From Prevotella melaninogenica (GTDB lineage: Bacteria; Bacteroidota; Bacteroidia; Bacteroidales; Bacteroidaceae): a stretch of DNA of 64,000 bases. Position 1 is the stretch's first letter. Each line of letters starts with the position of its first letter. The stretch lies in NCBI RefSeq assembly GCF_018127925.1, contig NZ_CP072347.1, positions 1,366,501-1,430,500 of the forward strand, written 5' to 3'. The notes beneath the pieces were generated by a model. It was not told where the DNA came from and did no database searches. It saw only the letters and a program-made list of their open reading frames with translations. Made by a program: the position numbers and the translations under genes. Of this stretch, positions 1 through 64,000 are shown piece by piece.

Positions 1-2
1 GT

Positions 3-2291
3 CTCAATGTGCAGGATGTTCGTAATCTCTCTGTGTTTGTCCCATCATTCTCTATGCCTGAGTACGGAAGCCGTTACACATCTTCTATATATATGCGCGG
101 TATCGGCTCACGTGTCTACTCACCAGCCGTGGGTATTTATGTAGATGGTATGCCAATCTTAAGCAAGAGTGCGTTTAATTTCCACACATATGATATCGAC
201 CGCATCGACGTTCTTCATGGTCCGCAGGGTACACTTTATGGTATGAATACCGAAGGTGGACTGATTCGATTCTATAGTCGTAACCCCTTCCAATATCAAG
301 GAACGGATGTAAAACTCTCGATTGGTACAAAACTGCATCGTCAGATTGAGGCAAGTCATTATGAGAAACTGAATGATAAGATGGCATTCTCGGTAGCTGG
401 CTTCTATGGAGGACAAAATGGATTCTTCCGTAATCAATATGATGGCTCACATGCCGACCTTATCAATGAGTTTGGTGGTAAGGGCCGTTTCCTTTGGCGT
501 CCAACAGACAGACTTAACTTTGACTTCATTACTGACTATCAATATACTCGTCAGAATGGCTTTCCATATGGTCAGGTGGTGACAGAAGACGAACTATCTT
601 CTGCCACAATCACCTCACCGCTTTATGGATTGAAGGCTGGCACGCAATCGCCTAACCAAAATCGTCAAGGCAATTACCGCCGTAATATCATCAATACAGG
701 ACTGGGTATTAAATATGCAGGAAACGGATTTGATATCAATTCGATGACTTCTTGGCAGTTCCTCCGTGACTATATGCTCATGGATATAGACTATCGTCCG
801 CAGGACTTCATGCACCTTACACAGCGTCAATTAGGGAATACGTTGACAGAGGAACTTTCTATCAAGAGCCGTAATAATAGCAAGTGGCATTGGACCTTCG
901 GTGCTTTTGGTTCTTATCAGTGGTTGAAGACGACGGCTCCTGTTTATTTCGATCAAGACATGAACAGCTACCTGTCTAAGAAGATTACCGACTATGCTTA
1001 TAATGGTATGCTCAATGCAATGGCAAGGGGTATGGCACAGAGATTGATTGCAGGTGGAATGTCAGAGGAACTTGCCAACAAAACGGCACGTGCAAGCACG
1101 GCTGCAGCAATTGCTGCGGCAGGTGGTGTCAATATAAATATGACAATGGACCCTGTTCCGGGTATCTTCCGTACGCCAACCCTCAACTTAGGTGTTTACC
1201 ATGAGAGTAATATTGAGCTTACTGATCGCTTGATGGCAACCTTGGGTTTACGCTATGATTATTCGCGCGTAAGCATTGACTATGAGACATCTGCACGTGT
1301 AGCATTGCAGGAAAGTGTGATGGGCATAACCATTAATCCTGTTATTACTTCAGCATTGAAGCATAGTGAGCATGATAATTTCAAACAGTTCCTTCCAAAA
1401 CTTGGTTTGACTTATCGTCTTCAGGATGGTAGCAATGTCTATGCGACATGGTCAAAGGGCTATCGTGCAGGCGGTTATAACTTTGAGATGTTCTCTGATG
1501 TACTTCAGACTGAGACCTCACAAGCAGCCAATAAGGCACGTGCTGATGTGGATATTGCACATGATGAGGCTTACTATGAGCGCATTGCAAAGACAATCGA
1601 ATATAAGCCAGAGACAAGCTGGAACTATGAGGTGGGAGCGCATCTCAATCTCTTAAACAACCAACTTCATCTTGACCTCGCTGCTTATTATATGCAGATT
1701 CGCAATCAGCAACTCTCTGTAATGGCTGGCAACTATGGTTTCGGACGTGTGATGACAAATGCAGGCCGCAGTCATTCTTGTGGTTTGGAGGCAACACTCC
1801 GTGGTGTAGCCTTGGACAACAAACTGACTTATGGTCTTAACTATGGCTTTACAAGTGCTCAGTTTGATGAGTATAAGGACTCTATCGCAGGAGTAGGAAC
1901 AGTTGATTATAAGGATAAGCGTGTTCCTTTCGTGCCACAGCATACACTGGGTGCCAATGCTGATTATCGTATAGACGTTGACCCTGCAGCCTTGCTTGAC
2001 CCATCAAATCGTTTCCATTTGCGTAGTGTCACGGTAGGACTCAACCTCTCTGCGCAGGGTAAGACCTACTGGGATGAACAGAACTCTATCGGTCAGAACT
2101 TCTATGCTGTCTTAGGTGCTCATGCCGATGCTGACTTCGGTCCGCTGCATGTCAACCTCTGGGTGCGTAATCTGACAGATACAAAATACAACAGTTTTGC
2201 TGTTCAGAGTGCTGCTACTGGTACACGCTACACCTTTGCTCAGATGGGTAATCCATTCCAAATGGGTGTAGACTTTAGGGTGCATTTCTAA
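3..2291 (+). CDS. TonB-dependent outer-membrane receptor, 5' end outside the window
   Basis: This is the C-terminal 762 residues of an outer-membrane active-transport receptor. The reading frame is open through the left edge, so the signal peptide and start of the plug are missing; the GTG at 9 is only an internal codon. The visible part opens in the plug domain (IYMRGIGSR, VGIYVDGMP, then IDVLHGPQGTLYG and NTEGGLIRFYSRNP, a classical end of plug). It then runs through many aromatic-rich beta strands to a last strand ending in Phe (GVDFRVHF), the usual signal for outer-membrane barrel assembly. It is of the siderophore or metal-complex receptor type rather than SusC type. No SusD follows, and the substrate cannot be read from this fragment. 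Confidence in family is high. Confidence 0.93.
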   Translation, partial: LNVQDVRNLSVFVPSFSMPEYGSRYTSSIYMRGIGSRVYSPAVGIYVDGMPILSKSAFNFHTYDIDRIDVLHGPQGTLYGMNTEGGLIRFYSRNPFQYQGTDVKLSIGTKLHRQIEASHYEKLNDKMAFSVAGFYGGQNGFFRNQYDGSHADLINEFGGKGRFLWRPTDRLNFDFITDYQYTRQNGFPYGQVVTEDELSSATITSPLYGLKAGTQSPNQNRQGNYRRNIINTGLGIKYAGNGFDINSMTSWQFLRDYMLMDIDYRPQDFMHLTQRQLGNTLTEELSIKSRNNSKWHWTFGAFGSYQWLKTTAPVYFDQDMNSYLSKKITDYAYNGMLNAMARGMAQRLIAGGMSEELANKTARASTAAAIAAAGGVNINMTMDPVPGIFRTPTLNLGVYHESNIELTDRLMATLGLRYDYSRVSIDYETSARVALQESVMGITINPVITSALKHSEHDNFKQFLPKLGLTYRLQDGSNVYATWSKGYRAGGYNFEMFSDVLQTETSQAANKARADVDIAHDEAYYERIAKTIEYKPETSWNYEVGAHLNLLNNQLHLDLAAYYMQIRNQQLSVMAGNYGFGRVMTNAGRSHSCGLEATLRGVALDNKLTYGLNYGFTSAQFDEYKDSIAGVGTVDYKDKRVPFVPQHTLGANADYRIDVDPAALLDPSNRFHLRSVTVGLNLSAQGKTYWDEQNSIGQNFYAVLGAHADADFGPLHVNLWVRNLTDTKYNSFAVQSAATGTRYTFAQMGNPFQMGVDFRVHF

Positions 2292-2297
2292 TGAAAA

Positions 2298-2336
2298 AAA
2301 GCCTCCCCCGACCCCTCCGAAAGGAGGGGAGGCAAA
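2298..2336. repeat. REP-like C-rich/G-rich palindrome, type A
   Basis: The palindrome GCCTCCCCC..CCTCCGAAAGGAGG..GGC lies directly after the receptor stop codon. The same unit recurs throughout the window, including inside tex. It can form a stable hairpin but has no following T-run, so it is read as a dispersed repeat rather than a classical terminator. Confidence 0.85.
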
Positions 2337-2446
2337 TAGGACAAGGCTTGGTATAGACTATTAAGATTTCATTCCTTGTTTTTGAAAAATCAAATAGGCA
2401 GGTTATAGATGTAAGACATTAGCTCGTAACCCATTTATTTAAAAGT

Positions 2447-2506
2447 AATTGACCTACAATTAAAGCGCATGAATCTTCGCACTTTAGTTGTAGGTCAATT
2501 GTTTTT
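2447..2506 (+). terminator. Long hairpin followed by T-rich tail
   Basis: A stem of about 22 bp (AATTGACCTACAATTAAAGC against GCACTTTAGTTGTAGGTCAATT, two mismatches) with a loop of about 10 bases is followed by GTTTTTATTG. It is consistent with a terminator for the receptor gene, although it lies 155 bases past the stop codon. It could instead be a small inverted-repeat element. Confidence 0.55.
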
Positions 2507-2576
2507 ATTGGCAATATAAACCCTTCCAAACGTCAATATCCTCTTCTATAAACATTATATAATAATGTGATTAAGC

Positions 2577-2645
2577 CTCAACACTACTCGTGTTAAGCCT
2601 TAACACCATGTGTGATGAGCCTTAGCACCACATGTGCGCAGCGTG
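2577..2645. repeat. Dispersed repeat of the 'GCCTTAGCACCACATGTG' type
   Basis: Three imperfect tandem units here read AGCCTCAACACTACTCGTGT, AGCCTTAACACCATGTGTG and AGCCTTAGCACCACATGTGC. A related unit occurs in opposite orientation near 59690-59736. The element lies in the 430-base gap 2292-2721, which otherwise holds only the hairpins and palindromes listed separately. Confidence 0.6.
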
Positions 2646-2655
2646 TATCCAGCTG

Positions 2656-2719
2656 AACTCCCCTCCTATTACTTCCCTTCGGTCAGTGACCTTTGGTTCG
2701 GAGGGGTTGGGGGAGGCTC
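2656..2719. repeat. REP-like palindrome carrying the GGTCAGTGACC insert
   Basis: A type A palindrome (CCCCTCC..GGAGGGG) is interrupted by a block of about 30 bases that contains CTTCGGTCAGTGACC. The same composite occurs at about 10834, 11582, 16340, 26469 and 26537. The repeat abuts the 3' end of the following minus-strand gene. Confidence 0.8.
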
Positions 2720-2721
2720 CC

Positions 2722-3168
2722 CTACACCCTAATCTTCCCCACTAACTTTCTTTGTTTCCCTTCTCCAATGATAGGTGCATGGGCATCCTCTGGGAAAAAG
2801 ATGGTGAATTGCCCTGGCTTAACACAGAAGTATTCCTTTGCAACTTGTGTATAAAAGCCGCAATCTCGCTCAAGATTATAGACAATATCAGGATCACCTA
2901 AGTCAGACAAAGCTGTCCAGCCCATTGTCTCATCCTGTAATAAGGGTACTTGAATATCAATATAGTTCTTGTGGAACTCTAATCGTTGCGCTTCTTTACG
3001 CTTCAGTTCTACCTCGTCTAAATTGATGAAGAGGTCGTCAGCATCGAGGGATATGCGTCCTGCTTCTTGTTGGCTGAAATCATGTTGGAGGATATACTCC
3101 AGCATTTCCTTCATTCTTGGATGTAGTCCAAAGTAGCGATGGCATGCGCTTAAATCTGCTATTATCAT
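2722..3168 (-). CDS. YhcH/YjgK/YiaL family protein (DUF386)
   Basis: This 148-residue protein is of the YhcH/YjgK/YiaL family, small cupin-like proteins linked to sialic-acid and other sugar catabolism in other bacteria. Visible family features are the N-terminal MIIADL, the central stretch EFHKNYIDIQVPL and the C-terminal GQFTIFFPEDAHAPII with the conserved acidic and His residues, then KLVGKIRV. The reading frame extends 22 codons upstream, but that part overlaps a good promoter, so the ATG at 3168 is the start. The gene stands alone, and no sugar-catabolic neighbour is visible, so its substrate is unknown. Confidence 0.88.
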   Translation of the reverse strand: MIIADLSACHRYFGLHPRMKEMLEYILQHDFSQQEAGRISLDADDLFINLDEVELKRKEAQRLEFHKNYIDIQVPLLQDETMGWTALSDLGDPDIVYNLERDCGFYTQVAKEYFCVKPGQFTIFFPEDAHAPIIGEGKQRKLVGKIRV

Positions 3169-3204
3169 GTTCTTGGATTTACTAAATGTTATAGAAAACT
3201 GCTG

Positions 3205-3234
3205 CAAACATACGTATTTATTTTCTGAAAACAA
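3205..3234 (-). promoter_or_regulatory. Bacteroidetes-type promoter for the YhcH gene
   Basis: On the minus strand, TTG (3234-3232) is followed after 19 bases by TATGTTTG (3212-3205), which fits the TAnnTTTG -7 consensus. Transcription would start near 3198, about 30 bases before the chosen ATG. Confidence 0.7.
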
Positions 3235-3271
3235 AGAATTAGCCTGTAAATAACGTGTATCTGAGAAATGA

Positions 3272-3303
3272 AAAAGGGGTACACAGAGCGTGTACCCCCT
3301 TTT
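3272..3303 (-). terminator. Intrinsic terminator downstream of the lipoprotein gene
   Basis: The arms AAAAGGGGTACAC and GTGTACCCCCTTTT flank a five-base loop, and there is a T-run on either strand. It ends the minus-strand transcript of the lipoprotein gene at 3418-4119 and insulates the YhcH promoter. Confidence 0.8.
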
Positions 3304-3417
3304 GATAGGATATCTACAGATAGACGTCTTATCTTTGTGTGACGTCGTCTATACAAGCTTTATTGGTTGTAGTAGAGCCCAAGCGAATAATATTCCGACT
3401 TGCTTACTTACCCCTTA

Positions 3418-4119
3418 CTACTTTTCCCAGCCGTTCTTAGCGTACTTAGGATTGACAGAGAACTCCCCTGCCCCTATGTCAAGATCTCCGCTGTTCGGCA
3501 CTCGGTATTGCCCCCATGCACATGGTTTAGACTTTTTAGTCTTGTTACTTTTCCATGTTCCTGCATATTGGTTATTAGAATAGGAGTCCGAATGGCTATC
3601 AATGTCGTCATAAACGAACTTACCATCATTGGTTTCATACCAATAGAACAGCAGATAACCAGTGAAGACACCGCTTCCTGTTTGGCTGGTTTCTTCTTCT
3701 AAATTATATTTCGCAATACTACACCCACGACGCCTGAACTGCCCTTTCATAGAGTCGTCTACACCATACGTAGGATGTGTAAATTCCCTATTCTCAACGA
3801 TATCAATGGTTCCACGAAAGTTACAACGATTGTTCTTGACAACGGTAATACCGCTGACATTGTATTGATTATCATCCGTTCGTTGCACTTTTTGAATGTC
3901 TATTGAGAACTTCTGATAGTCCGTTCCAATATAACCAATGTAAGGAACGCTCTTGTCAGACAATATATTTGAGAAGTCAGCCACAACACTTGTGTTCTTA
4001 CTATCACTTACCATAGAAAGAATCCACTTTGGAACATTAGCCTCCGCCTTCTTTTCTTGACAACTCGCGAAAGGTAATACAACCAAGAGTAGTGCTAAGT
4101 AATTAAACAACTTGCTCAT
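3418..4119 (-). CDS. Hypothetical lipoprotein
   Basis: This 233-residue lipoprotein has signal sequence LALLLVVLPFASC and a lipobox ending at Cys20 (FASC|QEK). The mature part is a soluble, mixed-charge domain with four further Cys-poor beta-rich stretches and no motif I recognise. The start Met sits directly before the signal peptide. It lies 39 bases downstream of the DASS transporter gene on the same strand and may be co-transcribed with it. Function unknown. The sequence shows a probable outer-membrane or periplasmic lipoprotein and nothing more specific. Confidence 0.8.
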   Translation of the reverse strand: MSKLFNYLALLLVVLPFASCQEKKAEANVPKWILSMVSDSKNTSVVADFSNILSDKSVPYIGYIGTDYQKFSIDIQKVQRTDDNQYNVSGITVVKNNRCNFRGTIDIVENREFTHPTYGVDDSMKGQFRRRGCSIAKYNLEEETSQTGSGVFTGYLLFYWYETNDGKFVYDDIDSHSDSYSNNQYAGTWKSNKTKKSKPCAWGQYRVPNSGDLDIGAGEFSVNPKYAKNGWEK

Positions 4120-4158
4120 AATATTCTGATATAAATATGATTATAGGGAGCAAAGATC

Positions 4159-5625
4159 TTATCCAAGGAAGTGTATCTGACCAATGAAATAAAGTAAGAT
4201 GTAACCCAAGATAAGGGAAACAACACCGCTGGTCAGACCCACCTTAAGCATATCATTCTGCTTCACAAGTCCTGTTGAGTAAGCAATCGCATTCGGTGGT
4301 GTAGAGATAGGGAGACACATTGCAGTAGAGGCAGCAATGGCAATACCGATGAGGACAGTACTTGTACCGCCAATACCATCGAGATTATGATCCATACCAC
4401 GACATACTACAGCGAGGATTGGAACCAACAACGCAGCAGTTGCTGTATTTGAAATGAAGTTAGAAAGGAAATAACAAATCAAACCAGAGATAGCAAGGAT
4501 AACGATAGGACTCCAATTGCCGAATGGAATACTCTCAATAGCAGCATCTGCCAAGCCTGAACCGTTCATTCCCAAGCCAATAGCAAAACCTCCTGCAACC
4601 ATCCAGATGACACTCCAGTTAATCTCCTGCATATCCTTAGCAGTGATAACACCAGTGATAGCGAAGATTGCCATTGGAATCATTGAAACGGTGTTAGTGT
4701 CAATACCTGTGACATCCTTTGGAATTACCCATAGAAGGATTGTTACAATAAAGGTTACGATAACAACCCACATGCGCCATCCACGGTGTACCTCACCATC
4801 AATCTTCAGATGAATAGTCTTCTGTGTGAATGGGAAGAAATAAAGAATAATTCTCCATGACAACAAAAGCAGAACTATCACAAGCGGTGCCATGAAAGCC
4901 ATCCAGTGCATGAAGTCAATATTCATATTAAGACCAGCTGGGTCGTTGAGATATTTAAGGGCAATAAGGTTAGGAGGTGTTCCAATCGGTGTTCCCATAC
5001 CACCGAGATTGGCTGCAATAGGAATAGACATTGTCAAGGCAATACGTCCCTTACCATTAGCAGGTAGCGCTGCAAAGACTGGAGTAAGGAAAGTAAGCAT
5101 CAATGCCGCTGTTGCAGTATTTGAGATGAACATAGAGAAGAGTCCTGTAATAAGTAGGAATCCCAAAAGAACATTCTCACTCTTATTACCAAAAGGCTTA
5201 ATAAGATTACGTGCCAAGAGCGTGTCAAGTCCCGACTTCGATGCCGCTATCGCTAAGATAAAGCCCGCAAGGAAGAGCATAATGATAGGATCAGCAAAGG
5301 ATGCCATGATTTCCTTTGAGTCAAGTAACTCACCAATCCCGTCACCTTTGAATACCCCAAAAGCATTCTTGGATACAGTGACGCACATGATAGACATGAT
5401 ACTCAGCGACGTTGCCCATGCAGGGATACACTCTGTTAGCCACGACAAGGTGGCAAACACGAAGATTGCAATAATGCGTTGCTGTACTACGGTCAACCCA
5501 TCAATGCCAAAGCTACTTGTGGGAAGATTCCAAATGATAGCTGTAACCACGAAGATAGCCAAAAGTTCCCAGACTTTTTTCATCTCAATGTGATTACCAA
5601 GTTCGTTAGTCTTTTCTTCTGCCAT
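4159..5625 (-). CDS. DASS-family sodium/anion (dicarboxylate) symporter
   Basis: This 488-residue inner-membrane protein belongs to the divalent anion:Na+ symporter family (SLC13/INDY). Both repeat halves carry the hallmark SNT motif: SNTATAA near residues 168-174 and again near 392-398. Each is paired with a TPPN motif (GTPPN near 215 and STPPN near 441). In the Vibrio INDY transporter these tips bind sodium and the substrate carboxylates. About eleven hydrophobic segments are visible and the length is normal for the family. Likely substrates are C4-dicarboxylates such as succinate or fumarate, or possibly sulfate; the sequence alone does not decide. The short lipoprotein gene follows on the same strand. 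Confidence 0.93.
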   Translation of the reverse strand: MAEEKTNELGNHIEMKKVWELLAIFVVTAIIWNLPTSSFGIDGLTVVQQRIIAIFVFATLSWLTECIPAWATSLSIMSIMCVTVSKNAFGVFKGDGIGELLDSKEIMASFADPIIMLFLAGFILAIAASKSGLDTLLARNLIKPFGNKSENVLLGFLLITGLFSMFISNTATAALMLTFLTPVFAALPANGKGRIALTMSIPIAANLGGMGTPIGTPPNLIALKYLNDPAGLNMNIDFMHWMAFMAPLVIVLLLLSWRIILYFFPFTQKTIHLKIDGEVHRGWRMWVVIVTFIVTILLWVIPKDVTGIDTNTVSMIPMAIFAITGVITAKDMQEINWSVIWMVAGGFAIGLGMNGSGLADAAIESIPFGNWSPIVILAISGLICYFLSNFISNTATAALLVPILAVVCRGMDHNLDGIGGTSTVLIGIAIAASTAMCLPISTPPNAIAYSTGLVKQNDMLKVGLTSGVVSLILGYILLYFIGQIHFLG

Positions 5626-5730
5626 GGTGTTAGTTGTTTAGTTTAATAGATTTAGATTGTTTAATTAATAGATTTGTGGGCTAAAGTATAAAAAATATTC
5701 TTATCAAGCAAAAGAATCTTTCTTTTTTTG

Positions 5731-5738
5731 TATTTTTG
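5731..5738 (+). promoter_or_regulatory. -7 element TATTTTTG before the ABC binding-protein gene
   Basis: TATTTTTG matches TAnnTTTG; no clear TTG lies 19-20 bases upstream. It overlaps an in-frame TTG codon at 5736, which therefore cannot be the translation start. The ATG at 5757 is used instead, giving a leader of roughly 12 bases. Confidence 0.6.
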
Positions 5739-5756
5739 CATGATAAATCTTTGTTT

Positions 5757-6887
5757 ATGCGGCAGTTATTAGTATTTACCCTCTCCATTTTATTGTTTTT
5801 ATCGTGTGGTAATCATCAAAAGCAAGTGGCTGATAAAAGCGAGAAAAGAGAGAAAGGAGAGAAAATAGAACTACAGTATGCTCGAAATATTACAATCGAA
5901 CGTACGAAAGATTATGTGGTTGTACGTTTGTTGAATCCTTGGAAAGCGGGAACCGTTCTACATACTTACTACCTTATTGAACGCGGAAAGGATGTAAACA
6001 TTCCTGACGACGGAACAAAAGTTGTCATTCCCCTTCGCAAGAGTGTTATCTTCACGACAGCCCATGCAAACCTTGTTGAGATGCTTCAGGCACAGAAAGC
6101 GATTGCTGGTGTTGCTGATTTGAAGTATATGATTATCCCTGATATTCAGAAACGCGCAAGAATAAAGGGTGGTATTGTTGACTGTGGTGATGCGATGAAG
6201 CCTGATGTAGAGCAAATTATAGATCTAAATGCAGATGCAATACTACTTTCTCCCTTTGAAAACAATGGTGGTTATGGTCGTTTAGAACAGATAGGAGTAC
6301 CCATCATTGAATGTGCCGACTACATGGAACGTTCTGCTTTAGGGCGTGCTGAATGGATGAAGTTTTATGGTATTCTCTTTGGGCGGGAGCAAGAAGCCGA
6401 CTCCTTATTTGCTATTGTTAAACAAAACTATAAGTCTTTAAGCCAAAAGGCAAGTCAAAGTAAGATTACTCGCAGTGTCTTACCTGACAGAAAAGTGGGT
6501 GCCGTGTGGTATCTACCGGGTGGCGAGAGCAGTGTGGGTTTACTATATAAAGATGCACATGGACGTTATGCTTATTCAAATGATAAGCATAGTGGAAGTC
6601 TTGCAATGCCTTTTGAAACAATCTTGGATAAGTTCGCACAAAGTGATTTTTGGATATTAAGTTATAATGGTAACTTCAATCGCCGAGTCTTATTGTCTGA
6701 ATATCAAGGTTACGCAAAGCTAAAACCTTATCAAACAAAGGAAATATATGGCTGTAAGGTAGATAGTAAACCCTACTTTGAGGAGGTCAGCTGGCGTCCC
6801 GATTGGTTGCTCTCAGACTTGATTCAACTTTTCCATCCCGACTTGAAGATTGCCCCACTACGTTACTATCAGAAGTTAGAAGATTGA
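5757..6887 (+). CDS. ABC transporter substrate-binding lipoprotein (iron-siderophore/cobamide type)
   Basis: This 376-residue lipoprotein begins with signal LLVFTLSILLFLSC and a lipobox Cys. The mature protein has the two-lobed class III binding-protein pattern: a first lobe around GVADLKYM and DCGDAMKPDVEQIIDLNADAIL, then a helix and a second lobe. This is the BtuF/FhuD/FepB fold for metal-chelate or corrinoid capture. It is followed after 21 bases by the FecCD-type permease, supporting a two-gene operon. The matching ATPase gene is not in this window. The start is set by the promoter position: an upstream in-frame TTG overlaps the -7 box. The ligand cannot be read from the sequence. Confidence 0.88.
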   Translation: MRQLLVFTLSILLFLSCGNHQKQVADKSEKREKGEKIELQYARNITIERTKDYVVVRLLNPWKAGTVLHTYYLIERGKDVNIPDDGTKVVIPLRKSVIFTTAHANLVEMLQAQKAIAGVADLKYMIIPDIQKRARIKGGIVDCGDAMKPDVEQIIDLNADAILLSPFENNGGYGRLEQIGVPIIECADYMERSALGRAEWMKFYGILFGREQEADSLFAIVKQNYKSLSQKASQSKITRSVLPDRKVGAVWYLPGGESSVGLLYKDAHGRYAYSNDKHSGSLAMPFETILDKFAQSDFWILSYNGNFNRRVLLSEYQGYAKLKPYQTKEIYGCKVDSKPYFEEVSWRPDWLLSDLIQLFHPDLKIAPLRYYQKLED

Positions 6888-6908
6888 TAGAACCGAAACG
6901 ATAAGATA

Positions 6909-7919
6909 ATGAAACGGAATATTCTTCTTTTTATATGCTTAGCAACAAGTATCCTACTTCTGTTTGGATTGAACCTTACAACAGGTTCTGTTCAGATACC
7001 CTTTGCTGATGTGTTGGATATTCTGTGTGATCGTTTTGCGGGAAAAGAAAGCTGGGAATATATTATTTTAGAGAACCGACTCCCTCAAACACTCACTGCC
7101 ATACTCTGTGGAGCATCGTTGTCAGTTTGTGGTTTAATGCTTCAAACAGCCTTTCGCAATCCTTTAGCAGGTCCAGATGTATTTGGTATCAGTTCTGGTG
7201 CAGGGTTAGGTGTTGCCTTGGTGATGCTACTATTGGGTGGGACTGTCTCTACTTCTATCTTTACTGTTTCAGGCTTTCTTGCCATTCTTACCGCAGCTTT
7301 CATTGGAGCAATCGCCGTAACAGCACTCATCTTGTTCCTTTCCACTTTAGTGCGCAACAGTGTTTTATTACTGATAGTGGGTATCATGGTGGGATATGTT
7401 TCCTCTTCTGCTGTTTCTCTTTTGAATTTCTTTGCATCAGAAGAAGGTGTGAAAAGCTATATGGTATGGGGAATGGGTAATTTTGGAGGTGTATCAATGA
7501 ATCATATCCCTCTGTTTTCTATTCTTTGTTTAATAGGTATTATTGCATCATTTCTATTGGTGAAGCCACTGAACATCCTACTCTTAGGACCACAATATGC
7601 AGAGAGTTTAGGGATTAGCACACGCCAGATTCGCAATATACTATTAGTAGTTGTAGGTCAGCTAACAGCCATCACAACCGCTTTCTGTGGTCCTATTTCA
7701 TTTATCGGGTTAGCTATTCCACATATAGCCCGCCTCTTATTCCGTACTGAGAATCATCAGATACTTCTTCCAGGAACAGTGTTGAGCGGTGCTGTAATCG
7801 CTTTACTTTGCAACTTTATTTGTTATCTTCCTGGCGAATCAGGTATAATCCCACTTAATGCTGTCACCCCACTCATCGGTGCCCCTGTTATCATTTACGT
7901 AATTATTCAGCGTAGGTAA
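6909..7919 (+). CDS. FecCD/BtuC-family ABC transporter permease
   Basis: This 336-residue inner-membrane permease has about nine to ten hydrophobic segments. Family marks are RLPQTLTAILCGASLSVCGLMLQ and RNPLAGPDVFGISSGAGLG near residues 58-105, and the cytoplasmic coupling region GPISFIGLAIPHIARLLF near 262-280. Permeases of this family form the channel for iron-siderophore, heme or vitamin B12 import. It sits just downstream of the binding-protein gene. No ATP-binding subunit gene follows: the next 570 bases are repeats and a different gene. The permease must therefore use an ATPase encoded elsewhere. Confidence 0.93.
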   Translation: MKRNILLFICLATSILLLFGLNLTTGSVQIPFADVLDILCDRFAGKESWEYIILENRLPQTLTAILCGASLSVCGLMLQTAFRNPLAGPDVFGISSGAGLGVALVMLLLGGTVSTSIFTVSGFLAILTAAFIGAIAVTALILFLSTLVRNSVLLLIVGIMVGYVSSSAVSLLNFFASEEGVKSYMVWGMGNFGGVSMNHIPLFSILCLIGIIASFLLVKPLNILLLGPQYAESLGISTRQIRNILLVVVGQLTAITTAFCGPISFIGLAIPHIARLLFRTENHQILLPGTVLSGAVIALLCNFICYLPGESGIIPLNAVTPLIGAPVIIYVIIQRR

Positions 7920-8035
7920 TTGTCAACCGACATTTTTAAGATCCTAAATGCAAAAGGTAAAACTTATTAATTTCAAACTTCTGAAAGTACTTTTTTTGTC
8001 TTATTTTTTCACATACTGATTTTGTAAAGACCACC

Positions 8036-8140
8036 AAACGGCTTGCAAACAACGCCCTTTTGGATTGCAAAAGATGCCCTTTAAGCGCCTTAGTAACGCC
8101 CTTTTGAACCCTTACAAAGCACCTTTTAAAAACCGCATCT
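8036..8140. repeat. Intergenic 'GCCCTTTT' repeat, copy 1
   Basis: An element of about 100 bp is built of alternating units such as GATGCCCTTTAAGCGCCTTA, GTAACGCCCTTTTGAACCCT and AGCACCTTTTAAAA. Matching copies lie near 32838-32950 and 46010-46115. All three are in long intergenic regions. Confidence 0.8.
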
Positions 8141-8235
8141 ACAACTATTTGATAACAAAGAACTTACGCAGGTCCTTAATCAAATCGTTTTTTCACCCAT
8201 TTCCCCACGTTTCCTTTGCATTTTTGTCAATATAT

Positions 8236-8492
8236 TTCGAGGGGTGCTGGGTGTTGAGTGGTGGGTGTTAATGGTTTCTATAAAGTTCATTGTAAATCCA
8301 CACATCACCATCACCCAACATTCAACACCCAACATTCAACACCCATCATTTCCCACCCCATTAATTTCATAATCTCGTTTTTTTATGTAAGTTTGCGGTA
8401 AAATAGGTGAGGGGTGAGAGGTGTTAGATGATAGGTGTTGATGATTACTATAATCTACACACCATCAACACCCAACACCTATCACCCACCAA
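8236..8492. repeat. Two tandem inverted repeats of GGTGTTG/CAACACC units upstream of dcp
   Basis: The first block (8236-8350) has a G-rich arm (GGGTGTTGAGTGGTGGGTGTT) and a C-rich arm of repeated CAACACCCAACATT. The second (8405-8492) pairs AGGTGTTAGATGATAGGTGTT with AACACCCAACACCTATCACC. The second block fills most of the predicted dcp leader. Confidence 0.75.
8388..8395 (+). promoter_or_regulatory. -7 element TAAGTTTG upstream of dcp
   Basis: TAAGTTTG fits TAnnTTTG, and TTT instead of TTG lies 20 bases upstream. Transcription would start near 8402, so the leader would consist almost entirely of the second inverted repeat. Confidence 0.5.
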
Positions 8493-8496
8493 TATT

Positions 8497-10725
8497 ATGA
8501 ACATGAAACAGAATCTTAAAAATGTTGTGCTTGCCGCAGGACTCGCCTGCACAGCACTTACAGGTCAGGCACAGAAAGCAAGACCTAAGACCACACAGAC
8601 GGTCAGCAATTCGCTTATGAAACAGAGTACATTACCTTTCAACGCCCCTGATTTCAGCCGTATCAAGGGTGAAGACTATCTCCCTGCTATCAAAGCGGCT
8701 ATCGCTGAGCAGAGAGCTGAGATAAAGAAGATTACAGACAATAAACAGAAACCTACCTTCGCCAATACCATCTTAGCTTACGAGCGGAGCGGAAAGGACT
8801 TGGAACGTATCTCAAACATCTTCTATGCGCTGGTATCGGCTGACAAGACTCCTGAGATTGAGAAGGCACAGGGAAGTATCGTACCACTGATGACGGAGTT
8901 TGAGAATGAAATAAAATTCAACCAGAAGTTCTTCCAGCGTATCAAATATGTCTATGACCATGAGTACAAGACGCTCAAGGGCGAGGATAAGAAGCTGTTA
9001 GAGGTGGTTTACAAAGACTTCACCCACGCTGGTGCCTTACTTCCAAAAGAGAAGATGGCACGTATGCAGGAAATTAACAAGGAGTTGGCAAAGCTTCAGC
9101 AGGAGTTTGGCGATATGCTTCCTAAGGCTGCCAATGAGGCTACCGTATGGGTCAGCGACGTGAAGGAATTAGCAGGACTCAGCGAGACGGATATCGCTCA
9201 GTGTAAGAAAGATGCTGAGAGCCGTGGTGGAAAGGCACCTTACTGTATCGTGATTACGAATACCACTCAACAGCCTATCCTTGCAAGTCTTGAAAACCGT
9301 GGCTTGCGTGAGCGTGTCTACAACGCTTCTATTCATCGCACAGACGGTACAGGTGCTTACAATACCTTCCCTGTCATCGTGAAGATAGCTCGCTTGCGTG
9401 CGGAGAAGGCTCAACTGATGGGTTACAAGAACTATGCTTCTTACTCGCTCTCAAAGACGATGGCAAAGAATACGGATAACGTCTATGCCTTCTTGCATCA
9501 GATGATTGAGGCTTACAAACCTAAGTCAGAGGCTCAGACAAAGGCGATTGAAGAGTATATGAATAAACAAGTTAACAAGTTAACAAGTGGACAAGTAGAC
9601 AAGTTAACAGGTGAACAACTTAACGCAAATAACTCGTCTACAAGTCAACCTGTCAACTCGTTTACAGCTCTCCAGCCCTACGATCGCTTCTATTATTCGG
9701 CTAAGATGAAGAAGGACCAGTATAGCTTCTCAGATGATGACGTGAAGCCTTACTTCAATCTTGATTCCGTACTCGTAAATGGTATCTTCTATGCCGCTCA
9801 TCGTGTCTATGGACTTAGCTTCCGCGAGCGTAAGGATATCCCTACCTATCATAAAGACATGAAGGTGTTTGACGTGATGGATGCTGACGGCAAGCAGCTG
9901 GCGCTGTTCTACTGTGATTACTTCCGCCGTCCAACAAAGCGTGGTGGTGCGTGGATGAGTGCCTTCCTTAAGCAGAGTAGCGACCGTCAGCAGAAACCGC
10001 TCATCTTCAACGTATGTAACTATGCCAAGGCTCCAGAAGGTCAGCCAACGCTCCTTACTTGGGATGAGACTCAGACGATGTTCCACGAGTTCGGACACGC
10101 TCTGCACGGTATGCTTTCTAACTGTAAGTATAACACACTGAGCGGTACTGCTGTTTCACGTGACTTCGTGGAGATGCCGTCACAGTTCAATGAGTCGTTT
10201 GCAAGCATACCAGAGGTTTTCAACCACTATGCACGCCATTACAAGACCAACGAACCGATGCCAGATGCCCTGCGTGAGAAGATGTTGGGTTCGCTCAACT
10301 TCCTTTCGGCTTACGCATTAGGCGAGAACCTTGCTGCTACCTCTGTGGATTTGGCTTGGCATTGCCTCTCACCTTCTGAGGTTCCGACAGCTGAGAAGGC
10401 TCCAGCTTTTGAGAAGAAGGTGCTGGCTGACATGGGTTTGCTTAACAATCAGATTCCTCCACGCTACTCTACCTCTTACTTCAACCACATCTGGGGCGGA
10501 GGATACGCAGCTGGTTATTACAGCTACCTGTGGAGTGAGGTGCTGGCCGCTAACATCGCTGACTACTTCGAGGCTCACGGGGCACTGACACGTAAGGTGG
10601 GTGATGACTTCCGCCAGAAGATTCTCTCACGTGGTAATACCCGCGACTTGATGCAGATCTTCTCTGACTTCACTGGTCTCAAAGCACCCGATACAAAGGG
10701 ATTGCTCAAGGCGAGGGGGATGTAA
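8497..10725 (+). CDS. dcp: Peptidyl-dipeptidase, M3 family (Dcp)
   Basis: This zinc metallopeptidase of family M3 removes dipeptides from peptide C-termini. It has a signal peptide (NVVLAAGLACTALTGQAQ), so it acts in the periplasm. The zinc site is MFHEFGHALHG near residue 529, with the third ligand in the following EMPSQFNES helix. The C-terminal substrate-binding stretch IWGGGYAAGYYSYLWSEV is intact. The reading frame extends further upstream, but that part lies in a repeat and the signal peptide starts at Met 8497 (or 8503). Odd feature: near residues 357-392 there is a low-complexity stretch (MNKQVNKLTSGQVDKLTGEQ and onward) encoded by a dispersed repeat, inserted in frame just before the conserved PYDRFYYSAKMKK. 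Confidence 0.95.
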   Translation: MNMKQNLKNVVLAAGLACTALTGQAQKARPKTTQTVSNSLMKQSTLPFNAPDFSRIKGEDYLPAIKAAIAEQRAEIKKITDNKQKPTFANTILAYERSGKDLERISNIFYALVSADKTPEIEKAQGSIVPLMTEFENEIKFNQKFFQRIKYVYDHEYKTLKGEDKKLLEVVYKDFTHAGALLPKEKMARMQEINKELAKLQQEFGDMLPKAANEATVWVSDVKELAGLSETDIAQCKKDAESRGGKAPYCIVITNTTQQPILASLENRGLRERVYNASIHRTDGTGAYNTFPVIVKIARLRAEKAQLMGYKNYASYSLSKTMAKNTDNVYAFLHQMIEAYKPKSEAQTKAIEEYMNKQVNKLTSGQVDKLTGEQLNANNSSTSQPVNSFTALQPYDRFYYSAKMKKDQYSFSDDDVKPYFNLDSVLVNGIFYAAHRVYGLSFRERKDIPTYHKDMKVFDVMDADGKQLALFYCDYFRRPTKRGGAWMSAFLKQSSDRQQKPLIFNVCNYAKAPEGQPTLLTWDETQTMFHEFGHALHGMLSNCKYNTLSGTAVSRDFVEMPSQFNESFASIPEVFNHYARHYKTNEPMPDALREKMLGSLNFLSAYALGENLAATSVDLAWHCLSPSEVPTAEKAPAFEKKVLADMGLLNNQIPPRYSTSYFNHIWGGGYAAGYYSYLWSEVLAANIADYFEAHGALTRKVGDDFRQKILSRGNTRDLMQIFSDFTGLKAPDTKGLLKARGM
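9564..9672. repeat. In-frame 'ACAAGTTAAC' repeat inside dcp
   Basis: Units of AACAAGTTAACAAGTGGACA type run forward and are followed by inverted units TCTACAAGTCAACCTGTCAA. The same family fills the gap at 49432-49590. Here it keeps the dcp frame open and adds about 36 residues. Confidence 0.85.
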
Positions 10726-10726
10726 T

Positions 10727-10766
10727 GCCTCACCCCCGCCCCCTCTCCGAATGGAGAGGGGAGTGA
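10727..10766. repeat. REP-like palindrome, type D
   Basis: CCTCACCCCCGCCCCCTCTC paired with GGAGAGGGGAGTGATTA directly after the dcp stop codon. It is the same unit as at 16424, 18691, 19604 and 26525. Confidence 0.8.
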
Positions 10767-10798
10767 TTACCGACACTTGCAAAAAAATAAAAACAGCA

Positions 10799-11425
10799 AT
10801 GAAGAGCAAACCACAATCAACAGGACATATCACTCCCCTCTCCATTACTTTCCTTCGGTCAGTGACCGTTGATTCGGGGAAGAGGCAAGGGAGAGGGGCG
10901 CTCTCTCTTCTTCTCTTTTTTATCTTCTTCTTTACTCTCACCACACGTGCCCAGACCTTATGCGTCATTGACGGCACACCCCTTCCCGACTCCCTCCTGG
11001 ACGTCACCATCGACGAGATGCGGTCGGATTCGGCTAAACAGATTGTGGCAAAAAGACTGGGACTTATTCCGCCCTACGCCATCGAGTCCATACAGATTTT
11101 CTCAGCAGAAGAACAAATAAAGCAAAGGAAGAACATCACATTCTGTAAATCACCCGCAGATATTATCATCATACGAACCAACTCGCTTGCAGAACTACAA
11201 TGGGTAATAAACGGGAAACTAAAGAAACCACGAAAGAAGCTGACTATCATTGATTACAAACTCTCACCCCAGCTTATAACAGAGGCTTTGCCAAGGGGTA
11301 TCAAACCCACCGACATCCTCTCTGCCGACATCCTTACTTATATAAACGATCCACGGCAAGAGAAACATCCGACAATCGTAATCAAGACAAAATGTGCAGC
11401 CCCTTCCAAAGCCAAAGGGAACTAA
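10799..11425 (+). CDS. Secreted protein of unknown function with repeat-derived N-terminus
   Basis: This 208-residue protein has a strong hydrophobic signal (LSLLLFFIFFFTLTTRAQ) beginning near residue 34, then a small soluble domain of about 155 residues containing two Cys. I do not recognise the family. The first possible Met (10799) places a 25-residue repeat-encoded stretch (ITPLSITFLRSVTV..SGK) in front of the signal, giving an unusually long n-region. An alternative is the GTG at 10862 inside the repeat, which would give a normal-looking signal peptide (TVDSGKRQGRG then the hydrophobic core). No Met lies between the repeat and the hydrophobic core. The gene lies between dcp and tex on the same strand. 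Confidence 0.6.
   Translation: MKSKPQSTGHITPLSITFLRSVTVDSGKRQGRGALSLLLFFIFFFTLTTRAQTLCVIDGTPLPDSLLDVTIDEMRSDSAKQIVAKRLGLIPPYAIESIQIFSAEEQIKQRKNITFCKSPADIIIIRTNSLAELQWVINGKLKKPRKKLTIIDYKLSPQLITEALPRGIKPTDILSADILTYINDPRQEKHPTIVIKTKCAAPSKAKGN
10831..10898. repeat. REP-like palindrome with GGTCAGTGACC insert, inside an ORF
   Basis: CCCCTCTCC is followed by the insert block with TTCGGTCAGTGACCGTTG and then G-rich sequence ending GGGAGAGGGGC. It is translated, or supplies the start codon, in the secreted-protein gene at 10799-11425, in the frame reading LRSVTV. Confidence 0.8.
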
Positions 11426-11508
11426 CCGAAAAAGCAATGTGAGGAAAAGTAAATGAAAGTGGAGTATGTCGATTCCACAAAGACAAGACATAAATCAGTA
11501 TCTAACAA

Positions 11509-14088
11509 ATGATTAGACAAACACCATACAGCAAAGACAACGAGCCTAAGAATAAGAGCGAACACTCAGCAAATAGGGCTCTCCCACCCTTTACTTCCCT
11601 TCGGTCAGTGACCGTTGGTCCGGGGGAGCCGGAGGGGGCTTCTAACGCTTCCTTCATCTCCCACTCGCTATCCCTTCCCCTCCAAAGTGTATCGGCAGTT
11701 ATCACCTTACTAAATGAGGGCTGTACAATTCCCTTCATTTCCCGCTATCGTAAGGAGCGAACAGGGGGGCTTGATGAGGTTCAGATAACTGATATCAGCG
11801 AACTTTATGACAGTCTGAAGGAACTCGGCAAACGTAAGGAGACCATACTCAAGACTATCCGCGAGCAAGAGAAACTTACAACGGAATTAGAAGTAAGAAT
11901 CCGAGCTTGTATGGATTCCACAGAGTTAGAGGACATCTACCTACCATATAAACCCAAACGCCGTACACGTACGCAGATTGCTCGTGAACAGGGATTGGAG
12001 CCGTTAGCGTTGGCGATAATGAAAGGGGCCTCCCCCAACCCCTCCGAAAGGAGGGGAGAAGCCCCACCCGACCTCCCCGAAGGGGGAGGAGTGCCTATAC
12101 GCACACGAGAGAATAAGGGCACTTTGAATCTTCCCCAACACCTCAGCAAAGTATTTGCAAGTTTGTCTCCCCTCCCTTCGGAGGGGTCGGGGGAGGCTTT
12201 GGCTTTGGACATCATCGCCGAGATTGTCTCCGAGAACCAGCAAGCACGCAATACTGTCCGCACAGCTTATCAGCGTGGGGCTGTCATTACGTCGAAGGTA
12301 ATCAAGAAGATGAAAGATACCGAGGAGGCGCAGAAGTTCGCTGATTACTTTGACTTCTCCGAACCTCTCCGCCGTTGCAATAGTCACCGACTGCTTGCTA
12401 TGCGTCGTGGAGAGGCACAGGGCATCCTACGTGTAAGCATCATGATTGACGGTGAAGAATGTATCGCACGCCTCATCCGACAATTTGTACGTGGACACGG
12501 AGTCTGTCAGACCCTCGTCAGCCAAGCCGTTGAAGACTCCTTCAAACGTCTTATCAATCCGAGCATTGAAAACGAATTTGCTACCTTGAGTAAGGAGCGT
12601 GCCGACGAAGAGGCAATCAAAGTCTTTACCGAAAACCTCCGCCAGCTTCTCCTCTCTCCCCCACTCGGTCAGAAGCGTGTCCTCGCCCTCGACCCCGGTT
12701 TTGCCAACGGATGCAAGATTGCTTGCCTTGACGAACAAGGTAACCTCCTTCATCACGAGATTATCTATCCGCATCCACCACGCAATCAGGTAAGACAAGC
12801 CACGGAAGCCCTCCAGAGGATGATACGCACATATAAGATTGAGGCTATCACCATTGGTAATGGTACGGCAAGCAGGGAGTCTGAAACATTCATTAGTAAT
12901 ATTCTCCAAAATTCGGCAAATAACTTTGGAAATATCTTAAAATATGTGGTAAGTGAAGACGGCGCCTCTATCTATTCTGCTTCTCCAGTGGCTCGCGAAG
13001 AGTTCCCCAACGAGGATGTAACCACACGTGGAGCCATATCTATCGGTAGACGACTGATGGACCCACTCGCTGAACTCGTGAAGATTGACCCGAAGAGTAT
13101 CGGTGTTGGGCAATATCAGCACGATGTCGACCAATCAAAACTTAAGCATTCACTCGACCAGACAGTGATGAGTTGTGTCAATCAGGTGGGAGTCAACCTC
13201 AACACGGCTTCCCTCCACCTACTCACCTACGTCAGCGGACTCGGTCCTGCCCTTGCCCGCAATATCATTGATTACCGACGTGAGCACGGTCCTTTCACCT
13301 CACGTGCCCAGCTCAAGAAGGTGAAACGTTTGGGTGATACAGCCTTCCAGCAGTGCGCAGGCTTCCTCCGCATTCCCAATGCCAAGAACCCACTCGATAA
13401 CTCCGCCGTTCATCCCGAGAGCTATTACATCGTTGAGCAGATGGCGAAGGACTTGAAATGTACGATAAAGGATCTCATTGGCAATAAGAAACTCTTGGCA
13501 GAAATTGATATCAAAAGGTACCTCACCCCAACCAGCCTCGCCCCCCTTACCCCCTCTCCTTCAGAGAGGGGGAGAGAAGCCTCCCCCAACCCCTCCGAAA
13601 GGAGGGGAGGAGCCCCACCCAACCTCCCCGAAAGGGGAGGAGTGCCTATGCGCACACGAGAGGATAAGGGCGCTTTAAATCTTCCCCAACACCTCAGCGA
13701 AGTATCTGCAAGTTTGTCTCCTCCCCTTTCGGGGAGGTCGGGTGGGGCTCCTACCCTCCACGACATCCTCACCGAACTTGAGAAGCCTGGCCGTGACCCC
13801 CGTGGAGAGGTTGAAGTATTCGAATTCGACAAGAATGTCCACACCCTCGCCGACCTCATCGTAGGAATGGAACTCCCTGGCATCGTGACGAATATCACCA
13901 ACTTCGGAGCCTTCGTTGACATCGGTGTCCATCAAGACGGTCTTGTCCACATCTCTCAACTCTCCGACCGCTTTGTCACCAACCCCACACAAGTCGTACG
14001 CCTCCACCAGCACGTTCGCGTCCGTGTCGTCGAAGTCGATATGCGTCGCAAACGTATCGCATTGAGTATGAAGAATATAAAACAATAA
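11509..14088 (+). CDS. tex: Tex-family RNA-binding transcription accessory protein with in-frame repeat insertions
   Basis: Tex is a conserved nucleic-acid-binding protein affecting transcription. Domains in order: Tex N-terminal helical region (INEG..IPFISRYRKERTGGLDEVQ, from about residue 68), YqgF/RNase H-like fold (VLALDPGFANGCKIA, about 390), helix-hairpin-helix (SGLGPALARNIIDYRREHGP, about 580-625) and C-terminal S1 domain (GIVTNITNFGAFVDIGVHQD, about 790-859). At 859 residues it is longer than usual for the family. The excess is repeat DNA read in frame: about residues 26-42, 174-230 and 679-750. No Met lies between the first repeat and the conserved N-terminal region, so that repeat must be translated or provide a GTG start (11608). 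The domain cores look intact, so the protein is probably functional. Confidence 0.94.
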   Translation: MIRQTPYSKDNEPKNKSEHSANRALPPFTSLRSVTVGPGEPEGASNASFISHSLSLPLQSVSAVITLLNEGCTIPFISRYRKERTGGLDEVQITDISELYDSLKELGKRKETILKTIREQEKLTTELEVRIRACMDSTELEDIYLPYKPKRRTRTQIAREQGLEPLALAIMKGASPNPSERRGEAPPDLPEGGGVPIRTRENKGTLNLPQHLSKVFASLSPLPSEGSGEALALDIIAEIVSENQQARNTVRTAYQRGAVITSKVIKKMKDTEEAQKFADYFDFSEPLRRCNSHRLLAMRRGEAQGILRVSIMIDGEECIARLIRQFVRGHGVCQTLVSQAVEDSFKRLINPSIENEFATLSKERADEEAIKVFTENLRQLLLSPPLGQKRVLALDPGFANGCKIACLDEQGNLLHHEIIYPHPPRNQVRQATEALQRMIRTYKIEAITIGNGTASRESETFISNILQNSANNFGNILKYVVSEDGASIYSASPVAREEFPNEDVTTRGAISIGRRLMDPLAELVKIDPKSIGVGQYQHDVDQSKLKHSLDQTVMSCVNQVGVNLNTASLHLLTYVSGLGPALARNIIDYRREHGPFTSRAQLKKVKRLGDTAFQQCAGFLRIPNAKNPLDNSAVHPESYYIVEQMAKDLKCTIKDLIGNKKLLAEIDIKRYLTPTSLAPLTPSPSERGREASPNPSERRGGAPPNLPERGGVPMRTREDKGALNLPQHLSEVSASLSPPLSGRSGGAPTLHDILTELEKPGRDPRGEVEVFEFDKNVHTLADLIVGMELPGIVTNITNFGAFVDIGVHQDGLVHISQLSDRFVTNPTQVVRLHQHVRVRVVEVDMRRKRIALSMKNIKQ
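11580..11641. repeat. REP-like palindrome with GGTCAGTGACC insert at the start of tex
   Basis: CCCACCCTTTACTTCCCTTC, then GGTCAGTGACC, then GGGGGAGCCGGAGGGGG. It is read in the same LRSVTV frame as in two other genes of the window. Confidence 0.8.
12028..12199. repeat. Composite inverted-end element inside tex, copy 1
   Basis: An element of about 172 bp begins with type A (CCTCCCCCAACCCCTCCGAA) and type B (CCCCACCCGACCTCCCCGAA) palindromes. It continues through a spacer (GTGCCTATACGCACACGAGA .. CCCCAACACCTCAGCAAAGT) and ends with inverted type A (CTCCCCTCCCTTCGGAGGGG..GGGGGAGGC). It is wholly translated in tex. Matching spacers occur at 13640-13715 and, more diverged, at 18255-18330. Confidence 0.88.
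13545..13757. repeat. Composite inverted-end element inside tex, copy 2
   Basis: A second translated copy has the order type D-like, type A, type B, spacer (GTGCCTATGCGCACACGAGA .. CCAACACCTCAGCGAAGTAT), inverted type B. It is read in the same frame as copy 1, so the two inserts encode closely similar peptides (for example NLPQHLS and RTRE). It sits just before the conserved TLHDILTELEKPGRDPR. Confidence 0.88.
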
Positions 14089-14093
14089 AACAA

Positions 14094-14597
14094 ATGAATC
14101 AGACAAAGAAAATCCTTGCGTACTTAGGTTGTATCGCGTTTACCGCCTTGGGCGTATGGCTCCTTACCGTAGAAGACTCCACCACAACAAACTCGCTTTG
14201 GGAGATAAGAGTTGCTGGCATCCTCTCCATCATCTTCTTTGGTGGTGGCGGTTTGTTTATGGCTTATAAAAAGATAAAGCTCCTCATAAACCATAAGAAA
14301 GAAATAGAATTTACCGATAGAGGTATCTCTATCTGCGGAGCTGAGGAAATATTATGGAACGAGATTGCCGACTTCTCCCTAATACGTTTTAAAGGTAACA
14401 GGTTGATAACCATTCAGATGAAAGACCCTGAAAAGGTTATCGCAAACGAATCTTCATGGATAAAACGCAAGACTATGGAGTATAACCTCAAGACTATCAG
14501 CGCCCTCTACTCCTTCCCTGCCTATATGATGGATGGGCGAGCTGAGGAAGCACTTACGCTATGCAGACTGAACATGGTAAAACATCAAAAGCCATAA
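14094..14597 (+). CDS. Two-TM membrane protein with PH-like domain (STM3941-like)
   Basis: This 167-residue protein has two hydrophobic segments (about residues 8-25 and 40-58), then a soluble part beginning KEIEFTDRGISICGAEEILW. The run EILWNEIADFSLIRFKGNRLI resembles the bacterial PH-like domain of STM3941-type proteins. It starts 5 bases after the tex stop codon and is probably co-transcribed with it. Exact role unknown; the fold suggestion is from pattern only. Confidence 0.7.
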   Translation: MNQTKKILAYLGCIAFTALGVWLLTVEDSTTTNSLWEIRVAGILSIIFFGGGGLFMAYKKIKLLINHKKEIEFTDRGISICGAEEILWNEIADFSLIRFKGNRLITIQMKDPEKVIANESSWIKRKTMEYNLKTISALYSFPAYMMDGRAEEALTLCRLNMVKHQKP

Positions 14598-14637
14598 CAA
14601 TTAACAACTCCCAACAGTTAGTAATAAGCTCTATAAT

Positions 14638-14916
14638 ATGGATGAAGATATATTACTATACATCAGCTCTATTATCTGCGCACTCCTCACAATCTATCAG
14701 ATATTCAATCGCCAGAAAAGAGCAGGTATCTTATCAGCTATTGTATTATTAGGTTACTCTCTCCCACTCTATTACCTCTTCTTCTTTCATTCAGAATATG
14801 GAGCAGGTCTCACATGGTGGTTTTATCTTCTTGTGCTTAACCTCATATACATCCTCTCAACAGCAATACACCTTATTTTTAAGTATATCAAGGGAAGATA
14901 TATCTCCTCCCTTTAA
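14638..14916 (+). CDS. Small hypothetical membrane protein
   Basis: This 92-residue protein is almost entirely hydrophobic, with three predicted membrane segments (about residues 5-20, 30-50 and 58-82) and a short basic C-terminus. I recognise no family. It lies 40 bases after the preceding gene and 8 bases before the next, all on the plus strand, so it is likely part of a small membrane-protein operon following tex. Confidence 0.6.
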   Translation: MDEDILLYISSIICALLTIYQIFNRQKRAGILSAIVLLGYSLPLYYLFFFHSEYGAGLTWWFYLLVLNLIYILSTAIHLIFKYIKGRYISSL

Positions 14917-14924
14917 AATAATCA

Positions 14925-15551
14925 ATGAAATCTATGGGAATGCTTTTTGTTCTTATTTTCTGGGCAATCGCTCTTATAATCCTATCCCTCATATTAGGAC
15001 TGATAACGTTACCTTTCTCTTACTTTCTTTGCAAAAGGCAAAGGAAGAGGAAGATGGTTCTATCATTCCTCACACCAGGAATATTTATTGGGATATACGC
15101 TGCAAGTAGTTTTGTGTGTATGCTTATCATTGCTATCATTCTTGGTTCTGACATTGGTATAGGTGATGGCTGGTCTATGCCACTAAAGAATGGTTATGAA
15201 CTTACCTCAGTTGATACGCCCGAATATGCTAACATCAATCGCAGAAACGATCTGTTGAAAGAAAACCTTATTGATGGGATTACACATATACAAGTGGTTG
15301 GAGACTCTGTCATAGGAAAAGGGGCTGATGGAAACTACTTCATCTTCAACCTACAAAATGGTGACAAGGAAGACAACCTAAGCTATCAAAATCTCACAAT
15401 AAAAATGAAATCAAGACCCATTACACTCGTTAATAATAATACCTACTATTGGGAACAACGCAAAGTATCCTATATAATTGCAGGCATCTTTTGCCTTCTT
15501 ATAACCATTTTAGCAATAAAAACTCTTTGGCGAATAGGTCTAATTTACTAA
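14925..15551 (+). CDS. Hypothetical membrane protein
   Basis: This 208-residue protein has two or three N-terminal membrane segments (residues 5-30 and 47-72) with a basic loop CKRQRKRK between them. An extracytoplasmic domain of about 90 residues follows, and a last membrane segment near 182-200. I recognise no family. It starts 8 bases downstream of the previous small membrane gene and ends about 90 bases before a convergent gene. Confidence 0.65.
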   Translation: MKSMGMLFVLIFWAIALIILSLILGLITLPFSYFLCKRQRKRKMVLSFLTPGIFIGIYAASSFVCMLIIAIILGSDIGIGDGWSMPLKNGYELTSVDTPEYANINRRNDLLKENLIDGITHIQVVGDSVIGKGADGNYFIFNLQNGDKEDNLSYQNLTIKMKSRPITLVNNNTYYWEQRKVSYIIAGIFCLLITILAIKTLWRIGLIY

Positions 15552-15644
15552 GCTTTTATTTCATATTAGTATTCACCATTTACTACATTTAAATCAGAAA
15601 AAGTATAAGCAACAACCTTTAATTTTAAGATTCTTTCTATATTA

Positions 15645-16514
15645 TCATTTGACAATCTCAATCAGCGAGGCTTTATATTTTCCTTTCGGAATCCTATCTA
15701 TCACCGCCTCTTTATATCCAGTAGGTAGAAGTCCACCTGGAAGCCATAACACATTCGCTCCGATTTCGTTACCCGACGGCATCCTCAACTTGAGTTTCTT
15801 TGGTTTGGGGACGTCAACCCTTACTAATACCCGATGTTTCCACGCACCTGCAGGGATTCCCAATTCATGTTCGATGCGCGACAAGTCGCCATGACTTCTC
15901 ATCAATACACTATCCATCTCCGACTTCATCATGATAAACTGACTATTATCAGCCTTACCGATAGAGTCGCCATGATATCGTTCTAACAATTCTTTCGAAA
16001 CGATACACGATGCACCTGCCTTAAAATTCTTCAGATGTCGCCTTATATATCTTCGTTTCAAATAGATTTCGGGTGCAGGTCGCTTACCCTTAGGAATCAT
16101 CAGTATGCCCCTTCTCGACATACCCCTACGAAAGTATTTATCAATAAGACTTACAGTATCAGCACGATAAGAACTCTTAAGCTGCCCATCAACTTTCTGC
16201 CCAAAATTATCCGACAACAAAGAATCCTGCTTCGTCAGACACCTCGCAGTCTCTTTCGTCATCACATATTGCGCATGTGCCTCCTGCCCCACTCCTACAA
16301 CGAGCAGCAGAATCGCCACAATGTATCTGAACAAGAGCCCCACCCCCTTCTCCGAACCAACGGTCACTGACCGAAGAAAGGTAATGCAGAGGGGGAGTAA
16401 GCACTGAGACACCCCCAGCCTCACCCCCAGCCCCTCTCCGAAAGGAGAGGGGAGTAAATAGCGAGATACCCCTATGTTCAGGGACTTCTTCTTTGCTTTT
16501 TTCATTTTTACCAC
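15645..16514 (-). CDS. Secreted protein of unknown function with repeat-derived N-terminus
   Basis: The ORF is 289 residues. The mature domain begins after the signal peptide FRYIVAILLLVVGVGQEAHA|Q (about residue 78) and contains a basic stretch (RRGMSRRGILMIPKGKRPAP) and a C-terminal beta-rich part. No family recognised. The first 50 residues are encoded by two REP-like repeats, so either the mRNA is translated through them or translation starts at the GTG at 16367 inside the second repeat. The latter gives a compact, typical signal peptide (TVGSEKGVG then the core). The start is therefore uncertain. The gene is convergent with the small membrane-protein operon. Confidence 0.65.
   Translation of the reverse strand: MVKMKKAKKKSLNIGVSRYLLPSPFGEGLGVRLGVSQCLLPLCITFLRSVTVGSEKGVGLLFRYIVAILLLVVGVGQEAHAQYVMTKETARCLTKQDSLLSDNFGQKVDGQLKSSYRADTVSLIDKYFRRGMSRRGILMIPKGKRPAPEIYLKRRYIRRHLKNFKAGASCIVSKELLERYHGDSIGKADNSQFIMMKSEMDSVLMRSHGDLSRIEHELGIPAGAWKHRVLVRVDVPKPKKLKLRMPSGNEIGANVLWLPGGLLPTGYKEAVIDRIPKGKYKASLIEIVK
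16335..16465. repeat. Two REP-like palindromes overlapping the 5' part of a secreted-protein gene
   Basis: The first contains the GGTCACTGACCG block between CCCACCCCCTTCTCC and GCAGAGGGGG. The second is type D (CCTCACCCCCAGCCCCTCTC with GGAGAGGGGAGTAAATAG), followed by CGAGATACCCCT. Confidence 0.82.
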
Positions 16515-16527
16515 AGAATCATCTAAT

Positions 16528-16592
16528 TATATAGGGATAACACGCTGTTCACTCCCCTCCCTTTGGGGGAGGGGCAAGGGGGAGGGGCCAGT
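16528..16592. repeat. REP-like palindrome, type C
   Basis: TAGGGATAACACGCTGTTCA is followed by CTCCCCTCCCTTTGGGGGAG and GGGCAAGGGGGAGGGG. The same unit with the same flank occurs at 19323, 23262, 23380 and 26966. Confidence 0.82.
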
Positions 16593-16603
16593 TGTTGTTG
16601 TGC

Positions 16604-16637
16604 TTAAAAAAGCTGCCACCCTTTCAGGCGACAGCTT
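16604..16637 (-). terminator. Terminator of the infC-rpmI-rplT transcript
   Basis: On the minus strand, AAGCTGTCGCC and GGTGGCAGCTT form the stem, followed by TTTTTTAAG. It lies 45 bases after the rplT stop codon. Confidence 0.8.
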
Positions 16638-16681
16638 CCATTCCGTTATAACGAGTGCCCACGTCCGTGAGCGTCATTAAT

Positions 16682-17026
16682 TTACTTTACTTTGTCAACA
16701 ATAGCCTTAAAAGCTTCCTGATTGTTAACAGCGAGGTCAGCGAGCACCTTACGGTTGATCTCGATACCAGCCTTGTGCAATGCACCCATCAACTGGCTGT
16801 AGCTCATATCATAAAGACGAGCAGCAGCGTTGATACGCTGAATCCACAATGCGCGGAAGTTACGCTTCTTGTTACGACGGTCACGATAAGCATAAGTCAA
16901 ACCCTTCTCATAGGTATTCTTTGCTACCGTCCAAACATTTTTACGGGCACCATAGTAACCCTTAGTCTGCTTCAGAATTCTTGTTCTCTTTGCTTTTGAA
17001 GCAACATGATTGACTGATCTTGGCAT
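16682..17026 (-). CDS. rplT: 50S ribosomal protein L20
   Basis: This 114-residue L20 has the family N-terminus ([20 protein letters not shown]), the [11 protein letters not shown] motif and the conserved [20 protein letters not shown] helix. L20 binds 23S rRNA early in large-subunit assembly and in some bacteria represses its own operon. It is the last gene of infC-rpmI-rplT, 36 bases after rpmI, and is followed by a hairpin terminator. Confidence 0.98.
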
Positions 17027-17062
17027 AGTTTTTCTTTCCTTTTAATTTGTTTGACTAATGAA

Positions 17063-17260
17063 TTAACGAAGTCTGAGCAAGTCGCGTACCTGCTTCAAGT
17101 TTGTACCATCCACGAGCGTCTGGTGAACAAGATTTCTCTTCTGTTTCTTTGTCTTCTTAGTCAGAATGTGACTGTGGTAAGCGTGATGACGTTTAATCTT
17201 ACCAGTACCGGTGAACGTGAATCTCTTCTTTGCGCCGGAATTTGTCTTCTGTTTTGGCAT
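17063..17260 (-). CDS. rpmI: 50S ribosomal protein L35
   Basis: This 65-residue L35 has the typical N-terminus [20 protein letters not shown] and basic core [20 protein letters not shown]. It is a structural protein of the large ribosomal subunit. It lies between infC (113 bases upstream) and rplT (36 bases downstream), the standard bacterial order. Confidence 0.97.
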
Positions 17261-17373
17261 TTTTGTAAAATTTAAAATTGTTATTTATATTCATCTGTGG
17301 CAACGTATATACCAGGACGTTACGCACAGGTTGCCCATGTCGCCCCTCATAACGAGGAGACACCCAACGGGCG

Positions 17374-18054
17374 TTAGTCAATATTCAGTTTCTTCAATGC
17401 GTCAGCACCATTCTTAGCGTTGGCAAACAAACCGCCATCCGTCTTTGGCTCCTCGCTGACGCCCTCAGCACCAGCCTTCGCACCAGCCTCTGCCTCCTCA
17501 CGGTCGCGCTTCTGCTGACTCTTCTTGGCAACACCTGCCTTCTTAGGTGCAAGATAGAGGAACATCTTCTTGCCTTCAAGTTTCGGAAGCTGCTCTACCT
17601 TTGCAAGCTCCTCAAGATCGTTAGCGAAACGAAGCAATAACACCTCGCCCTGCTCCTTAAACAGAATCGAACGACCACGGAAGAACACGTATGCGCGTAC
17701 CTTATTACCTGCATTGAGGAACTCCTGCGCATGCTTGAGCTTAAACTTATAGTCGTGCTCATCCGTCTGAGGACCGAAACGAATCTCCTTCACCTCCTGC
17801 TTAACCTGCTTCTGCTTCATCTCCTTCTGATGCTTCTTCTGCTGGTAGAGGAACTTAGAATAGTCGATGATACGACAAACCGGTGGCTGTGCGTTAGGAG
17901 AAATCTCCACAAGGTCAACTCCCTCTTTCTGAGCCAATTCCAACGCCTTTCGCGTAGGCATAACCTCAGCTCCATCATCACTTACCACACGTACTTCCCG
18001 AACGCGAATCTGCTCGTTCACGCGGTACTTCATTTTCATTTTGTCATTCTTCAT
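17374..18054 (-). CDS. infC: Translation initiation factor IF-3
   Basis: IF-3 prevents subunit joining and checks the initiator tRNA on the 30S subunit. The N-domain ([20 protein letters not shown] .. [20 protein letters not shown]), linker and C-domain ([20 protein letters not shown] .. [11 protein letters not shown]) are complete. A C-terminal tail of about 50 residues rich in Lys, Ala and Glu extends beyond the core, as seen in Bacteroidetes. The start is taken at 18054; ATGs at codons 5 and 7 are alternatives. It has its own promoter, although in related genomes it usually follows thrS directly. Here an 8-9 kb cassette separates the two. Confidence 0.97.
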
Positions 18055-18092
18055 TCAACTATTTTAATGTGTTTAAATTCGCTAAACGCGTG

Positions 18093-18123
18093 CAAAGTTA
18101 CTATTTTCCAACCGATTATGCAA
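18093..18123 (-). promoter_or_regulatory. Promoter of infC-rpmI-rplT
   Basis: On the minus strand TTG (18123-18121), 20 bases, then TAACTTTG (18100-18093), followed by CA. This is an excellent match to the Bacteroidetes promoter. The leader would be about 32 bases. Confidence 0.8.
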
Positions 18124-18156
18124 GCGTTTTTAGTTATATTTTTTATATAAAGAGAA

Positions 18157-18365
18157 AAAGCCCCACCCAACCTCCCCAAAAGAGGAGGAGAAGCCCCACC
18201 CAACCTCCCCGAAGGGGGAGGAGGAGCCTCCCCCAGCCCCTCCGAAGGGAGGGGAGTGCCTATGCGCACACGAGGGATAATGACTCAGGGCTCTTTCTCA
18301 GATAATTTCTGCGAAATACTTGCAAACTTGCCTCCCCTCCCTTCGGAGGGGGCGGGGGAGGCTTT
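18157..18365. repeat. Composite inverted-end element, intergenic copy 3
   Basis: Two type B and one type A palindromes are followed by the spacer (GTGCCTATGCGCACACGAGG .. TGCGAAATACTTGCAAACTT) and inverted type A. It is the same architecture as the two copies inside tex. It fills most of the 309-base gap between infC and the small gene at 18364 and overlaps that gene's stop codon. Confidence 0.85.
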
Positions 18366-18456
18366 ACAAACAGCTCGACATACCCAGCGTTGTAGCAATG
18401 GCAGTGAGCACAGAGATAATCACATTAATGATTGTTTTCCATTTTTCGTGTTTCAT
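18364..18456 (-). CDS. Smalltalk-type 30-residue protein
   Basis: A 30-codon gene (begins MKHEKWKTIINVIISVLTAI, ends TTLGMSSCL) closely resembles the tiny 'smalltalk' proteins of Bacteroidales as I remember them: Lys/Trp-containing N-terminus, one hydrophobic helix, TTLG, then a Cys near the C-terminus that resembles a lipobox (MSSC). Such genes typically sit beside an HU-like gene, as here (HU gene at 18761-19276, same strand, upstream). Function unknown. The stop codon overlaps the end of a REP-like element. Family call from memory, not from a search. Confidence 0.75.
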   Translation of the reverse strand: MKHEKWKTIINVIISVLTAIATTLGMSSCL

Positions 18457-18464
18457 AAGGCTTT

Positions 18465-18595
18465 TAACTTTGAAATTTGAACTTTATGATTTGAACTATT
18501 AACTTTGAACTATTAACTTTGAACTTTATGATTTCAAATATTAACTTCGAACTTTGAGGTTTGAACTTTGAGGTTTGAACTTTATGATTTGCGAC
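18465..18595. repeat. Degenerate tandem repeat of AACTTTGAACTATT / TTATGATTT units
   Basis: About eight units such as TGAACTATTAACTTTGAACT and TTTGAGGTTTGAACTTT. Related runs occur at 26705-26755 and 29190-29232. Together with the neighbouring palindrome this fills the 304-base gap 18457-18760. Confidence 0.7.
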
Positions 18596-18642
18596 TACGA
18601 ATTTCTCTAATTACGCTAAAATTATTGCTAAGTAATTCGTAA

Positions 18643-18768
18643 TCCCCCTTTGACCCTTGAATAGAACTTTAGGGGTATCTCGCTAATCACTCCCCTCGCC
18701 CTTCGGAGAGGGGTTGGGGGTGAGGCTGCTCCTCCCCTTTCGGGGAGGTCGGGAGGGGCTTTACGCAT
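18643..18768. repeat. REP-like unit (type D plus type B) with a 55-bp block shared with 26580-26634
   Basis: 18643-18697 is the exact reverse complement of 26580-26634 by eye (it contains AGCGAGATACCCCTAAAGTT on the minus strand). It continues into type D and type B palindromes that abut the HU gene stop codon. Confidence 0.82.
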
Positions 18769-19276
18769 GTCCACCCTCACTCGTCGCCGTAGACTCGCCA
18801 GGCTCAGGTCCCGAAGGCGTAGCCCCACTGGCTGGGTGCTTACCCTTCTTATTACCCTTCCTGCTATCCTTAAGCGACTGGTCGTACTTATCGTACTCAC
18901 GCAGGCGCACAGAATGCTTCAAGCGAGCCGTCATCAGCGAACCAGAAGCACGAGCACGCAAGTGAGGCTGATAGATATCCCTTGCCGGAGTAAAGTCCTC
19001 CAACTTCTCCACACCCTGACTGCGAATGCCTGCCGAGAAGATAGCCAAGTCGGGGATTTTCACTGCCACACCCTCCAGCACCAACTCGCGGATGCAAGCC
19101 ACCATATCGGTCAGCACACCAGCAATAGCACCCTTAGAATAAGGCGTGTTATGGGCAGACATATACTCCGCCAACTTCTCCAAATCGTAGGTCTGATCGA
19201 CCACCGCACGCGCATACCAATATCCCTTACGCTTACTGGTCTTACGCTTGTCCTGATAAATTTTGTAATGAATCAT
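18761..19276 (-). CDS. HU-family (DNABII-like) DNA-binding protein
   Basis: This 171-residue protein has the extended Bacteroidales HU-like pattern: N-terminal YKIYQDKRKTSKRKGYWYAR, helices (LEKLAEYMSAHNTPYSKGAI, VLTDMVACIRELVLEG), then VAVKIPDLAIFSAGIRSQGV and the DNA-binding arm region. A disordered tail of about 40 residues rich in Gly, Lys, Pro and Ser follows. Such proteins bend DNA. This variant is common in Bacteroidales cassettes with smalltalk, amidase or VirE-like genes. It lies on the minus strand, upstream of the smalltalk gene and divergent from the rest of the cassette. Its cellular role is not established. Confidence 0.88.
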   Translation of the reverse strand: MIHYKIYQDKRKTSKRKGYWYARAVVDQTYDLEKLAEYMSAHNTPYSKGAIAGVLTDMVACIRELVLEGVAVKIPDLAIFSAGIRSQGVEKLEDFTPARDIYQPHLRARASGSLMTARLKHSVRLREYDKYDQSLKDSRKGNKKGKHPASGATPSGPEPGESTATSEGGHA

Positions 19277-19322
19277 AGTATTTTAACTTTGAATGAAATT
19301 AATAGAACAACAAATAACAAAC

Positions 19323-19382
19323 AGCCAGCCCCTCCCCCTCGCCCCTCCCCCGTAGGGAGGGGAGTAAACACCGTGTTATCCC
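19323..19382. repeat. REP-like palindrome, type C
   Basis: GCCCCTCCCCCTCGCCCCTC is followed by CCCGTAGGGAGGGGAGTAAA and CACCGTGTTATCCC. It is the reverse orientation of the copies at 16528 and 26966. Confidence 0.8.
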
Positions 19383-19583
19383 AGCATTAACGTATGCGGT
19401 TACGCTTTTTCTTTTTCTCGTCCCGCCCCATTTAGCAATCACAATTTTTGAATTGTAACCTACTGATGAAAACGCTGTCCGAATTATTCAGAATTAACAA
19501 AGAACGCTATACTATAAGTTTGAGAGCACTAATCTTTACGTTTAAGAGCGCTTACCTTTGCGTTTAAGAACTGCTATCATCCC

Positions 19584-19682
19584 GATAGGGGTATCTCGCT
19601 TTTCACTCCCCTCTCCACTCGGAGAGGGGTTGGGGGTGAGGCTCCCTCCTCCCCTTTCGGGGAGGTCGGGTGGGGCTTTTCT
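19584..19682. repeat. REP-like palindromes, types D and B
   Basis: AGGGGTATCTCGCTTTTCAC leads into a type D hairpin (CTCCCCTCTCC .. GGAGAGGGGTTGGGGG), then a type B hairpin (CCTCCCCTTTCGGGGAGG). The order is the same as at 18660-18765. Confidence 0.8.
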
Positions 19683-19962
19683 GTTTGCAAAGTTAATCAA
19701 CAGCAAGAGGGAAAGCAAAAATACACTGTGTTAAATTTTGCAAAACCGCACCTAACGCACTATTTTACAACATGTTAAGAAACTACGACCACGTTATAGC
19801 GAAAGCAATACAAGCAAGCAATGGTAAGCAAAACGCCTCTTTTCCTAACGGAATAATCTATACCCAACTCTCCTACTCTACCCTTTTGAAAATTACAAAT
19901 TACAAATTACAAATTACATTAAGCCCCACGCAGGGTGCGGAGAGGAGGAGGAATTCTAATAG

Positions 19963-20006
19963 TTTATTATAATATATAATATAATTATATTATATATTAT
20001 AATAAA
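19963..20006. repeat. Perfect 44-bp A/T palindrome
   Basis: TTTATTATAATATATAATAT, then AATT at the centre, then ATATTATATATTATAATAAA. Every base pairs with its partner across the centre at 19984/19985. It could extrude as a cruciform or, if transcribed, form a hairpin. Confidence 0.9.
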
Positions 20007-20273
20007 AATTTATATATAATAATTTATAACTATTTCCTATACTTATCCTTTCAATCCACGACCTCACTCCCCTCTCTCTATCCTCAAGGAATATCCCGAT
20101 CAACCTTAATGTAATTTGTAATCTGTAATTATGTAATCGAGAGTGAAAACAAAAATAGCCGTTATTTTTACCATCCTCATCTTGAATCGCCTTAACCATC
20201 AGCAGTTAGAATCTGCCTTGCAGAATTACCCTTCAAGGACCCCAAAAAAATGAAAAAAAAGAAAAGATGATGC

Positions 20274-20304
20274 TTGCATTTGTACGAAAAATTTTATAAC
20301 TTTG
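20274..20304 (+). promoter_or_regulatory. Promoter for the coiled-coil gene
   Basis: TTG (20274-20276), 20 bases, TAACTTTG (20297-20304), the same spacing and -7 box as the infC promoter. The leader to the ATG at 20488 is about 175 bases and contains no motif I recognise. Confidence 0.75.
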
Positions 20305-20487
20305 TAAGGCCTTATCATAAAACGAAGGCTGAAGACGAACTTTAATCTGCGCCCTCTTAGCAGCTTTGTTAACCACAATAGAAGCATACAGAGAGGTTGG
20401 CTCCATAAAAGAGCTGTCGATTCTATGAAAAAAGGAAAGACACAGAGAAAAGAATAGTCTTCATTAACCTTTAAATTTCCTTTTTTA

Positions 20488-21759
20488 ATGGAAGAAATTT
20501 ATCTTAAAAAAATTTTGAATTCAAGAGAGGCACAGCCTACTCTGAATGCTTTTTCAGGTAATTTAGGGAAACTGGATGACAAGAGCAGCCAGAAGGATGA
20601 CGTGAACTTTATTATCAACCGCCTTAACCACGGCGATGCCAGCTTCGTACATGAAAGTTGGCAAAAACTGACAGGAGGATTCGACCTTGACAAGATTGAA
20701 AGAATCATCAATGGAATAGAGGATGATGGAATGCTTATTGCTATCGTAAGGATAATAAAATCAGAGTATTTACGATTAGTAAAGCAAGGCAAGATAAAAA
20801 CTATATCAAGGCAAAAAGATTATGACAATGGATGGGGGCAATGCGTATACGATGTATACTTTGAGGAACTCATCGACGACTTCATAACCCATCGGAAAGA
20901 AATAAAAGAAGCCTTGCAGAACGAAAAAGAGGAACGCGAAAAGGCTGCATCTTTCTTTAGTATATTCTACGATGAGGAAGACCGCAAAGAATCTTTTGCG
21001 CCTTTATCGCCAAAATTTCTGCCACAAGACAAGGAAATCGACGGACAGAAAGTGGGATTATGGGCTGAAAACATCGTAGAGAAAGCTATAAGTGAGGAAC
21101 GACAGGCCACTATCGCACAGCTGAGAGAGGAAGCCGAAAAGCTAAAACGATCTAATACCCTGCTTAAAAAGCAAATAAAAAACCTAAAGAAAAAGGACGC
21201 TCAAATACTCAAGGAGAACGAAGAACTCCAAGAGGAAATCGAGAACCTTGAGAAGCTCAACAGCGCACAGGAGGAGACGATAACGCAGCTGCGGCAGCAG
21301 CTTGAAGATGCAGAACCGACAGGTCTTCCCTTGTCTGCAGGGGAAGCTGACACAGTCGAAAGAATGAGGGCTTTAGGCTTTAAGGGTACGAACAAAGAAC
21401 TCCTTGCATCCATCCGCCGTGAAGAAGACATCATGACCATAGAAGCATTGGAAGACAAGAACCAAGAGTTGGTACAAAAGATGAAAGCACTTCTGGAGGA
21501 AAAGGGAAACACAACCATCAAAATTGAGGATATTATGGAGGGATTGGAGAATATTCCTAACTCTCCCGAAAAATTGATTGTTATGGAGAAGTTAGGCTTT
21601 TATGTCTTTGGCAATACGCCCTTTAGCACACAGATTAGGGAACTTATACAAAAGATGTATGAAACACAGCAAGAAATTCAGAACAAACAGACTGTTATGA
21701 TTAACCAGCTTGTAACAGGCAACGGAACACAGAATATTACTAACGCCAATATGGGATAA
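20488..21759 (+). CDS. Unknown coiled-coil protein with C-terminal GNGTQNITN motif
   Basis: This 423-residue protein has no signal peptide. The N-terminal 170 residues are soluble and helical. A long coiled coil runs from about residue 205 to 275 (LREEAEKLKRSNTLLKKQIK and following heptads). Helical segments follow, and the protein ends NQLVTGNGTQNITNANMG. That ending resembles the start of the next protein (HQLVVGDSTQTIENLIMGD). Such Gly-Asn/Asp-Thr-Gln-Ile turns look like short beta-solenoid turns and may let the two proteins associate. Family not recognised. It is 12 bases upstream of the next gene and driven by its own promoter. Confidence 0.7.
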   Translation: MEEIYLKKILNSREAQPTLNAFSGNLGKLDDKSSQKDDVNFIINRLNHGDASFVHESWQKLTGGFDLDKIERIINGIEDDGMLIAIVRIIKSEYLRLVKQGKIKTISRQKDYDNGWGQCVYDVYFEELIDDFITHRKEIKEALQNEKEEREKAASFFSIFYDEEDRKESFAPLSPKFLPQDKEIDGQKVGLWAENIVEKAISEERQATIAQLREEAEKLKRSNTLLKKQIKNLKKKDAQILKENEELQEEIENLEKLNSAQEETITQLRQQLEDAEPTGLPLSAGEADTVERMRALGFKGTNKELLASIRREEDIMTIEALEDKNQELVQKMKALLEEKGNTTIKIEDIMEGLENIPNSPEKLIVMEKLGFYVFGNTPFSTQIRELIQKMYETQQEIQNKQTVMINQLVTGNGTQNITNANMG

Positions 21760-21771
21760 AACGAAGGAACG

Positions 21772-22290
21772 ATGAACAACGAACATAAAGAGGCTTTGCA
21801 GCAACTGCTGCAGGGGGCTAACGTGAATATTCATCAGTTAGTCGTTGGCGACAGCACACAGACGATTGAGAACCTTATCATGGGCGATTGTACGCAAAAC
21901 TACTATGGCAGCAGCCACGATGAGCCACGCCTTGCTCCTGACGATGAGGAGATAAAGCAGGCGCTGACGGAACTTCTCGAAGCCAAGACTGACGACGGCA
22001 AGCCGATGATGAAGACGCAAACGCAGTGGTATGCTGTCTATAGAGTGCTCTATGAATACTGCAACTATCCTAAGAAGATGACCGATTTTGAAAGGGACAT
22101 TAACAACAGAATGGGCTTCAAGGAGGCGGAGCCTGCCTGCAGTTACCAATCTTTCAAGAAGGTGCCTACCGACCTGACTGACCTCTCTGTTAAAGTGAGC
22201 AAGTGGGAGGCTCTCAAGAAGAAGACTCCCGCCTACGAACAGCAATGTATGGTTGCCGAATTCCTAATGAAAAGGCTAAATCTGACGTAG
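21772..22290 (+). CDS. Unknown protein with N-terminal GDSTQTIEN motif
   Basis: This 172-residue protein has residues 18-45 repeating the pattern of the upstream protein's C-terminus (VNIHQLVVGDSTQTIEN, LIMGDCTQNYYGSS). A helical domain of about 115 residues follows, containing WYAVYRVLYEYCNYPKKMTD and VSKWEALKKKTPAYEQQCMV. No family recognised. It follows the coiled-coil gene by 12 bases and is closed by a terminator 40 bases downstream, so the two form a two-gene operon. The shared motif suggests they act together. Confidence 0.7.
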   Translation: MNNEHKEALQQLLQGANVNIHQLVVGDSTQTIENLIMGDCTQNYYGSSHDEPRLAPDDEEIKQALTELLEAKTDDGKPMMKTQTQWYAVYRVLYEYCNYPKKMTDFERDINNRMGFKEAEPACSYQSFKKVPTDLTDLSVKVSKWEALKKKTPAYEQQCMVAEFLMKRLNLT

Positions 22291-22329
22291 GTTTATTCCC
22301 CTTTCAGTTCCCTTTTTCCCAATACTATT

Positions 22330-22364
22330 CCCCTTGTACGTTTTTTCGTGCAAGGGGCTTTTTT
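22330..22364 (+). terminator. Intrinsic terminator of the coiled-coil operon
   Basis: CCCCTTGTACG, loop TTTTTT, CGTGCAAGGGG, then CTTTTTTAT. It lies 40 bases after the stop codon at 22290. Confidence 0.85.
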
Positions 22365-22370
22365 ATGCCC

Positions 22371-22378
22371 TATCTTTG
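22371..22378 (+). promoter_or_regulatory. -7 element TATCTTTG upstream of the DUF3127 gene
   Basis: TATCTTTGCA matches the -7 consensus, but no clear TTG sits 19-20 bases upstream, where the terminator lies. The leader would contain a small hairpin (GTAGCAATGTCGCTAC). Confidence 0.5.
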
Positions 22379-22446
22379 CATCAGCTAACGAAAGGAAGCC
22401 CCGTAGCAATGTCGCTACGCACTATCCTCGGTAAGCAAAAAATATT

Positions 22447-22734
22447 ATGCAAGATTTAGAAAATATCGTTTTCAAGGTGAAGGCTTTACAGCCAGTAGTA
22501 AAAGGAATCAGCCAGCGTGACGGACAAGCTTGGCAACGTCGTGACGTAGTGCTGGAGGCAGAAGAGAATGTTGTCTACCCTGACGCATTAGTAGCCACGC
22601 TGCACGGCAGTATGATTGAGAAGTTTACCCTTCAAGAGGGCGACCGCCTAAAGGTGAGCCTGCATTATGGCGTCCGTCAGTGGCAAGACCGCTGGTTCAA
22701 CGACATCCGTATCATTAAGTTTGAGAGGGTATAG
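22447..22734 (+). CDS. DUF3127-like OB-fold protein
   Basis: This 95-residue protein has the DUF3127 pattern: a first strand VFKVKALQPVVKGISQRDGQ, the WQRRDVVLEAEE strand, FTLQEGDRLKVSLHYGVRQW and WFNDIRIIKFERV at the end. DUF3127 proteins are small OB-fold proteins, thought to bind single-stranded nucleic acid, that are frequent in Bacteroidetes mobile DNA. Here it lies between the coiled-coil pair and the VirE-N/DUF3987 gene, consistent with a DNA-handling module. The function is inferred from family only. Confidence 0.8.
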   Translation: MQDLENIVFKVKALQPVVKGISQRDGQAWQRRDVVLEAEENVVYPDALVATLHGSMIEKFTLQEGDRLKVSLHYGVRQWQDRWFNDIRIIKFERV

Positions 22735-22804
22735 CCATCGGGAGGAATAAAAAAAAGAACTATTCATCTGAGTGAAGTGAGCTGAAGGAAAGTCTCCGGA
22801 GAGT

Positions 22805-22820
22805 AAACGTGGCCACGTTT
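22805..22820. promoter_or_regulatory. Perfect 16-bp palindrome, possible operator
   Basis: AAACGTGGCCACGTTT lies between the DUF3127 gene and the next gene, 37 bases before its ATG. It has the shape of a dimer-binding site. No partner regulator is identifiable in the window. Confidence 0.45.
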
Positions 22821-22856
22821 TCAGACGCTTCTTCCTCACTTAACGAAGAAGAAAAA

Positions 22857-23258
22857 ATGAAGAAAAATATTGAAACTAACGCAGCTTTTATCGAGAACAT
22901 TAACGAAGTATTTTATGACAATATCTGTATGGACACACAGACGCGTTTTCATACCGACGGCCATATCCAGTTCAAGCCCTGCCCATGGGAGAGGTCTGTT
23001 GTCGTGGCAGGTAGCGAGAAGAAATTCCAAGCATCGGTCAGTGTGCGCGAAGATGGTGAGACGCTTATCCGTCCTTATCGCAAGGGTACGGGTAGCCGCT
23101 ATGAGAAACTCTTTGAGATTCCTTACGCTTGTGTTAAACAGACTTCTCACGACCTTATCGTCAATATCCGATTGCCCCGAAAACTCGGCATCCGCCGCAT
23201 CGTCACGATGATGAGCGAGATATTTGTAGCCGTAACAGCGTTCGTGGGAGGGATGTAA
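22857..23258 (+). CDS. Hypothetical protein of the cassette
   Basis: This 133-residue soluble protein is beta-rich at its centre (FKPCPWERSVVVAGSEKKFQ, ASVSVREDGETLIRPYRKG) with a hydrophobic C-terminus (IVTMMSEIFVAVTAFVGGM). The frame extends 16 codons upstream, but ATG 22857 follows an A-rich stretch and gives a normal N-terminus (MKKNIETNAAFIENINEVFY). No family recognised. It is directly upstream of a paired inverted REP element and the VirE-N/DUF3987 gene on the same strand. Confidence 0.65.
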   Translation: MKKNIETNAAFIENINEVFYDNICMDTQTRFHTDGHIQFKPCPWERSVVVAGSEKKFQASVSVREDGETLIRPYRKGTGSRYEKLFEIPYACVKQTSHDLIVNIRLPRKLGIRRIVTMMSEIFVAVTAFVGGM

Positions 23259-23261
23259 AAG

Positions 23262-23440
23262 AAGCCCCGACTTGCCCCTCCCCCTTGCCCCTCCCCCAAA
23301 GGGAGGGGAGTAAGCACCGAGATACCCCTGTGTTTTGTTTACTCTTTGTTTTATTACCGCTAAGTATTATCTGAGATATAGGGATAACACGGTATTCACT
23401 CCCCTCCCTTTGGGGGAGGGGCAAGGGGGAGGGGCTACTT
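23262..23440. repeat. Inverted pair of type C REP-like units around a 60-bp centre
   Basis: The left unit (CCCCTCCCCCTTGCCCCTCC..AAAGGGAGGGGAGTAAGC) and right unit (TCACTCCCCTCCCTTTGGGG..GGGCAAGGGGGAGGGG) face each other, like a BIME. The pair separates the cassette's hypothetical gene from the VirE-N/DUF3987 gene. Confidence 0.85.
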
Positions 23441-23471
23441 CTTTTCTTTACTCTTATTAATTCTTAAAACT

Positions 23472-25829
23472 ATGACACAAAACATTGCACTCAACACTTC
23501 ACGCAACGGCAATAAAGGAATCGTCAGAACGATGACTATCGAAGACTACGATAGACTCATTAGAGAGCCGTGGCTGAAGAAACTGATAAACGAAATTCGT
23601 ACACTACCAGCTGGCGACAAACGGGCTGACGCACTGAAGGCACAACTACCGTGGCGATGCCCACATTACACCGCCTTCGGGGATAATCACCGTAGGCAAG
23701 CAAACCTACTGCCTGAAGCGTTCACCTTTCAGACAACTTTCGATGTAGACGACGTATCGGTCGTAGAGAAAGCTATCACTGCGGCACGCGAACTTGACAC
23801 GAAGCCTGGACGTTGGCGCAGTAAGTTATTGCATATGGAATATTCAGCCCGCAAGAAACTGCATATTGACTTCCGTCTTCCACTCGGTATGACCGTAGAG
23901 GAGGCGCAGCAGGCTTATGGCGAGGCTATCGGTGTGCCCTATGACAAATCCTGCATCACTCCCGAACGCTTTATTTATGTCACATCCATTGACGACGAAA
24001 TCTATCGCTCGAAAGAATGGTATCAACCCCTCAATGATGACGATCGTGAGATGTATGTAGCTGCTTTCCGAGGACGTGGACTTACGGACGATGGGCGCAC
24101 GCTTGCCTATCAAGTGCCAACGGCAGAAGCTACACACACACCGAAAGAGGAAACCACGCACACGCAGCCTACGACCTGCACAGAAAAGCAGTTGCGCATC
24201 TTCGACCTCAGTCGTGAAGCTGCAGGCTTAAAGGATGTAGATATCAACCGCATAGGCTCACGCCACACCTCTCTGCAGGCTATCCTCTCCATTGCAGCCA
24301 GCCGACTGATGAGCGAGGAAGAACTCTTGGCAGTGGTGCAGCAGCGCATGCCTGAATATGCTAAGGAGCAGGATTGCCGTCAGCTTATCCACGATTTTTA
24401 TGCGAAATATCACGACGACTCAAAGATTTTCAACGCAACCGTTCAACGTATCAATGCCCTTGCTGAACAGGAGGCTGGCGAAGATGTCTCTAATCTTAAA
24501 ACAGCCGTAACGAGTGGCTTAATGGGCAACCAGACCTTCTCCATACCCACACCGAAGGCAAAGCCCCAATATGTTGCAGACATCGAAAACGCCATCTTAC
24601 GTCTGCCTGCACTAAAAGCAACCTTAGCAGGCGTTCCAGAAGGGATGAAGATACCTGTTCTCTGTGCTGTCATGCCTCTGGCAGCCGCTTACGCCGACAG
24701 CGTAACGGTGGAATACTGCGACGGAAAGCGAATGCAGCTGGGACTTATGTCGGTCATCGTCGGTCCGCAAGCATCGGGCAAAAGTGCGTGTAAGGAAGCC
24801 CTCGACACATGGCTCGAAAGGATGAACGAGGACGACGAAAAGGCGCGAAAGCAGGAAGACGAATGGAAGGAGAAACGCCGTAACCGAAAGGCTAACGAAA
24901 AGGCTCCCGAAGACCCAAGAGTGATGATACGCAACGTGCCAGTTACCATCTCGTGTTCTACCCTACTGAAACGTATGAAATATGCACAGGGGCACACGCT
25001 CTTCTCCTTTGGTGAGGAACTCGACACGCTACGAAAGACAAACGGTGCAGGCTCGTGGTCGCAGAAGTATGACATCTATCGCCTCGCCTTCGATAACGGA
25101 CGGTGGGGACAAGATTATAACTCTGATCAGGCAGAGAGCGGAGTTGTTGACGTTGCCTATAATTGGACCATACTCGGCACATACGGTGCGCTGGCAAAAT
25201 GCTTTCAAGGCGACAACGTGGAGAACGGACTCTCCTCACGCATCATCTTCTCCGAAATGCCCGACAACGCTTTTGCTCCTATGCCCCGCTTCCGAGGAAT
25301 GATTGACAGGGATTCTGCCGCCATTCGTGAAGCCGTAGAAAAGCTGTGTGCTGCCAACGGATTCCTTGACACCCCCCGATTGCGCAAACGAATTGCTAAT
25401 TGGGTGGAAGAGAAACGTCTTGAGGCATCACGCACCTGGGACATTGTCAAAGACACCTATCGCAAACGTGCTGCCGTCATAGGCTTTCGCTGTGGCGTTG
25501 TCTATAGGCTGATCGTCGAGAAAGAGTCGAAAGCCTGCCTTGACTTTGCCGAGGCTATGGCTGAATATGTCTTACAAGCACAAATGCAAATCTTCGGAAA
25601 GCCACTGCTTACACAGATGGGTAAGACAATGGAGGGAAACGAGAGAAGAAGCAGAAACAAGAATATTCTTGAAGAATTACCACAGACATTCACGCTCGAC
25701 GACCTTAACCGACTGAAACCTGAGAATACGAACATTGGGACGCTGCGCGTTATGATTCATCGATGGAAGGCGGACGGATGGATTGAAAAGGTAAAGGAAG
25801 GCGAATGGAAGAAGACTGTGACTGTATAA
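23472..25829 (+). CDS. VirE N-terminal (BT4734-like) / DUF3987 P-loop protein
   Basis: This 785-residue protein has the BT4734/VirE-N domain in its first 190 residues or so, with the signature RWRSKLLHMEYSARKKLHID and CITPERFIYVT. It looks like a degenerate primase-like fold. A middle segment follows, then a DUF3987 ATPase-like domain with Walker A-type GPQASGKSA near residue 433 and DFAEAMAEY toward the end. A short C-terminal winged-helix-like part (FTLDDLNRLKPENTNIGTLR) closes it. Proteins of this architecture are widespread in Bacteroidetes mobile and cassette DNA and are presumed to act on DNA. It is transcribed in the same direction as the DUF5675 gene that follows after 67 bases. Biochemical role not established. 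Confidence 0.87.
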   Translation: MTQNIALNTSRNGNKGIVRTMTIEDYDRLIREPWLKKLINEIRTLPAGDKRADALKAQLPWRCPHYTAFGDNHRRQANLLPEAFTFQTTFDVDDVSVVEKAITAARELDTKPGRWRSKLLHMEYSARKKLHIDFRLPLGMTVEEAQQAYGEAIGVPYDKSCITPERFIYVTSIDDEIYRSKEWYQPLNDDDREMYVAAFRGRGLTDDGRTLAYQVPTAEATHTPKEETTHTQPTTCTEKQLRIFDLSREAAGLKDVDINRIGSRHTSLQAILSIAASRLMSEEELLAVVQQRMPEYAKEQDCRQLIHDFYAKYHDDSKIFNATVQRINALAEQEAGEDVSNLKTAVTSGLMGNQTFSIPTPKAKPQYVADIENAILRLPALKATLAGVPEGMKIPVLCAVMPLAAAYADSVTVEYCDGKRMQLGLMSVIVGPQASGKSACKEALDTWLERMNEDDEKARKQEDEWKEKRRNRKANEKAPEDPRVMIRNVPVTISCSTLLKRMKYAQGHTLFSFGEELDTLRKTNGAGSWSQKYDIYRLAFDNGRWGQDYNSDQAESGVVDVAYNWTILGTYGALAKCFQGDNVENGLSSRIIFSEMPDNAFAPMPRFRGMIDRDSAAIREAVEKLCAANGFLDTPRLRKRIANWVEEKRLEASRTWDIVKDTYRKRAAVIGFRCGVVYRLIVEKESKACLDFAEAMAEYVLQAQMQIFGKPLLTQMGKTMEGNERRSRNKNILEELPQTFTLDDLNRLKPENTNIGTLRVMIHRWKADGWIEKVKEGEWKKTVTV

Positions 25830-25896
25830 CCCCGAAGAAATTACATTATTACAATTACAAATTACATTAAGGTCTAACCACATAATCGCTACTGCA

Positions 25897-26427
25897 ATGG
25901 AAATAATCATCAGACGTACCGCCTTTAAAGAAGGCTACACAATAGGAAACCTCTATATTCTGCCCGAACAGGCTGGAATTGAAAAGAAAAGTATGCCTAC
26001 ACCAGCTAACAATAAAGAAATAGATGTGCCTAAACAAATAGTTAATGAAGAAAAGGCTATGCCCGAATGGTTCTGCAATACGATGGAGCCAACAGCGAGA
26101 AAGCTGACTTCTCAAATGCCGCTGACACTCATCCGCAGGCATAAAATAATTGGAAAGACAGCTATCCCCACTGGGCGTTATCGCATCCTCATCACACGCA
26201 GCCGACGGTTCGGACGATGGCTGCCGCTGCTGCTGAACGTGAAGGGTTTTGAGGGGATAAGGATTCATGCGGGGAATAAGCCAGAAGACACACGGGGATG
26301 TATCCTCCTCGGTTTCAACCGACGCAAAGGATATGTGCTCGACTCTACCCGCTGCGTGCTCACACTCGTTAAGATGATGACGGAGGCAATAGCGAAAGGA
26401 GAAAAGGTGTTTGTGGAAGTGAGGTAA
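25897..26427 (+). CDS. DUF5675-family protein
   Basis: This 176-residue protein matches the DUF5675 pattern in its C-terminal part: TMEPTARKL, AIPTGRYRILITRSRRFGRW, FEGIRIHAGNKPEDTRGCIL. The conserved IHAGN..GC segment has the look of an L,D-transpeptidase-like active site (His and Cys), so a cell-wall role is possible. Between an initial strand (TIGNLYIL) and the core there is a polar spacer of about 30 residues. No signal peptide is present. In many Bacteroidales cassettes a peptidoglycan amidase occupies this position next to HU and smalltalk genes, so this may be its replacement. That link is inference. Confidence 0.82.
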   Translation: MEIIIRRTAFKEGYTIGNLYILPEQAGIEKKSMPTPANNKEIDVPKQIVNEEKAMPEWFCNTMEPTARKLTSQMPLTLIRRHKIIGKTAIPTGRYRILITRSRRFGRWLPLLLNVKGFEGIRIHAGNKPEDTRGCILLGFNRRKGYVLDSTRCVLTLVKMMTEAIAKGEKVFVEVR

Positions 26428-26634
26428 AGCCCCACCCAACCTCCCCGAAGGGGGAGGAGTGCAAACTGCCGATCTCCCCGAACCAACAGTCACTGACCGA
26501 AGGGAGGTAAAGGGAAGGAGTAGCCTCACCCCCAACCCCTCTCCGAACCAACGGTCACTGACCGAAGGGAAGTAAAGGAGAGGGGAGTGATTAGCGAGAT
26601 ACCCCTAAAGTTCTATTCAAGGGTCAAAGGGGGA
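26427..26634. repeat. Cluster of REP-like units (B, then two GGTCACTGACC units, D)
   Basis: It starts within the stop codon of the DUF5675 gene. Order: type B (CCCCACCCAACCTCCCCGAA), a unit with AACAGTCACTGACCGAAGGG, and type D with AACGGTCACTGACCGAAGGG. It ends in the 55-bp block (26580-26634) that is inverted at 18643-18697. Confidence 0.85.
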
Positions 26635-26965
26635 GACTGCGAATTACGCGAATGACACGAATTACTTAGCAATAATGATTCGTGTTATTAGTGCCATTCG
26701 TAGTGCTAATCATAAAGTTCAAAGTTAATAGTTGAAATCATAAAGTTCAAAGGGAAAAGAGTTCACAAATAAAAAGCGGCACCCACTAAGGGATGCCGCA
26801 TAAGGGATTCTCCTTCCCTTGATTAGAAGAGAAGGAAGACCACGAGGGTCATTAATATGTTAGCCTCTAAAGCAATAAGGCTTCTAACTTCTGTTCTTCC
26901 CCAACAAGTATGTTATCCAACTTCTGTTTCCCCCTAACAAGTATGTTATTCGCATACCACCACTT
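26635..26965. other. Gene-free tail of the cassette
   Basis: It contains ATGACACGAATTACTTAGCA-type sequence partly shared with 18585-18642, a short run of CATAAAGTTCAAAGTTAATA units, the minus-strand terminator at 26771-26799, and two copies of CCAACTTCTGTTTCCCC/AACAAGTATGTTAT at 26890-26950. No gene seen. Confidence 0.6.
26771..26799 (-). terminator. Terminator of thrS
   Basis: On the minus strand GCGGCATCCC, loop, GGGTGCCGC, then TTTTTATTTG. It lies 258 bases past the thrS stop codon, with a REP-like unit between. It would stop thrS transcripts before the cassette and before infC. Confidence 0.75.
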
Positions 26966-27034
26966 ATCTAACAACAGGGGTATCACGGTGTTTACTCCCC
27001 TCCCTATGGGGGAGGGGCAAGGGGGAGGGGCTGG
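26966..27034. repeat. REP-like palindrome, type C
   Basis: AGGGGTATCACGGTGTTTAC, CTCCCCTCCCTATGGGGGAG, GGGCAAGGGGGAGGGG. It lies 23 bases after the thrS stop codon in transcription order. Confidence 0.82.
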
Positions 27035-27057
27035 TTGTTGCGAGTTGTTATTTTTTT

Positions 27058-29007
27058 TTAATCCAACCCCTTCAGCTGTTCAGCAACCTCGTTGTTGATA
27101 CGCTCTGCGAAGGCTTCCATTGTCATCGTTGCCTGTTCGCCACCGCCCTGCTGACGCATTGATACGAGGCCTTCGGCTGCTTCCTTCTCGCCCACGATAA
27201 CCATGTAAGGAACACGCTTAAGCTCGTTGTCGCGAATCTTGCGACCAATCTTCTCGTTGCGGTCGTCCATGATTGAACGTACGTCGTGAGCATCGAAGTA
27301 AGCCTTCACCTTCTGAGCATAGTCGTTATACTTCTCAGAGATTGGGAGGATGGCAACCTGATCAGGTGTCAACCAGAGTGGGAAGTGACCTGCTGTGTGC
27401 TCGATGAGAACGGCAGTGAAACGCTCGAGTGAACCGAATGGTGCACGGTGAACCATCACTGGTGTCTTCTTAGAGTTGTCCTCTGCTGTATATTCGAGCT
27501 TGAAGCGGTTAGGGAGGTTATAGTCAACCTGGATTGTACCGAGCTGCCAACGACGACCGATAGCATCCTTCACCATGAAGTCGAGCTTAGGACCGTAGAA
27601 CGCTGCCTCACCAAGCTCTACACGAGCGTTGAGACCCTTTTCTGCGCATGCTTCCTTAATGGCTGCTTCGCTCTCTTCCCATACCTCGTCAGAGCCGATA
27701 TACTTCTCCTTGTCCTCTGGGTCGCGGAGGGAAATTTGCGCCTCGTAGTTATCGAAACCAAAGGTCTTGAACACCTTGAGGATGATATCGATATTGTTCT
27801 CAAACTCTGCCTTTACCTGGTCAGGACGCACGAAGATATGTGCATCATCCTGTGTGAAGGTACGAACACGTGTAAGTCCGTGAAGCTCACCACTCTTCTC
27901 ATAACGGAACACGGTTCCGAACTCTGCGATACGCAGTGGAAGATCTTTGTAAGAACGTGGCTTGTAAGCGTAAATCTCACAGTGGTGAGGACAGTTCATT
28001 GGCTTAAGCATATACTCTTCGTCCTCCTCTGGTGTGTGGATTGGTTGGAAAGCATCCTTGCCATAGTGAGCATAGTGACCAGAAGTTACGTAGAGGTTCT
28101 TACCACCGATACCCGGTGTGATTACCTCTTGATAGTTGTAAGGACGGAGGAGACGACGCAAGAGCTCCTGCAGGCGCAGGCGCAGCTGTGTACCCTTTGG
28201 CAACCAGATAGGAAGACCCTTTCCGACGCGGTCAGAGAACATAAAGAGTTCCATTTCCTTACCAATCTTTCTGTGGTCGCGCTTCTTAGCCTCTTCGAGC
28301 ATCTCGAGGTATTCGTCGAGCATCTTCTTCTTAGGGAAGGTGATACCGTAGATACGTGTCATCTGCTCGCGCTTAGCATCGCCACGCCAGAAAGCTCCAG
28401 CAACGCTGGTTATCTTGACAGCCTTGATAGCACCTGTTGAAACGAGGTGAGGGCCACGGCAAAGGTCGGTGAAGTTACCCTGCGAATATGTTGAGATAGT
28501 GCCATCTTCGAGGTCCTCTACGATGTGCTCCACCTTGTATTCCTGTCCATCGGCAGTAAACTCCTTAACAGCATCCGCCTTAGAGACGTTACGACGAACG
28601 ACTGGCTCGTTCTTCTTAGCAAGTTCGCGCATCTTCTCTTCAATCTTTGGGAAGTCGTTCTCAGAGATTGTCTGACCCTCTGCAGGCATCACGTCATAGA
28701 AGAAGCCGTTCTCAACAGCTGGTCCGAATCCGAACTGAATGCCTGGGTAAAGCTCCTGCAAAGCCTCAGCGAGGAGGTGGGCAGAAGTGTGCCAGAAGGT
28801 GTGCTTACCTTCTTCGTCATCGAACTTGTAAAGTGCGATGCTTGCGTCCTCATTGATAGGACGGTTGAGTTCTGTTGTTTCGCCATTTACACCGCAAGAT
28901 ACAACGTCACGGGCGAGAGCCGGCGAAATGCTCTCGGCGATTTGAAAACCAGTTACGCCCTGCTCGTATTCACGAACGGAACCGTCTGGGAAAGTGATTT
29001 TAACCAT
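27058..29007 (-). CDS. thrS: Threonyl-tRNA synthetase
   Basis: Class II synthetase, 649 residues. Domains in order: TGS (1-60), N2 editing domain with [17 protein letters not shown] near residue 75 and a GPH(L) segment, catalytic core ([44 protein letters not shown]) and anticodon-binding domain ([15 protein letters not shown]). It charges tRNA-Thr and edits mischarged Ser. In relatives it is followed directly by infC-rpmI-rplT. Here a terminator, repeats and an 8-kb cassette lie between. Confidence 0.98.
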
Positions 29008-29040
29008 ACTACAAATTAGTTTTATAAATCAAATATGTGG

Positions 29041-29048
29041 CAAAGGTA
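29041..29048 (-). promoter_or_regulatory. -7 element TACCTTTG upstream of thrS
   Basis: TACCTTTGCC on the minus strand matches TAnnTTTG. No clear -33 TTG at 19-20 bases. The leader would be about 27 bases. Confidence 0.55.
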
Positions 29049-29057
29049 ATACTTTTA

Positions 29058-29232
29058 ATTCAGAATTCAGAATTCATAATTCATAATTATGATTACTTCT
29101 TTAATTCAGAATTCAAAATTCAGAATTATTCGAACGAAGTTCTCATCAGTACGTCATAATTATGATTACCGATGTAGCTTAAGGGTTAAACTCAAATCAT
29201 AAAGTTCAAAGCTCAAAGTTCAAAGCTTCAAC
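29058..29232. repeat. Simple repeats between thrS and the TPR gene
   Basis: Tandem AATTCAGAATTCA / AATTCATAATT units (29058-29130), then AAATCATAAAGTTCAAAGCT units (29190-29232). They overlap the last codons of the TPR gene. Confidence 0.6.
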
Positions 29233-29834
29233 GGACGCTTGTCATCACTTTCAATGCGAAGACTCGGTAGCTTGTAAAAATGCGAAGCATTAGGTTTCAT
29301 GGGCTGCTGCTTTGGCTTCCTACCCGCTACGATGTCGGCACGAAGCTGGGAGGCTGCATCGAATGATTTCCATCGCTTGAGGATATAATCAAGTTGCTGA
29401 AGAGCAGCCTTGCTATCGCCCACTTGATAAAGGCAATAGGCACGATTAAACCAATAGTCACGATTGTCGGGGGTTATGTCAAGCGCGTGGGTAAAGGCAA
29501 CGATAGCACTGTCGTAACGCTCCACACGAATGTTAGACATACCATAAAGTTCGTAGATATCAGCAATATAGGGCTGTAAAGTCAAAGCACGGCGACAATC
29601 ATCACCAGCACCCTTATAGTCTTCAAGGCGATACTTTGACAATGCCATCAAATACCAAGCCTCGTATAGATTTGGTTTGAGGGCAACGATACGGGAGAAA
29701 ATCTGCATGGAAGTAACGTAGTATCCCTGATCAAGCGTCCGCCTCCCCTCCTCCATCATCTTCTTGACGTTGTATTGGGCTGCTGACGGTAATGCCAATA
29801 GGCAAAGCAAGGATACTACGATACCACGCAACAT
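29220..29834 (-). CDS. Exported tetratricopeptide-repeat protein
   Basis: This 204-residue protein has a signal peptide (MLRGIVVSLLCLLALPSAAQ) and about three to four TPR units (EAWYLMALSKYRLEDYKGAG, YELYGMSNIRVERYDSAIVA, DYWFNRAYCLYQVGDSKAAL). It is a probable periplasmic scaffold. It follows def by 4 bases on the minus strand and precedes thrS, a conserved Bacteroidales neighbourhood. The C-terminus runs into a repeat, so the last residues (DDKRPLKL) may be recently altered. Confidence 0.85.
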   Translation of the reverse strand: MLRGIVVSLLCLLALPSAAQYNVKKMMEEGRRTLDQGYYVTSMQIFSRIVALKPNLYEAWYLMALSKYRLEDYKGAGDDCRRALTLQPYIADIYELYGMSNIRVERYDSAIVAFTHALDITPDNRDYWFNRAYCLYQVGDSKAALQQLDYILKRWKSFDAASQLRADIVAGRKPKQQPMKPNASHFYKLPSLRIESDDKRPLKL

Positions 29835-29838
29835 AGGC

Positions 29839-30399
29839 TTACTTACGTGGAGCCTTCACACGATAGTGGCAGCGAACTTTTCCCTGCAGAAGGGCTTTGA
29901 GCTTGCTGGTAATCATCTGCTTGCGGAATGGCGAGATACGATCAGTAAAGACACGACCTTCGAGGTGATCAAACTCATGCTGGATAACGCGAGCAAGATA
30001 GCCATCAATCCACTCCTCATGCTCAACGAGATTCTCGTCATACCACTTTACGTAGACACGCTTTGCACGTGTCACACTCTCGTGAACACCTGGCAGAGAG
30101 AGACATCCCTCTTCCAAGGTCTCCGTCTCAGAGTCATCATACTCAAGGATGTGACCATTGATGAAAGCATGACGATAGTCTTTATACTCAGGGAAGGTGT
30201 CTGAGAGCACATCCAAGTCGACAACAACGACACGGATAGACTTACCAATCTGTGGTGCTGCCAAACCGACACCATCGCTGGCGGTGTTGGTCTCAAACAT
30301 ATTTTGTATCAGTTCTTGGAGGTCAGGATAATCGAGGGGGATATCCTCGGCTACCTTTCGCAACACTGGCTGACCATATGTGTAAATGGGTAATACCAT
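29839..30399 (-). CDS. def: Peptide deformylase
   Basis: This 186-residue protein removes the formyl group from nascent protein N-termini. All three family motifs are present: GVGLAAPQIG (about residue 42), EEGCLSLPG (about 99) and QHEFDHLEG (about 147), providing the Cys and two His metal ligands. It lies between ruvX and the TPR gene on the minus strand. Confidence 0.97.
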   Translation of the reverse strand: MVLPIYTYGQPVLRKVAEDIPLDYPDLQELIQNMFETNTASDGVGLAAPQIGKSIRVVVVDLDVLSDTFPEYKDYRHAFINGHILEYDDSETETLEEGCLSLPGVHESVTRAKRVYVKWYDENLVEHEEWIDGYLARVIQHEFDHLEGRVFTDRISPFRKQMITSKLKALLQGKVRCHYRVKAPRK

Positions 30400-30552
30400 A
30401 TTCTTTTCTTTCTTTTAAACTTAATAGGTGTCCAACACGTTTAATCATCAAATAGCGCAAAACTCTATCAGCTTAATAATCAAACGGCTCAAGGCTCTAC
30501 GATTCTGATTTCCAAACGTTTCGAATCTTAATAAACATAAACTTCAAACGGA

Positions 30553-30972
30553 TTAAAGCCCCTTGGACCTCATATAATCTTGTAGGATAATTGTTGCCGA
30601 AATCTCGTCAACAAGTCCCTTATCTTCACGGCGGGTCTTCTTCTTAACCCCACCCGCAATCATTGCTTGATGAGCGATAACCGACGTAAAGCGCTCGTCA
30701 TAATAATCAATAGGCAACTCTGGGTGTGCCTTGCGCCAACGATTGACAAATTGCTCCACACGAGCGAGGTTCTCACTCGGCTGACCATTGGACTGTATAG
30801 GTTTGCCAATGACAAGCTGGCTGACCGCTTCCTTTGCAATATACTGGTTCAAAAACTCAAAAAGTTCAGACGTAGGAACAGTCGCCAACCCATTGGCGAT
30901 GATGCACAATGGGTCGGTGACAGCTAATCCTGTACGTTTTTTACCGTAATCTATCGCTAAAATTCTACTCAT
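30553..30972 (-). CDS. ruvX: YqgF/RuvX family putative pre-16S rRNA nuclease
   Basis: This 139-residue RNase H-like protein begins with ILAIDYGKKRTGLAVTDPL, includes QLVIGKPIQSNGQPSE and YYDERFTSV, and ends with a conserved DEISATIILQDYM helix. Family members are implicated in 5' maturation of 16S rRNA. Its ATG directly abuts the stop codon of the SPOR lipoprotein gene (TAAATG), so the two are translationally coupled. Confidence 0.95.
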   Translation of the reverse strand: MSRILAIDYGKKRTGLAVTDPLCIIANGLATVPTSELFEFLNQYIAKEAVSQLVIGKPIQSNGQPSENLARVEQFVNRWRKAHPELPIDYYDERFTSVIAHQAMIAGGVKKKTRREDKGLVDEISATIILQDYMRSKGL

Positions 30973-31467
30973 TTATCGAGAGAGCAACCAAGCATCAGCG
31001 TAAGTAGCACGGAGCTGATTGCGGCTCTGAACAGCTGAAGCCTTGCTGTCGTAAGTAGAAGCAACAACGCGATACATATTGTTACCAGCATTGTAAGCAA
31101 CCTGAGCATCGTAGCCAGCATTCTTCAAACGCTGCTGCAAGCCCTCAGCGTTAGACTTAATACTGAATGAACCAACAACTACGCTGTAAGCCTTCAAACC
31201 AGAACCATTTACAACAGAAACAGTCTCGCGGCGTACTGGCTCATTGTCGTAATTATCAACAACTGGAGCCTGCGTAACTGGCTGAGTCTCTACTGGAGCT
31301 ACAACAGCGTCCTGCTGAGTTGCGTTGTCATCAGTATTCGTAGTAGTATTCTGCTCCTGAGACTTAGCCTTCTCGTAAGCCTTCTTGTATGCACTCTCGC
31401 TTGACTTACAGCCAGTGAAAGCCATTGCAACACACATAGCTGCGCCCAAAACCATAAATTTCTTCAT
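30973..31467 (-). CDS. SPOR-domain lipoprotein
   Basis: This 164-residue protein has a lipoprotein signal (FMVLGAAMCVAMAFTGC|K), a Gln/Thr/Pro-rich linker (residues 25-85), and a C-terminal SPOR domain (LKAYSVVVGSFSIKSNAEGL .. NMYRVVAST). SPOR domains bind denuded glycan strands at the division septum. It is the first gene before ruvX, def, the TPR gene and thrS on the minus strand. Confidence 0.93.
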   Translation of the reverse strand: MKKFMVLGAAMCVAMAFTGCKSSESAYKKAYEKAKSQEQNTTTNTDDNATQQDAVVAPVETQPVTQAPVVDNYDNEPVRRETVSVVNGSGLKAYSVVVGSFSIKSNAEGLQQRLKNAGYDAQVAYNAGNNMYRVVASTYDSKASAVQSRNQLRATYADAWLLSR

Positions 31468-31621
31468 AATCCCTTAGTTTTTATTGATTATACTATTAAT
31501 TTACTATGTAATTATCGTGCGAAGTTACAAAATAAGAAGCAGAAGTAAGAAAGCAGCGTCAATAAAGTTTGTTAAATAAACTATTTGTAAGATTTTTAAC
31601 ACAAAAATACTTCCTATTCTA

Positions 31622-31652
31622 TTGCTAATATGCGAAACTTTAGCTATATTTG
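31622..31652 (+). promoter_or_regulatory. Promoter of the YtxH-holin-like operon
   Basis: TTG (31622-31624), 20 bases, TATATTTG (31645-31652). Very good match; leader of about 40 bases to the ATG at 31701. Confidence 0.8.
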
Positions 31653-31700
31653 CCATTGATAAAGAAAGAACTATTCATTAACAATAAAAAATAAGAGATT

Positions 31701-31916
31701 ATGAAGACATTAGGTTATGTTTGCGCATTCCTCTGTGGTAGCATCACAGGCGCAGCTCTCGGACTTCTTTTGGCTCCAGAGAAGGGTACAGACACACGTT
31801 CAAAGATTTCTGATGCTGTTGACGATTTCTGCAAGAAGCATGATATCAAGCTCAGCCGCAAGGAAGCTGAGGATTTCGTTGAGGATATCAAGGATGCAGC
31901 TTCAGACGCTATCTAA
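31701..31916 (+). CDS. YtxH-domain small membrane-associated protein
   Basis: This 71-residue protein has one N-terminal hydrophobic helix with Gly-rich packing (GSITGAALGLLLAPEKGTDT), the defining YtxH pattern, then an amphipathic charged helix. YtxH-domain proteins are stress-associated in other bacteria. It is the first gene of a three-gene operon with a holin-like protein and a basic small protein. Confidence 0.88.
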   Translation: MKTLGYVCAFLCGSITGAALGLLLAPEKGTDTRSKISDAVDDFCKKHDIKLSRKEAEDFVEDIKDAASDAI

Positions 31917-31926
31917 ATTGTAAAGG

Positions 31927-32280
31927 ATGTTCTCAAACGACAAGAACGTAGAAACAATAGCACAACTCGTAGAGGTGCTAAAGCATTATATCGGGCTTCA
32001 GTCAGAGTACATGAAGCTCGATGTAATAGAAAAGGTCGTGCGATTACTGACCGTGATTACAATCATGGTTGTTTTCTGCACTATCTTATTAATTTCCCTA
32101 ATTTATCTCTCCTTTGCTGCAGCCTTTGCATTGCAGACATTGGTGGGTTCACTTATTTGGGCTTTCCTGATTGTTGGTGGTGGCTATTTGCTATTACTCT
32201 TTTTCTTCATCTTACTACGTCGCAGTCTTATTGAACGCCCATTGGTAAGATTCTTGGGAAGTCTCTTAATGTCAAAATAA
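31927..32280 (+). CDS. Phage-holin-3_6-like (YqjE-like) membrane protein
   Basis: This 117-residue protein has an N-terminal amphipathic part (EVLKHYIGLQSEYMKLDVIE), then two strong membrane segments (about residues 38-62 and 70-95) and a basic C-terminus. The pattern is that of the YqjE/holin-superfamily envelope proteins. Despite the family name nothing here suggests a phage. It lies 10 bases after the YtxH gene and 4 bases before the next. Confidence 0.83.
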   Translation: MFSNDKNVETIAQLVEVLKHYIGLQSEYMKLDVIEKVVRLLTVITIMVVFCTILLISLIYLSFAAAFALQTLVGSLIWAFLIVGGGYLLLLFFFILLRRSLIERPLVRFLGSLLMSK

Positions 32281-32284
32281 GCTT

Positions 32285-32590
32285 ATGACTGAACAGACCA
32301 CTCACTTTGGAACCAATTATAGGTCGCTGAACGACATTCGCTTGCGCAAAGCACAGCTGCGTACAGACTTGACCAAGGATAGCAACAAGATTGCGGGGTT
32401 GTGGAATGAACTTATGCATAAGCCGAAAGACAAGAACACGCCTACTCAGCGCTTCTCTGGTGCATTCAATGTTGGTGCGGGCGTATTGGATGGACTTATC
32501 CTTACGTGGAAACTCTATCGTATGTTTGGGGGTAAGCAATCATCAGGTCCCTTTAATAAGTTCAGCTTATTCAAAAAGAAAAAGAAATAA
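32285..32590 (+). CDS. Conserved small hypothetical protein
   Basis: This 101-residue basic protein has an N-terminal helix (RSLNDIRLRKAQLRTDLTKD), a mildly hydrophobic helix (FSGAFNVGAGVLDGLILTWK) and a C-terminal Lys run. It commonly accompanies YtxH and holin-like genes in Bacteroidales; the function is unknown. It starts 4 bases after the holin-like stop codon. Confidence 0.75.
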   Translation: MTEQTTHFGTNYRSLNDIRLRKAQLRTDLTKDSNKIAGLWNELMHKPKDKNTPTQRFSGAFNVGAGVLDGLILTWKLYRMFGGKQSSGPFNKFSLFKKKKK

Positions 32591-33051
32591 GCTATGCGGC
32601 AGCTAAATAAGTTGTGGAAACTTCCTGCTGATAAGCATTATTTCTATCACTAATAAGCATTATCACTATTATTAAAATGAGAGAAAGCACGTCTTTCACC
32701 CTCTAAAATTACTTGCTTTCTGCAACTTTTACGAGCGGTAATAAAAGTCTCGTTCATACAAAAACAGAGACAATGAAGATATTTTTTTGTTCTGTTTTTT
32801 CATATCTTCGCTTTAAACCTACGCTCTTTTGCATATGAAAAGATGCCTTATAGCACTTCAAAAGGGCATTATTTGAAGTCTTACTAACGCCCTTTAAGAG
32901 CCTTATTAAGCACCTTTACACATGCCATTTTACAACCTCCTGATTATCTTTTAGTTACAAAGACGGAAGAAAAGCCCCTTTTCTTGGCTTTTTCTTGCGC
33001 AAACCTTAATCCTATGTAAATATTTTTCCAAGTTCAATTATTAGTAGTACA
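32591..33051. other. Gene-free region with the 'GCCCTTTT' repeat
   Basis: The gap 32591-33117 holds one 'GCCCTTTT' repeat copy (32838-32950) and, at its end, the terminator of the converging metalloprotease locus. Nothing else recognised. Confidence 0.6.
32838..32950. repeat. Intergenic 'GCCCTTTT' repeat, copy 2
   Basis: AAAAGATGCCTTATAGCACT, AAGGGCATTATTTGAAGTCT, TACTAACGCCCTTTAAGAGC, AAGCACCTTT; same unit order as at 8036 and 46010. Confidence 0.78.
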
Positions 33052-33053
33052 AC

Positions 33054-33088
33054 AAAAAACTCCCTATAATTATGAAAATTATAGAGAG
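33054..33088 (-). terminator. Terminator of the SusC-metalloprotease locus
   Basis: On the minus strand CTCTCTATAATT, short loop, AATTATAGGGAG, then TTTTTTGTTG. It lies 30 bases beyond the last gene of the locus. Confidence 0.85.
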
Positions 33089-33117
33089 CTTTAAGTTTAT
33101 CGAATTGAAGAATTCTA

Positions 33118-35754
33118 TTATTTCAAATACTTCTTCAAACGCTTTTCAAGAAGCATATAATGTGCTTTCAAATCAGGAGAAGAAACACGTGGAATAGTTG
33201 TTTCCAACAAAGAAAGCAACTTCTGCGCATACTCTAATTGGAACTCTGAAGTGCGATTGACAGTTGTTCCCCACAAAGGTTCTGGCTCACCATAGCCATT
33301 ACCGAAGTTAAGGAAATGAGTATCATCATCTGAACTTCGTTGTCTGTCTGCCAAATAACAACATTCCGTATGCTCTTTTTCAGCCTCGTTCCTCCGTAAC
33401 ATATTAGTGATAACACTATTTACAGAAGTCAAAGGCATCTGAAGATTATGAACATTAGGTGCTTGCTTCATATCAGAGACACCCTCTTGCAATAAGTCGA
33501 CATAGAGTCGTTGCATAGAGAGGTCAGCCACTGAAAGATTCTCTTTACCAGCAATCGTCTTGCCAAAGACATCTTGATAAACATCCTCCATATACTCAAT
33601 TGGCGAATAAGAGGTAGAGTCAAGATAATAAGAAATAGCAAGTTTTGACGTTGCCATCATAGCAAGCGACTGCACATCACGAGCTAAAATCTTAAAAGGC
33701 TTGTTTGCTCCGAATGGTAGTTTCTGCTCTATAGTATCGTTACCTAAAGTTGCAAACGTACGTGCTTGCTTCAAAAGCCATTGTACAGACTCTTTTTGCT
33801 TAGCCTTAGGCACAACCTTATAGCGTGGTAAGCCCGACTTCTCGCTTGTTTGATAGAGGTAGATGCCAGGGACATTAACACTAACATTGCGTACATAATG
33901 CATAGCCTGAGACAGCACCTCATTATATAACTCAGCCTTACGCTTATCACCATCCTCATCACCAATCCAATGATCAAGGTTCTTGAGAATCATTCGAAGA
34001 TTGTCCATACCATAGGTAGATGACTTTACAGGGTCATCACCGAGGTCCTCCTCAATAGCAGAAGGGTCATACTTCGTGCCCGTTTGCTGTAAGCCATAAC
34101 GATAGAAAGGATCGCCCTCATGCTTATCAGCCAATAAACGCAGCTGTTTAGCATCATCCTCAAACCCCTTCGAACCAGGGAAAAGTTTGTAAGCCCACTC
34201 AACAGCATAGTAATCATAGACACCAAGGCGCGGTGGAGTAAGTTTAACACCATAATCAGTAGGTTGCGCAACATAATTAAAACGTGCATAATCCATGATG
34301 GAAGCCGTTGTGCCATACTTTTGCGTAAAGGCAGGAGAACGCAGCGAGTCGGTTGGAAGTGCTGCAGATGCAGCCATGTTGTGCATAAATCCAAGCGTAT
34401 GGCCAATCTCGTGCGCAATAATATACTCAAGTGTCTCCTCTATAATACTGTCAGGCATCTGCGCTCTACGTGCACGAGGATCAATCTGTGCCGTCTGAAC
34501 AAATCGCCAGTTGTTGATAGTGTTTACAACATCATTATAAACAAGAACAGTAGCATTGATAACCTCTCCTGTTCGAGGGTCGGTCCACGAAGGTCCCATA
34601 GCATTCTCAACGTCAGTAGGTAAGTATCTGATACAAGAATACTTGAAGTTGTCAGGGTCGAAATTAGAGTCGTTCGTAGGGAAGTCTGCCACCTGCATAA
34701 CATTCTTAAACCCGATACGTTCGAAAGCCTTATTCCACCATAGAACACCAGCTTTGATAGCCCGTTTCCAAAGTGGAGGGAATGTATTCTCTACATAATA
34801 GACGATTGGCCTTGTTGGTTCGCAGAGTTCGCCAGCAAAGTAGGCAGCCGTATCCTTCGGTACAAGTCGCCAACGCTTAACGAATGTTGCTTTATCAATT
34901 GATCCGTCCTTCTTAAGAACATCCTTGTTCATAAGAAACATTCCCACACGTGTATCACTCAAACGAGGTGTCATCAAGTCGTTTGGCAACAAAGCTAACG
35001 TAAAGTTGACGCCAATCGTTACGGGATAGTTGGTGATAGGCGAACCCTTCTTACCAGAGAGACTAATGATGTAATGCCTATCCATACCGACACAGGCATT
35101 CTCATCGAAGACTTTTAGTTTCGTCACCCTTGTAAGGTTCTCTTTCAAAGATGAGTTTACTGTGTACGACCCTACATTCTTAGCAATCACTGGGAAGAAG
35201 CGATTCTCCTTTAGAATAAATGACGAAGCATCGAACAGCACGGCTCCTGTGGAGTCGTTATGTGCCTTGATAGGGAATGAAAAAAAATCAAGATTATCAT
35301 AGTTCAGCCTTGCAGCAAGGTTAGCTGAAGGCTGATTCTTTGGTACAAACAAGTCAGTATTTACCACCTGCATCACCACAGAGCTATCTTTTTCTATGAA
35401 GCGCACATGCACTAAGTTGGAATTCTTAAAGCCTAAGTCGCCCATCTTGGGATTTGATACTGACGAAATGGTTACGCCAATAATCATGTCGCGCCCCAAA
35501 GACTGCTTCGGAAGTTCCATCAATATACGTCCGTCAGTCTTATGAAACGAAACAAAGCTACCACGCACCGACTCCGTCAGTTGCTCGGTAAGGGCACGCT
35601 CGTAAGCCGATTTCTTATCTGTTTGTGTGCTCTGCGCCTTCTTCTTACGTTTTGAAAACGGGAAAGCCGCTCCCGATGTTGCGACGAAAGAAAAGAGAAG
35701 CAGAAGTAAAAGTATGCGACGCATTAACTGATTAGATATTAATGAATATTTCAT
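33118..35754 (-). CDS. Zinc-dependent met-zincin metalloprotease (DUF5118-DUF5117-DUF4953)
   Basis: This 878-residue exported protein (signal LLLLLLFSFVATSGAAFPF) has domains in the usual order: DUF5118-like (residues 45-100), DUF5117-like (100-290) and a DUF4953 met-zincin domain. The full zinc motif HEIGHTLGFMH is near residue 447, with a downstream Met-turn candidate (SIMDYARFNY). It is predicted to be a periplasmic or surface protease. It is the last gene of the SusC/SusD locus and overlaps the upstream paralogue by 4 bases (ATGA), so both are made together. Likely role: cutting host or dietary proteins for uptake by the SusCD pair (inference from context). Confidence 0.93.
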   Translation of the reverse strand: MKYSLISNQLMRRILLLLLLFSFVATSGAAFPFSKRKKKAQSTQTDKKSAYERALTEQLTESVRGSFVSFHKTDGRILMELPKQSLGRDMIIGVTISSVSNPKMGDLGFKNSNLVHVRFIEKDSSVVMQVVNTDLFVPKNQPSANLAARLNYDNLDFFSFPIKAHNDSTGAVLFDASSFILKENRFFPVIAKNVGSYTVNSSLKENLTRVTKLKVFDENACVGMDRHYIISLSGKKGSPITNYPVTIGVNFTLALLPNDLMTPRLSDTRVGMFLMNKDVLKKDGSIDKATFVKRWRLVPKDTAAYFAGELCEPTRPIVYYVENTFPPLWKRAIKAGVLWWNKAFERIGFKNVMQVADFPTNDSNFDPDNFKYSCIRYLPTDVENAMGPSWTDPRTGEVINATVLVYNDVVNTINNWRFVQTAQIDPRARRAQMPDSIIEETLEYIIAHEIGHTLGFMHNMAASAALPTDSLRSPAFTQKYGTTASIMDYARFNYVAQPTDYGVKLTPPRLGVYDYYAVEWAYKLFPGSKGFEDDAKQLRLLADKHEGDPFYRYGLQQTGTKYDPSAIEEDLGDDPVKSSTYGMDNLRMILKNLDHWIGDEDGDKRKAELYNEVLSQAMHYVRNVSVNVPGIYLYQTSEKSGLPRYKVVPKAKQKESVQWLLKQARTFATLGNDTIEQKLPFGANKPFKILARDVQSLAMMATSKLAISYYLDSTSYSPIEYMEDVYQDVFGKTIAGKENLSVADLSMQRLYVDLLQEGVSDMKQAPNVHNLQMPLTSVNSVITNMLRRNEAEKEHTECCYLADRQRSSDDDTHFLNFGNGYGEPEPLWGTTVNRTSEFQLEYAQKLLSLLETTIPRVSSPDLKAHYMLLEKRLKKYLK

Positions 35755-38294
35755 TGACCATCCTCCAAAGCTTTGTTCACCTTAAAGAGCAACATAGAAT
35801 AATGTGAGTGCGCATCAGATGAGAGGTTCGCTTTGACACACTTCTCTAACATTGGCTTTAGCTTCAACAGTGAAGTGTAGAAATAAATAGCTGAGCCGTC
35901 TAACAAAGCAGCATCAACTGTTGGTGCGAGTGAGGCAGTAGGGTTACCATAGGCAGTGCTACTCGTCTGATTGCCGTTAGCCGATGTAGACTGAAGTGCT
36001 GCTGGACCATTACCGCCCTGCTTGTTAGCCTTGTCGATAACGGCACGTGAATACGTTAGATAAGCACGTTGTAGCACACGCTCCTCCTGAGATGGAGCCT
36101 TACACAATTGTGCACTTTGGAAGAGTGAAGAGAAAAGGTCGTCGAAATATTCTTTCTGACTGTAACTCTGTGATGAAAGGTGTGATGCTACTGCCAAGCG
36201 TGTACGAACACCAAAGAGATCATATCCAATAAACTCTAAGAGCTGGTCGTAATAGCTTATAGCCATGAATCCCTTACGCTCAAAACTTGGGTTAGCATAT
36301 TGCTTAAAATGCTTTGCCTGATTTAAGCACCACAACATCGCCTGTCGCTGACGTGTTTTAGGTACTACCTCATAGCGAGGAACACCCGATGACACTTTCA
36401 TATCGTTTAAGAAGATACCACCAACATTGCTCAACACACGTTTGAAGAAAGCATATCTCTGCTGAGAGATTGCCAGATATAACTTCTCTTTGATGCGACT
36501 ATCATCATCGTCTTTCACCCAGTTATAAAGGTTGTTCTCAACGATTTGCATATTACGCAATCCATATTCACTTGCCTTAATCGCATCGTTGCCTAATGCA
36601 CCTTCTTGTACACGTGGGTCCCAAATCAATGAAGAAGTTCGGAAGAAACGATAACGAGGATTCTGTACACGCTTATCAACCATCTTCTCAAGCACATCGG
36701 TCTCAGCACTTAAACTTGTCTTTGATGGGTCGAAATAACGATAAGCCCATTCGATAGCATGCTTGTCATACTGTCCAACACTCTCTGGCATATAAACAAC
36801 ACCCTTATCACTTGGCTGAGCAACATAATTAAAAGGTGTATTAGCCATTATTGATGCAGCAAGATTGTTGGTATGTGTGAATGTGCTATTACGAAGAGAG
36901 TCAACAGGATAGGAATATGAAGCCCCTATATTATCAAGCAAACCAAGGCTTCGCCCTACTTCGCATGCTACCATGTACTTCAATCCTTGATTGAACTTGT
37001 CTTGTGGCAGATGAGAGGTACGCATTGTGGCATCTGATGCTGCTGAACCTAAGAATAACCAACGGTAAATCTGATCACCGACATTGGCTGGAACAAACAC
37101 AGACGCATTGATGATTTCTCCTGTTTGTGGGTTCGCCAAGAAAGAAGATGTAACCTTTTCAGCTGTACTTGGTACATATCGAATACAAGAATAGGCAATG
37201 TCGTCTGCATCGAAGTTACGGTCATTCTTTGGGAAGTCTAAGGCTTCAATAGCCTTTTGATAGCCCGCTTGTTCGAAGGCCTTATTCCAAAGTTCTACTC
37301 CTTGCTTTATCGCATTCTTCCATTCAACAGGGAAGGCATCATCAATATAAAAGCATATAGGCTTAACAGGCTTTGACAACTTACCTTGTTCGTAAGCCTT
37401 AAGATTCTGTGGAACGAGGTTCCAACGTTGTGCTATGAATGTTTGCTTGCTTTTCGCTATGTTATTATCGAAGGTGAGTTTAGATACAGATGCAATACCA
37501 ACACGCGAATCTGTTACGCGCTGGCGCATCTTACTATCTGGTAATAACGCTAAACTATAGGTAACACCTACGGTTGTTGGAATCTCACTGGCAACTGGTA
37601 AAGACATGAGTGAGGCTGTGAGTAGATAGTTGAAATCAACGTTTATCGTAATATTACGATCGAAACTCTTAATCGTTCTAACGTAAGACATTTCGCTCTT
37701 AGGCGAAGCTGACAATGCTAAATCACCCGACTTCTTTGGAATAATAGGTAACATAGTATTAGGACGTGCCAAGAGATCTGTTGCATCTATCACAATAGCC
37801 GAACTATCATTGTTGTAAGCAGCAATCTTAAATCCCATCAAGACTGGGTCACGATAGCTAATCTTCAAGGCTTCTTGCATCTCAGTGCTTGCACTACCGT
37901 CTGAATAAACCACACTGTTAGGTGTCTTCATAACCAAGCTACTGTCTTGAACTTCAAAGAAGAAATGCAAAGGAGTGAAGCTCTTTGTACCAATGGTCAG
38001 ATAGGTTGGGTCTGTTGTTGAGGAGATACCACCACCCAACAACATCTCTTTATGCAAGTATTTGACAGGAACCTCCAAGTAGAGTTTCCCATCACTCTTA
38101 TGTACAGTGATAAACTTACTACTTGCAGTTTCCTTCTTCTTGTCCTTAAATAGTTTATCGTATTTTGTTTCCTTCTTAGCTTTTTTGTCTTCGTCGCCTT
38201 TTTTATCATCGGCAAAAGCCCTAACATTAACGCACAATAGTAATAAGCCTATTCCTATTGTGCGCAGTGTTGCCATTATACTGTTTGTTTTCAT
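35751..38294 (-). CDS. Met-zincin paralogue with destroyed zinc site
   Basis: The protein has 847 residues from the ATG at 38294. The frame extends 14 codons upstream, but those lie in an inverted repeat, and the signal peptide (TLRTIGIGLLLLCVNVRAFA) starts after this Met. It has the same three-domain layout as the downstream protease and aligns with it through many motifs (QPSDKGVVYMPESVGQYD against QPTDYGVKLTPPRLGVYD). The zinc motif position reads CEVGRSLGLLD instead of HEIGHTLGFMH, so all three His ligands are gone. It cannot be a zinc protease of this type, and a binding, scaffold or regulatory role is likely. The Lys/Asp-rich stretch after the signal is unusual. Confidence 0.92.
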   Translation of the reverse strand: MKTNSIMATLRTIGIGLLLLCVNVRAFADDKKGDEDKKAKKETKYDKLFKDKKKETASSKFITVHKSDGKLYLEVPVKYLHKEMLLGGGISSTTDPTYLTIGTKSFTPLHFFFEVQDSSLVMKTPNSVVYSDGSASTEMQEALKISYRDPVLMGFKIAAYNNDSSAIVIDATDLLARPNTMLPIIPKKSGDLALSASPKSEMSYVRTIKSFDRNITINVDFNYLLTASLMSLPVASEIPTTVGVTYSLALLPDSKMRQRVTDSRVGIASVSKLTFDNNIAKSKQTFIAQRWNLVPQNLKAYEQGKLSKPVKPICFYIDDAFPVEWKNAIKQGVELWNKAFEQAGYQKAIEALDFPKNDRNFDADDIAYSCIRYVPSTAEKVTSSFLANPQTGEIINASVFVPANVGDQIYRWLFLGSAASDATMRTSHLPQDKFNQGLKYMVACEVGRSLGLLDNIGASYSYPVDSLRNSTFTHTNNLAASIMANTPFNYVAQPSDKGVVYMPESVGQYDKHAIEWAYRYFDPSKTSLSAETDVLEKMVDKRVQNPRYRFFRTSSLIWDPRVQEGALGNDAIKASEYGLRNMQIVENNLYNWVKDDDDSRIKEKLYLAISQQRYAFFKRVLSNVGGIFLNDMKVSSGVPRYEVVPKTRQRQAMLWCLNQAKHFKQYANPSFERKGFMAISYYDQLLEFIGYDLFGVRTRLAVASHLSSQSYSQKEYFDDLFSSLFQSAQLCKAPSQEERVLQRAYLTYSRAVIDKANKQGGNGPAALQSTSANGNQTSSTAYGNPTASLAPTVDAALLDGSAIYFYTSLLKLKPMLEKCVKANLSSDAHSHYSMLLFKVNKALEDGQ

Positions 38295-38318
38295 GTCGAA
38301 ATTATGGTTTGAATGAGA

Positions 38319-38556
38319 GTGTATCAAAATAGACACATCCTCTCTTTTAAATTCCTAAAACTTAATCTGTCTACAAAAGGGTCAACAGTTTTTATCAAAA
38401 TAGTCGACTGTTTTTCAAAAAGGGTTGACCCTTTCATCAAAAAGGGTTGACCCTTCCGTCAAAAAAGGTTGACCTTTTCGTCAAAAAAGGTTGACCTTTT
38501 CGTCAAAAAGGGTTAACCTTCTTGTCAACAAAGAGGATATGTCTATTTTGACACAC
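38319..38556. repeat. Tandem 22-bp hairpin array with terminal inverted repeats
   Basis: Five units of 22 bp (38416-38525; CAAAAAGGGTTGACCCTTTC type, each an inverted repeat around GGTTGACC) follow two diverged units. The block is bounded by inverted repeats, GTGTATCAAAATAGACACAT (from 38319) and its near-complement at 38530-38556. It lies between the PKD-like gene and the first metalloprotease gene, inside the presumed transcript. Confidence 0.9.
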
Positions 38557-38565
38557 GCCCGTTCA

Positions 38566-40002
38566 TTATTGTCTGTATGTAATGCTCTTGATACGTCCAG
38601 TAATATTCTTTTTCGCCCAAAGCAATTTATTCTCGTTCATATCAAAACAGTAAATGCTTCCCACAAGCTGACCTGAAGCTGCATTTGTAGCTACATAAAG
38701 CTTATTGCTTCCTTCTAAGATGAGCATATCAGCGATAGTCTCACCAGCATCTCCAAAGCTTGTTAATGCGCTTTGTGGGAAATTACCACCGGACAACACA
38801 TTGTAAGCATACAGCTTATTACCAGCAGAATAGTAAACTAAGTTCTTCTCTGCAGATACGCGTACAACTGATTGTGTAGTCAAACCCGCAGTAGCTGGTA
38901 CAACAGCCTCATCTTTTACAACAGCAGCCTCAACCTTTGTAGCTGTAGAAGGATAGAAGCCTGGGAAGATATAATAACACTTAAACTTTGATGAAGTAGC
39001 ATTCCATGTGAGCAGTACGATGTTACGCTCGTTATCAACAGGTCCCATACCAACAAGTGTTTCACCCGTAAACTTACCTTTCAATAACTCAACAGGTACC
39101 TTACCTGTAGCCTGTACCTTTTGTGCTACCAATCGTCCTTCAGCATTGTCAAACATTACGTAGCCTTGTACATAACGTAGATCTTGTTGCTTCCAAGCTG
39201 TTGCAGCATCAGCTAAAGATATGTCAGAACCTAAAGCATCCTTTATAGAATTACCTAAGTTGAAGGGTGTTGTCTCTGAGAGTGTCAATCGGTTTGGCAC
39301 ATGATTTACCATTGTCAGCATTGACTTAGGATATGTCAAGGCACTCTTTCTAAGATATGTAACATCACCTGTACTATTAGTAGTGAAGCGCATATTCATC
39401 AGATTACCGTCGAACTCATAGATAGTACTTGGACTTCCCACGGCAACAAACAAGAGTGGAGTCTTGTTATCACGTGCTAACGCATAATCAATTCCCTTAG
39501 GTTCTCCTGTGAAATCAATGCTTGGATTATTCTTTTGCAGAACATCTAAGTCAAAAGTCTTTGTACTTCCTTCCTCTGGCAGATAAGAAACGATTGTCTT
39601 TCCGCTATTGCTTGCTAATATGTAAAGACCATCAACATAAGAGTATTGTACATTTAGTCCAAACTCATAATATTGAATATTGTCTCCATTGCTTACCTTT
39701 AATCGACATGGGAAAGAGCCGAAGTCCTTACAAACATATTTAAGAGAGGCATCGGTCGATACCACCTTACCATTTACTTCCCACTCATAGTCAACCTTCT
39801 TTTGCTCATTTGTCTGTACGACATTAGGCGAAATCTTCAATGTATCCCATCTATTAAGGGTGTATTTCTCCTGTAAGTCCTGTGCCAATGATAACTTAGA
39901 CGAATTCCCAGAAGGACCATAAGATTCATCTTTTATACATGATTGAAATGACAATGCCACTAATGGGAGTGCCAAGAGAAGATATAAATATTTCTTTATC
40001 AT
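38566..40002 (-). CDS. PKD-like family lipoprotein
   Basis: This 478-residue lipoprotein (LLALPLVALSFQSC|I) has one PKD-like domain at about residues 60-125 (KVDYEWEVNGKVVSTDASLK, FPCRLKVSNGDNIQYYEF). A beta-propeller-like part follows with repeated strands (VDGLYILASNSGKTIVSYLP, NKLYAYNVLSGG, SIYCFDMNENKLLWAKK). This family regularly accompanies SusC/SusD, DUF4843 and zinc-metalloprotease genes. Probable surface lipoprotein binding the target protein or peptide. It lies about 150 bases after the DUF4843 gene. Confidence 0.85.
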   Translation of the reverse strand: MIKKYLYLLLALPLVALSFQSCIKDESYGPSGNSSKLSLAQDLQEKYTLNRWDTLKISPNVVQTNEQKKVDYEWEVNGKVVSTDASLKYVCKDFGSFPCRLKVSNGDNIQYYEFGLNVQYSYVDGLYILASNSGKTIVSYLPEEGSTKTFDLDVLQKNNPSIDFTGEPKGIDYALARDNKTPLLFVAVGSPSTIYEFDGNLMNMRFTTNSTGDVTYLRKSALTYPKSMLTMVNHVPNRLTLSETTPFNLGNSIKDALGSDISLADAATAWKQQDLRYVQGYVMFDNAEGRLVAQKVQATGKVPVELLKGKFTGETLVGMGPVDNERNIVLLTWNATSSKFKCYYIFPGFYPSTATKVEAAVVKDEAVVPATAGLTTQSVVRVSAEKNLVYYSAGNKLYAYNVLSGGNFPQSALTSFGDAGETIADMLILEGSNKLYVATNAASGQLVGSIYCFDMNENKLLWAKKNITGRIKSITYRQ

Positions 40003-40148
40003 CTTATTTCTTATTTATCTGTTTACCAATATTCATTCTATCATAAGGTATAATCATTGTTTTTCGCAAGCTAAAGTCCCTTATAGAAACGACACTCTGT
40101 CTACACTCGATTATACCTTAAGACAAGTAACAATACTTATCCTACCTT

Positions 40149-40871
40149 TTACAACTCATCTGGATGCGCTGCAAAGTAAGCAATTACCTCCTGCACATGC
40201 TGATAAAGATAGCCTTGTGCCGTTACATCAGAGCCTTCTATGATATCTCTGATAGTAGCCTCATTACTGTCATAATAAGCAAGTAACTTACGATACTTGT
40301 TTTTGGTAAAGGCTCCTAAACCCCAATAACTCTCCATCACTTCCCAGAAATCAGGCTTAGAGAGTACGTTGTTAAAGGTTATTTTAACCGTATTGTTCTT
40401 GGTAAGTCTTGTTCCCAACTTATCCTTCCCTACTAAGTTCAATACCAATCGTATTGAATCGTCCTTATCTTCTGACAAGTTAGCACGTATCAACGTTACA
40501 GGAACATAGGTACGATAAGCATTAGGAGCGAAACGCAAGGTGTCAGCATTAAGTGTGTAATGCTTCCCTGCAACAGCTGTTGTACCCTTACCTACTTCTA
40601 CACTGAAGGGTTGCGCCTCAGCAGAAAGATTACCTACAAGTTGCACGGGGAGATAAACCACGTGTGTAAGTGTATCAACAGGCTTTACTCCGAATGAGTA
40701 ATTCACAACGGTATCACCTGGTTGTGCATAATAGAAGCTAACTTGATTTGTTGGTTCAAACATGCCGTCAGAACTATGTTCACCATCAAAGTCGACGTTG
40801 CTGCATGCTGCAAACATGGTTACACCAGCGCAAACAAGTAGTATATTTCTTATTGTTTTTTTCATTTTCAT
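40149..40871 (-). CDS. DUF4843 lipoprotein
   Basis: This 240-residue lipoprotein (ILLVCAGVTMFAAC|S) has the DUF4843 pattern: an immunoglobulin-like strand set (NQVSFYYAQPGDTVVNYSFG, VVYLPVQLVGNLSAEAQPFS, AGKHYTLNADTLRFAPNAYR) and a C-terminal helical part beginning DFWEVMESYWGLGAFTKNKY. It lies 15 bases downstream of the SusD gene and is part of the surface uptake complex locus. Exact role unknown. Confidence 0.87.
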   Translation of the reverse strand: MKMKKTIRNILLVCAGVTMFAACSNVDFDGEHSSDGMFEPTNQVSFYYAQPGDTVVNYSFGVKPVDTLTHVVYLPVQLVGNLSAEAQPFSVEVGKGTTAVAGKHYTLNADTLRFAPNAYRTYVPVTLIRANLSEDKDDSIRLVLNLVGKDKLGTRLTKNNTVKITFNNVLSKPDFWEVMESYWGLGAFTKNKYRKLLAYYDSNEATIRDIIEGSDVTAQGYLYQHVQEVIAYFAAHPDEL

Positions 40872-40886
40872 AAAGTGTTTAATAAC

Positions 40887-42347
40887 TTACTGTCCTCCGA
40901 ACTCTTTCTCCGTTTCTGGCCAAGGCAAGACGAAGATGGAATTAGATGGCTGACGTGTGGTAATACCTCTAAAGTCAGTAAATGCTTTGTTATAGTGCTT
41001 TAACGCATAGAACGTTTGTCCTTCTCCAGGCATCTCACGCATACGCTCACGCAACATCTCCTTATTGAAAGCCTCGCGTGTTGCTACCTTTGCGCTATCA
41101 ACATCCTCTAATCCACGACTTTTTCTTACTTCATTGAGTAATCTAACAGCCTCTGTCTTATTACTATCGTATGTACATTCACTTAAGATATAATACATCT
41201 CTGGCAAACGGATTAGTGTCAAGCCCTGTAAAGGATTGCTATTCACCTGTGCATCACTCTCTAAGAATCTTACAAAAGAATAGGTCTTCAAACCATCTGG
41301 TGTAGTATTCTGTCTGTAATAGCCAGTGTAACGCAAGTCTGTACTTGTCGCCGAGAAGGCTGATGTCTCATACAGATTCTCAAGATCTCTACGTCCTTCA
41401 GTGAATGTACCGCGTGCAGTCTGTGATAAGAAAAGCGTAGAAATAGTACTTGAAAGCGTATTGTTATACAAACCGAAAATCAACTCTCCTGCTGCAGGGA
41501 AACGCTTTACATCACTCAATGAACTATACTTCTTCAATGAGAAGTTATTGGTTGCATCGATTACCTGCTTAGCATACTTAGCCGCATTCGTCACGTCACC
41601 CATAGCATAGTAAACTCTTGCCTTTGTAGCAGCCACAGCATACTTATTAAAGAACACAGCACGTCCTTTCAGATAGTCACTGGAAGCAGTTGTCTCAACG
41701 TTTACTACATCATCGTTCTTCAAGAGCTCTTCAGCTTTATCCAAATCCGACAATATCGCCTCATACGTTTTATGCAAAGTCAATAGCTTCTTATTATTGA
41801 GGTCGAAAGACGTTGAGTATGGTATACCACGTGTTGACGCATTGCTTTGACCATAGTCTTCAGCAAAAAGACGAACGAGGTCGAAGTGCATAAAGGCACG
41901 TAAGCCATAGCACTCACCACGCATCAAAGACAGCTCCGCATGCTCAAACTTAGCATTTTCTGTTTGATCAATTATATTATTGACGTATGCTATTACTTGA
42001 TATTGCTTTGTCCAAATAGCATCAACAATAGAACGCACATCACTTCGCATATAATCGTATTGTCCTACGAAGTAGCTTGTCTCTGATGAGTTATCGTAAC
42101 CAAAGATTTGTCCTAACTGGTCTACGAAACCAAAGCCTAAGTTGCCACCATATAAGTCTGATGTTGCCATACTGCCATAAACACCATACATAGCATTACG
42201 GAAACCACGGATAGATGAGAACTGTTGTTCCTCATCCTCCTGCCCAGATGGTTGAACATTTATAAAGTCGTTACACGATACTACAGATAGCATCATGACA
42301 GCACCTACCAATAGTTTTGTATAATATGATATTCTCTTCATATTCAT
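40887..42347 (-). CDS. RagB/SusD-family nutrient-binding lipoprotein
   Basis: This 486-residue lipoprotein (VGAVMMLSVVSC|N) has the SusD fold signature: N-terminal SSIRGFRNAMYGVYGSMATS, TPR-like helices (LMRGECYGLRAFMHFDLVRL; the RG..LRAF.HFDLVRLF pattern) and a C-terminal MPGEGQTFYALKHYNK segment. It caps the SusC channel and captures the ligand at the cell surface. It follows the SusC gene by about 60 bases. Confidence 0.95.
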   Translation of the reverse strand: MNMKRISYYTKLLVGAVMMLSVVSCNDFINVQPSGQEDEEQQFSSIRGFRNAMYGVYGSMATSDLYGGNLGFGFVDQLGQIFGYDNSSETSYFVGQYDYMRSDVRSIVDAIWTKQYQVIAYVNNIIDQTENAKFEHAELSLMRGECYGLRAFMHFDLVRLFAEDYGQSNASTRGIPYSTSFDLNNKKLLTLHKTYEAILSDLDKAEELLKNDDVVNVETTASSDYLKGRAVFFNKYAVAATKARVYYAMGDVTNAAKYAKQVIDATNNFSLKKYSSLSDVKRFPAAGELIFGLYNNTLSSTISTLFLSQTARGTFTEGRRDLENLYETSAFSATSTDLRYTGYYRQNTTPDGLKTYSFVRFLESDAQVNSNPLQGLTLIRLPEMYYILSECTYDSNKTEAVRLLNEVRKSRGLEDVDSAKVATREAFNKEMLRERMREMPGEGQTFYALKHYNKAFTDFRGITTRQPSNSIFVLPWPETEKEFGGQ

Positions 42348-42409
42348 TTTTTCTTATTGTTGCCTAAATAGTCTTTCACCATTATATTAATGTGTCAGCC
42401 ATCATCGGT

Positions 42410-45400
42410 TTAAAATCCAAGTCTTACTGAGAACTCTACACTTCGCTCATAAGGATAACTTAATCCGCGCTCACGTTTTACAGATGAGAGATAGAAGAGG
42501 TCGTTAGCCAACATCTCCAAGTGTAAACGCTTCAAGCCATATCGCTTAATGAATGTCAATGGCACTTCGTATGCTAACGAGAGACTGCTCAGCGTGATAT
42601 AATTATTTGTCTCAACAAATCGTGATGTCTGCATAGGTACACTTGAATCGCTAATTCGCTTGTACTTTGCTTGCTGACCTACTTCCTTCCATCTACTGCT
42701 AAATACACGTTCGTCAGCGTTATAGCGTGGGTCGGCACCCTCCACCTTACTTGCTAACGTCTGGTTATAGACAGCTCCACCGAAAGAATAACGCATAGAC
42801 ATACCCATTGAGAACTGCTTATAGGTAAGGTAAGAACCGATTGAACCCATACCGAATGGTGTGGTATCGCCATATACGACCTTGTCATTAGGATCGTAAA
42901 CGAACGTAAGGCTGCCGTCGCGCTTAATAAATACCTCATTACCCGTGATAGGGTCGATACCAGCAGAAGAAACTACCTTCAATGCTGTCAACGACTGACC
43001 TTCCTCATAGATAGGCAATGGTGTCACACCACCCTTTGCCTGGTTCTTCTCGTTTTGTTCACGAAGAGCGTTACTAATCTTCTTAATCTTATTCTTGTTG
43101 TAGGCATAGTTAAGGCTCAACGACCACTCCCAATCCTTATTCTTGATAGGGATAACACGTGTCTGGAACTCAAATCCATGGTTCTCTACCTCTCCGACAT
43201 TCTCACGTGACGTGGTGATACCCAATGATGGAGCCTTAGTGATGTCAAGCAACAAGTTGTCTGTATTCTTTACATAAACATCTGCCGAGAAGTCCCAGCG
43301 TCCCTTGAACATTGTGAGGTCAAGACCGAGGTTGGCACTGAGTGTTCTCTCCCACTTAAGGTTCTTGTTTCCAATACCCATTGGTACGGCACCAATACCT
43401 TTTATATAGTTAAGACCTGCCAAACTGGTATACATTGTCAACGCCTGATAGGGTTCAAACGAGATGTTTCCAAGATAACCCAAACTTGCACGAAGCTTTA
43501 ACAACTGGAAAGGTGAACCTTTAAGGAACTTCTCATTATGAATATTCCATCCTGTTCCCACACTCCAGAAAGGAGCGAAACGAGAGTTCTTACCAAACTT
43601 AGACGAACCTTCATAGCGATAAATTACATCTAAGAAGTAACGGTTATCCCATATTGTGTTAAGGTTTACGAAGAAACCTGCACCATTATACTTATTGTCT
43701 ACACCACCTGGTTTACCTGTTGGATAGTTTCCTGCCAACAATGGGTGGGCTACATTGTCTGAATAATAACCTACAGAACCATACGTACTACCATCGACAG
43801 AGTTTGACTCGATCGTTGCACCAGCCATCGTCGTAAGGAACAGCTTACTAAATATATAGTTATTGTATGACACCATCAACTTACCCTGATAAGTAGTTGT
43901 ACTGGTGAAAGTCTCTCTCAGTAGTCCTCTGCGTGACACATCGGCTACGTTCTTAATCTGATCTGCCGAGAATGGTGACACAAAGTTACGTCCTTCATAT
44001 TTCGTCTTTTGTATTGAGAAGTCACCATCAATTCTGAATTTCTCACCCAACCATAACTGAAGTGTTGTTGTGTTTAATACGTCGAGCGTATTTCCTCTGT
44101 TGAAACTACCTAACGAAGCCTCATACAAAGGGTTAGAGAGGTCATAATTCAACTTTGGTTTCAATGCGCCATACTCATCATATGGATATTCATATGGGTT
44201 CTGCTTCACCCACTCAGAGAAGTCACCATATGGCGACTGAGTTGATTTTACAGATGAGATAGTAGCCGTATTACTGATAAAGAACTTACCTGAAAGGTTA
44301 TATGAGAGTTTGAAGTTTGTTGACAAACGCTCACGACTCGAACCCTTCATTACACCTTCCTCATCACCATAACGGACACCTAAGTTATATCGTGCGTGCT
44401 CATCACCTCCATCGATACTTACACTATGCTGTGAAGAAACCGCATTACGCAATGGTTTCTTAATCCAGTCGGTTGTCACACCGTCCTGTATCTGGTTGTA
44501 ATAGAATGCATACTTGTTTTGCAGCGCATATTGGTCCGCTAAGTTGGTCGCTGTGTAAAGACCTGCCAAGCGCTCATACTCAAGCTTTTGTGATGCTGAG
44601 AGCAATTTATAATCACTCAAATCTGGAGTTGACAAACGTAATGTTCCGTTATAATTAAATCTCAACTTACCACCCTTGAGTGCCTTTGTTGTGATAACAA
44701 TAACACCTGCGGACGCCTTCGCACCATAGAGTGCTGATGCCGACGCATCTTTGAGTACGGTAATTGACTCGATATCGTTCATATCCATATCATTGACATA
44801 GTCTACCTTTACCTGCGAACCATCAACAACGAATACAGGTAAGTTAGCCTGACCTGAGAAGGTAGCGCGTCCACGAATATTGATATCAGCAATCTTATTT
44901 GGGTCAGATCCGCCAAGGTTATCTTCTAACACGCTAAGACCTGGCACAAAGTTAGCCAAACTCGTAAGTACATTTTTTGTACCAACAGACAACAATTCGT
45001 CTTTCTTTATAGATACTTGCGAACCTGTAAAACTGTTTCTATTCTTTGTTGCAAAACCTGTTACGACAACTTCACCCAACTCACCAACGTCTTCCTGCAT
45101 CGTGAAGTTACCTGCCGTACCATTCTTTACCTTTTTCTCTAAAGGCTTATATCCTATATAATTAAAGGTGAGCGTAACCTCTGGCAAGTCGGTATTAATC
45201 TCATACTGACCGTCCAAATTCGTGATATAACCGCCATTAAAGCCTTTCATTCGGATGGTTACACCAGGCAGAGGCAGACCGTCTTTATCGGTTACCTGTC
45301 CATATACTCCCTTCCGTTTCTCTTGTGTTGGTTTACGAACAAGTTTCACGCTGTTGCCATCAATACTATAGCTAAAACCAGTCTTATTAAAGACTTGCCC

Positions 45401-45676
45401 TAACACGGCACGAACAGGCTGCGCTTGTGCGTCAATGTTAACTTTCTCCGCTTGAGATAGTAGCTCAGGAGTCACATCAAATTGTAACCCTGTTTGCTTT
45501 GACACTTCATCTAAGAAGGTCTTCATTTCTGTTTGCTTCATAGACAGCGTCACCACCATCTTATCGACATCTTGTGTTTGTGCCGATACGGTTGACCCTA
45601 TACTAAGCATTAACATCAGAGCCAGTACTGCCCAAATTCGTAATACGAGATTACTTTTTTGCATTTCTTTTCTCAT
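42410..45676 (-). CDS. SusC/RagA TonB-linked outer-membrane transporter with STN domain
   Basis: The protein has 1088 residues. Order: signal peptide; STN (secretin/TonB short N-terminal) domain at about residues 40-110 (TEMKTFLDEVSKQTGLQFDV, AVLGQVFNKTGFSYSIDG); carboxypeptidase-regulatory-like domain (GQVTDKDGLPLPGVTIRMKG); TonB-box region (GELGEVVVTGFATK); plug (LPVFVVDGSQV, ITVLKDASASALYGAKASAG); and a beta barrel ending YERSVEFSVRLGF. STN domains usually signal to an anti-sigma factor, but none is encoded nearby. With the proteases downstream, the likely cargo is peptides or a protein-bound nutrient (inference). Confidence 0.96.
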   Translation of the reverse strand: MRKEMQKSNLVLRIWAVLALMLMLSIGSTVSAQTQDVDKMVVTLSMKQTEMKTFLDEVSKQTGLQFDVTPELLSQAEKVNIDAQAQPVRAVLGQVFNKTGFSYSIDGNSVKLVRKPTQEKRKGVYGQVTDKDGLPLPGVTIRMKGFNGGYITNLDGQYEINTDLPEVTLTFNYIGYKPLEKKVKNGTAGNFTMQEDVGELGEVVVTGFATKNRNSFTGSQVSIKKDELLSVGTKNVLTSLANFVPGLSVLEDNLGGSDPNKIADINIRGRATFSGQANLPVFVVDGSQVKVDYVNDMDMNDIESITVLKDASASALYGAKASAGVIVITTKALKGGKLRFNYNGTLRLSTPDLSDYKLLSASQKLEYERLAGLYTATNLADQYALQNKYAFYYNQIQDGVTTDWIKKPLRNAVSSQHSVSIDGGDEHARYNLGVRYGDEEGVMKGSSRERLSTNFKLSYNLSGKFFISNTATISSVKSTQSPYGDFSEWVKQNPYEYPYDEYGALKPKLNYDLSNPLYEASLGSFNRGNTLDVLNTTTLQLWLGEKFRIDGDFSIQKTKYEGRNFVSPFSADQIKNVADVSRRGLLRETFTSTTTYQGKLMVSYNNYIFSKLFLTTMAGATIESNSVDGSTYGSVGYYSDNVAHPLLAGNYPTGKPGGVDNKYNGAGFFVNLNTIWDNRYFLDVIYRYEGSSKFGKNSRFAPFWSVGTGWNIHNEKFLKGSPFQLLKLRASLGYLGNISFEPYQALTMYTSLAGLNYIKGIGAVPMGIGNKNLKWERTLSANLGLDLTMFKGRWDFSADVYVKNTDNLLLDITKAPSLGITTSRENVGEVENHGFEFQTRVIPIKNKDWEWSLSLNYAYNKNKIKKISNALREQNEKNQAKGGVTPLPIYEEGQSLTALKVVSSAGIDPITGNEVFIKRDGSLTFVYDPNDKVVYGDTTPFGMGSIGSYLTYKQFSMGMSMRYSFGGAVYNQTLASKVEGADPRYNADERVFSSRWKEVGQQAKYKRISDSSVPMQTSRFVETNNYITLSSLSLAYEVPLTFIKRYGLKRLHLEMLANDLFYLSSVKRERGLSYPYERSVEFSVRLGF

Positions 45677-45787
45677 TTCCCCTCTGGTACTTTAATGTTT
45701 AGAACTATTCTTATAAATTAAAAAAGTAGAATACAAATTATACTGATATTCTTTTTTATTAAAGCCGCTTTTTAAACAGCGAATCTA

Positions 45788-45818
45788 CAAAAGTACACAA
45801 AAAACAAAAACCATGCAA
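45788..45818 (-). promoter_or_regulatory. Promoter of the SusC-metalloprotease locus
   Basis: Minus strand TTG (45818-45816), 20 bases, TACTTTTG (45795-45788). A leader of about 105 bases precedes the SusC start. Confidence 0.78.
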
Positions 45819-46666
45819 ATATTTTTTAAGTTTATATATTAAAAACATATCATTTCATAACATCTATCACAAATATTTGATTGAAACCTAAAATATTATT
45901 TCTTTGCCTATTCTTTACATTGTCTTTCTGCCATTTATGCCTTCACTTAGCCACAACCGATAAATGTATGTAAATATTTTTTGTACACCTTGAATTTTAT
46001 ATATGGCCTTTAGCCTTCGAAAAGGGGCTTAATAGGCTTCTAAAAGATGCCCTTTTAAGGTCTTACTAACGCCCTTTTGAACCCTTAATAAGCGCCTTTT
46101 AAAACATAGGTTGATAACACTCTGTATACCTGACAGTTACAAACACCTTTAGAAATGCTATCTTACACGCATGAAAAGGAGATTTAGCTCGAAGTTATGT
46201 AAATATATTTCACAATAATAAAAGAGTCGGTAGATTCAGGTACTCAGTGTGAAATCAGATTTAACCCATGCGGTCATTAGAACCTAAACATATTTTGGGT
46301 ATTCAGGATTTTGGAGTGATAAGGTTTGCCACTTAAGGTTAGGTTTCTGACGAAATGTCACACGGAGAAAAGGAGAGGACAGAGGATTATTAAAGCAATG
46401 GAAGTCACAGAGGCACTGTCGGTGCATAGAGCGACGGAGTTTATTGGTCAATTCTATTAGCAAATTATATACAAAGCGTTTATACCAAAATAGTTATCAA
46501 GAATCTGTACGCTTCGTCTCTGTTACTCTTTGTGCATCGTCACCTCCATAACATTACGTTTATCTCCGTCCACTCCGTGACTCTGTGTGCCATATTATTT
46601 GAGCGTCTTAGTTTATCAGTCTATCTTACGGGAGGAGCCAACACAGAAGTTTATAAGATAGTATAC
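45819..46666. other. Gene-free region upstream of the SusC locus
   Basis: The gap 45677-46805 has no credible gene. It holds a 'GCCCTTTT' repeat (46010-46115), a pair of inverted sequences of the type GTCACACGGAGAAAAGGAGA (46362-46440) and CACTCCGTGACTCTGTGTGC (46500-46596), and the terminator of the sugar-transporter gene. Confidence 0.6.
46010..46115. repeat. Intergenic 'GCCCTTTT' repeat, copy 3
   Basis: CTAAAAGATGCCCTTTTAAG, GTCTTACTAACGCCCTTTTG, AACCCTTAATAAGCGCCTTT; same order of units as the copies at 8036 and 32838. Confidence 0.8.
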
Positions 46667-46671
46667 AAAAA

Positions 46672-46701
46672 ACGGGATTACCTTCGTAAAGGCAACCCCG
46701 T
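46672..46701 (-). terminator. Terminator of the sugar transporter gene
   Basis: On the minus strand ACGGGGTTGCC, loop, GGTAATCCCGT, then TTTTTTG. It lies about 105 bases after the stop codon at 46806. Confidence 0.75.
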
Positions 46702-46805
46702 AAAACTATTGTAACTTAGGATTATTTAATGTAATAAAAATACTGCTTCCAACCTAAAGAAAGGTTATTATACAGAGACTTATAACGTCTTTAGATATGA
46801 ATCTA

Positions 46806-48014
46806 TTAACGTAACTTATAGCCCTTGAACGCATAGAACAAGATATAACCAAAGCATACAAAGCAAAGACCATAGGCATATCGAGCATCTGAAACATCCT
46901 TTAAAAGACCAAACAGTACTGTAATTGCTGCTCCACCGATAAGTCCCATCGTCAAGAGTGATGAACCCTTCTTGGTAAACTTACCCAAATCCATCAATGC
47001 CAAAGGCCAAAACGCTGGCCACATCAGTGAACATCCTAAAGCCATGACACCAACACTATATATACTATAAACTCCAGGAAGAAGAACAACAAGAGTCGTT
47101 CCCAACAAGGCTACGAATGAACAAATCTGCAAAGCACGTGTCTGAGAAAGATACTTAGGAATCAGAATGATTCCTGCTATATATCCAATACTAATACTAA
47201 TCGGAGTTATCCAAGAATAGTTTTCTGGATGAGCAAGTCCTAACTCATTCGCATAGTCAATGAGCGTTCCCAACACGATAGTCTCTGCACCAACATAAAA
47301 GAAGATGGCAATAGCACCCAGAACCAAGTGTGGGAACTGGAAAACAGACTTCTTACTGTTTGCATAAGCAGATACTTCTTGGTCAACCTCATCAGTCTCA
47401 CTGCTATCCTCACCCGCTGCTTTCACCTCTGGCAATGGTGACAAAAGAGCCACTACACCTAAAGCAACGAACAGACAAATAATCACAGCAAAAGGTTTAC
47501 CTAAATCATCTATAGCAACACTACCTGAAGCACCTGCGAAAAGAGCAATAAAGAGGGGTGACACTGGCCAAGCTAACTTGTTGATCATACCCATAATAGA
47601 GATACGCTTTGCAGCACTCTCCGTTGGTCCCAATATTGTCACATAAGGATTTATAGCTGCCTGTAAGAAGGTGTTAGCCGTTCCACAGAAAAAGGAAGCT
47701 GCAAGAAACAAAGGAAAACTCTTTGCATCTGCCGAGAAGATAAACACTCCAAAACCTACAGCAAACATTCCGAACGCAATAGCCATCGTACGCTTATATC
47801 CTATCTTGCTAATTAACATTCCCGCAGGATAGCCAAAGATGAGGAAAGGCAAGAATGTTGCACCAATGAGCATATATGCTTCCATTGAAGAAACGCTTAA
47901 CGACACCTTCAATACTGGAACCAACAATGAATTTATACCCAAGGCAAATCCACAAGTGAAAAACATAAGCCCTAAGAATGCCATAGGGACAAGGAAACTC
48001 TTTTGTTCTTTCAT
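46806..48014 (-). CDS. FucP/GluP-type sugar MFS transporter
   Basis: This 402-residue major facilitator protein has twelve hydrophobic segments. Family marks are the N-terminal FFTCGFALGINSLLVPVLK and the segment NTFLQAAINPYVTILGPTES, typical of fucose permease and glucose/galactose transporter (GluP) relatives. A charged central loop (SSETDEVDQEVSAYANSKK) separates the two halves. It probably imports a hexose with protons. The specific sugar cannot be read. It is transcribed alone, with its own promoter and terminator. Confidence 0.9.
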   Translation of the reverse strand: MKEQKSFLVPMAFLGLMFFTCGFALGINSLLVPVLKVSLSVSSMEAYMLIGATFLPFLIFGYPAGMLISKIGYKRTMAIAFGMFAVGFGVFIFSADAKSFPLFLAASFFCGTANTFLQAAINPYVTILGPTESAAKRISIMGMINKLAWPVSPLFIALFAGASGSVAIDDLGKPFAVIICLFVALGVVALLSPLPEVKAAGEDSSETDEVDQEVSAYANSKKSVFQFPHLVLGAIAIFFYVGAETIVLGTLIDYANELGLAHPENYSWITPISISIGYIAGIILIPKYLSQTRALQICSFVALLGTTLVVLLPGVYSIYSVGVMALGCSLMWPAFWPLALMDLGKFTKKGSSLLTMGLIGGAAITVLFGLLKDVSDARYAYGLCFVCFGYILFYAFKGYKLR

Positions 48015-48266
48015 AAATCTACTATGCTACACTATTAATGAATACTTCACTTAAATAATATGGGACAACATGACATCTTCTTTTGTTGATTAGAGTAATG
48101 TTATGTCCACGAACAAATCCCTAAAACCTATCATCAACAACTGACATACTCCATCATATTAAACTGTTGGAAGGCCCAACAAATATTACCCTGCATTCTG
48201 TCATTTCAAGAAAAAACCTAACCCAAGTGTTGCAATAAAAGTCACATTAAATCTTGATTGACGATG
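48015..48266. other. Upstream region of the sugar transporter
   Basis: It is presumably the transporter's leader (promoter at 48267-48274), about 245 bases long. It contains no ORF, clear hairpin or repeat that I recognise. Together with 48267-48350 it makes the 336-base gap between the transporter and ispH. Confidence 0.5.
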
Positions 48267-48274
48267 CAAAGGTA
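48267..48274 (-). promoter_or_regulatory. -7 element TACCTTTG for the sugar transporter
   Basis: Minus-strand TACCTTTGCATCG. No clear TTG at 19-20 bases; the ispH terminator directly abuts it. It would give a leader of about 245 bases. Confidence 0.5.
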
Positions 48275-48321
48275 TAAAAAAAACGCGAAAAACTATCACA
48301 ACTTGATAGTTTTTCGCGTTT
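48275..48321 (-). terminator. Strong terminator downstream of ispH
   Basis: AAACGCGAAAAACTATCA and its complement flank a four-base loop, a near-perfect 18-bp stem, followed on the minus strand by a run of T. It lies about 30 bases after the ispH stop codon. Confidence 0.88.
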
Positions 48322-48350
48322 AATCTCTTTGTTTGAGGATTATAAAGCTA

Positions 48351-49358
48351 TTATTTCGTACGCCTGAGTATCTCATCACGACATTCTTCCATCAGCCATT
48401 TTGGCGTACTCGTAGCCCCACAGATTCCTACTGTCTCGACTCCATCAAACCAACTCATGTCGATTTCGTCTGCACTCTCAACTTGATGGGAGTTTGGGTT
48501 TACACTCAAACATTCGTGAAAGAGGACCTTACCATTTGAACTCTTACGGCCTGCCACAAAGAGAATCAAGTCGTGACGAGCAGCAAAGGTTGAAATGTTC
48601 GGCATACGGTTAGCAACCTGTCGGCAGATGGTATCAAAGCTTTGGAACTTTGCCTTTGGTGATATATTACTTTGAATGTATTCGATAATCTTATGAAACT
48701 CATCCAAACTCTTTGTCGTCTGTGAGTAGAGATAGATGTCATTATTAAAGTCTAACGCTTTGACATCTTCAAACTTCTCTATCACAATCGCCTGACTATG
48801 GGTCTGACCAACAAGTCCAAGCACTTCGGCATGACCATTCTTTCCAAAGATAACAATCGAAGAGGAGGCACTAAGTTCTTGTCCCTCGCCTACTGCAGGA
48901 GGAAGAGAAACAGAAGAAGTAGAGGTTTCTACCGCTTCATTCGTTACTGGCTTGAGGTTTGAAGGTTCATCAACAGTAGCCCCACCCTTTGACGATATCA
49001 TATAAGAAGGTTGACGACCTTTCTCATACTGTGTCTTAATACGACGTTGGAGGGCAAGAACCACAGGGCAAGTTGCATCGATAATCTCAATGTTATTACG
49101 TCTTGCAAGCTCGTAAGTCTCAGGTGGTTCGCCATGTGCACGCAGCAAAACCTTCACATTATGGAGTTCGCGCATCTGCTCATGATTGATGGTGATGAGC
49201 CCTTTCTTTGTGAGGCGTTCCACCTCCATACTATTATGTACGATATCACCCAAGCAATAGAGCTTTGTACCCTTTGCCAATTCTTCTTCGGCTTTCTTAA
49301 TGGCTGTGGTCACACCGAAGCAAAAACCACTACCGTTATCTATCTCTATTTGAAGCAT
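48351..49358 (-). CDS. ispH: 4-Hydroxy-3-methylbut-2-enyl diphosphate reductase (IspH)
   Basis: Last enzyme of the MEP isoprenoid pathway, an iron-sulfur protein producing IPP and DMAPP. The three cluster cysteines are visible (GFCFG Cys13, DATCP Cys97, DTICRQ Cys245), as are the substrate-binding His41, His75 and the GHAEV segment (His176, Glu178). Compared with the E. coli enzyme, the first two Cys align at the same numbers, but the GHAEV motif and third Cys are shifted by about 50 residues. The cause is an insertion at residues 115-166, polar and Ser/Thr/Pro-rich (includes NEAVETSTSSVSLPPAVGEG). The core appears intact. Length 335 against about 285-316 usual. Confidence 0.96.
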   Translation of the reverse strand: MLQIEIDNGSGFCFGVTTAIKKAEEELAKGTKLYCLGDIVHNSMEVERLTKKGLITINHEQMRELHNVKVLLRAHGEPPETYELARRNNIEIIDATCPVVLALQRRIKTQYEKGRQPSYMISSKGGATVDEPSNLKPVTNEAVETSTSSVSLPPAVGEGQELSASSSIVIFGKNGHAEVLGLVGQTHSQAIVIEKFEDVKALDFNNDIYLYSQTTKSLDEFHKIIEYIQSNISPKAKFQSFDTICRQVANRMPNISTFAARHDLILFVAGRKSSNGKVLFHECLSVNPNSHQVESADEIDMSWFDGVETVGICGATSTPKWLMEECRDEILRRTK

Positions 49359-49431
49359 TTCTTTTTAAGGAGTTAAGGAGTTGGGAAGTTAGGGGAGTTA
49401 AACCAATACCCCTACTCCACAACTCTATCTA

Positions 49432-49590
49432 ATAACTTGTTTACTTGTCAACTCGTTTACTTGTCAACTCGTTTACTTGTCAACTTGTCTACTCATCTAC
49501 TTGAAAATGAATAGAGTTAAAACAACACTTTGACTCGACAACTCTATCAAATAACTTGTTTACTTGTCTACTTGTTTACTTGTCAACTCG
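49432..49590. repeat. 'TTACTTGTCAACTCG' tandem repeats between ispH and the macroglobulin gene
   Basis: Two runs of TTTACTTGTCAACTCG units (49437-49502 and 49555-49590) lie either side of AATAGAGTTAAAACAACAC, with related AACTCTATC(T/A)AATAACTTG starts. The same family is found inside dcp. The second run supplies the last codons and stop of the macroglobulin-like gene. Confidence 0.85.
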
Positions 49591-52500
49591 TATAACCTCC
49601 GCACCTGTACGTCCGCTATATTCTGGTGCGTATGCACATTGTGCGGTACAGGTTCCTGTCTGATAAACACCAGCACGGTCAATATAATATTCTGTCTCTA
49701 CGACATGCTTACCTTTAGCCATTTGGTCGAAGTAGTAATTAGTCGTGTAATCCTTTGGAGCAATGTAATATCCCCAACGATAACCACTCAACTGACTGAC
49801 AGGCTCAAGGCAAGCTGCACGCTTATCAACTACTTGCACAAAGTCGTAATCACGGTCAGCAATGATCGTCAAACGGATACGCACCTTGTCACCAACTTTA
49901 AGGTTCTTACCTCTCTTCAACAGTACACTATCAACCATGACTTCACGCTTAATCTTCAAGCCAGATGAAGCATCAGAGATATCTGTTGACGCCTGGAAGA
50001 ACTGTGCATAGACAGCACCCCAACTTGTGCCAGTGCTTGTCTTGCTGATAACCAAATCATGAATCTCAGACGAGTGGAAATCAACAGACTGCGTAGCTTT
50101 CACATAACCTAACCCTGCCGTAGGCTGTGTTGTCTGCAATGGCTTATTATCAAGCATTAATGTAGCATGCTCTCCATTCTGCATCAACCAGTTGCCATTG
50201 TTCATAAATGCCCAAATAGCATTCACTGAGTTCAATGGTGTATCCCAAGCCTGCGTACGCTTCTCCTGTAAGAGCCAACGCTGCATCTCAACAAGCGTCT
50301 TACCATCAGTAGGAGTAATGGTCTTTATCGCCTCAATAGCAGCCACCTCTGTTGGAATCTTATAATCACGCCAGCTGTAATAAGCGTTTTTAGAATCGAA
50401 ATAACATCCCTTCTCCTCCGTATAAACCGTATATTCCTTGATACTCTGGAGATATTCGCGCGCCTTTTCAACCTTACCATACTGCTGAAGGATTACTGCA
50501 GTATTCGCTTTACCATAGATAGTCAAGTCCGTAGGCTTCTTGGTCAGGCGGTCAATGAGGTACTTTATGTCATTTGTAGCTCGGTCATGATAGAACAAAG
50601 CATTGGTGTAAAGATAATCACAAAGGTCATCAGATGGGAAGAGTATCGTATTATACTTCTTCTCATCACGCTTCATTTCAGCCACACACTTAGCTACCTT
50701 CTTATCCATAAAGCGGAAAGAAGCGTTAATCATGTTTGTTACCTCTGGGCTTGGACTTGTAAGATTCTGCAAACGAGCAAGTGTCTTTGTCACCGCAACT
50801 GTCATATACAGACTTCCCCTCATTCCTTGCCACCAAGAGAAAGAACCATCAGAGTTTTGTAGTTTCTTTAGACTTGAGAATGTTGATGTCAACTTGTTCT
50901 GCAACTGATTCTCATCAAAGAAGCGCACGAGTTGCTGTTTCTGTTCGCTTTCATTCTTAGCATCCATCACCCAAGGAGTCTCATCAAGTGTCAAAGACTT
51001 GAGTTCTTGATTCTTCTCCAAAGCCGACATCATTGACGTTTCCTTGCCTGTTTCCTTCTTCCATTGCTCGATTGTCTGCTTAATCGATGGGGAAGTACTT
51101 ATAATCTGCTTACCCAAACGATTTGCATAATAAGCCGAAACAAGACTGATAGCATTCTTTTCATTTGCATCTGCGACATAAGGCAATGCCTGAATCATCA
51201 GCCAATTAGGGTTATTGGTGTACTCTACTGTCAGCTTCTGTTCCGTACTCTTCTTTGGGAAAAGCTTACCAACATTAATCGTCTTCACCTCTGCTTCATT
51301 CTGTGTGAATGGATAGGTGTTTGTTACATACTCCTTATTCTGAAGTACTGAGAGGTAATGTTGCTCACCATCAGAGAAGCCATCGCCCTCAACCGTGAAG
51401 CGAACAACAAGCAATGACTGGTCAGCTGTAAGCTTATTTGTATTCTGTGCTAATAAAGAAGCTAAGCTATAAGTTGCAGAACCACTCCCCTGCGCCTTCA
51501 AAACAACAGCTTTACTATCCGTAAAGAGCACCTTCTCTGTTGCAGGGTCAAGGATTTCAATCTTTGCTTTTGCCTTGATATCCTTCTCAGACTGATTAAA
51601 CAAACGAGCAGAAACCATTGCTTCGTCACCCATACGTACAAAACGAGGCATATTAGGTTGCACCATCAAGATCTTCTGAGCAACGATATCATCAGAAAGG
51701 AAGCCATTATTCATATCCTCATCGTGTGCCAATCCCATGAATCGCCACGTAGTAAGACTCTCTGGAAGCGTAAACTTAATACTAACATTACCCTTTCCAT
51801 CCGTCTGCAACTGTGGATAGAAGAATGCTGTCTCATTGAGATTCTCACGCATAGAAGGCTTTACATTCTTCGGTTCGTCCTTTTCTTGTTTTATCTCCTC
51901 ATCTTTCTTTACTACAGGAGCAGTAAATTTCGCTTTCGTTTCCTTAGTAGGTCCAAAGCCAACCTTAACGACCTCATTCATAGAAGACTCCTTTGCCAAA
52001 GCCATTGTCTTAACGGTACGTGTCATGCTTACCATTCGGTCTTCTCTTGCTGAATAAATATAAGCATCTGGCGTATCATAATCTTCCAAGAAGCGACTAT
52101 CAAATCTCGAGAAAGACAATAGCTCTACATCAAAAGGTTTGATATTAGCTTCCCATGAAAGACCCAAACCTGAATAATCAGGCCTCTCCCAATTAACAGA
52201 TGTATAGTTAAGCGAGAAGAAGTTACCTAAGTTCCATGAATTAGACAAGAACTGATCAAGACTCTTGTCATAAAGCGTTGCCATCAGTTGAGCATTGGCA
52301 GCCTTACCATCAGGACGATTAATAGTTACTGTCCATTCCTCCTGCTGACCAGGGATAAGTTTATTACGGAAAGTCTTCCATTTCACAATTAAGCTCTTAT
52401 CTGGTAACGGACGTATAATCCTCTCTGAATGAGCATACAGAACGCCATTCTTTACCCAAGCATAATTAAGAAATATCTCATCACCATACTCTTCCTTATA

Positions 52501-55122
52501 GACAAACTTGCATGTCTGTATACTATTGCTTTGATTGAAAGAACCTGTTTCAATCACTTTATTACCTGAGAAGATAGAATAAACAACATACTGATTCTCA
52601 TCACTTGAACCCACCTGCATATAGATAGGACCACCATCGCGAGGGAATTGGATTCCACTCAGATAGAACCAGTCATGTGTCTCAATAACTGGACGCTTAT
52701 CATCAAAAGAGAAGACGACAAAGTCCTCATCTATCGTATCTGTTCCACAAATAGCATGTAGGCGATAAGCACCAGAAGACAAACCCTTTATAGCAACATT
52801 CTCATTTGCCTTTGCGGTCTTGTAATCGCTATAAACATAATTATTCTGATCCTTCTGCTGTGGTACAATTACATACTTCACTGTTCCATCAACAGGAGAT
52901 CCTGCAGCGTTTAGGTAATAAAACTTAATCGTTTTAAGACTGTCACGCAGATTCTTCTCAGCAATATTGCAAGAAAGACTTGCCTCCTTTGTTCCTAATG
53001 GCAATGAAGTAAAACCGTCATGTGTCTCACCTGCGGCATCAGTCACCGAAGCCTCAACTCTAAAGTTATAGAAAAGTGAACGATAACCCTTACCAGACTT
53101 CAGTTCTTTCTTGGCTTTGTCAGATAAGACAAAAGGCACGGTAACAACAAACTCTCCCTTGTCATCTGTGACAACATCTTGTTCATTCACTTCCTCACTA
53201 CCTTCATAGAAGCGACACCAATAGCTTATATTACGTGTAACGACATAATGCACCTTTGCACCTTGTACAGGTACACCAGCAAAACTCTTGGCACAACCAA
53301 TCAACTTGATAGAATCACCGACAGCATACTTCTCCTTATATTCGTCAAAGTTTACATCAAACGTTGGACGCTTGTACTCATCTACTTGGAAACGCTTAGA
53401 TCCTTTTGTTCCAAAATCAGCATAAATAGAGAAGCTACCAGTCAGTCCACTTGATGGAAGATTAAAGTCTGCTGCAGCAGTACCGAAACGGTCTGTGGTT
53501 ACTGACTTACGTCCAATCTCCTTATAATTGGCATCTTTCAAAACCATATCAAAGGTTTGTCCGCCTGCAGCCTTAGTCTTATAGTCTTGCTTTGTGTTCT
53601 GATAAGCAATGACAGATGCGTGCACCGTCTGTCCGGGACGATAGATACCTCTATCCGTGAAGACCTGTGTTACCATCTTGTCATAGTTCACCTTGTCGTA
53701 ATCATACGAACCCTCCAGTTGAGTTTCTTCAAAGGCTTTATCCTTATTCGTAAAGACATAGATGTCAGGGGTAGTTCTTCCCGAATCAAAAACTACCTCT
53801 CCATTCTTGTTCGTAACCAGTTTCTTGACGATAGAAGACTTATCATTATAATTTGGATAGGTAGCCTGAACCGTTGCATTTGCTACTGGTTGCCCATCCA
53901 CAACATTGACAACAACATACCGTGCTTTCTTCTTTGGCTGTAGTTCGCTCATGACATAGAGGTCACTAACATAGTAGAAAGCATATTCTGGTGTAAAATT
54001 CTTTTTTGGCGTTTCTACCTTAATGAGGTAAACACCCAAAGGTAATGTAGGCATTAAGAAAGAGTCTTTCACCTCTTCATAATCCTTATGACCAGTAAAA
54101 GTACGGGTTATCGTCTGCGTTGTTGCTGGCAACAGACTTGCCTTCAACTTAGCCATGTCGTCCTTATCTCCAAGACTGAGAGAATGATTACCTGATAGTT
54201 TCGTACGCATAATCGTTACGATTACATCTGATACATTGCGCGTATTCAGCTTAACCCAGTTATTCTTCTCCGTCGAACTAACATTACGCTTATCGAAACT
54301 CACTTCAAACATCGGTCTTGTCAGTTCTGCACGAGCATTACGTAATGATGTGATTCTATTCCATGATGCCCAACGGACAAGTGCATTATCAATATAGGCT
54401 ATCTTTTCCTCAACCGGAGTATCTTCTCCCATACAAGCATAACGCTTCAACGCAACTTCTCCACATATCGGTAAGTCACTATATGCTTGCATGAGTGAGT
54501 CGAGCTTTGAAATACTCTCTTTCTCCTCCTTTATTCCCATCAATGCCGTGTAACAAGCAGCCTCACGGTTTCCAACGCTTTTATAATAGCTATGTAATTT
54601 GTCGTAGTTACCTGCCTGCATACCAATAACATGCAATAGGTCACCCTTAAAGATATCATCGTTCTTACCTATCTTTATCAAAGGCTTAAAGTCGGCTGCT
54701 TTCTGACTTGCCAATAGAGAAGGGTTAGCAAGTGCCTTCTTGAAGTATTCGTCAGCATTTCCACTTTCTTCATTCCGTCCTATCACGCCCAAGATACAGT
54801 TGTAGACAGCCGACAAGACTTCATCCTTCCCTTCTACCATCTTTGCCTTTGCCTTCAATCGCTTTAACTCTACCTCAGCAGAGTCGGGTGCAATCTCTGT
54901 CTGTAACCTTGATGCTAACAGACTTGCTGCCAAGATTTGCCCATAGGCTTTCTCTTTCTGTGCTTTCTGTTCTATCTTCTTTAACAAGCTGATTTGTGTC
55001 TTTGGTAAGTCCTTTTGCTCAGCTTGATTTACTTGTTGCCATAAGGCATCGAAGCTCTGTGCTGTTACTGTAATTGGCAACAACAGAAATATAATTGATA
55101 AAATGATAAGTGGTTTCTTCAT
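49576..55122 (-). CDS. Giant alpha-2-macroglobulin-like protein without thioester motif
   Basis: This 1848-residue exported protein (signal PLIILSIIFLLLPITVTAQ) has macroglobulin-like domains. MG2 is recognised at VFTDRGIYRPGQTVHASVIA (about residue 500). The A2M core lies at LNETAFFYPQLQ and FTLPESLTTWRFMGLAHDED, and an alpha-toroid (thioester-type) domain begins near 1300. At the place where CxEQ is expected the sequence reads PYVADANEKNAISL, so no thioester can form. Such large periplasmic proteins are thought to trap or regulate proteases or stabilise the envelope. The final residues RVDK and the stop codon come from a dispersed repeat. Confidence 0.92.
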   Translation of the reverse strand: MKKPLIILSIIFLLLPITVTAQSFDALWQQVNQAEQKDLPKTQISLLKKIEQKAQKEKAYGQILAASLLASRLQTEIAPDSAEVELKRLKAKAKMVEGKDEVLSAVYNCILGVIGRNEESGNADEYFKKALANPSLLASQKAADFKPLIKIGKNDDIFKGDLLHVIGMQAGNYDKLHSYYKSVGNREAACYTALMGIKEEKESISKLDSLMQAYSDLPICGEVALKRYACMGEDTPVEEKIAYIDNALVRWASWNRITSLRNARAELTRPMFEVSFDKRNVSSTEKNNWVKLNTRNVSDVIVTIMRTKLSGNHSLSLGDKDDMAKLKASLLPATTQTITRTFTGHKDYEEVKDSFLMPTLPLGVYLIKVETPKKNFTPEYAFYYVSDLYVMSELQPKKKARYVVVNVVDGQPVANATVQATYPNYNDKSSIVKKLVTNKNGEVVFDSGRTTPDIYVFTNKDKAFEETQLEGSYDYDKVNYDKMVTQVFTDRGIYRPGQTVHASVIAYQNTKQDYKTKAAGGQTFDMVLKDANYKEIGRKSVTTDRFGTAAADFNLPSSGLTGSFSIYADFGTKGSKRFQVDEYKRPTFDVNFDEYKEKYAVGDSIKLIGCAKSFAGVPVQGAKVHYVVTRNISYWCRFYEGSEEVNEQDVVTDDKGEFVVTVPFVLSDKAKKELKSGKGYRSLFYNFRVEASVTDAAGETHDGFTSLPLGTKEASLSCNIAEKNLRDSLKTIKFYYLNAAGSPVDGTVKYVIVPQQKDQNNYVYSDYKTAKANENVAIKGLSSGAYRLHAICGTDTIDEDFVVFSFDDKRPVIETHDWFYLSGIQFPRDGGPIYMQVGSSDENQYVVYSIFSGNKVIETGSFNQSNSIQTCKFVYKEEYGDEIFLNYAWVKNGVLYAHSERIIRPLPDKSLIVKWKTFRNKLIPGQQEEWTVTINRPDGKAANAQLMATLYDKSLDQFLSNSWNLGNFFSLNYTSVNWERPDYSGLGLSWEANIKPFDVELLSFSRFDSRFLEDYDTPDAYIYSAREDRMVSMTRTVKTMALAKESSMNEVVKVGFGPTKETKAKFTAPVVKKDEEIKQEKDEPKNVKPSMRENLNETAFFYPQLQTDGKGNVSIKFTLPESLTTWRFMGLAHDEDMNNGFLSDDIVAQKILMVQPNMPRFVRMGDEAMVSARLFNQSEKDIKAKAKIEILDPATEKVLFTDSKAVVLKAQGSGSATYSLASLLAQNTNKLTADQSLLVVRFTVEGDGFSDGEQHYLSVLQNKEYVTNTYPFTQNEAEVKTINVGKLFPKKSTEQKLTVEYTNNPNWLMIQALPYVADANEKNAISLVSAYYANRLGKQIISTSPSIKQTIEQWKKETGKETSMMSALEKNQELKSLTLDETPWVMDAKNESEQKQQLVRFFDENQLQNKLTSTFSSLKKLQNSDGSFSWWQGMRGSLYMTVAVTKTLARLQNLTSPSPEVTNMINASFRFMDKKVAKCVAEMKRDEKKYNTILFPSDDLCDYLYTNALFYHDRATNDIKYLIDRLTKKPTDLTIYGKANTAVILQQYGKVEKAREYLQSIKEYTVYTEEKGCYFDSKNAYYSWRDYKIPTEVAAIEAIKTITPTDGKTLVEMQRWLLQEKRTQAWDTPLNSVNAIWAFMNNGNWLMQNGEHATLMLDNKPLQTTQPTAGLGYVKATQSVDFHSSEIHDLVISKTSTGTSWGAVYAQFFQASTDISDASSGLKIKREVMVDSVLLKRGKNLKVGDKVRIRLTIIADRDYDFVQVVDKRAACLEPVSQLSGYRWGYYIAPKDYTTNYYFDQMAKGKHVVETEYYIDRAGVYQTGTCTAQCAYAPEYSGRTGAEVIRVDK

Positions 55123-55144
55123 ACTCTCTTTCTTTTATTAATTG

Positions 55145-55152
55145 CAAAGATA
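55145..55152 (-). promoter_or_regulatory. -7 element TATCTTTG for the macroglobulin-like gene
   Basis: Minus-strand TATCTTTGCA, about 23 bases before the ATG. No clear -33 element. Confidence 0.45.
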
Positions 55153-55210
55153 ATGCTTTTAAAGTAAAAAACGAAAGATGAGCTATGTATATTGTATAGG
55201 ATGAAGGCTA

Positions 55211-55831
55211 CTACCGCACAATATAATTAAACTTATCAAAGTTTGTAAAGCCCATCTCTTCCAACTGTTGTTGGCTTCGCTGGCGGTCTTCATCTGTGTT
55301 ATATTCAGGTATCAAGGGTAGACGGATGATTACCTTATCAGCATATCCGTTCGCTGCTAACCATTGAAGATTACTAACGACCTGCTTATTCTCTTTACGT
55401 CCATACGCTTTGTAGATATCAGGGTTCATGTCCTTTATATCTACATACCACATCTGCACCAACGAGGCAATAGCTTTGACATTCTCAAGCGGTACGTTGA
55501 GCGATGTCTCTATTGTCAACTTCCATTCGGGATTCATGATCTCGGCAAAGGCCTTGATGAAGTCTGAACGTAAAAGGGGTTCACCACCGCCAAAACAGAT
55601 ACCGCCACCCGTTGCCACAAAGTAAAGATCGTCTATCTCCACCTCACTATACAACTCACCGGGTGTCAGCCTGCACCATACACCATCAGCCTGCAAGCAC
55701 TGAGCGTTTAAGCAGTACTCGCAATGCAGCGGACAACCATGAAAGCCTACCAATGTTGTTACGCCTTCGCCATCCGTGGTGAGCCTGTGCCGATTAATGG
55801 CAATAAACGGTGCTGTTATTTCTGATTGCAT
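55211..55831 (-). CDS. Radical SAM protein closing the five-paralogue operon
   Basis: This 206-residue radical SAM enzyme binds a 4Fe-4S cluster through Cys33-x3-Cys37-x2-Cys40 (GCPLHCEYC). The SAM-binding GGGEPLL motif and a later strand LTIETSLN are also visible. The start (TTDGEGVTTLVGFHGCPLHC) is like glycyl-radical-enzyme activases, but no glycyl radical enzyme is nearby. It is short, with no SPASM or other C-terminal domain and no extra clustered Cys. It overlaps the fifth paralogue gene by 16 bases and ends the operon, so it is made together with those proteins, which are its most obvious substrates. That link is inference. Confidence 0.9.
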   Translation of the reverse strand: MQSEITAPFIAINRHRLTTDGEGVTTLVGFHGCPLHCEYCLNAQCLQADGVWCRLTPGELYSEVEIDDLYFVATGGGICFGGGEPLLRSDFIKAFAEIMNPEWKLTIETSLNVPLENVKAIASLVQMWYVDIKDMNPDIYKAYGRKENKQVVSNLQWLAANGYADKVIIRLPLIPEYNTDEDRQRSQQQLEEMGFTNFDKFNYIVR

Positions 55832-56517
55832 TTCTCTTTATGTGATTGAGGAACAGTACTGTCGGCTAATTCTTTCTCTAAATACTCCCAGTCTATCTCT
55901 CCTACTTTGTCAAGAGAAGGATCTAAACGGACCACCATATCATCAGGATTACGAATAGACTTCACTGCTATCACCTTATCCTCAAACCCATAAGATGAAA
56001 AAACGAGGGTGTCATTACGATTAACCTGCAATACAAATCTTCCATCTTCGCCCAAAGACAGCCTCTTCTTACCTCCTAATAACATAACATTAACTTCCGA
56101 AGCAGCCTTACCAGTAGAAGAGTCGAGCACTCGTCCAATAATAACAATAGCATTCTTCAAATCTGCAGTGAGTGCTTTTGGTATCACTTCTTGCTTGCCC
56201 ATAACTGGCGTATCAGTAGAATCCTGAGCTTTATTCTCAACGTTGCAAACTTTGGGAGTGTTCTGACATGATGTAAGCGGAACCGTAGCAACACAAAGAC
56301 CAGCAGCCAAACCAGCCACTTTCATGCCCCATCCTTTGCGTTTCCGTTCTCTTAACTGCGTCTCTAAATAGCGTATCTCCGCTTCACAAGCAGGGCAAGT
56401 ACCTGCACAATCCCCTTCGTAATGACACTCCTTAGGCTGATAACTGATACCATTGGCATCTGCTATCTGCTGTCGAATATCCTTTAGTAGCTTACAAGTA
56501 CTCTTTCCTTTCGTCAT
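55816..56517 (-). CDS. Cys-motif/carboxypeptidase-regulatory-like protein, paralogue 5 (lipoprotein variant)
   Basis: This 233-residue protein is the last of five tandem paralogues. N-terminal region: KGKSTCKLLKDIRQQIADAN, then Cys31-x5-Cys37-x3-Cys41-x2-Cys44 (GDCAGTCPACEAEIRYLE). Its membrane segment (GMKVAGLAAGLCVATVPLTS) ends in a lipobox-like LTSC|Q, unlike its sisters, which end in AAAQ. A Ser/Thr linker follows, then a carboxypeptidase-regulatory-like beta domain (IVIIGRVLDSSTGKAASEVN). It ends SHKEKCNQK. It is preceded by paralogue 4 (11 bases) and overlaps the radical SAM gene by 16 bases. Function unknown. Confidence 0.82.
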   Translation of the reverse strand: MTKGKSTCKLLKDIRQQIADANGISYQPKECHYEGDCAGTCPACEAEIRYLETQLRERKRKGWGMKVAGLAAGLCVATVPLTSCQNTPKVCNVENKAQDSTDTPVMGKQEVIPKALTADLKNAIVIIGRVLDSSTGKAASEVNVMLLGGKKRLSLGEDGRFVLQVNRNDTLVFSSYGFEDKVIAVKSIRNPDDMVVRLDPSLDKVGEIDWEYLEKELADSTVPQSHKEKCNQK

Positions 56518-56528
56518 AATACTAATCC

Positions 56529-57236
56529 TTACTTACACTTCTTTTTATTCTTCTCCTTATGCGTCCTCGGCTTATAAGTCCTATGACCATACACATCATC
56601 GTAGTTTGGTAAAACAGATCCAATTCCTCCTACTATCACCGACACATCATAGGCTTCCAGTACAATAACATTATCATCTGAACGCAAAAGAGAACTTACA
56701 CTAACCGTTTTCTGCTTGTAACCAATGAATGAAATAACCAACGAAGTATCTGGTGGTAACTTCAAAGCAAACAAACCATCTATATTTGTTGCCACACCCT
56801 TGTTTGTTCCCTCTATTAAGATAAAAGCTCCTATCAATGGTTCTTTATCATCACTACCAATGACCATTCCACGTACAACCACAGGTGATGCACAACTTTC
56901 AGAAAGGTCTACTACCTTTACAGAATCTTTCTTGGCTGTACGCACAGGAAGATTAGAAGTACTATCGGGCTTAACATTTTGCGCAGCAGCAGTCATTGGC
57001 ATTACCGTAGCACAGATACCTGCAGCAATTCCAGCCACCTTCATACCGAAGCCATTACCCTTACGTGCCTTTAACTCACGTTCAAGATAACGTATCTCCT
57101 CCTCACAAGCAGGGCAAGTACCTACACAATCCCCCTTGTGATGACACTCCTTAGGCTGATAACTGATACCATTCGCATCCGCTATCTGCTGCCGAATATC
57201 CTTTAGTAGCTTACAAGTACTCTTTCCTTTTACCAT
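56529..57236 (-). CDS. Cys-motif/carboxypeptidase-regulatory-like protein, paralogue 4
   Basis: This 235-residue protein has Cys8, 31, 37, 41 and 44 in the N-terminal motif (CHHKGDCVGTCPACEEEIRY), then a membrane or signal segment (GMKVAGIAAGICATVMPMTA, AAQ). A linker follows, then a beta domain with PVVVRGMVIGSDDKEPLIGA and GVATNIDGLFALKLPPDTSL. That is the carboxypeptidase D regulatory-like fold seen at the start of SusC proteins. It ends with THKEKNKKKCK. Spacing to both neighbours is 11 bases, the same intergenic sequence, suggesting tandem duplication. Function unknown. Confidence 0.82.
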   Translation of the reverse strand: MVKGKSTCKLLKDIRQQIADANGISYQPKECHHKGDCVGTCPACEEEIRYLERELKARKGNGFGMKVAGIAAGICATVMPMTAAAQNVKPDSTSNLPVRTAKKDSVKVVDLSESCASPVVVRGMVIGSDDKEPLIGAFILIEGTNKGVATNIDGLFALKLPPDTSLVISFIGYKQKTVSVSSLLRSDDNVIVLEAYDVSVIVGGIGSVLPNYDDVYGHRTYKPRTHKEKNKKKCK

Positions 57237-57247
57237 AATGCTAATCC

Positions 57248-57961
57248 TTACTTACACTTCTTTTTATTCTTCTCCTTATGCGATTTCGGTTTATAAGTCC
57301 TATGACCATATACGTCATCTTTACTGGTAGGTAGTGTAGCTATTGTTACAATGCCATCTAACATTGCCTCTCTATCTTCCTCAAGCACTATAACATTATT
57401 ATCAGAATGCAAAAGAGAGCTTACATGAACCTTCTTTGTCTTGTATCCGATATATGAAATAACCAACGAAGTGTCTGGTGGTAACTTCAAAGCAAACTGT
57501 CCATCCACGTTTGTTGCAACGCCCTTGTTTGTTCCGTCTATAACAACAGAAGCACCTATCACAGGTTCTTTATCTTCTGCGTCTATGACCATTCCACGTA
57601 CAACCACAGGTGATGCACAACCATCAGAAAGGTCTACTACCTTTACAGGGGCTTTCTTGGTTGTTTGTACAGGAGGGTTAGCCGTACTATCGGGCTTAAC
57701 ATTTTGCGCAGCAGCAGTCATTGGCATTACCGTAGCACAAATACCTGCATCGATACCAGCTACCTTCATACCGAAGCCATTACCCTTACGTGCTCTTAAT
57801 TCACGTTCAAGATAACGTATTTCTTCCTCACAAGCAGGACAAGTACCTGCACAATCCCCCTTGTGGTGACACTCTTTAGGCTGATAACTGATACCGTTCG
57901 CATCCGCTATCTGCTGTCGAATATCCTTTAGTAGCTTACAAGTACTCTTTCCTTTTGCCAT
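57248..57961 (-). CDS. Cys-motif/carboxypeptidase-regulatory-like protein, paralogue 3
   Basis: This 237-residue protein has the same layout: Cys8, 31, 37, 41, 44; one hydrophobic segment; beta domain (VVRGMVIDAEDKEPVIGASV, FALKLPPDTSLVISYIGYKT); an acidic insert after the domain (LEEDREAMLDGIVTIATLPT); and a C-terminus SHKEKNKKKCK. Oddity: Asp71 sits inside the hydrophobic segment (VAGIDAGICATVMP), where the others have Ala. Very close to paralogue 2, so a recent duplicate. Function unknown. Confidence 0.82.
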   Translation of the reverse strand: MAKGKSTCKLLKDIRQQIADANGISYQPKECHHKGDCAGTCPACEEEIRYLERELRARKGNGFGMKVAGIDAGICATVMPMTAAAQNVKPDSTANPPVQTTKKAPVKVVDLSDGCASPVVVRGMVIDAEDKEPVIGASVVIDGTNKGVATNVDGQFALKLPPDTSLVISYIGYKTKKVHVSSLLHSDNNVIVLEEDREAMLDGIVTIATLPTSKDDVYGHRTYKPKSHKEKNKKKCK

Positions 57962-57972
57962 AATACTAATCT

Positions 57973-58707
57973 TTACTTACACTTCTTTTTATTCTTCTCC
58001 TTATGCGACTTAGGCTTATCAGTTCTACGACCACTCACGTTATCTTTATTACCTTTATTTTCATCTTTACAAGTAGGTAGTGTAGCTATTGTTACAATGC
58101 CATCTAACATTGCATCTCTATCTTCCTCAAGCACTATAACATTATTATCAGAATGCAAAAGCGAACTTACATGAACCTTTTGCTTCTCATATCCTATTAA
58201 AGAAATAACCAACGAAGTGTCTGGTGGTAACTTCAAAGCAAACTGTCCATCGATATTTGTTGCAACGCCCTTTTTTGTTCCGTCTATTACAACAGAAGCA
58301 CCTATCAATGGTTCTTTATTATCACTGCCTACGACCATTCCACGTACAACCACAGGTGATGCACAACCATCAGAAAGGTCTACTACTTTTACATCGCCTT
58401 TCTTAGCTGTATGTACAGGACGATTAGCCGTACTATCGGGCGTAACAGCTTGCGCAGCAGCGGTCATCGGCATTACCGTAGCGCAGATACCTGCTGCAAT
58501 ACCAGCCACCTTCATACCGAAGCCATTACCCTTACGCACCTTTAACTCATGTTCAAGATAACGTATCTCCTCCTCACAAGCAGGGCAAGTACCTGCACAA
58601 TCTCCCTTGTGATGACACTCTTTAGGTTGATAGCTGATACCATTCGCATCCGCTATCTGCTGCCGAATATCCTTCAATAGCTTACAAGTACTCTTCCCTT
58701 TTGCCAT
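57973..58707 (-). CDS. Cys-motif/carboxypeptidase-regulatory-like protein, paralogue 2
   Basis: The protein has 244 residues from the ATG at 58707. The frame extends 29 codons upstream, but that part overlaps the end of paralogue 1, and the family start MAKGKSTCKLL fixes the position. N-terminal Cys8, 31, 37, 41, 44; hydrophobic segment; beta domain (VVRGMVVGSDNKEPLIGASV); acidic segment shared with paralogue 3; and an extra polar insert (CKDENKGNKDNVSGRR) before the Lys-rich end SHKEKNKKKCK. It begins 4 bases after paralogue 1. Function unknown. Confidence 0.82.
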   Translation of the reverse strand: MAKGKSTCKLLKDIRQQIADANGISYQPKECHHKGDCAGTCPACEEEIRYLEHELKVRKGNGFGMKVAGIAAGICATVMPMTAAAQAVTPDSTANRPVHTAKKGDVKVVDLSDGCASPVVVRGMVVGSDNKEPLIGASVVIDGTKKGVATNIDGQFALKLPPDTSLVISLIGYEKQKVHVSSLLHSDNNVIVLEEDRDAMLDGIVTIATLPTCKDENKGNKDNVSGRRTDKPKSHKEKNKKKCK

Positions 58708-58711
58708 AACT

Positions 58712-59410
58712 TTATTTCTTATTACACTTCTTTTCCTTATGCGATTTCGGTCCTTTCTTCGCCTTATGCTTCCCGAACATTTTATCGCATCCACCCAAGA
58801 CTACAATTTCATTCATCATCGCTGAGTCCTCAGTGATATAAATATCATTATTCTTTTTATCTAAGAGTTCTTTAACTGTCACACTCATTTTATAATAACC
58901 AATACCTCTCACCTCCAGTGTATCAGTTAGCAGAGCTTTCACAGCATACTCGCCCTCAATATCGGTGACATCTCCTTTTTTTGTGTCCTTCAACCCAACA
59001 ACGGCTCCAATAATAGGCTCCTTTGTCTTTGTATCGAACACCTTCCCACGTAATAGAACAGCATCAGGCTGACCATTGGTCAGGTCTACCGCTCTTATAG
59101 AATCATTCTTTATCGTCTTAGCCTTAAAGTCAGGACTAATCTTACTCTCTGTTTGTACCATAGCAGCCATTGGCAATACTGTCACACAGACGCCTGCTGC
59201 AATACCAGCCACCTTCATACCTAAACCGCTATGCTGTTTATTCTTTAATTGTTCTTCAAGGTAACGGATTTCTTTCTCACAGCCAGGACACGTACCTGTA
59301 CATTCACCCTTATGATGACACTCTTCAGGATGATAGCTTATTCCATTCTCATTTGCTATTTTCTGACGGACATCCTTCAATACCTTGCAAATGGCTCTCC
59401 CCTTTTCCAT
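58712..59410 (-). CDS. Cys-motif/carboxypeptidase-regulatory-like protein, paralogue 1
   Basis: First and most diverged of the five, 232 residues. It keeps Cys8, 31, 37, 41 and 44 (CHHKGECTGTCPGCEKEIRY), the basic amphipathic N-terminal helix (CKVLKDVRQKIANENGISYH) and the hydrophobic segment (GMKVAGIAAGVCVTVLPMAA). It also keeps the beta domain (VLLRGKVFDTKTKEPIIGAV, DIEGEYAVKALLTDTLEV) and the C-terminus SHKEKKCNKK. It is the operon's first gene, with a promoter about 40 bases upstream. That these parts survive in the most diverged copy marks them as functionally important. Confidence 0.82.
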   Translation of the reverse strand: MEKGRAICKVLKDVRQKIANENGISYHPEECHHKGECTGTCPGCEKEIRYLEEQLKNKQHSGLGMKVAGIAAGVCVTVLPMAAMVQTESKISPDFKAKTIKNDSIRAVDLTNGQPDAVLLRGKVFDTKTKEPIIGAVVGLKDTKKGDVTDIEGEYAVKALLTDTLEVRGIGYYKMSVTVKELLDKKNNDIYITEDSAMMNEIVVLGGCDKMFGKHKAKKGPKSHKEKKCNKK

Positions 59411-59450
59411 AAATTATTATTTAAGCGTTAGTAAATAAAAGACCTTGCTA

Positions 59451-59480
59451 CAAAAATATAAAAAAAAGAAGATAAACAAA
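59451..59480 (-). promoter_or_regulatory. Promoter of the paralogue-radical SAM operon
   Basis: Minus strand TTTG (59480-59477), 18 bases, TATTTTTG (59458-59451). Spacing is one or two bases shorter than ideal. A leader of about 35 bases. Confidence 0.6.
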
Positions 59481-59913
59481 AACAAACTGACATTTTTGTT
59501 ATTACATGACGCTAAATTTAATCGTTCACAACAAAATACACACAAAAAATATTAGCTTATCAACAGATGACAAACTGTTTACACCGCTTACTTAAAAACA
59601 CACCTTGTATGTCTACTATTTGTATCTTGCCACAAATAAAATGATAGTTACAAACTTCACCTACCCTATTCAAGCCTCGTGCGGAGGCTCCGCACATGTG
59701 GTGCGAAGGCTTAGCACCATTTGTGCTGAGGGCATATTACCTTATAATATATCACTGAGATACGAGTGATTTATCTTCCAACGACTGATTAGAGGTTAAA
59801 CTCTGATAACTTGGTGATACAATTATCCCCTCTGCAAAACCTTTCATACGGTCGATGCCATTGGTTCTGAGAGGGGATAGTATCTTTCTTTTGATTTCGT
59901 CAAGCAATGTTCT
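59481..59913. other. Gene-free region upstream of the paralogue operon
   Basis: It contains AT-rich sequence, one 'GCTTAGCACCA' repeat (59686-59736) with the hairpin GTGCGGAGGCTCCGCAC, and a 9-bp stem ATCCCCTCT/AGAGGGGAT enclosing about 38 bases (59825-59880) in the 3' region of the GldB-like gene. No gene seen. Confidence 0.55.
59686..59736. repeat. Dispersed 'GCTTAGCACCA' repeat with hairpin
   Basis: GTGCGGAGGCTCCGCAC followed by ATGTGGTGCGAAGGCTTAGC and ACCATTTGTGCTGAGG; related to 2577-2645. Confidence 0.55.
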
Positions 59914-60726
59914 TTAACTCTCCACAACAGTAAATTTGGAGAAATCTGTCATACGAAGCAGTTCCTCATAAGAAGTCTTAGGGTTCTTCTTCATATAGTT
60001 GTCTACAGCCTCCTCATACCGACTGTGATAGGTTCGCTTTGTCATTATCTGATTGACAATCCATTGTATCTTTCCAATCTGCAAGTCACGCTCCACTTGC
60101 GGACGCGATTCAAAATGCTGTAAAGGATAGATACTCATCAAATAGAATGTCATACAATCTGGAAGGATGTATTCACGTGACATCTGTTTACGCTGTGTTG
60201 GCGAATAGAACTTCGCATACAAAGGATAATTAGGACCGAGATACTTGTCAAGCGAGATACCGATAGTACCATTACCCACGACAACACTTTGGTCTAAAGC
60301 TGATATCTGTGCATAGACTCTTGGGACTGTAATGTTCGGCAAAGCCTGTTTCAGTCGTCTGAATGCTCCACTAAACTGATGATCAAGGTCTTCTGTATTG
60401 GCAAACTCCGACTCTACATCTGCTATAACAGACTGTAAGGTCGTGTCTTGATAGAACTTCAAGAACTTTGTATTGATGTCTGGATCGGTTATCTCACCAA
60501 TCTTTACGACATCCTCTATCAGTGTACGGGTCTCTATCGGATACTCTGTATTCATCTGCTGAAGGGCAGAGAAATCACCCGTTGTCAAGTAACGATATTC
60601 CAAACGGTCATAGCGATCTATCTCTAATAACAGTGAATTTTTATTCATGCCATCAGATGAAAGTTTGAACTGACAGCCTACACAGGTGAACAGAACAACT
60701 AATAATATACAATAGAGATATCTCAC
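59914..60726 (-). CDS. GldB-like lipoprotein
   Basis: This 270-residue lipoprotein (CILLVVLFTCVGC|Q) has the GldB signature near residues 155-200: VYAQISALDQSVVVGNGTIG, ISLDKYLGPNYPLYAKF and EYILPDCMTFYLMS. GldB is needed for gliding motility and type IX secretion in Flavobacterium. Non-gliding Bacteroidales keep relatives of unclear role. It is transcribed on the minus strand downstream of the mtaB-glycosyltransferase pair, after a gap of about 120 bases. Confidence 0.86.
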   Translation of the reverse strand: MRYLYCILLVVLFTCVGCQFKLSSDGMNKNSLLLEIDRYDRLEYRYLTTGDFSALQQMNTEYPIETRTLIEDVVKIGEITDPDINTKFLKFYQDTTLQSVIADVESEFANTEDLDHQFSGAFRRLKQALPNITVPRVYAQISALDQSVVVGNGTIGISLDKYLGPNYPLYAKFYSPTQRKQMSREYILPDCMTFYLMSIYPLQHFESRPQVERDLQIGKIQWIVNQIMTKRTYHSRYEEAVDNYMKKNPKTSYEELLRMTDFSKFTVVES

Positions 60727-60849
60727 AGGCTATTACTGACAGATTGTTTTTACAATATTTGAGTATTGATTGCAAAATTACTAAAATATATTTTAAAACG
60801 CAAGCGTTCTGCTAAAAATATTAAAATAATATGCAACCATATCTCATTT

Positions 60850-61887
60850 TCATTCAGATAAGGAGCTAAACACCTTACGACCCTTTACGTAGTATTGCCA
60901 AAGAAGAGCATATTTCTTACGCCCATCATTCGTACAAGAAGGGAGGTTTTCTCGATGTTTTACCACTCCATCAAGACGAATAGGTAATCTCTCAAACTCA
61001 TGTCGCCACTTTTTAAAAGCCCTACGTGCTGAGAAGATTGCCTTAAATTCACCCCAATTATGATTCAGAATCAGCGTTTGAAATGCAGCCAAATAGTCTA
61101 AAAACCATCTTACGCGCATGACATGCTTCAATTCATCCTCTGGTAAGTTCTTCCATAACATGGTCAAGTTATTACGGAAGTTCAGGAAGGTTTTACGTGG
61201 ATTTGACTTAGGCAATGTGCCGCCTCCAACGTGATAAACATAGCTTTCAGGGAAACAGAAGATGCGCTTACCCATCTGATGCAGACGCCAACAGAGGTCG
61301 ATTTCTTCATTATGGGCAAAGAATCTGCCGTCCAATCCACCTGCTGCCCAATAGTCTCTGGCACGTATCATCAAGCAAGCACCTGTTGCCCAAAGTATCT
61401 CTTCACTGTTATCATACTGCCCATTATCATCCTCTACCGTGTCAAAGATGCGTCCACGGCAGAACGGATAGCCATAACGATCAATGAAACCTCCCGATGC
61501 ACCGGCATACTCAAAAGCATCAGGATTGGCAGCGGAGAGCAGTTTTGGCTGACAAGCTGCTATGTCCTCATGAGCGTCCATCTCCTCGATGAGGGGCGTT
61601 AGCCAGTGGTGTGTGACCTCAACATCACTGTTTAACAACACGTAATATTCGCTGTCTACCTGCTTTAGCGCACGATTATAGCCTTCTGCAAAGCCGTAGT
61701 TTTCAGCTAATTCTATCACCCGAACATGTGGATAAGTTTCTTTCAACCAAGCAACAGAGTCATCTGTTGAAGCATTGTCGGCTATGATAACCTCTGCCTC
61801 ATCTCGTGAATAATTCAGCACAGAAGGGAGATATTGCTCCATCATGCTTCGTCCATTCCAGTTCAATATGACTATCGCTACTTTCAT
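60850..61887 (-). CDS. Family 2 glycosyltransferase
   Basis: This 345-residue GT2 enzyme of GT-A fold has nucleotide-sugar site AIVILNWNG at the start, ADNASTDDSV near residue 36, the DXD-like LLNSDVEVT near 88 and the acceptor-side motif FAHNEEIDLCWRLHQMG near 190 with the catalytic-type acidic residues. It has no membrane segments. It resembles rhamnosyltransferase-type enzymes of surface polysaccharide synthesis; donor and acceptor unknown. It overlaps mtaB by 4 bases (translational coupling). Confidence 0.92.
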   Translation of the reverse strand: MKVAIVILNWNGRSMMEQYLPSVLNYSRDEAEVIIADNASTDDSVAWLKETYPHVRVIELAENYGFAEGYNRALKQVDSEYYVLLNSDVEVTHHWLTPLIEEMDAHEDIAACQPKLLSAANPDAFEYAGASGGFIDRYGYPFCRGRIFDTVEDDNGQYDNSEEILWATGACLMIRARDYWAAGGLDGRFFAHNEEIDLCWRLHQMGKRIFCFPESYVYHVGGGTLPKSNPRKTFLNFRNNLTMLWKNLPEDELKHVMRVRWFLDYLAAFQTLILNHNWGEFKAIFSARRAFKKWRHEFERLPIRLDGVVKHRENLPSCTNDGRKKYALLWQYYVKGRKVFSSLSE

Positions 61888-63233
61888 AAGAGTTCTGCCT
61901 TTAATGAACTTTGATCGAAATTAAACTCTCCCAATCGTACTCGGAGAATCTGGTTGTCATATTCTTCCTTTGCCTGATCAGGCGACAGTTCCACACGAAT
62001 ATAGTTATCTGTAAAGCCGTGCATAGCCTTTCCGCGTGCCGCTTTCTCAAAGAGGACGTCTGCCTCCTGCCCTATATGCGCTGCATAGAAGGCACGTGTC
62101 TTCTCGTCAGAGAGCTTCAATAGCTTATGCGCACGGTGCTTCTTCTCACGGTCATCTACCACATAAGGAATTGACAATGCCGCAGTTCCTGGACGTTCTG
62201 AATAAGGGAAGACATGGAGTTGGGTGACTGGAAGGGAGTCGAGGAAGTTATAACAATCCTCAAAATACTCTGGTCGCTCGCCACGAGAACCTACCATCAC
62301 ATCCACACCGATAAACGCATCGGGCATCTTTTCCTTAATAAGTTTTATCTTACGGGCGAAGAGTGCCGTGTCATAACGACGGTGCATCAACTCCAACACC
62401 TCATCAGAACCACTCTGAAGTGGGATATGGAAATGTGGCATAAACGCTCGTGACTCTGCACAATACGCTATCAACTCATCATCTATCAAGTCGGGTTCCA
62501 GCGAACTAATACGGAAACGCTGTATTCCCTCTACCTTATCTAATGCTTTTACGAGGTCTAAGAAACTCTCACCTGTGGTCTTACCGAAGTCACCTATATT
62601 CACTCCCGTCAATACAATCTCCTTTCCACCCTCTCTTGCAGCCTCTTCTGCCTGCGCAACAAGTGACTGAATAGTCGGGTTACGTGAGAATCCACGAGCA
62701 AAAGGAATCGTACAATAAGTGCAAAAGTAATTACATCCGTCTTGCACCTTTAGGAAGTAGCGTGTACGATTACCACGTGAGCAACTTGCTTGGAAACTTT
62801 TAATATCCTTCGTCTTAACAGAGTGATACTCTCCCTCTGACGCCTCTTCTTTAGCTGTATCGACCTTGTTCCAAGCATCACTAAGATACTGTACGAGGTC
62901 GGCTTTCTCATTACTACCCAACACAAGGTCAACACCTTCTATCTTCGCTACCGTTGCACTCTCAAGCTGAGCATAGCAACCTGTCACGATTACGAAAGCA
63001 CCTGGGTTCTGGCGAACCATACGATGGATGATCTGACGGCACTTATGGTCAGCAACCTCAGTAACCGAACAGGTATTAATCAGACATATGTCTGCCTGCT
63101 CAGTCTTCTTCGCTTCACGCACGCCCATATTATATAAGGTACGCGCGAAGGTACTTGTCTCTGAGAAGTTGAGCTTACAACCCAACGTATAGAACTTGGC
63201 TGTCTTGCCTTGAAATGCTGCTGTATCTATCAT
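61884..63233 (-). CDS. mtaB: tRNA t6A37 methylthiotransferase MtaB
   Basis: The protein has 449 residues from the ATG at 63233. It adds the methylthio group to t6A at position 37 of tRNA. Domains: N-terminal methylthiotransferase domain with LGCKLNFSE, NTCSVTEVADHKCR and VTGCYAQLE (three Cys for the first cluster); radical SAM core with CNYFCTYCTIPFARG; and a C-terminal TRAM domain (AHIGQEADVLFEKAARGKAM). The frame continues 13 codons upstream, but these overlap the promoter. With the start at 63233, the transcript would have almost no 5' leader. It overlaps the glycosyltransferase gene by 4 bases. Confidence 0.94.
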   Translation of the reverse strand: MIDTAAFQGKTAKFYTLGCKLNFSETSTFARTLYNMGVREAKKTEQADICLINTCSVTEVADHKCRQIIHRMVRQNPGAFVIVTGCYAQLESATVAKIEGVDLVLGSNEKADLVQYLSDAWNKVDTAKEEASEGEYHSVKTKDIKSFQASCSRGNRTRYFLKVQDGCNYFCTYCTIPFARGFSRNPTIQSLVAQAEEAAREGGKEIVLTGVNIGDFGKTTGESFLDLVKALDKVEGIQRFRISSLEPDLIDDELIAYCAESRAFMPHFHIPLQSGSDEVLELMHRRYDTALFARKIKLIKEKMPDAFIGVDVMVGSRGERPEYFEDCYNFLDSLPVTQLHVFPYSERPGTAALSIPYVVDDREKKHRAHKLLKLSDEKTRAFYAAHIGQEADVLFEKAARGKAMHGFTDNYIRVELSPDQAKEEYDNQILRVRLGEFNFDQSSLKAELL

Positions 63234-63241
63234 ATAACTTG

Positions 63242-63272
63242 CAAAGTTACAGTAAAATGAAGACAAAACCAA
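63242..63272 (-). promoter_or_regulatory. Promoter of mtaB
   Basis: Minus strand TTG (63272-63270), 20 bases, TAACTTTG (63249-63242). The ATG lies only 8 bases past the -7 box, so the mRNA should be leaderless or nearly so. Confidence 0.78.
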
Positions 63273-63494
63273 AGAAATAACCCCGTTTACACATCAGAAA
63301 AAACAAGAAAAAGACAGAAAATAAGATTTTACACGCTAAAACAAGGCTTTAAAGCCGCTAAAAAGAAAGGGTTTTTAAATTGTGCAGGCACACATCAAAA
63401 CCTTTAACATTTATTTAATATTCATATCCTATTGATTATCAATAGCTTACGAATTTGTTACAAAAGAAGAACAAAAAAAGTTCTAAAAATATTA
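63273..63494. other. AT-rich intergenic region
   Basis: Between the divergent mtaB and small-lipoprotein genes. Apart from the two promoters (listed) and a short palindrome AAGGCTTTAAAGCC, nothing recognised. Confidence 0.5.
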
Positions 63495-63523
63495 TTGCCA
63501 TATAAAAAAAATACTTACCTTTG
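63495..63523 (+). promoter_or_regulatory. Promoter of the small lipoprotein gene
   Basis: TTG (63495-63497), 18 bases, TACCTTTG (63516-63523), followed by CATCG. Leader of about 45 bases, A-rich before the ATG. Confidence 0.65.
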
Positions 63524-63574
63524 CATCGTTTTAACAAACAAATGATTGTTTTACAGATTTAAAAAGCAAAGAAA

Positions 63575-63760
63575 ATGAAGAAATTAGTTTTAATGTTCGT
63601 AGCTATCGCAGCTATCTCTTTCGCATCTTGTGGTGGTAACTCTAAGCCAGCTCAGAACGCTGACTCTACAGCTGACTCAATGGCTGCTGATTCAATGGTA
63701 GATAGCGTACACGCTGATTCAGTTGCTGCTGATTCAGTTGCTGCTGACTCTGTTAAGTAA
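63575..63760 (+). CDS. Tiny repetitive lipoprotein
   Basis: This 61-residue protein has signal VLMFVAIAAISFASC|G with a lipobox Cys at residue 19. The mature part of 42 residues consists mainly of DS(M/V)xADS-type repeats (ADSMAADSMV, then VAADSVAADSV). It is strongly acidic, has no aromatic residue and is likely disordered. A good promoter and a textbook terminator suggest a discrete, well-expressed gene, perhaps an abundant surface or spacer lipoprotein. Function unknown. The repeat copies are encoded by nearly identical 15-base units (GCTGATTCAGTTGCT), so copy number may vary between strains. Confidence 0.8.
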   Translation: MKKLVLMFVAIAAISFASCGGNSKPAQNADSTADSMAADSMVDSVHADSVAADSVAADSVK

Positions 63761-63792
63761 TCAGAGAACGAACAGAAAAAGAGAGAAATTGG

Positions 63793-63819
63793 CCGCAGGA
63801 CATTGTCCTGCGGTTTTTT
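63793..63819 (+). terminator. Terminator of the small lipoprotein gene
   Basis: CCGCAGGAC, ATT, GTCCTGCGG followed by TTTTTT: a perfect 9-bp stem with a three-base loop, 32 bases after the stop codon. Confidence 0.93.
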
Positions 63820-64000
63820 CGTTTATAGACATGAGGAAATTCAGACGAAGAGCACCACTATTACTGTAGACAAGATGACTAAACCACTTTGAGACAAAGT
63901 AAGATTAAGACAGGGTAACAGAAGAACAAAGACAGGATAAAATAAAGACAAAGTAACTCTAAGTTTGCAGCAAGAAACTTAAAGAGGGTATAAAAATCCT
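63820..64000. other. Right edge, no gene seen
   Basis: AT-rich sequence with several AAGACA/GACAAAGTAA-like units and no credible ORF. It may be the upstream region of a gene beyond the window. Confidence 0.4.

Follow-up and report, generated by a model that had tools for sequence, protein, structure and literature searches.

A five-cysteine domain paired with an activase-related radical SAM enzyme: a candidate system for marking mostly exported proteins in gut anaerobes

Activases of glycyl radical enzymes carry the signature DGPGxR. In Bacteroidales, Haft and Basu reportedly described a radical SAM/lipoprotein pair in which a radical SAM (rSAM) enzyme is encoded beside lipoproteins, and we take TIGR04133 and TIGR04134 to be the models of this pair. 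The PFL activase PFL-AE also acts on the spare-part protein YfiD/GrcA, a small protein that copies the C-terminus of PFL and whose Gly is radicalised, according to the available part of PMC8683613. In simulations reported in the available part of PMC9326890, PFL-AE residues Asp16 and Asn38 contact Gly734. The literature found, mostly outside subscription papers, described neither of the motifs presented here nor the pair, and the same was the case for the available parts of PMC10352776, PMC11528403, PMC9326890, PMC8683613 and PMC10470005.

The window, i.e., the whole stretch of DNA that was analysed, consists of 64,000 nt of Prevotella melaninogenica NZ_CP072347.1 (GCF_018127925.1, positions 1,366,501-1,430,500), and the locus occupies positions 55211-59480. 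The listing of its open reading frames includes five contiguous paralogues on the minus strand followed by a rSAM gene:

58712..59410, minus strand: paralogue 1, 232 aa, with 5-Cys domain, hydrophobic segment, CarboxypepD_reg-like domain and basic tail (ORF; Pfam PF13715, 58.2 bits; alignment)
59225..59410, minus strand: 5-Cys domain of paralogue 1, residues 1-62 (alignment; fold predicted on the paralogue-2 copy)
57973..58707, minus strand: paralogue 2, 244 aa, architecture as paralogue 1 (ORF, Pfam, alignment)
58522..58707, minus strand: 5-Cys domain of paralogue 2, residues 1-62 (alignment; AlphaFold2)
58093..58107, minus strand: relaxed core motif L-D-G-I-V of paralogue 2, short of the strict LxG[DE]V; putative role (motif scan)
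57248..57961, minus strand: paralogue 3, 237 aa, architecture as paralogue 1 (ORF, Pfam, alignment)
57776..57961, minus strand: 5-Cys domain of paralogue 3 (alignment)
57347..57361, minus strand: relaxed core motif L-D-G-I-V of paralogue 3; putative role (motif scan)
56529..57236, minus strand: paralogue 4, 235 aa, architecture as paralogue 1 (ORF, Pfam, alignment)
57051..57236, minus strand: 5-Cys domain of paralogue 4 (alignment)
56622..56636, minus strand: relaxed core motif I-V-G-G-I of paralogue 4; putative role (motif scan)
55816..56517, minus strand: paralogue 5, 233 aa, with lipobox-like LTSC and a CarboxypepD match slightly under the Pfam cut-off (ORF, Pfam, alignment)
56332..56517, minus strand: 5-Cys domain of paralogue 5 (alignment)
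55211..55831, minus strand: radical SAM enzyme, 206 aa, overlapping paralogue 5 (Pfam PF04055; tree, in which row L178 is the window gene)

An earlier sequence-only reading had described five adjacent Cys-motif paralogues and a rSAM gene whose start overlaps the last of them by 16 bases. Both statements were borne out: Cys8 and Cys31-x5-Cys37-x3-Cys41-x2-Cys44 are present with this spacing in 5/5 paralogues, and the overlap spans 16 bp (55816-55831). The remaining gaps in the operon are 4, 11, 11 and 11 bp long, and paralogue 2 probably starts at the ATG at 58707 rather than as a longer GTG ORF. The carboxypeptidase-regulatory-like domain and the one membrane or signal segment per protein that had been proposed were also recovered. 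CarbopepD_reg_2 exceeded the Pfam cut-off in four of the five paralogues and reached 31.2 bits against a cut-off of 32.2 in the fifth, and a hydrophobic segment past residue 62 was recognized by eye in all five. Judging from their sequences, these five proteins would be exported. The rSAM matched PF04055 with 59.6 bits (cut-off, 29.5).

The five Cys and their spacing were shared by 27/27 matches, five of which were the window's own. Of 219 proteins collected with a somewhat looser Cys pattern, 215 have exactly this spacing; because of how it was collected, this set bears on the spacing rather than on the occurrence of the Cys. Weak motif matches in G428, G434 and G497 were chance-like. Since the spacing is kept in both sets, the Cys pattern is not a chance feature. 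The AlphaFold2 model of the paralogue-2 domain consists of a helix (3-21), the Cys loop and a second helix (42-62), with a mean pLDDT of 80. Comparison of the domain with solved structures produced no convincing fold match, a PHROG search with it found none, and no model for the system was found in Pfam or NCBIfam. The domain heads dissimilar payloads, namely lipoproteins, TonB_C, carboxypeptidase-like, serpin and HIRAN domains; RefSeq labels two of the partners 'energy transducer TonB'. It also occurs as a free-standing protein of 85-93 aa and, in five genomes, fused to the rSAM on either flank of the enzyme. A single ORF (G122, L426) unites the strict core motif described below, the rSAM and the 5-Cys domain. 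When rSAMs and Cys domains were aligned together (A5), the Cys rows fell onto the rSAM cluster motif, and this alignment was discarded. On a crude scale, no hydrophobic segment lies behind the domain in 23/219 proteins, including the serpin and HIRAN fusions, which ruled out a mere export leader. Because the domain also heads such signal-less proteins, stands alone and fuses to the enzyme, it cannot be regarded as an export leader in itself. The proposed maturase with several substrates survived as an undescribed pair in which one enzyme has several partners, and was given up as regards the Cys domain as an export leader. The proposed tie between a Cys-rich leader and an exported beta domain was revised as well, the carboxypeptidase-like domain being just one among several payloads.

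Genomes with Cys-motif proteins and no such rSAM gene, which in large numbers would speak against the pairing, were rare exceptions (e.g., 4/299 in the same genus). With the reservation that relatedness of the genomes and closeness of the two genes inflate the counts, the 299 same-genus genomes comprised 95 with both parts, the 4 with the Cys domain only, 5 with the rSAM only and 195 with neither; the 201 genomes of the family comprised 24, 1, 0 and 176, respectively; and at the order level 7/7 motif-bearing genomes carried the rSAM (247 genomes searched). The pairing persists where the two genes are not adjacent. A scan of named genomes found at least 120 stretches with the 5-Cys domain, mostly from Lachnospiraceae and Bacteroidales among the 80 titles listed, and a rSAM lay within 1.5 kb of the domain in 90 of these 120 stretches. 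Sixteen genomes had a Cys gene on a rSAM-less stretch, and in 14 of these a strong rSAM lies elsewhere or immediately past the stretch. These data make the pairing of Cys domain and rSAM well supported. One rSAM is accompanied by a single partner or by several (at most six per genome), and the system is spread over many gut anaerobes of at least two phyla. It was also found on a plasmid. Among the 22 largest neighbour clusters listed, no third component was common to most loci; seven loci of the stand-alone subtype share a Sel1/LRR protein of 1250 aa. Membership in a defence or phage family was rejected: besides the lack of a PHROG match for the Cys domain, PADLOC gave only viperin models for the rSAM (E 7e-6), PDC-M03B for a HIRAN partner (5e-8) and PtuA for the Sel1/LRR protein (0.0012).

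The kinship of the rSAM to PFL-AE extends to the residues with which PFL-AE reportedly contacts its substrate Gly. In the tree, the rSAMs of the system form their own clade adjoining the glycyl-radical-enzyme activases. The solved sequence nearest to the family profile is PFL-AE (E 7.9e-26), and the predicted fold of a relative best matched 3cb8, PFL-AE with AdoMet and peptide (E 4.8e-16), with SuiB and SkfB also among its fold matches. In alignment A7, which holds 68 sequences chosen out of the 168 distinct rSAMs found, the CX3CX2C cluster motif (C34/C38/C41) is invariant, and so are D21 and N43 (68/68), which align with PFL-AE Asp16 and Asn38. The activase signature is partly kept as DGxGxT: D, G and G are retained, P is not conserved and R is mostly replaced by T. 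The curated NCBIfam cut-offs were not reached (TIGR02494, 118.6 vs. 174.35 bits; TIGR02493, 83.7 vs. 231.75 bits).

The tails of the partner proteins often carry another motif, L-x-G-[DE]-[VI] (LxG[DE]V), in one to several copies; the earlier sequence-only reading does not mention it. It was found in 124/168 tails, compared with 12.5 +/- 3.2 in 300 shuffles, and at a density of 7.9 per 1000 aa vs. 0.42 in 1062 control ORFs. Unsupervised EM on 117 domain-less tails returned ELxG[DE][VI] with a Gly frequency of 0.97 and a log-likelihood of 721 (60 seeds), while four shuffles reached only 146-162 (30 seeds each). The 5-Cys domain and the strict motif occur together in 150/219 proteins; the other 69 lack the strict motif, and many of these have a relaxed form. 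The window's paralogues have relaxed forms only (strict motif, 0/5), and the strict motif is also absent from the stand-alone subtype, from 4/5 rSAM fusions and from a HIRAN partner adjoining an uninterrupted rSAM (L425). The reading of LxG[DE]V as a surface-sorting signal was dropped, as the motif spans two phyla and is also present in proteins that have no signal segment. As far as sequence can tell, LxG[DE]V would be at least equal to the Cys as a candidate modification site.

We consider it somewhat probable that these components form a two-part protein-modification system, in which a 5-Cys recognition domain is combined with an activase-derived rSAM acting on a Gly of the partner. The system would seem to mark mostly exported proteins chemically, by a route that is so far undescribed. 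We infer the following course for docking, hydrogen abstraction, site and export. The N-terminal domain (helix, Cys loop, helix) would be a recognition module docking onto the small rSAM, a putative descendant of the glycyl-radical-enzyme activases. The enzyme would target a backbone Gly in the protein bound to it, with the LxG[DE][VI] Gly in the tail as the likeliest choice and another constant Gly as the alternative; the 5'-deoxyadenosyl radical would abstract H from the alpha carbon of this Gly. Candidate end products are a Cys-Gly thioether, another change at the alpha carbon and a stored radical. In most members the tail would afterwards be exported, often as a lipoprotein, and the marked motif would therefore end up in the envelope. 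One enzyme could serve one to several partners with differing payload domains.

The modification site may instead lie in the Cys domain, because two other glycines are more constant: that of the Cys loop (219/219) and Gly62 (204/219). The corresponding explanation, possible but doubtful, is that the 5-Cys domain itself is modified (at Gly39 in the Cys loop, at Gly62 behind helix 2, or at a Cys) to give a crosslinked or metal-binding domain, and that LxG[DE]V serves otherwise, e.g., as a docking or processing site. It fits a domain that is the sole part common to all subtypes, including the stand-alone and fused ones, and whose five Cys are invariant in a diverse set (n = 28). However, it leaves the recurrence of LxG[DE]V in unrelated payloads and the Gly that appears in the TonB_C linkers of Cys-domain proteins unexplained, and Gly62, located behind the second model helix, may be a helix cap.

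The resemblance of C-x5-C-x3-C-x2-C to cluster ligands, together with natural fusions at either end of the enzyme, is consistent with a 5-Cys domain that holds a putative Fe-S cluster or zinc and acts as an electron-transfer or auxiliary-cluster partner. The paired proteins would then be redox partners and not substrates. For the rSAM of the window, L212 and L237, Pfam gave only PF04055 and PF13353, which overlies the rSAM motif, plus one chance match (E 0.063), and no SPASM match, also in agreement with this explanation. Nonetheless, we find it hard to credit, as up to six partners with differing exported payloads are unusual for an electron donor and the recurrent LxG[DE]V is unexplained.

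The RVxG[FWY] fingerprint was found in 10 ORFs of at least 300 aa in 170 loci. Six of them adjoin other activases and were in effect positive controls; the remaining four adjoin system members and carry the fingerprint in the N-terminal or central part of proteins that look unlike glycyl radical enzymes. No ORF of this size with a C-terminal fingerprint lay beside a system member in the short loci examined. For the rSAM, a role as an ordinary glycyl-radical-enzyme activase with the Cys proteins as mere neighbours is highly improbable: its relatedness to PFL activases in sequence and fold favours this, but no glycyl-radical-enzyme-like ORF adjoins the members in these 170 short loci, co-occurrence persists for non-adjacent genes, Cys-domain/rSAM fusions exist, and the enzymes form a separate clade under the TIGR02494 curated cut-off.

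If true, the preferred reading, an activase-derived rSAM modifying docked partners, would establish a new family of radical enzymes that modify proteins, equipped with a recognition domain and a short target motif of their own, and would show how a glycyl-radical activase can be converted to marking proteins in general. It predicts a change centred on the Gly of LxG[DE]V, and leader and motif might be usable as a transferable tag. A more speculative extension, which we regard as unlikely, is that the activase lineage left the glycyl radical enzymes to become this marker, with the recruiting leader providing an auxiliary Fe-S cluster (in trans or, for the fusions, in cis) and the radicalised LxG[DE]V Gly of mostly exported proteins yielding a crosslinked, cleavable or radical-bearing envelope tag in anaerobes of at least two phyla.

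The known systems resemble this one in part. Identity with the radical SAM/lipoprotein pair was rejected, since neither TIGR04133 nor TIGR04134 was among the matches listed: both were absent from the best 25 of 29-37 matches for three rSAMs (weakest listed for the window rSAM, E 0.018), and neither appeared among the matches of any partner protein. YfiD/GrcA is likewise a small protein with a Gly acted on by PFL-AE, but the window's five paralogues have no glycyl radical domain match (Pfam, E<=1). TonB energy transducers share TonB_C with some partners; the window's five lack it, and in this system it is one exchangeable payload behind the Cys domain. With the glycyl-radical-enzyme activases (TIGR02493, TIGR02494) the enzyme shares the rSAM core, the best sequence and fold match and the aligned Gly-contact residues. 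In contrast to them, it is shorter, belongs to its own clade under the curated cut-offs, keeps DGPGxR in part, and pairs with Cys-domain proteins, with no glycyl radical enzyme adjoining in the loci examined. The rSAM-modified RiPPs (sactipeptides and ranthipeptides; SuiB, SkfB, PapB) also have adjacent enzyme and precursor genes, with an N-terminal recognition part and a repeated core motif to which the Cys domain and LxG[DE]V would correspond here. In this system, however, SPASM is not matched in Pfam, the partners are larger proteins that frequently have folded payloads and a signal segment, and a folded five-Cys domain serves as leader.

The sequence-only reading of this DNA proposed that five Cys-motif paralogues and an overlapping radical SAM enzyme form a maturase with several substrates. 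All six genes are present on the minus strand:

58712-59410, minus strand, paralogue 1
57973-58707, minus strand, paralogue 2
57248-57961, minus strand, paralogue 3
56529-57236, minus strand, paralogue 4
55816-56517, minus strand, paralogue 5
55211-55831, minus strand, radical SAM gene, overlapping paralogue 5 by 16 bp

The cysteine pattern described in that reading (Cys8 and Cys31-x5-Cys37-x3-Cys41-x2-Cys44) was found in 5/5 paralogues, and the C-terminal carboxypeptidase-regulatory-like (CarboxypepD_reg-like) domain scored over the Pfam cut-off in four of the five. Residues 1-60 of these five proteins and of the relatives scanned have no dedicated Pfam or NCBIfam family, only scattered weak matches. 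By eye, the window paralogues (55816-59410) end in a basic tail, SHKEK..C, and many CarboxypepD-type partners (partners are proteins headed by the five-Cys domain, residues 1-62) carry a DDVYG(H/R)-like motif. A bacterial alpha-2-macroglobulin family gene (49576-55122), located directly downstream on the same strand after an 88 bp gap, was not counted as part of the system.

The co-occurrence of the enzyme with the Cys motif, suggested as a check of the pairing, was borne out. Among 60 genomes, residues 1-69 of paralogue 2 found matches in 15, the window's own included, and strong radical SAM matches occurred in exactly those 15 (at least 237 bits, next best 62); in genomes G019 and G030 the enzyme is on a different contig from the Cys gene. 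Profile searches of 299 genomes of the same genus found both in 95, the motif only in 4, the enzyme only in 5 and neither in 195. In the same family (n=201; motif E<1e-15, radical SAM >200 bits) the corresponding numbers were 24, 1, 0 and 176, leaving out four genomes with motif E values of 2e-5 to 2e-3 and five with radical SAM scores of 92-109 bits. The Fisher values for genus and family, 3e-66 and 3e-30, are descriptive only because kinship and adjacency inflate them. At the order level, 7/247 genomes had the motif and 7/7 of these had the enzyme. A second search of the motif-only genus genomes G060, G200 and G234 found no strong radical SAM match, and in the fourth, G075, the enzyme runs for about 30 residues before other sequence follows, a break that may be an assembly joint. 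One of the five enzyme-only genus genomes, G197, scored only 111 bits, perhaps for another activase.

The scan of named genomes used a DNA pattern encoding M-x-G-K-[DE]-K-C-x2-L-[KR]-x-I-R, a choice biased toward this start, and at least 120 stretches carried it. The 80 titles listed, among which some genomes are counted more than once, comprise 38 Lachnospiraceae, 3 Lachnoclostridium, 9 Oscillospiraceae, 9 Paludibacteraceae, 12 other Bacteroidales and 9 others; the records of Flexilinea and Methanobrevibacter among them, one each, may be binning errors. The Cys-domain profile matched 120/120 stretches listed, the pattern itself demanding part of that profile, and all five Cys were present in 80/80 proteins from the loci listed. 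A radical SAM gene was located within 1.5 kb on the same strand in 90 of these 120 stretches. Nineteen of the other 30 belong to genomes that were searched whole, and a strong match was found elsewhere or just beyond in 17; the whole-genome search found none for loci L254 and L263. In the family of a Lachnospiraceae MAG (n=250 genomes), 15 genomes had a radical SAM match of at least 170 bits; the next lower scores start at 136 bits, with longer activase-like ORFs. The set is also carried by a Segatella copri plasmid, on which RefSeq labels the partners 'energy transducer TonB'. At L419 and L420 the system was observed on the S. copri plasmid, where mobilisation and integrase genes lie close by, and on a phage scaffold, itself unverified; because of these locations, it may be mobile. 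The pair is real and widespread. No description of it was found in the literature consulted and, on present evidence, it would be a previously undescribed form of radical SAM protein modification.

Behind the Cys domain there is a CarboxypepD_reg domain, a TonB_C domain, a serpin, a HIRAN domain or no known domain, and a further subtype consists of the Cys domain alone (85-93 residues). A diverse set (n=28) has nine invariant positions, G4, C8, L11, R15, C31, C37, G39, C41 and C44, with C37 displaced by one once fused members join the alignment. A crude hydrophobicity scale detected a hydrophobic segment after the Cys domain in 196/219 collected proteins, 162 of which have a lipobox-like motif. 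Enzyme and Cys domain are fused in five genomes, the Cys domain standing behind the enzyme in G627, G723, G260 and G122 and, in a divergent form, ahead of it in G850.

Several neighbourhoods include further proteins. The stand-alone subtype adjoins a Sel1/LRR protein of about 1250 aa and the enzyme at L214, L237, L259, L273, L280, L294 and L369; the loci listed in detail also have a protein of about 360 aa whose end is Cys-rich, and some of them one of about 255 aa. In the Lachnospiraceae loci L235, L261 and L223, the Cys gene is preceded by a protein of about 470-670 aa with an N-terminal zinc-ribbon-like stretch, which belongs to a cluster present in 10 loci. A 556-aa ORF from a Lachnospiraceae-family genome (L427:1925-3592) begins with about 290 residues that no Pfam family matches, followed by the Cys domain and the enzyme. 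A 569-aa ORF (L425:5524-7230) ends in the enzyme; Pfam matches nothing in its first 350 residues, and it adjoins a HIRAN partner that carries the motif in relaxed form.

Reading the tails behind the Cys domain revealed a second motif, L-x-G-D-V. Its strict form, [LIVMF]-x-G-[DE]-[VIM], was present in 124 of 168 non-redundant tails (drawn from 219 proteins, 210 of them >110 aa) versus 12.5 +/- 3.2 in 300 shuffles (maximum 21), at a rate per 1000 residues of 7.9 versus 0.42 for a control set of 1062 ORFs taken from the same loci. Since this pattern was derived from the same data, 117 non-redundant tails lacking TonB_C and CarboxypepD signatures were put through an unsupervised search; the motif recovered was E-L-x-G-[DE]-[VI]-A-Y-P, with Gly at 0.97. 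Among TonB_C partners, 29/46 had L-x-G-x-V ahead of FPGG compared to 4/20 TonB_C proteins without the Cys domain (one of the four being a cut-off partner), while the strict pattern showed a modest difference, 17/46 versus 3/20. Eight proteins fetched later included five with the strict motif, three of which are near-copies. A single ORF in G122 (L426) combines the strict motif (ILGDI), the enzyme and the Cys domain; a second, larger radical SAM-like gene adjoins it (L426:6543-7796). The window's paralogues have relaxed forms only (strict motif 0/5) and are therefore not the best substrates for a first test.

A few cases permit a comparison of joint loss. In Bacteroides sp. Marseille-P3684 the enzyme is reduced to a 57-residue piece ahead of the HIRAN gene, whose core sequence is DLGDVAPS, compared to ALQGDVAPP in two relatives that possess the enzyme; this HIRAN protein has one strict match elsewhere, within the HIRAN part. 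Three of the five Cys are gone from the HIRAN relative in G400, which also lacks the strict motif; the best radical SAM match in that genome reaches only 76 bits. In G252 a stop interrupts the enzyme; the partner's Cys are intact, but the strict motif is absent. L425 is a counter-case: its enzyme is uninterrupted, yet the HIRAN partner lacks the strict motif.

In the simplest reading, the Cys domain would recruit the enzyme, which would then attack a backbone Gly of the partner. Among the sites, we lean slightly toward the motif Gly as first candidate, Gly39 or Gly62 coming next. Auxiliary-cluster domains take the second electron, and, by a speculative analogy, a cluster in the Cys domain may accept it.

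In a tree, 41 family enzymes were separated from 36 weakly matching other radical SAM proteins (99/100). Their nearest solved sequence is the pyruvate formate-lyase activating enzyme (PFL-AE), a glycyl radical enzyme activase, and the structure predicted for a fused relative, that of G723 (mean pLDDT 91.8), best matched 3cb8, which is PFL-AE with AdoMet and peptide. D21 and N43 of the family, aligned with PFL-AE Asp16 and Asn38, are invariant in 68/68 sequences, a chosen set out of the 168 distinct enzymes found; simulations are reported to place Asp16 and Asn38 in contact with Gly734 (PMC9326890). No glycyl radical enzyme was found beside the family enzymes in the loci examined, and the same test was positive beside other activases. 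Glycyl radical enzymes have the fingerprint RVXG[FWY] (PMC11528403); like LxG[DE]V in the partners, it is a hydrophobic-x-Gly string, a likeness that is only suggestive.
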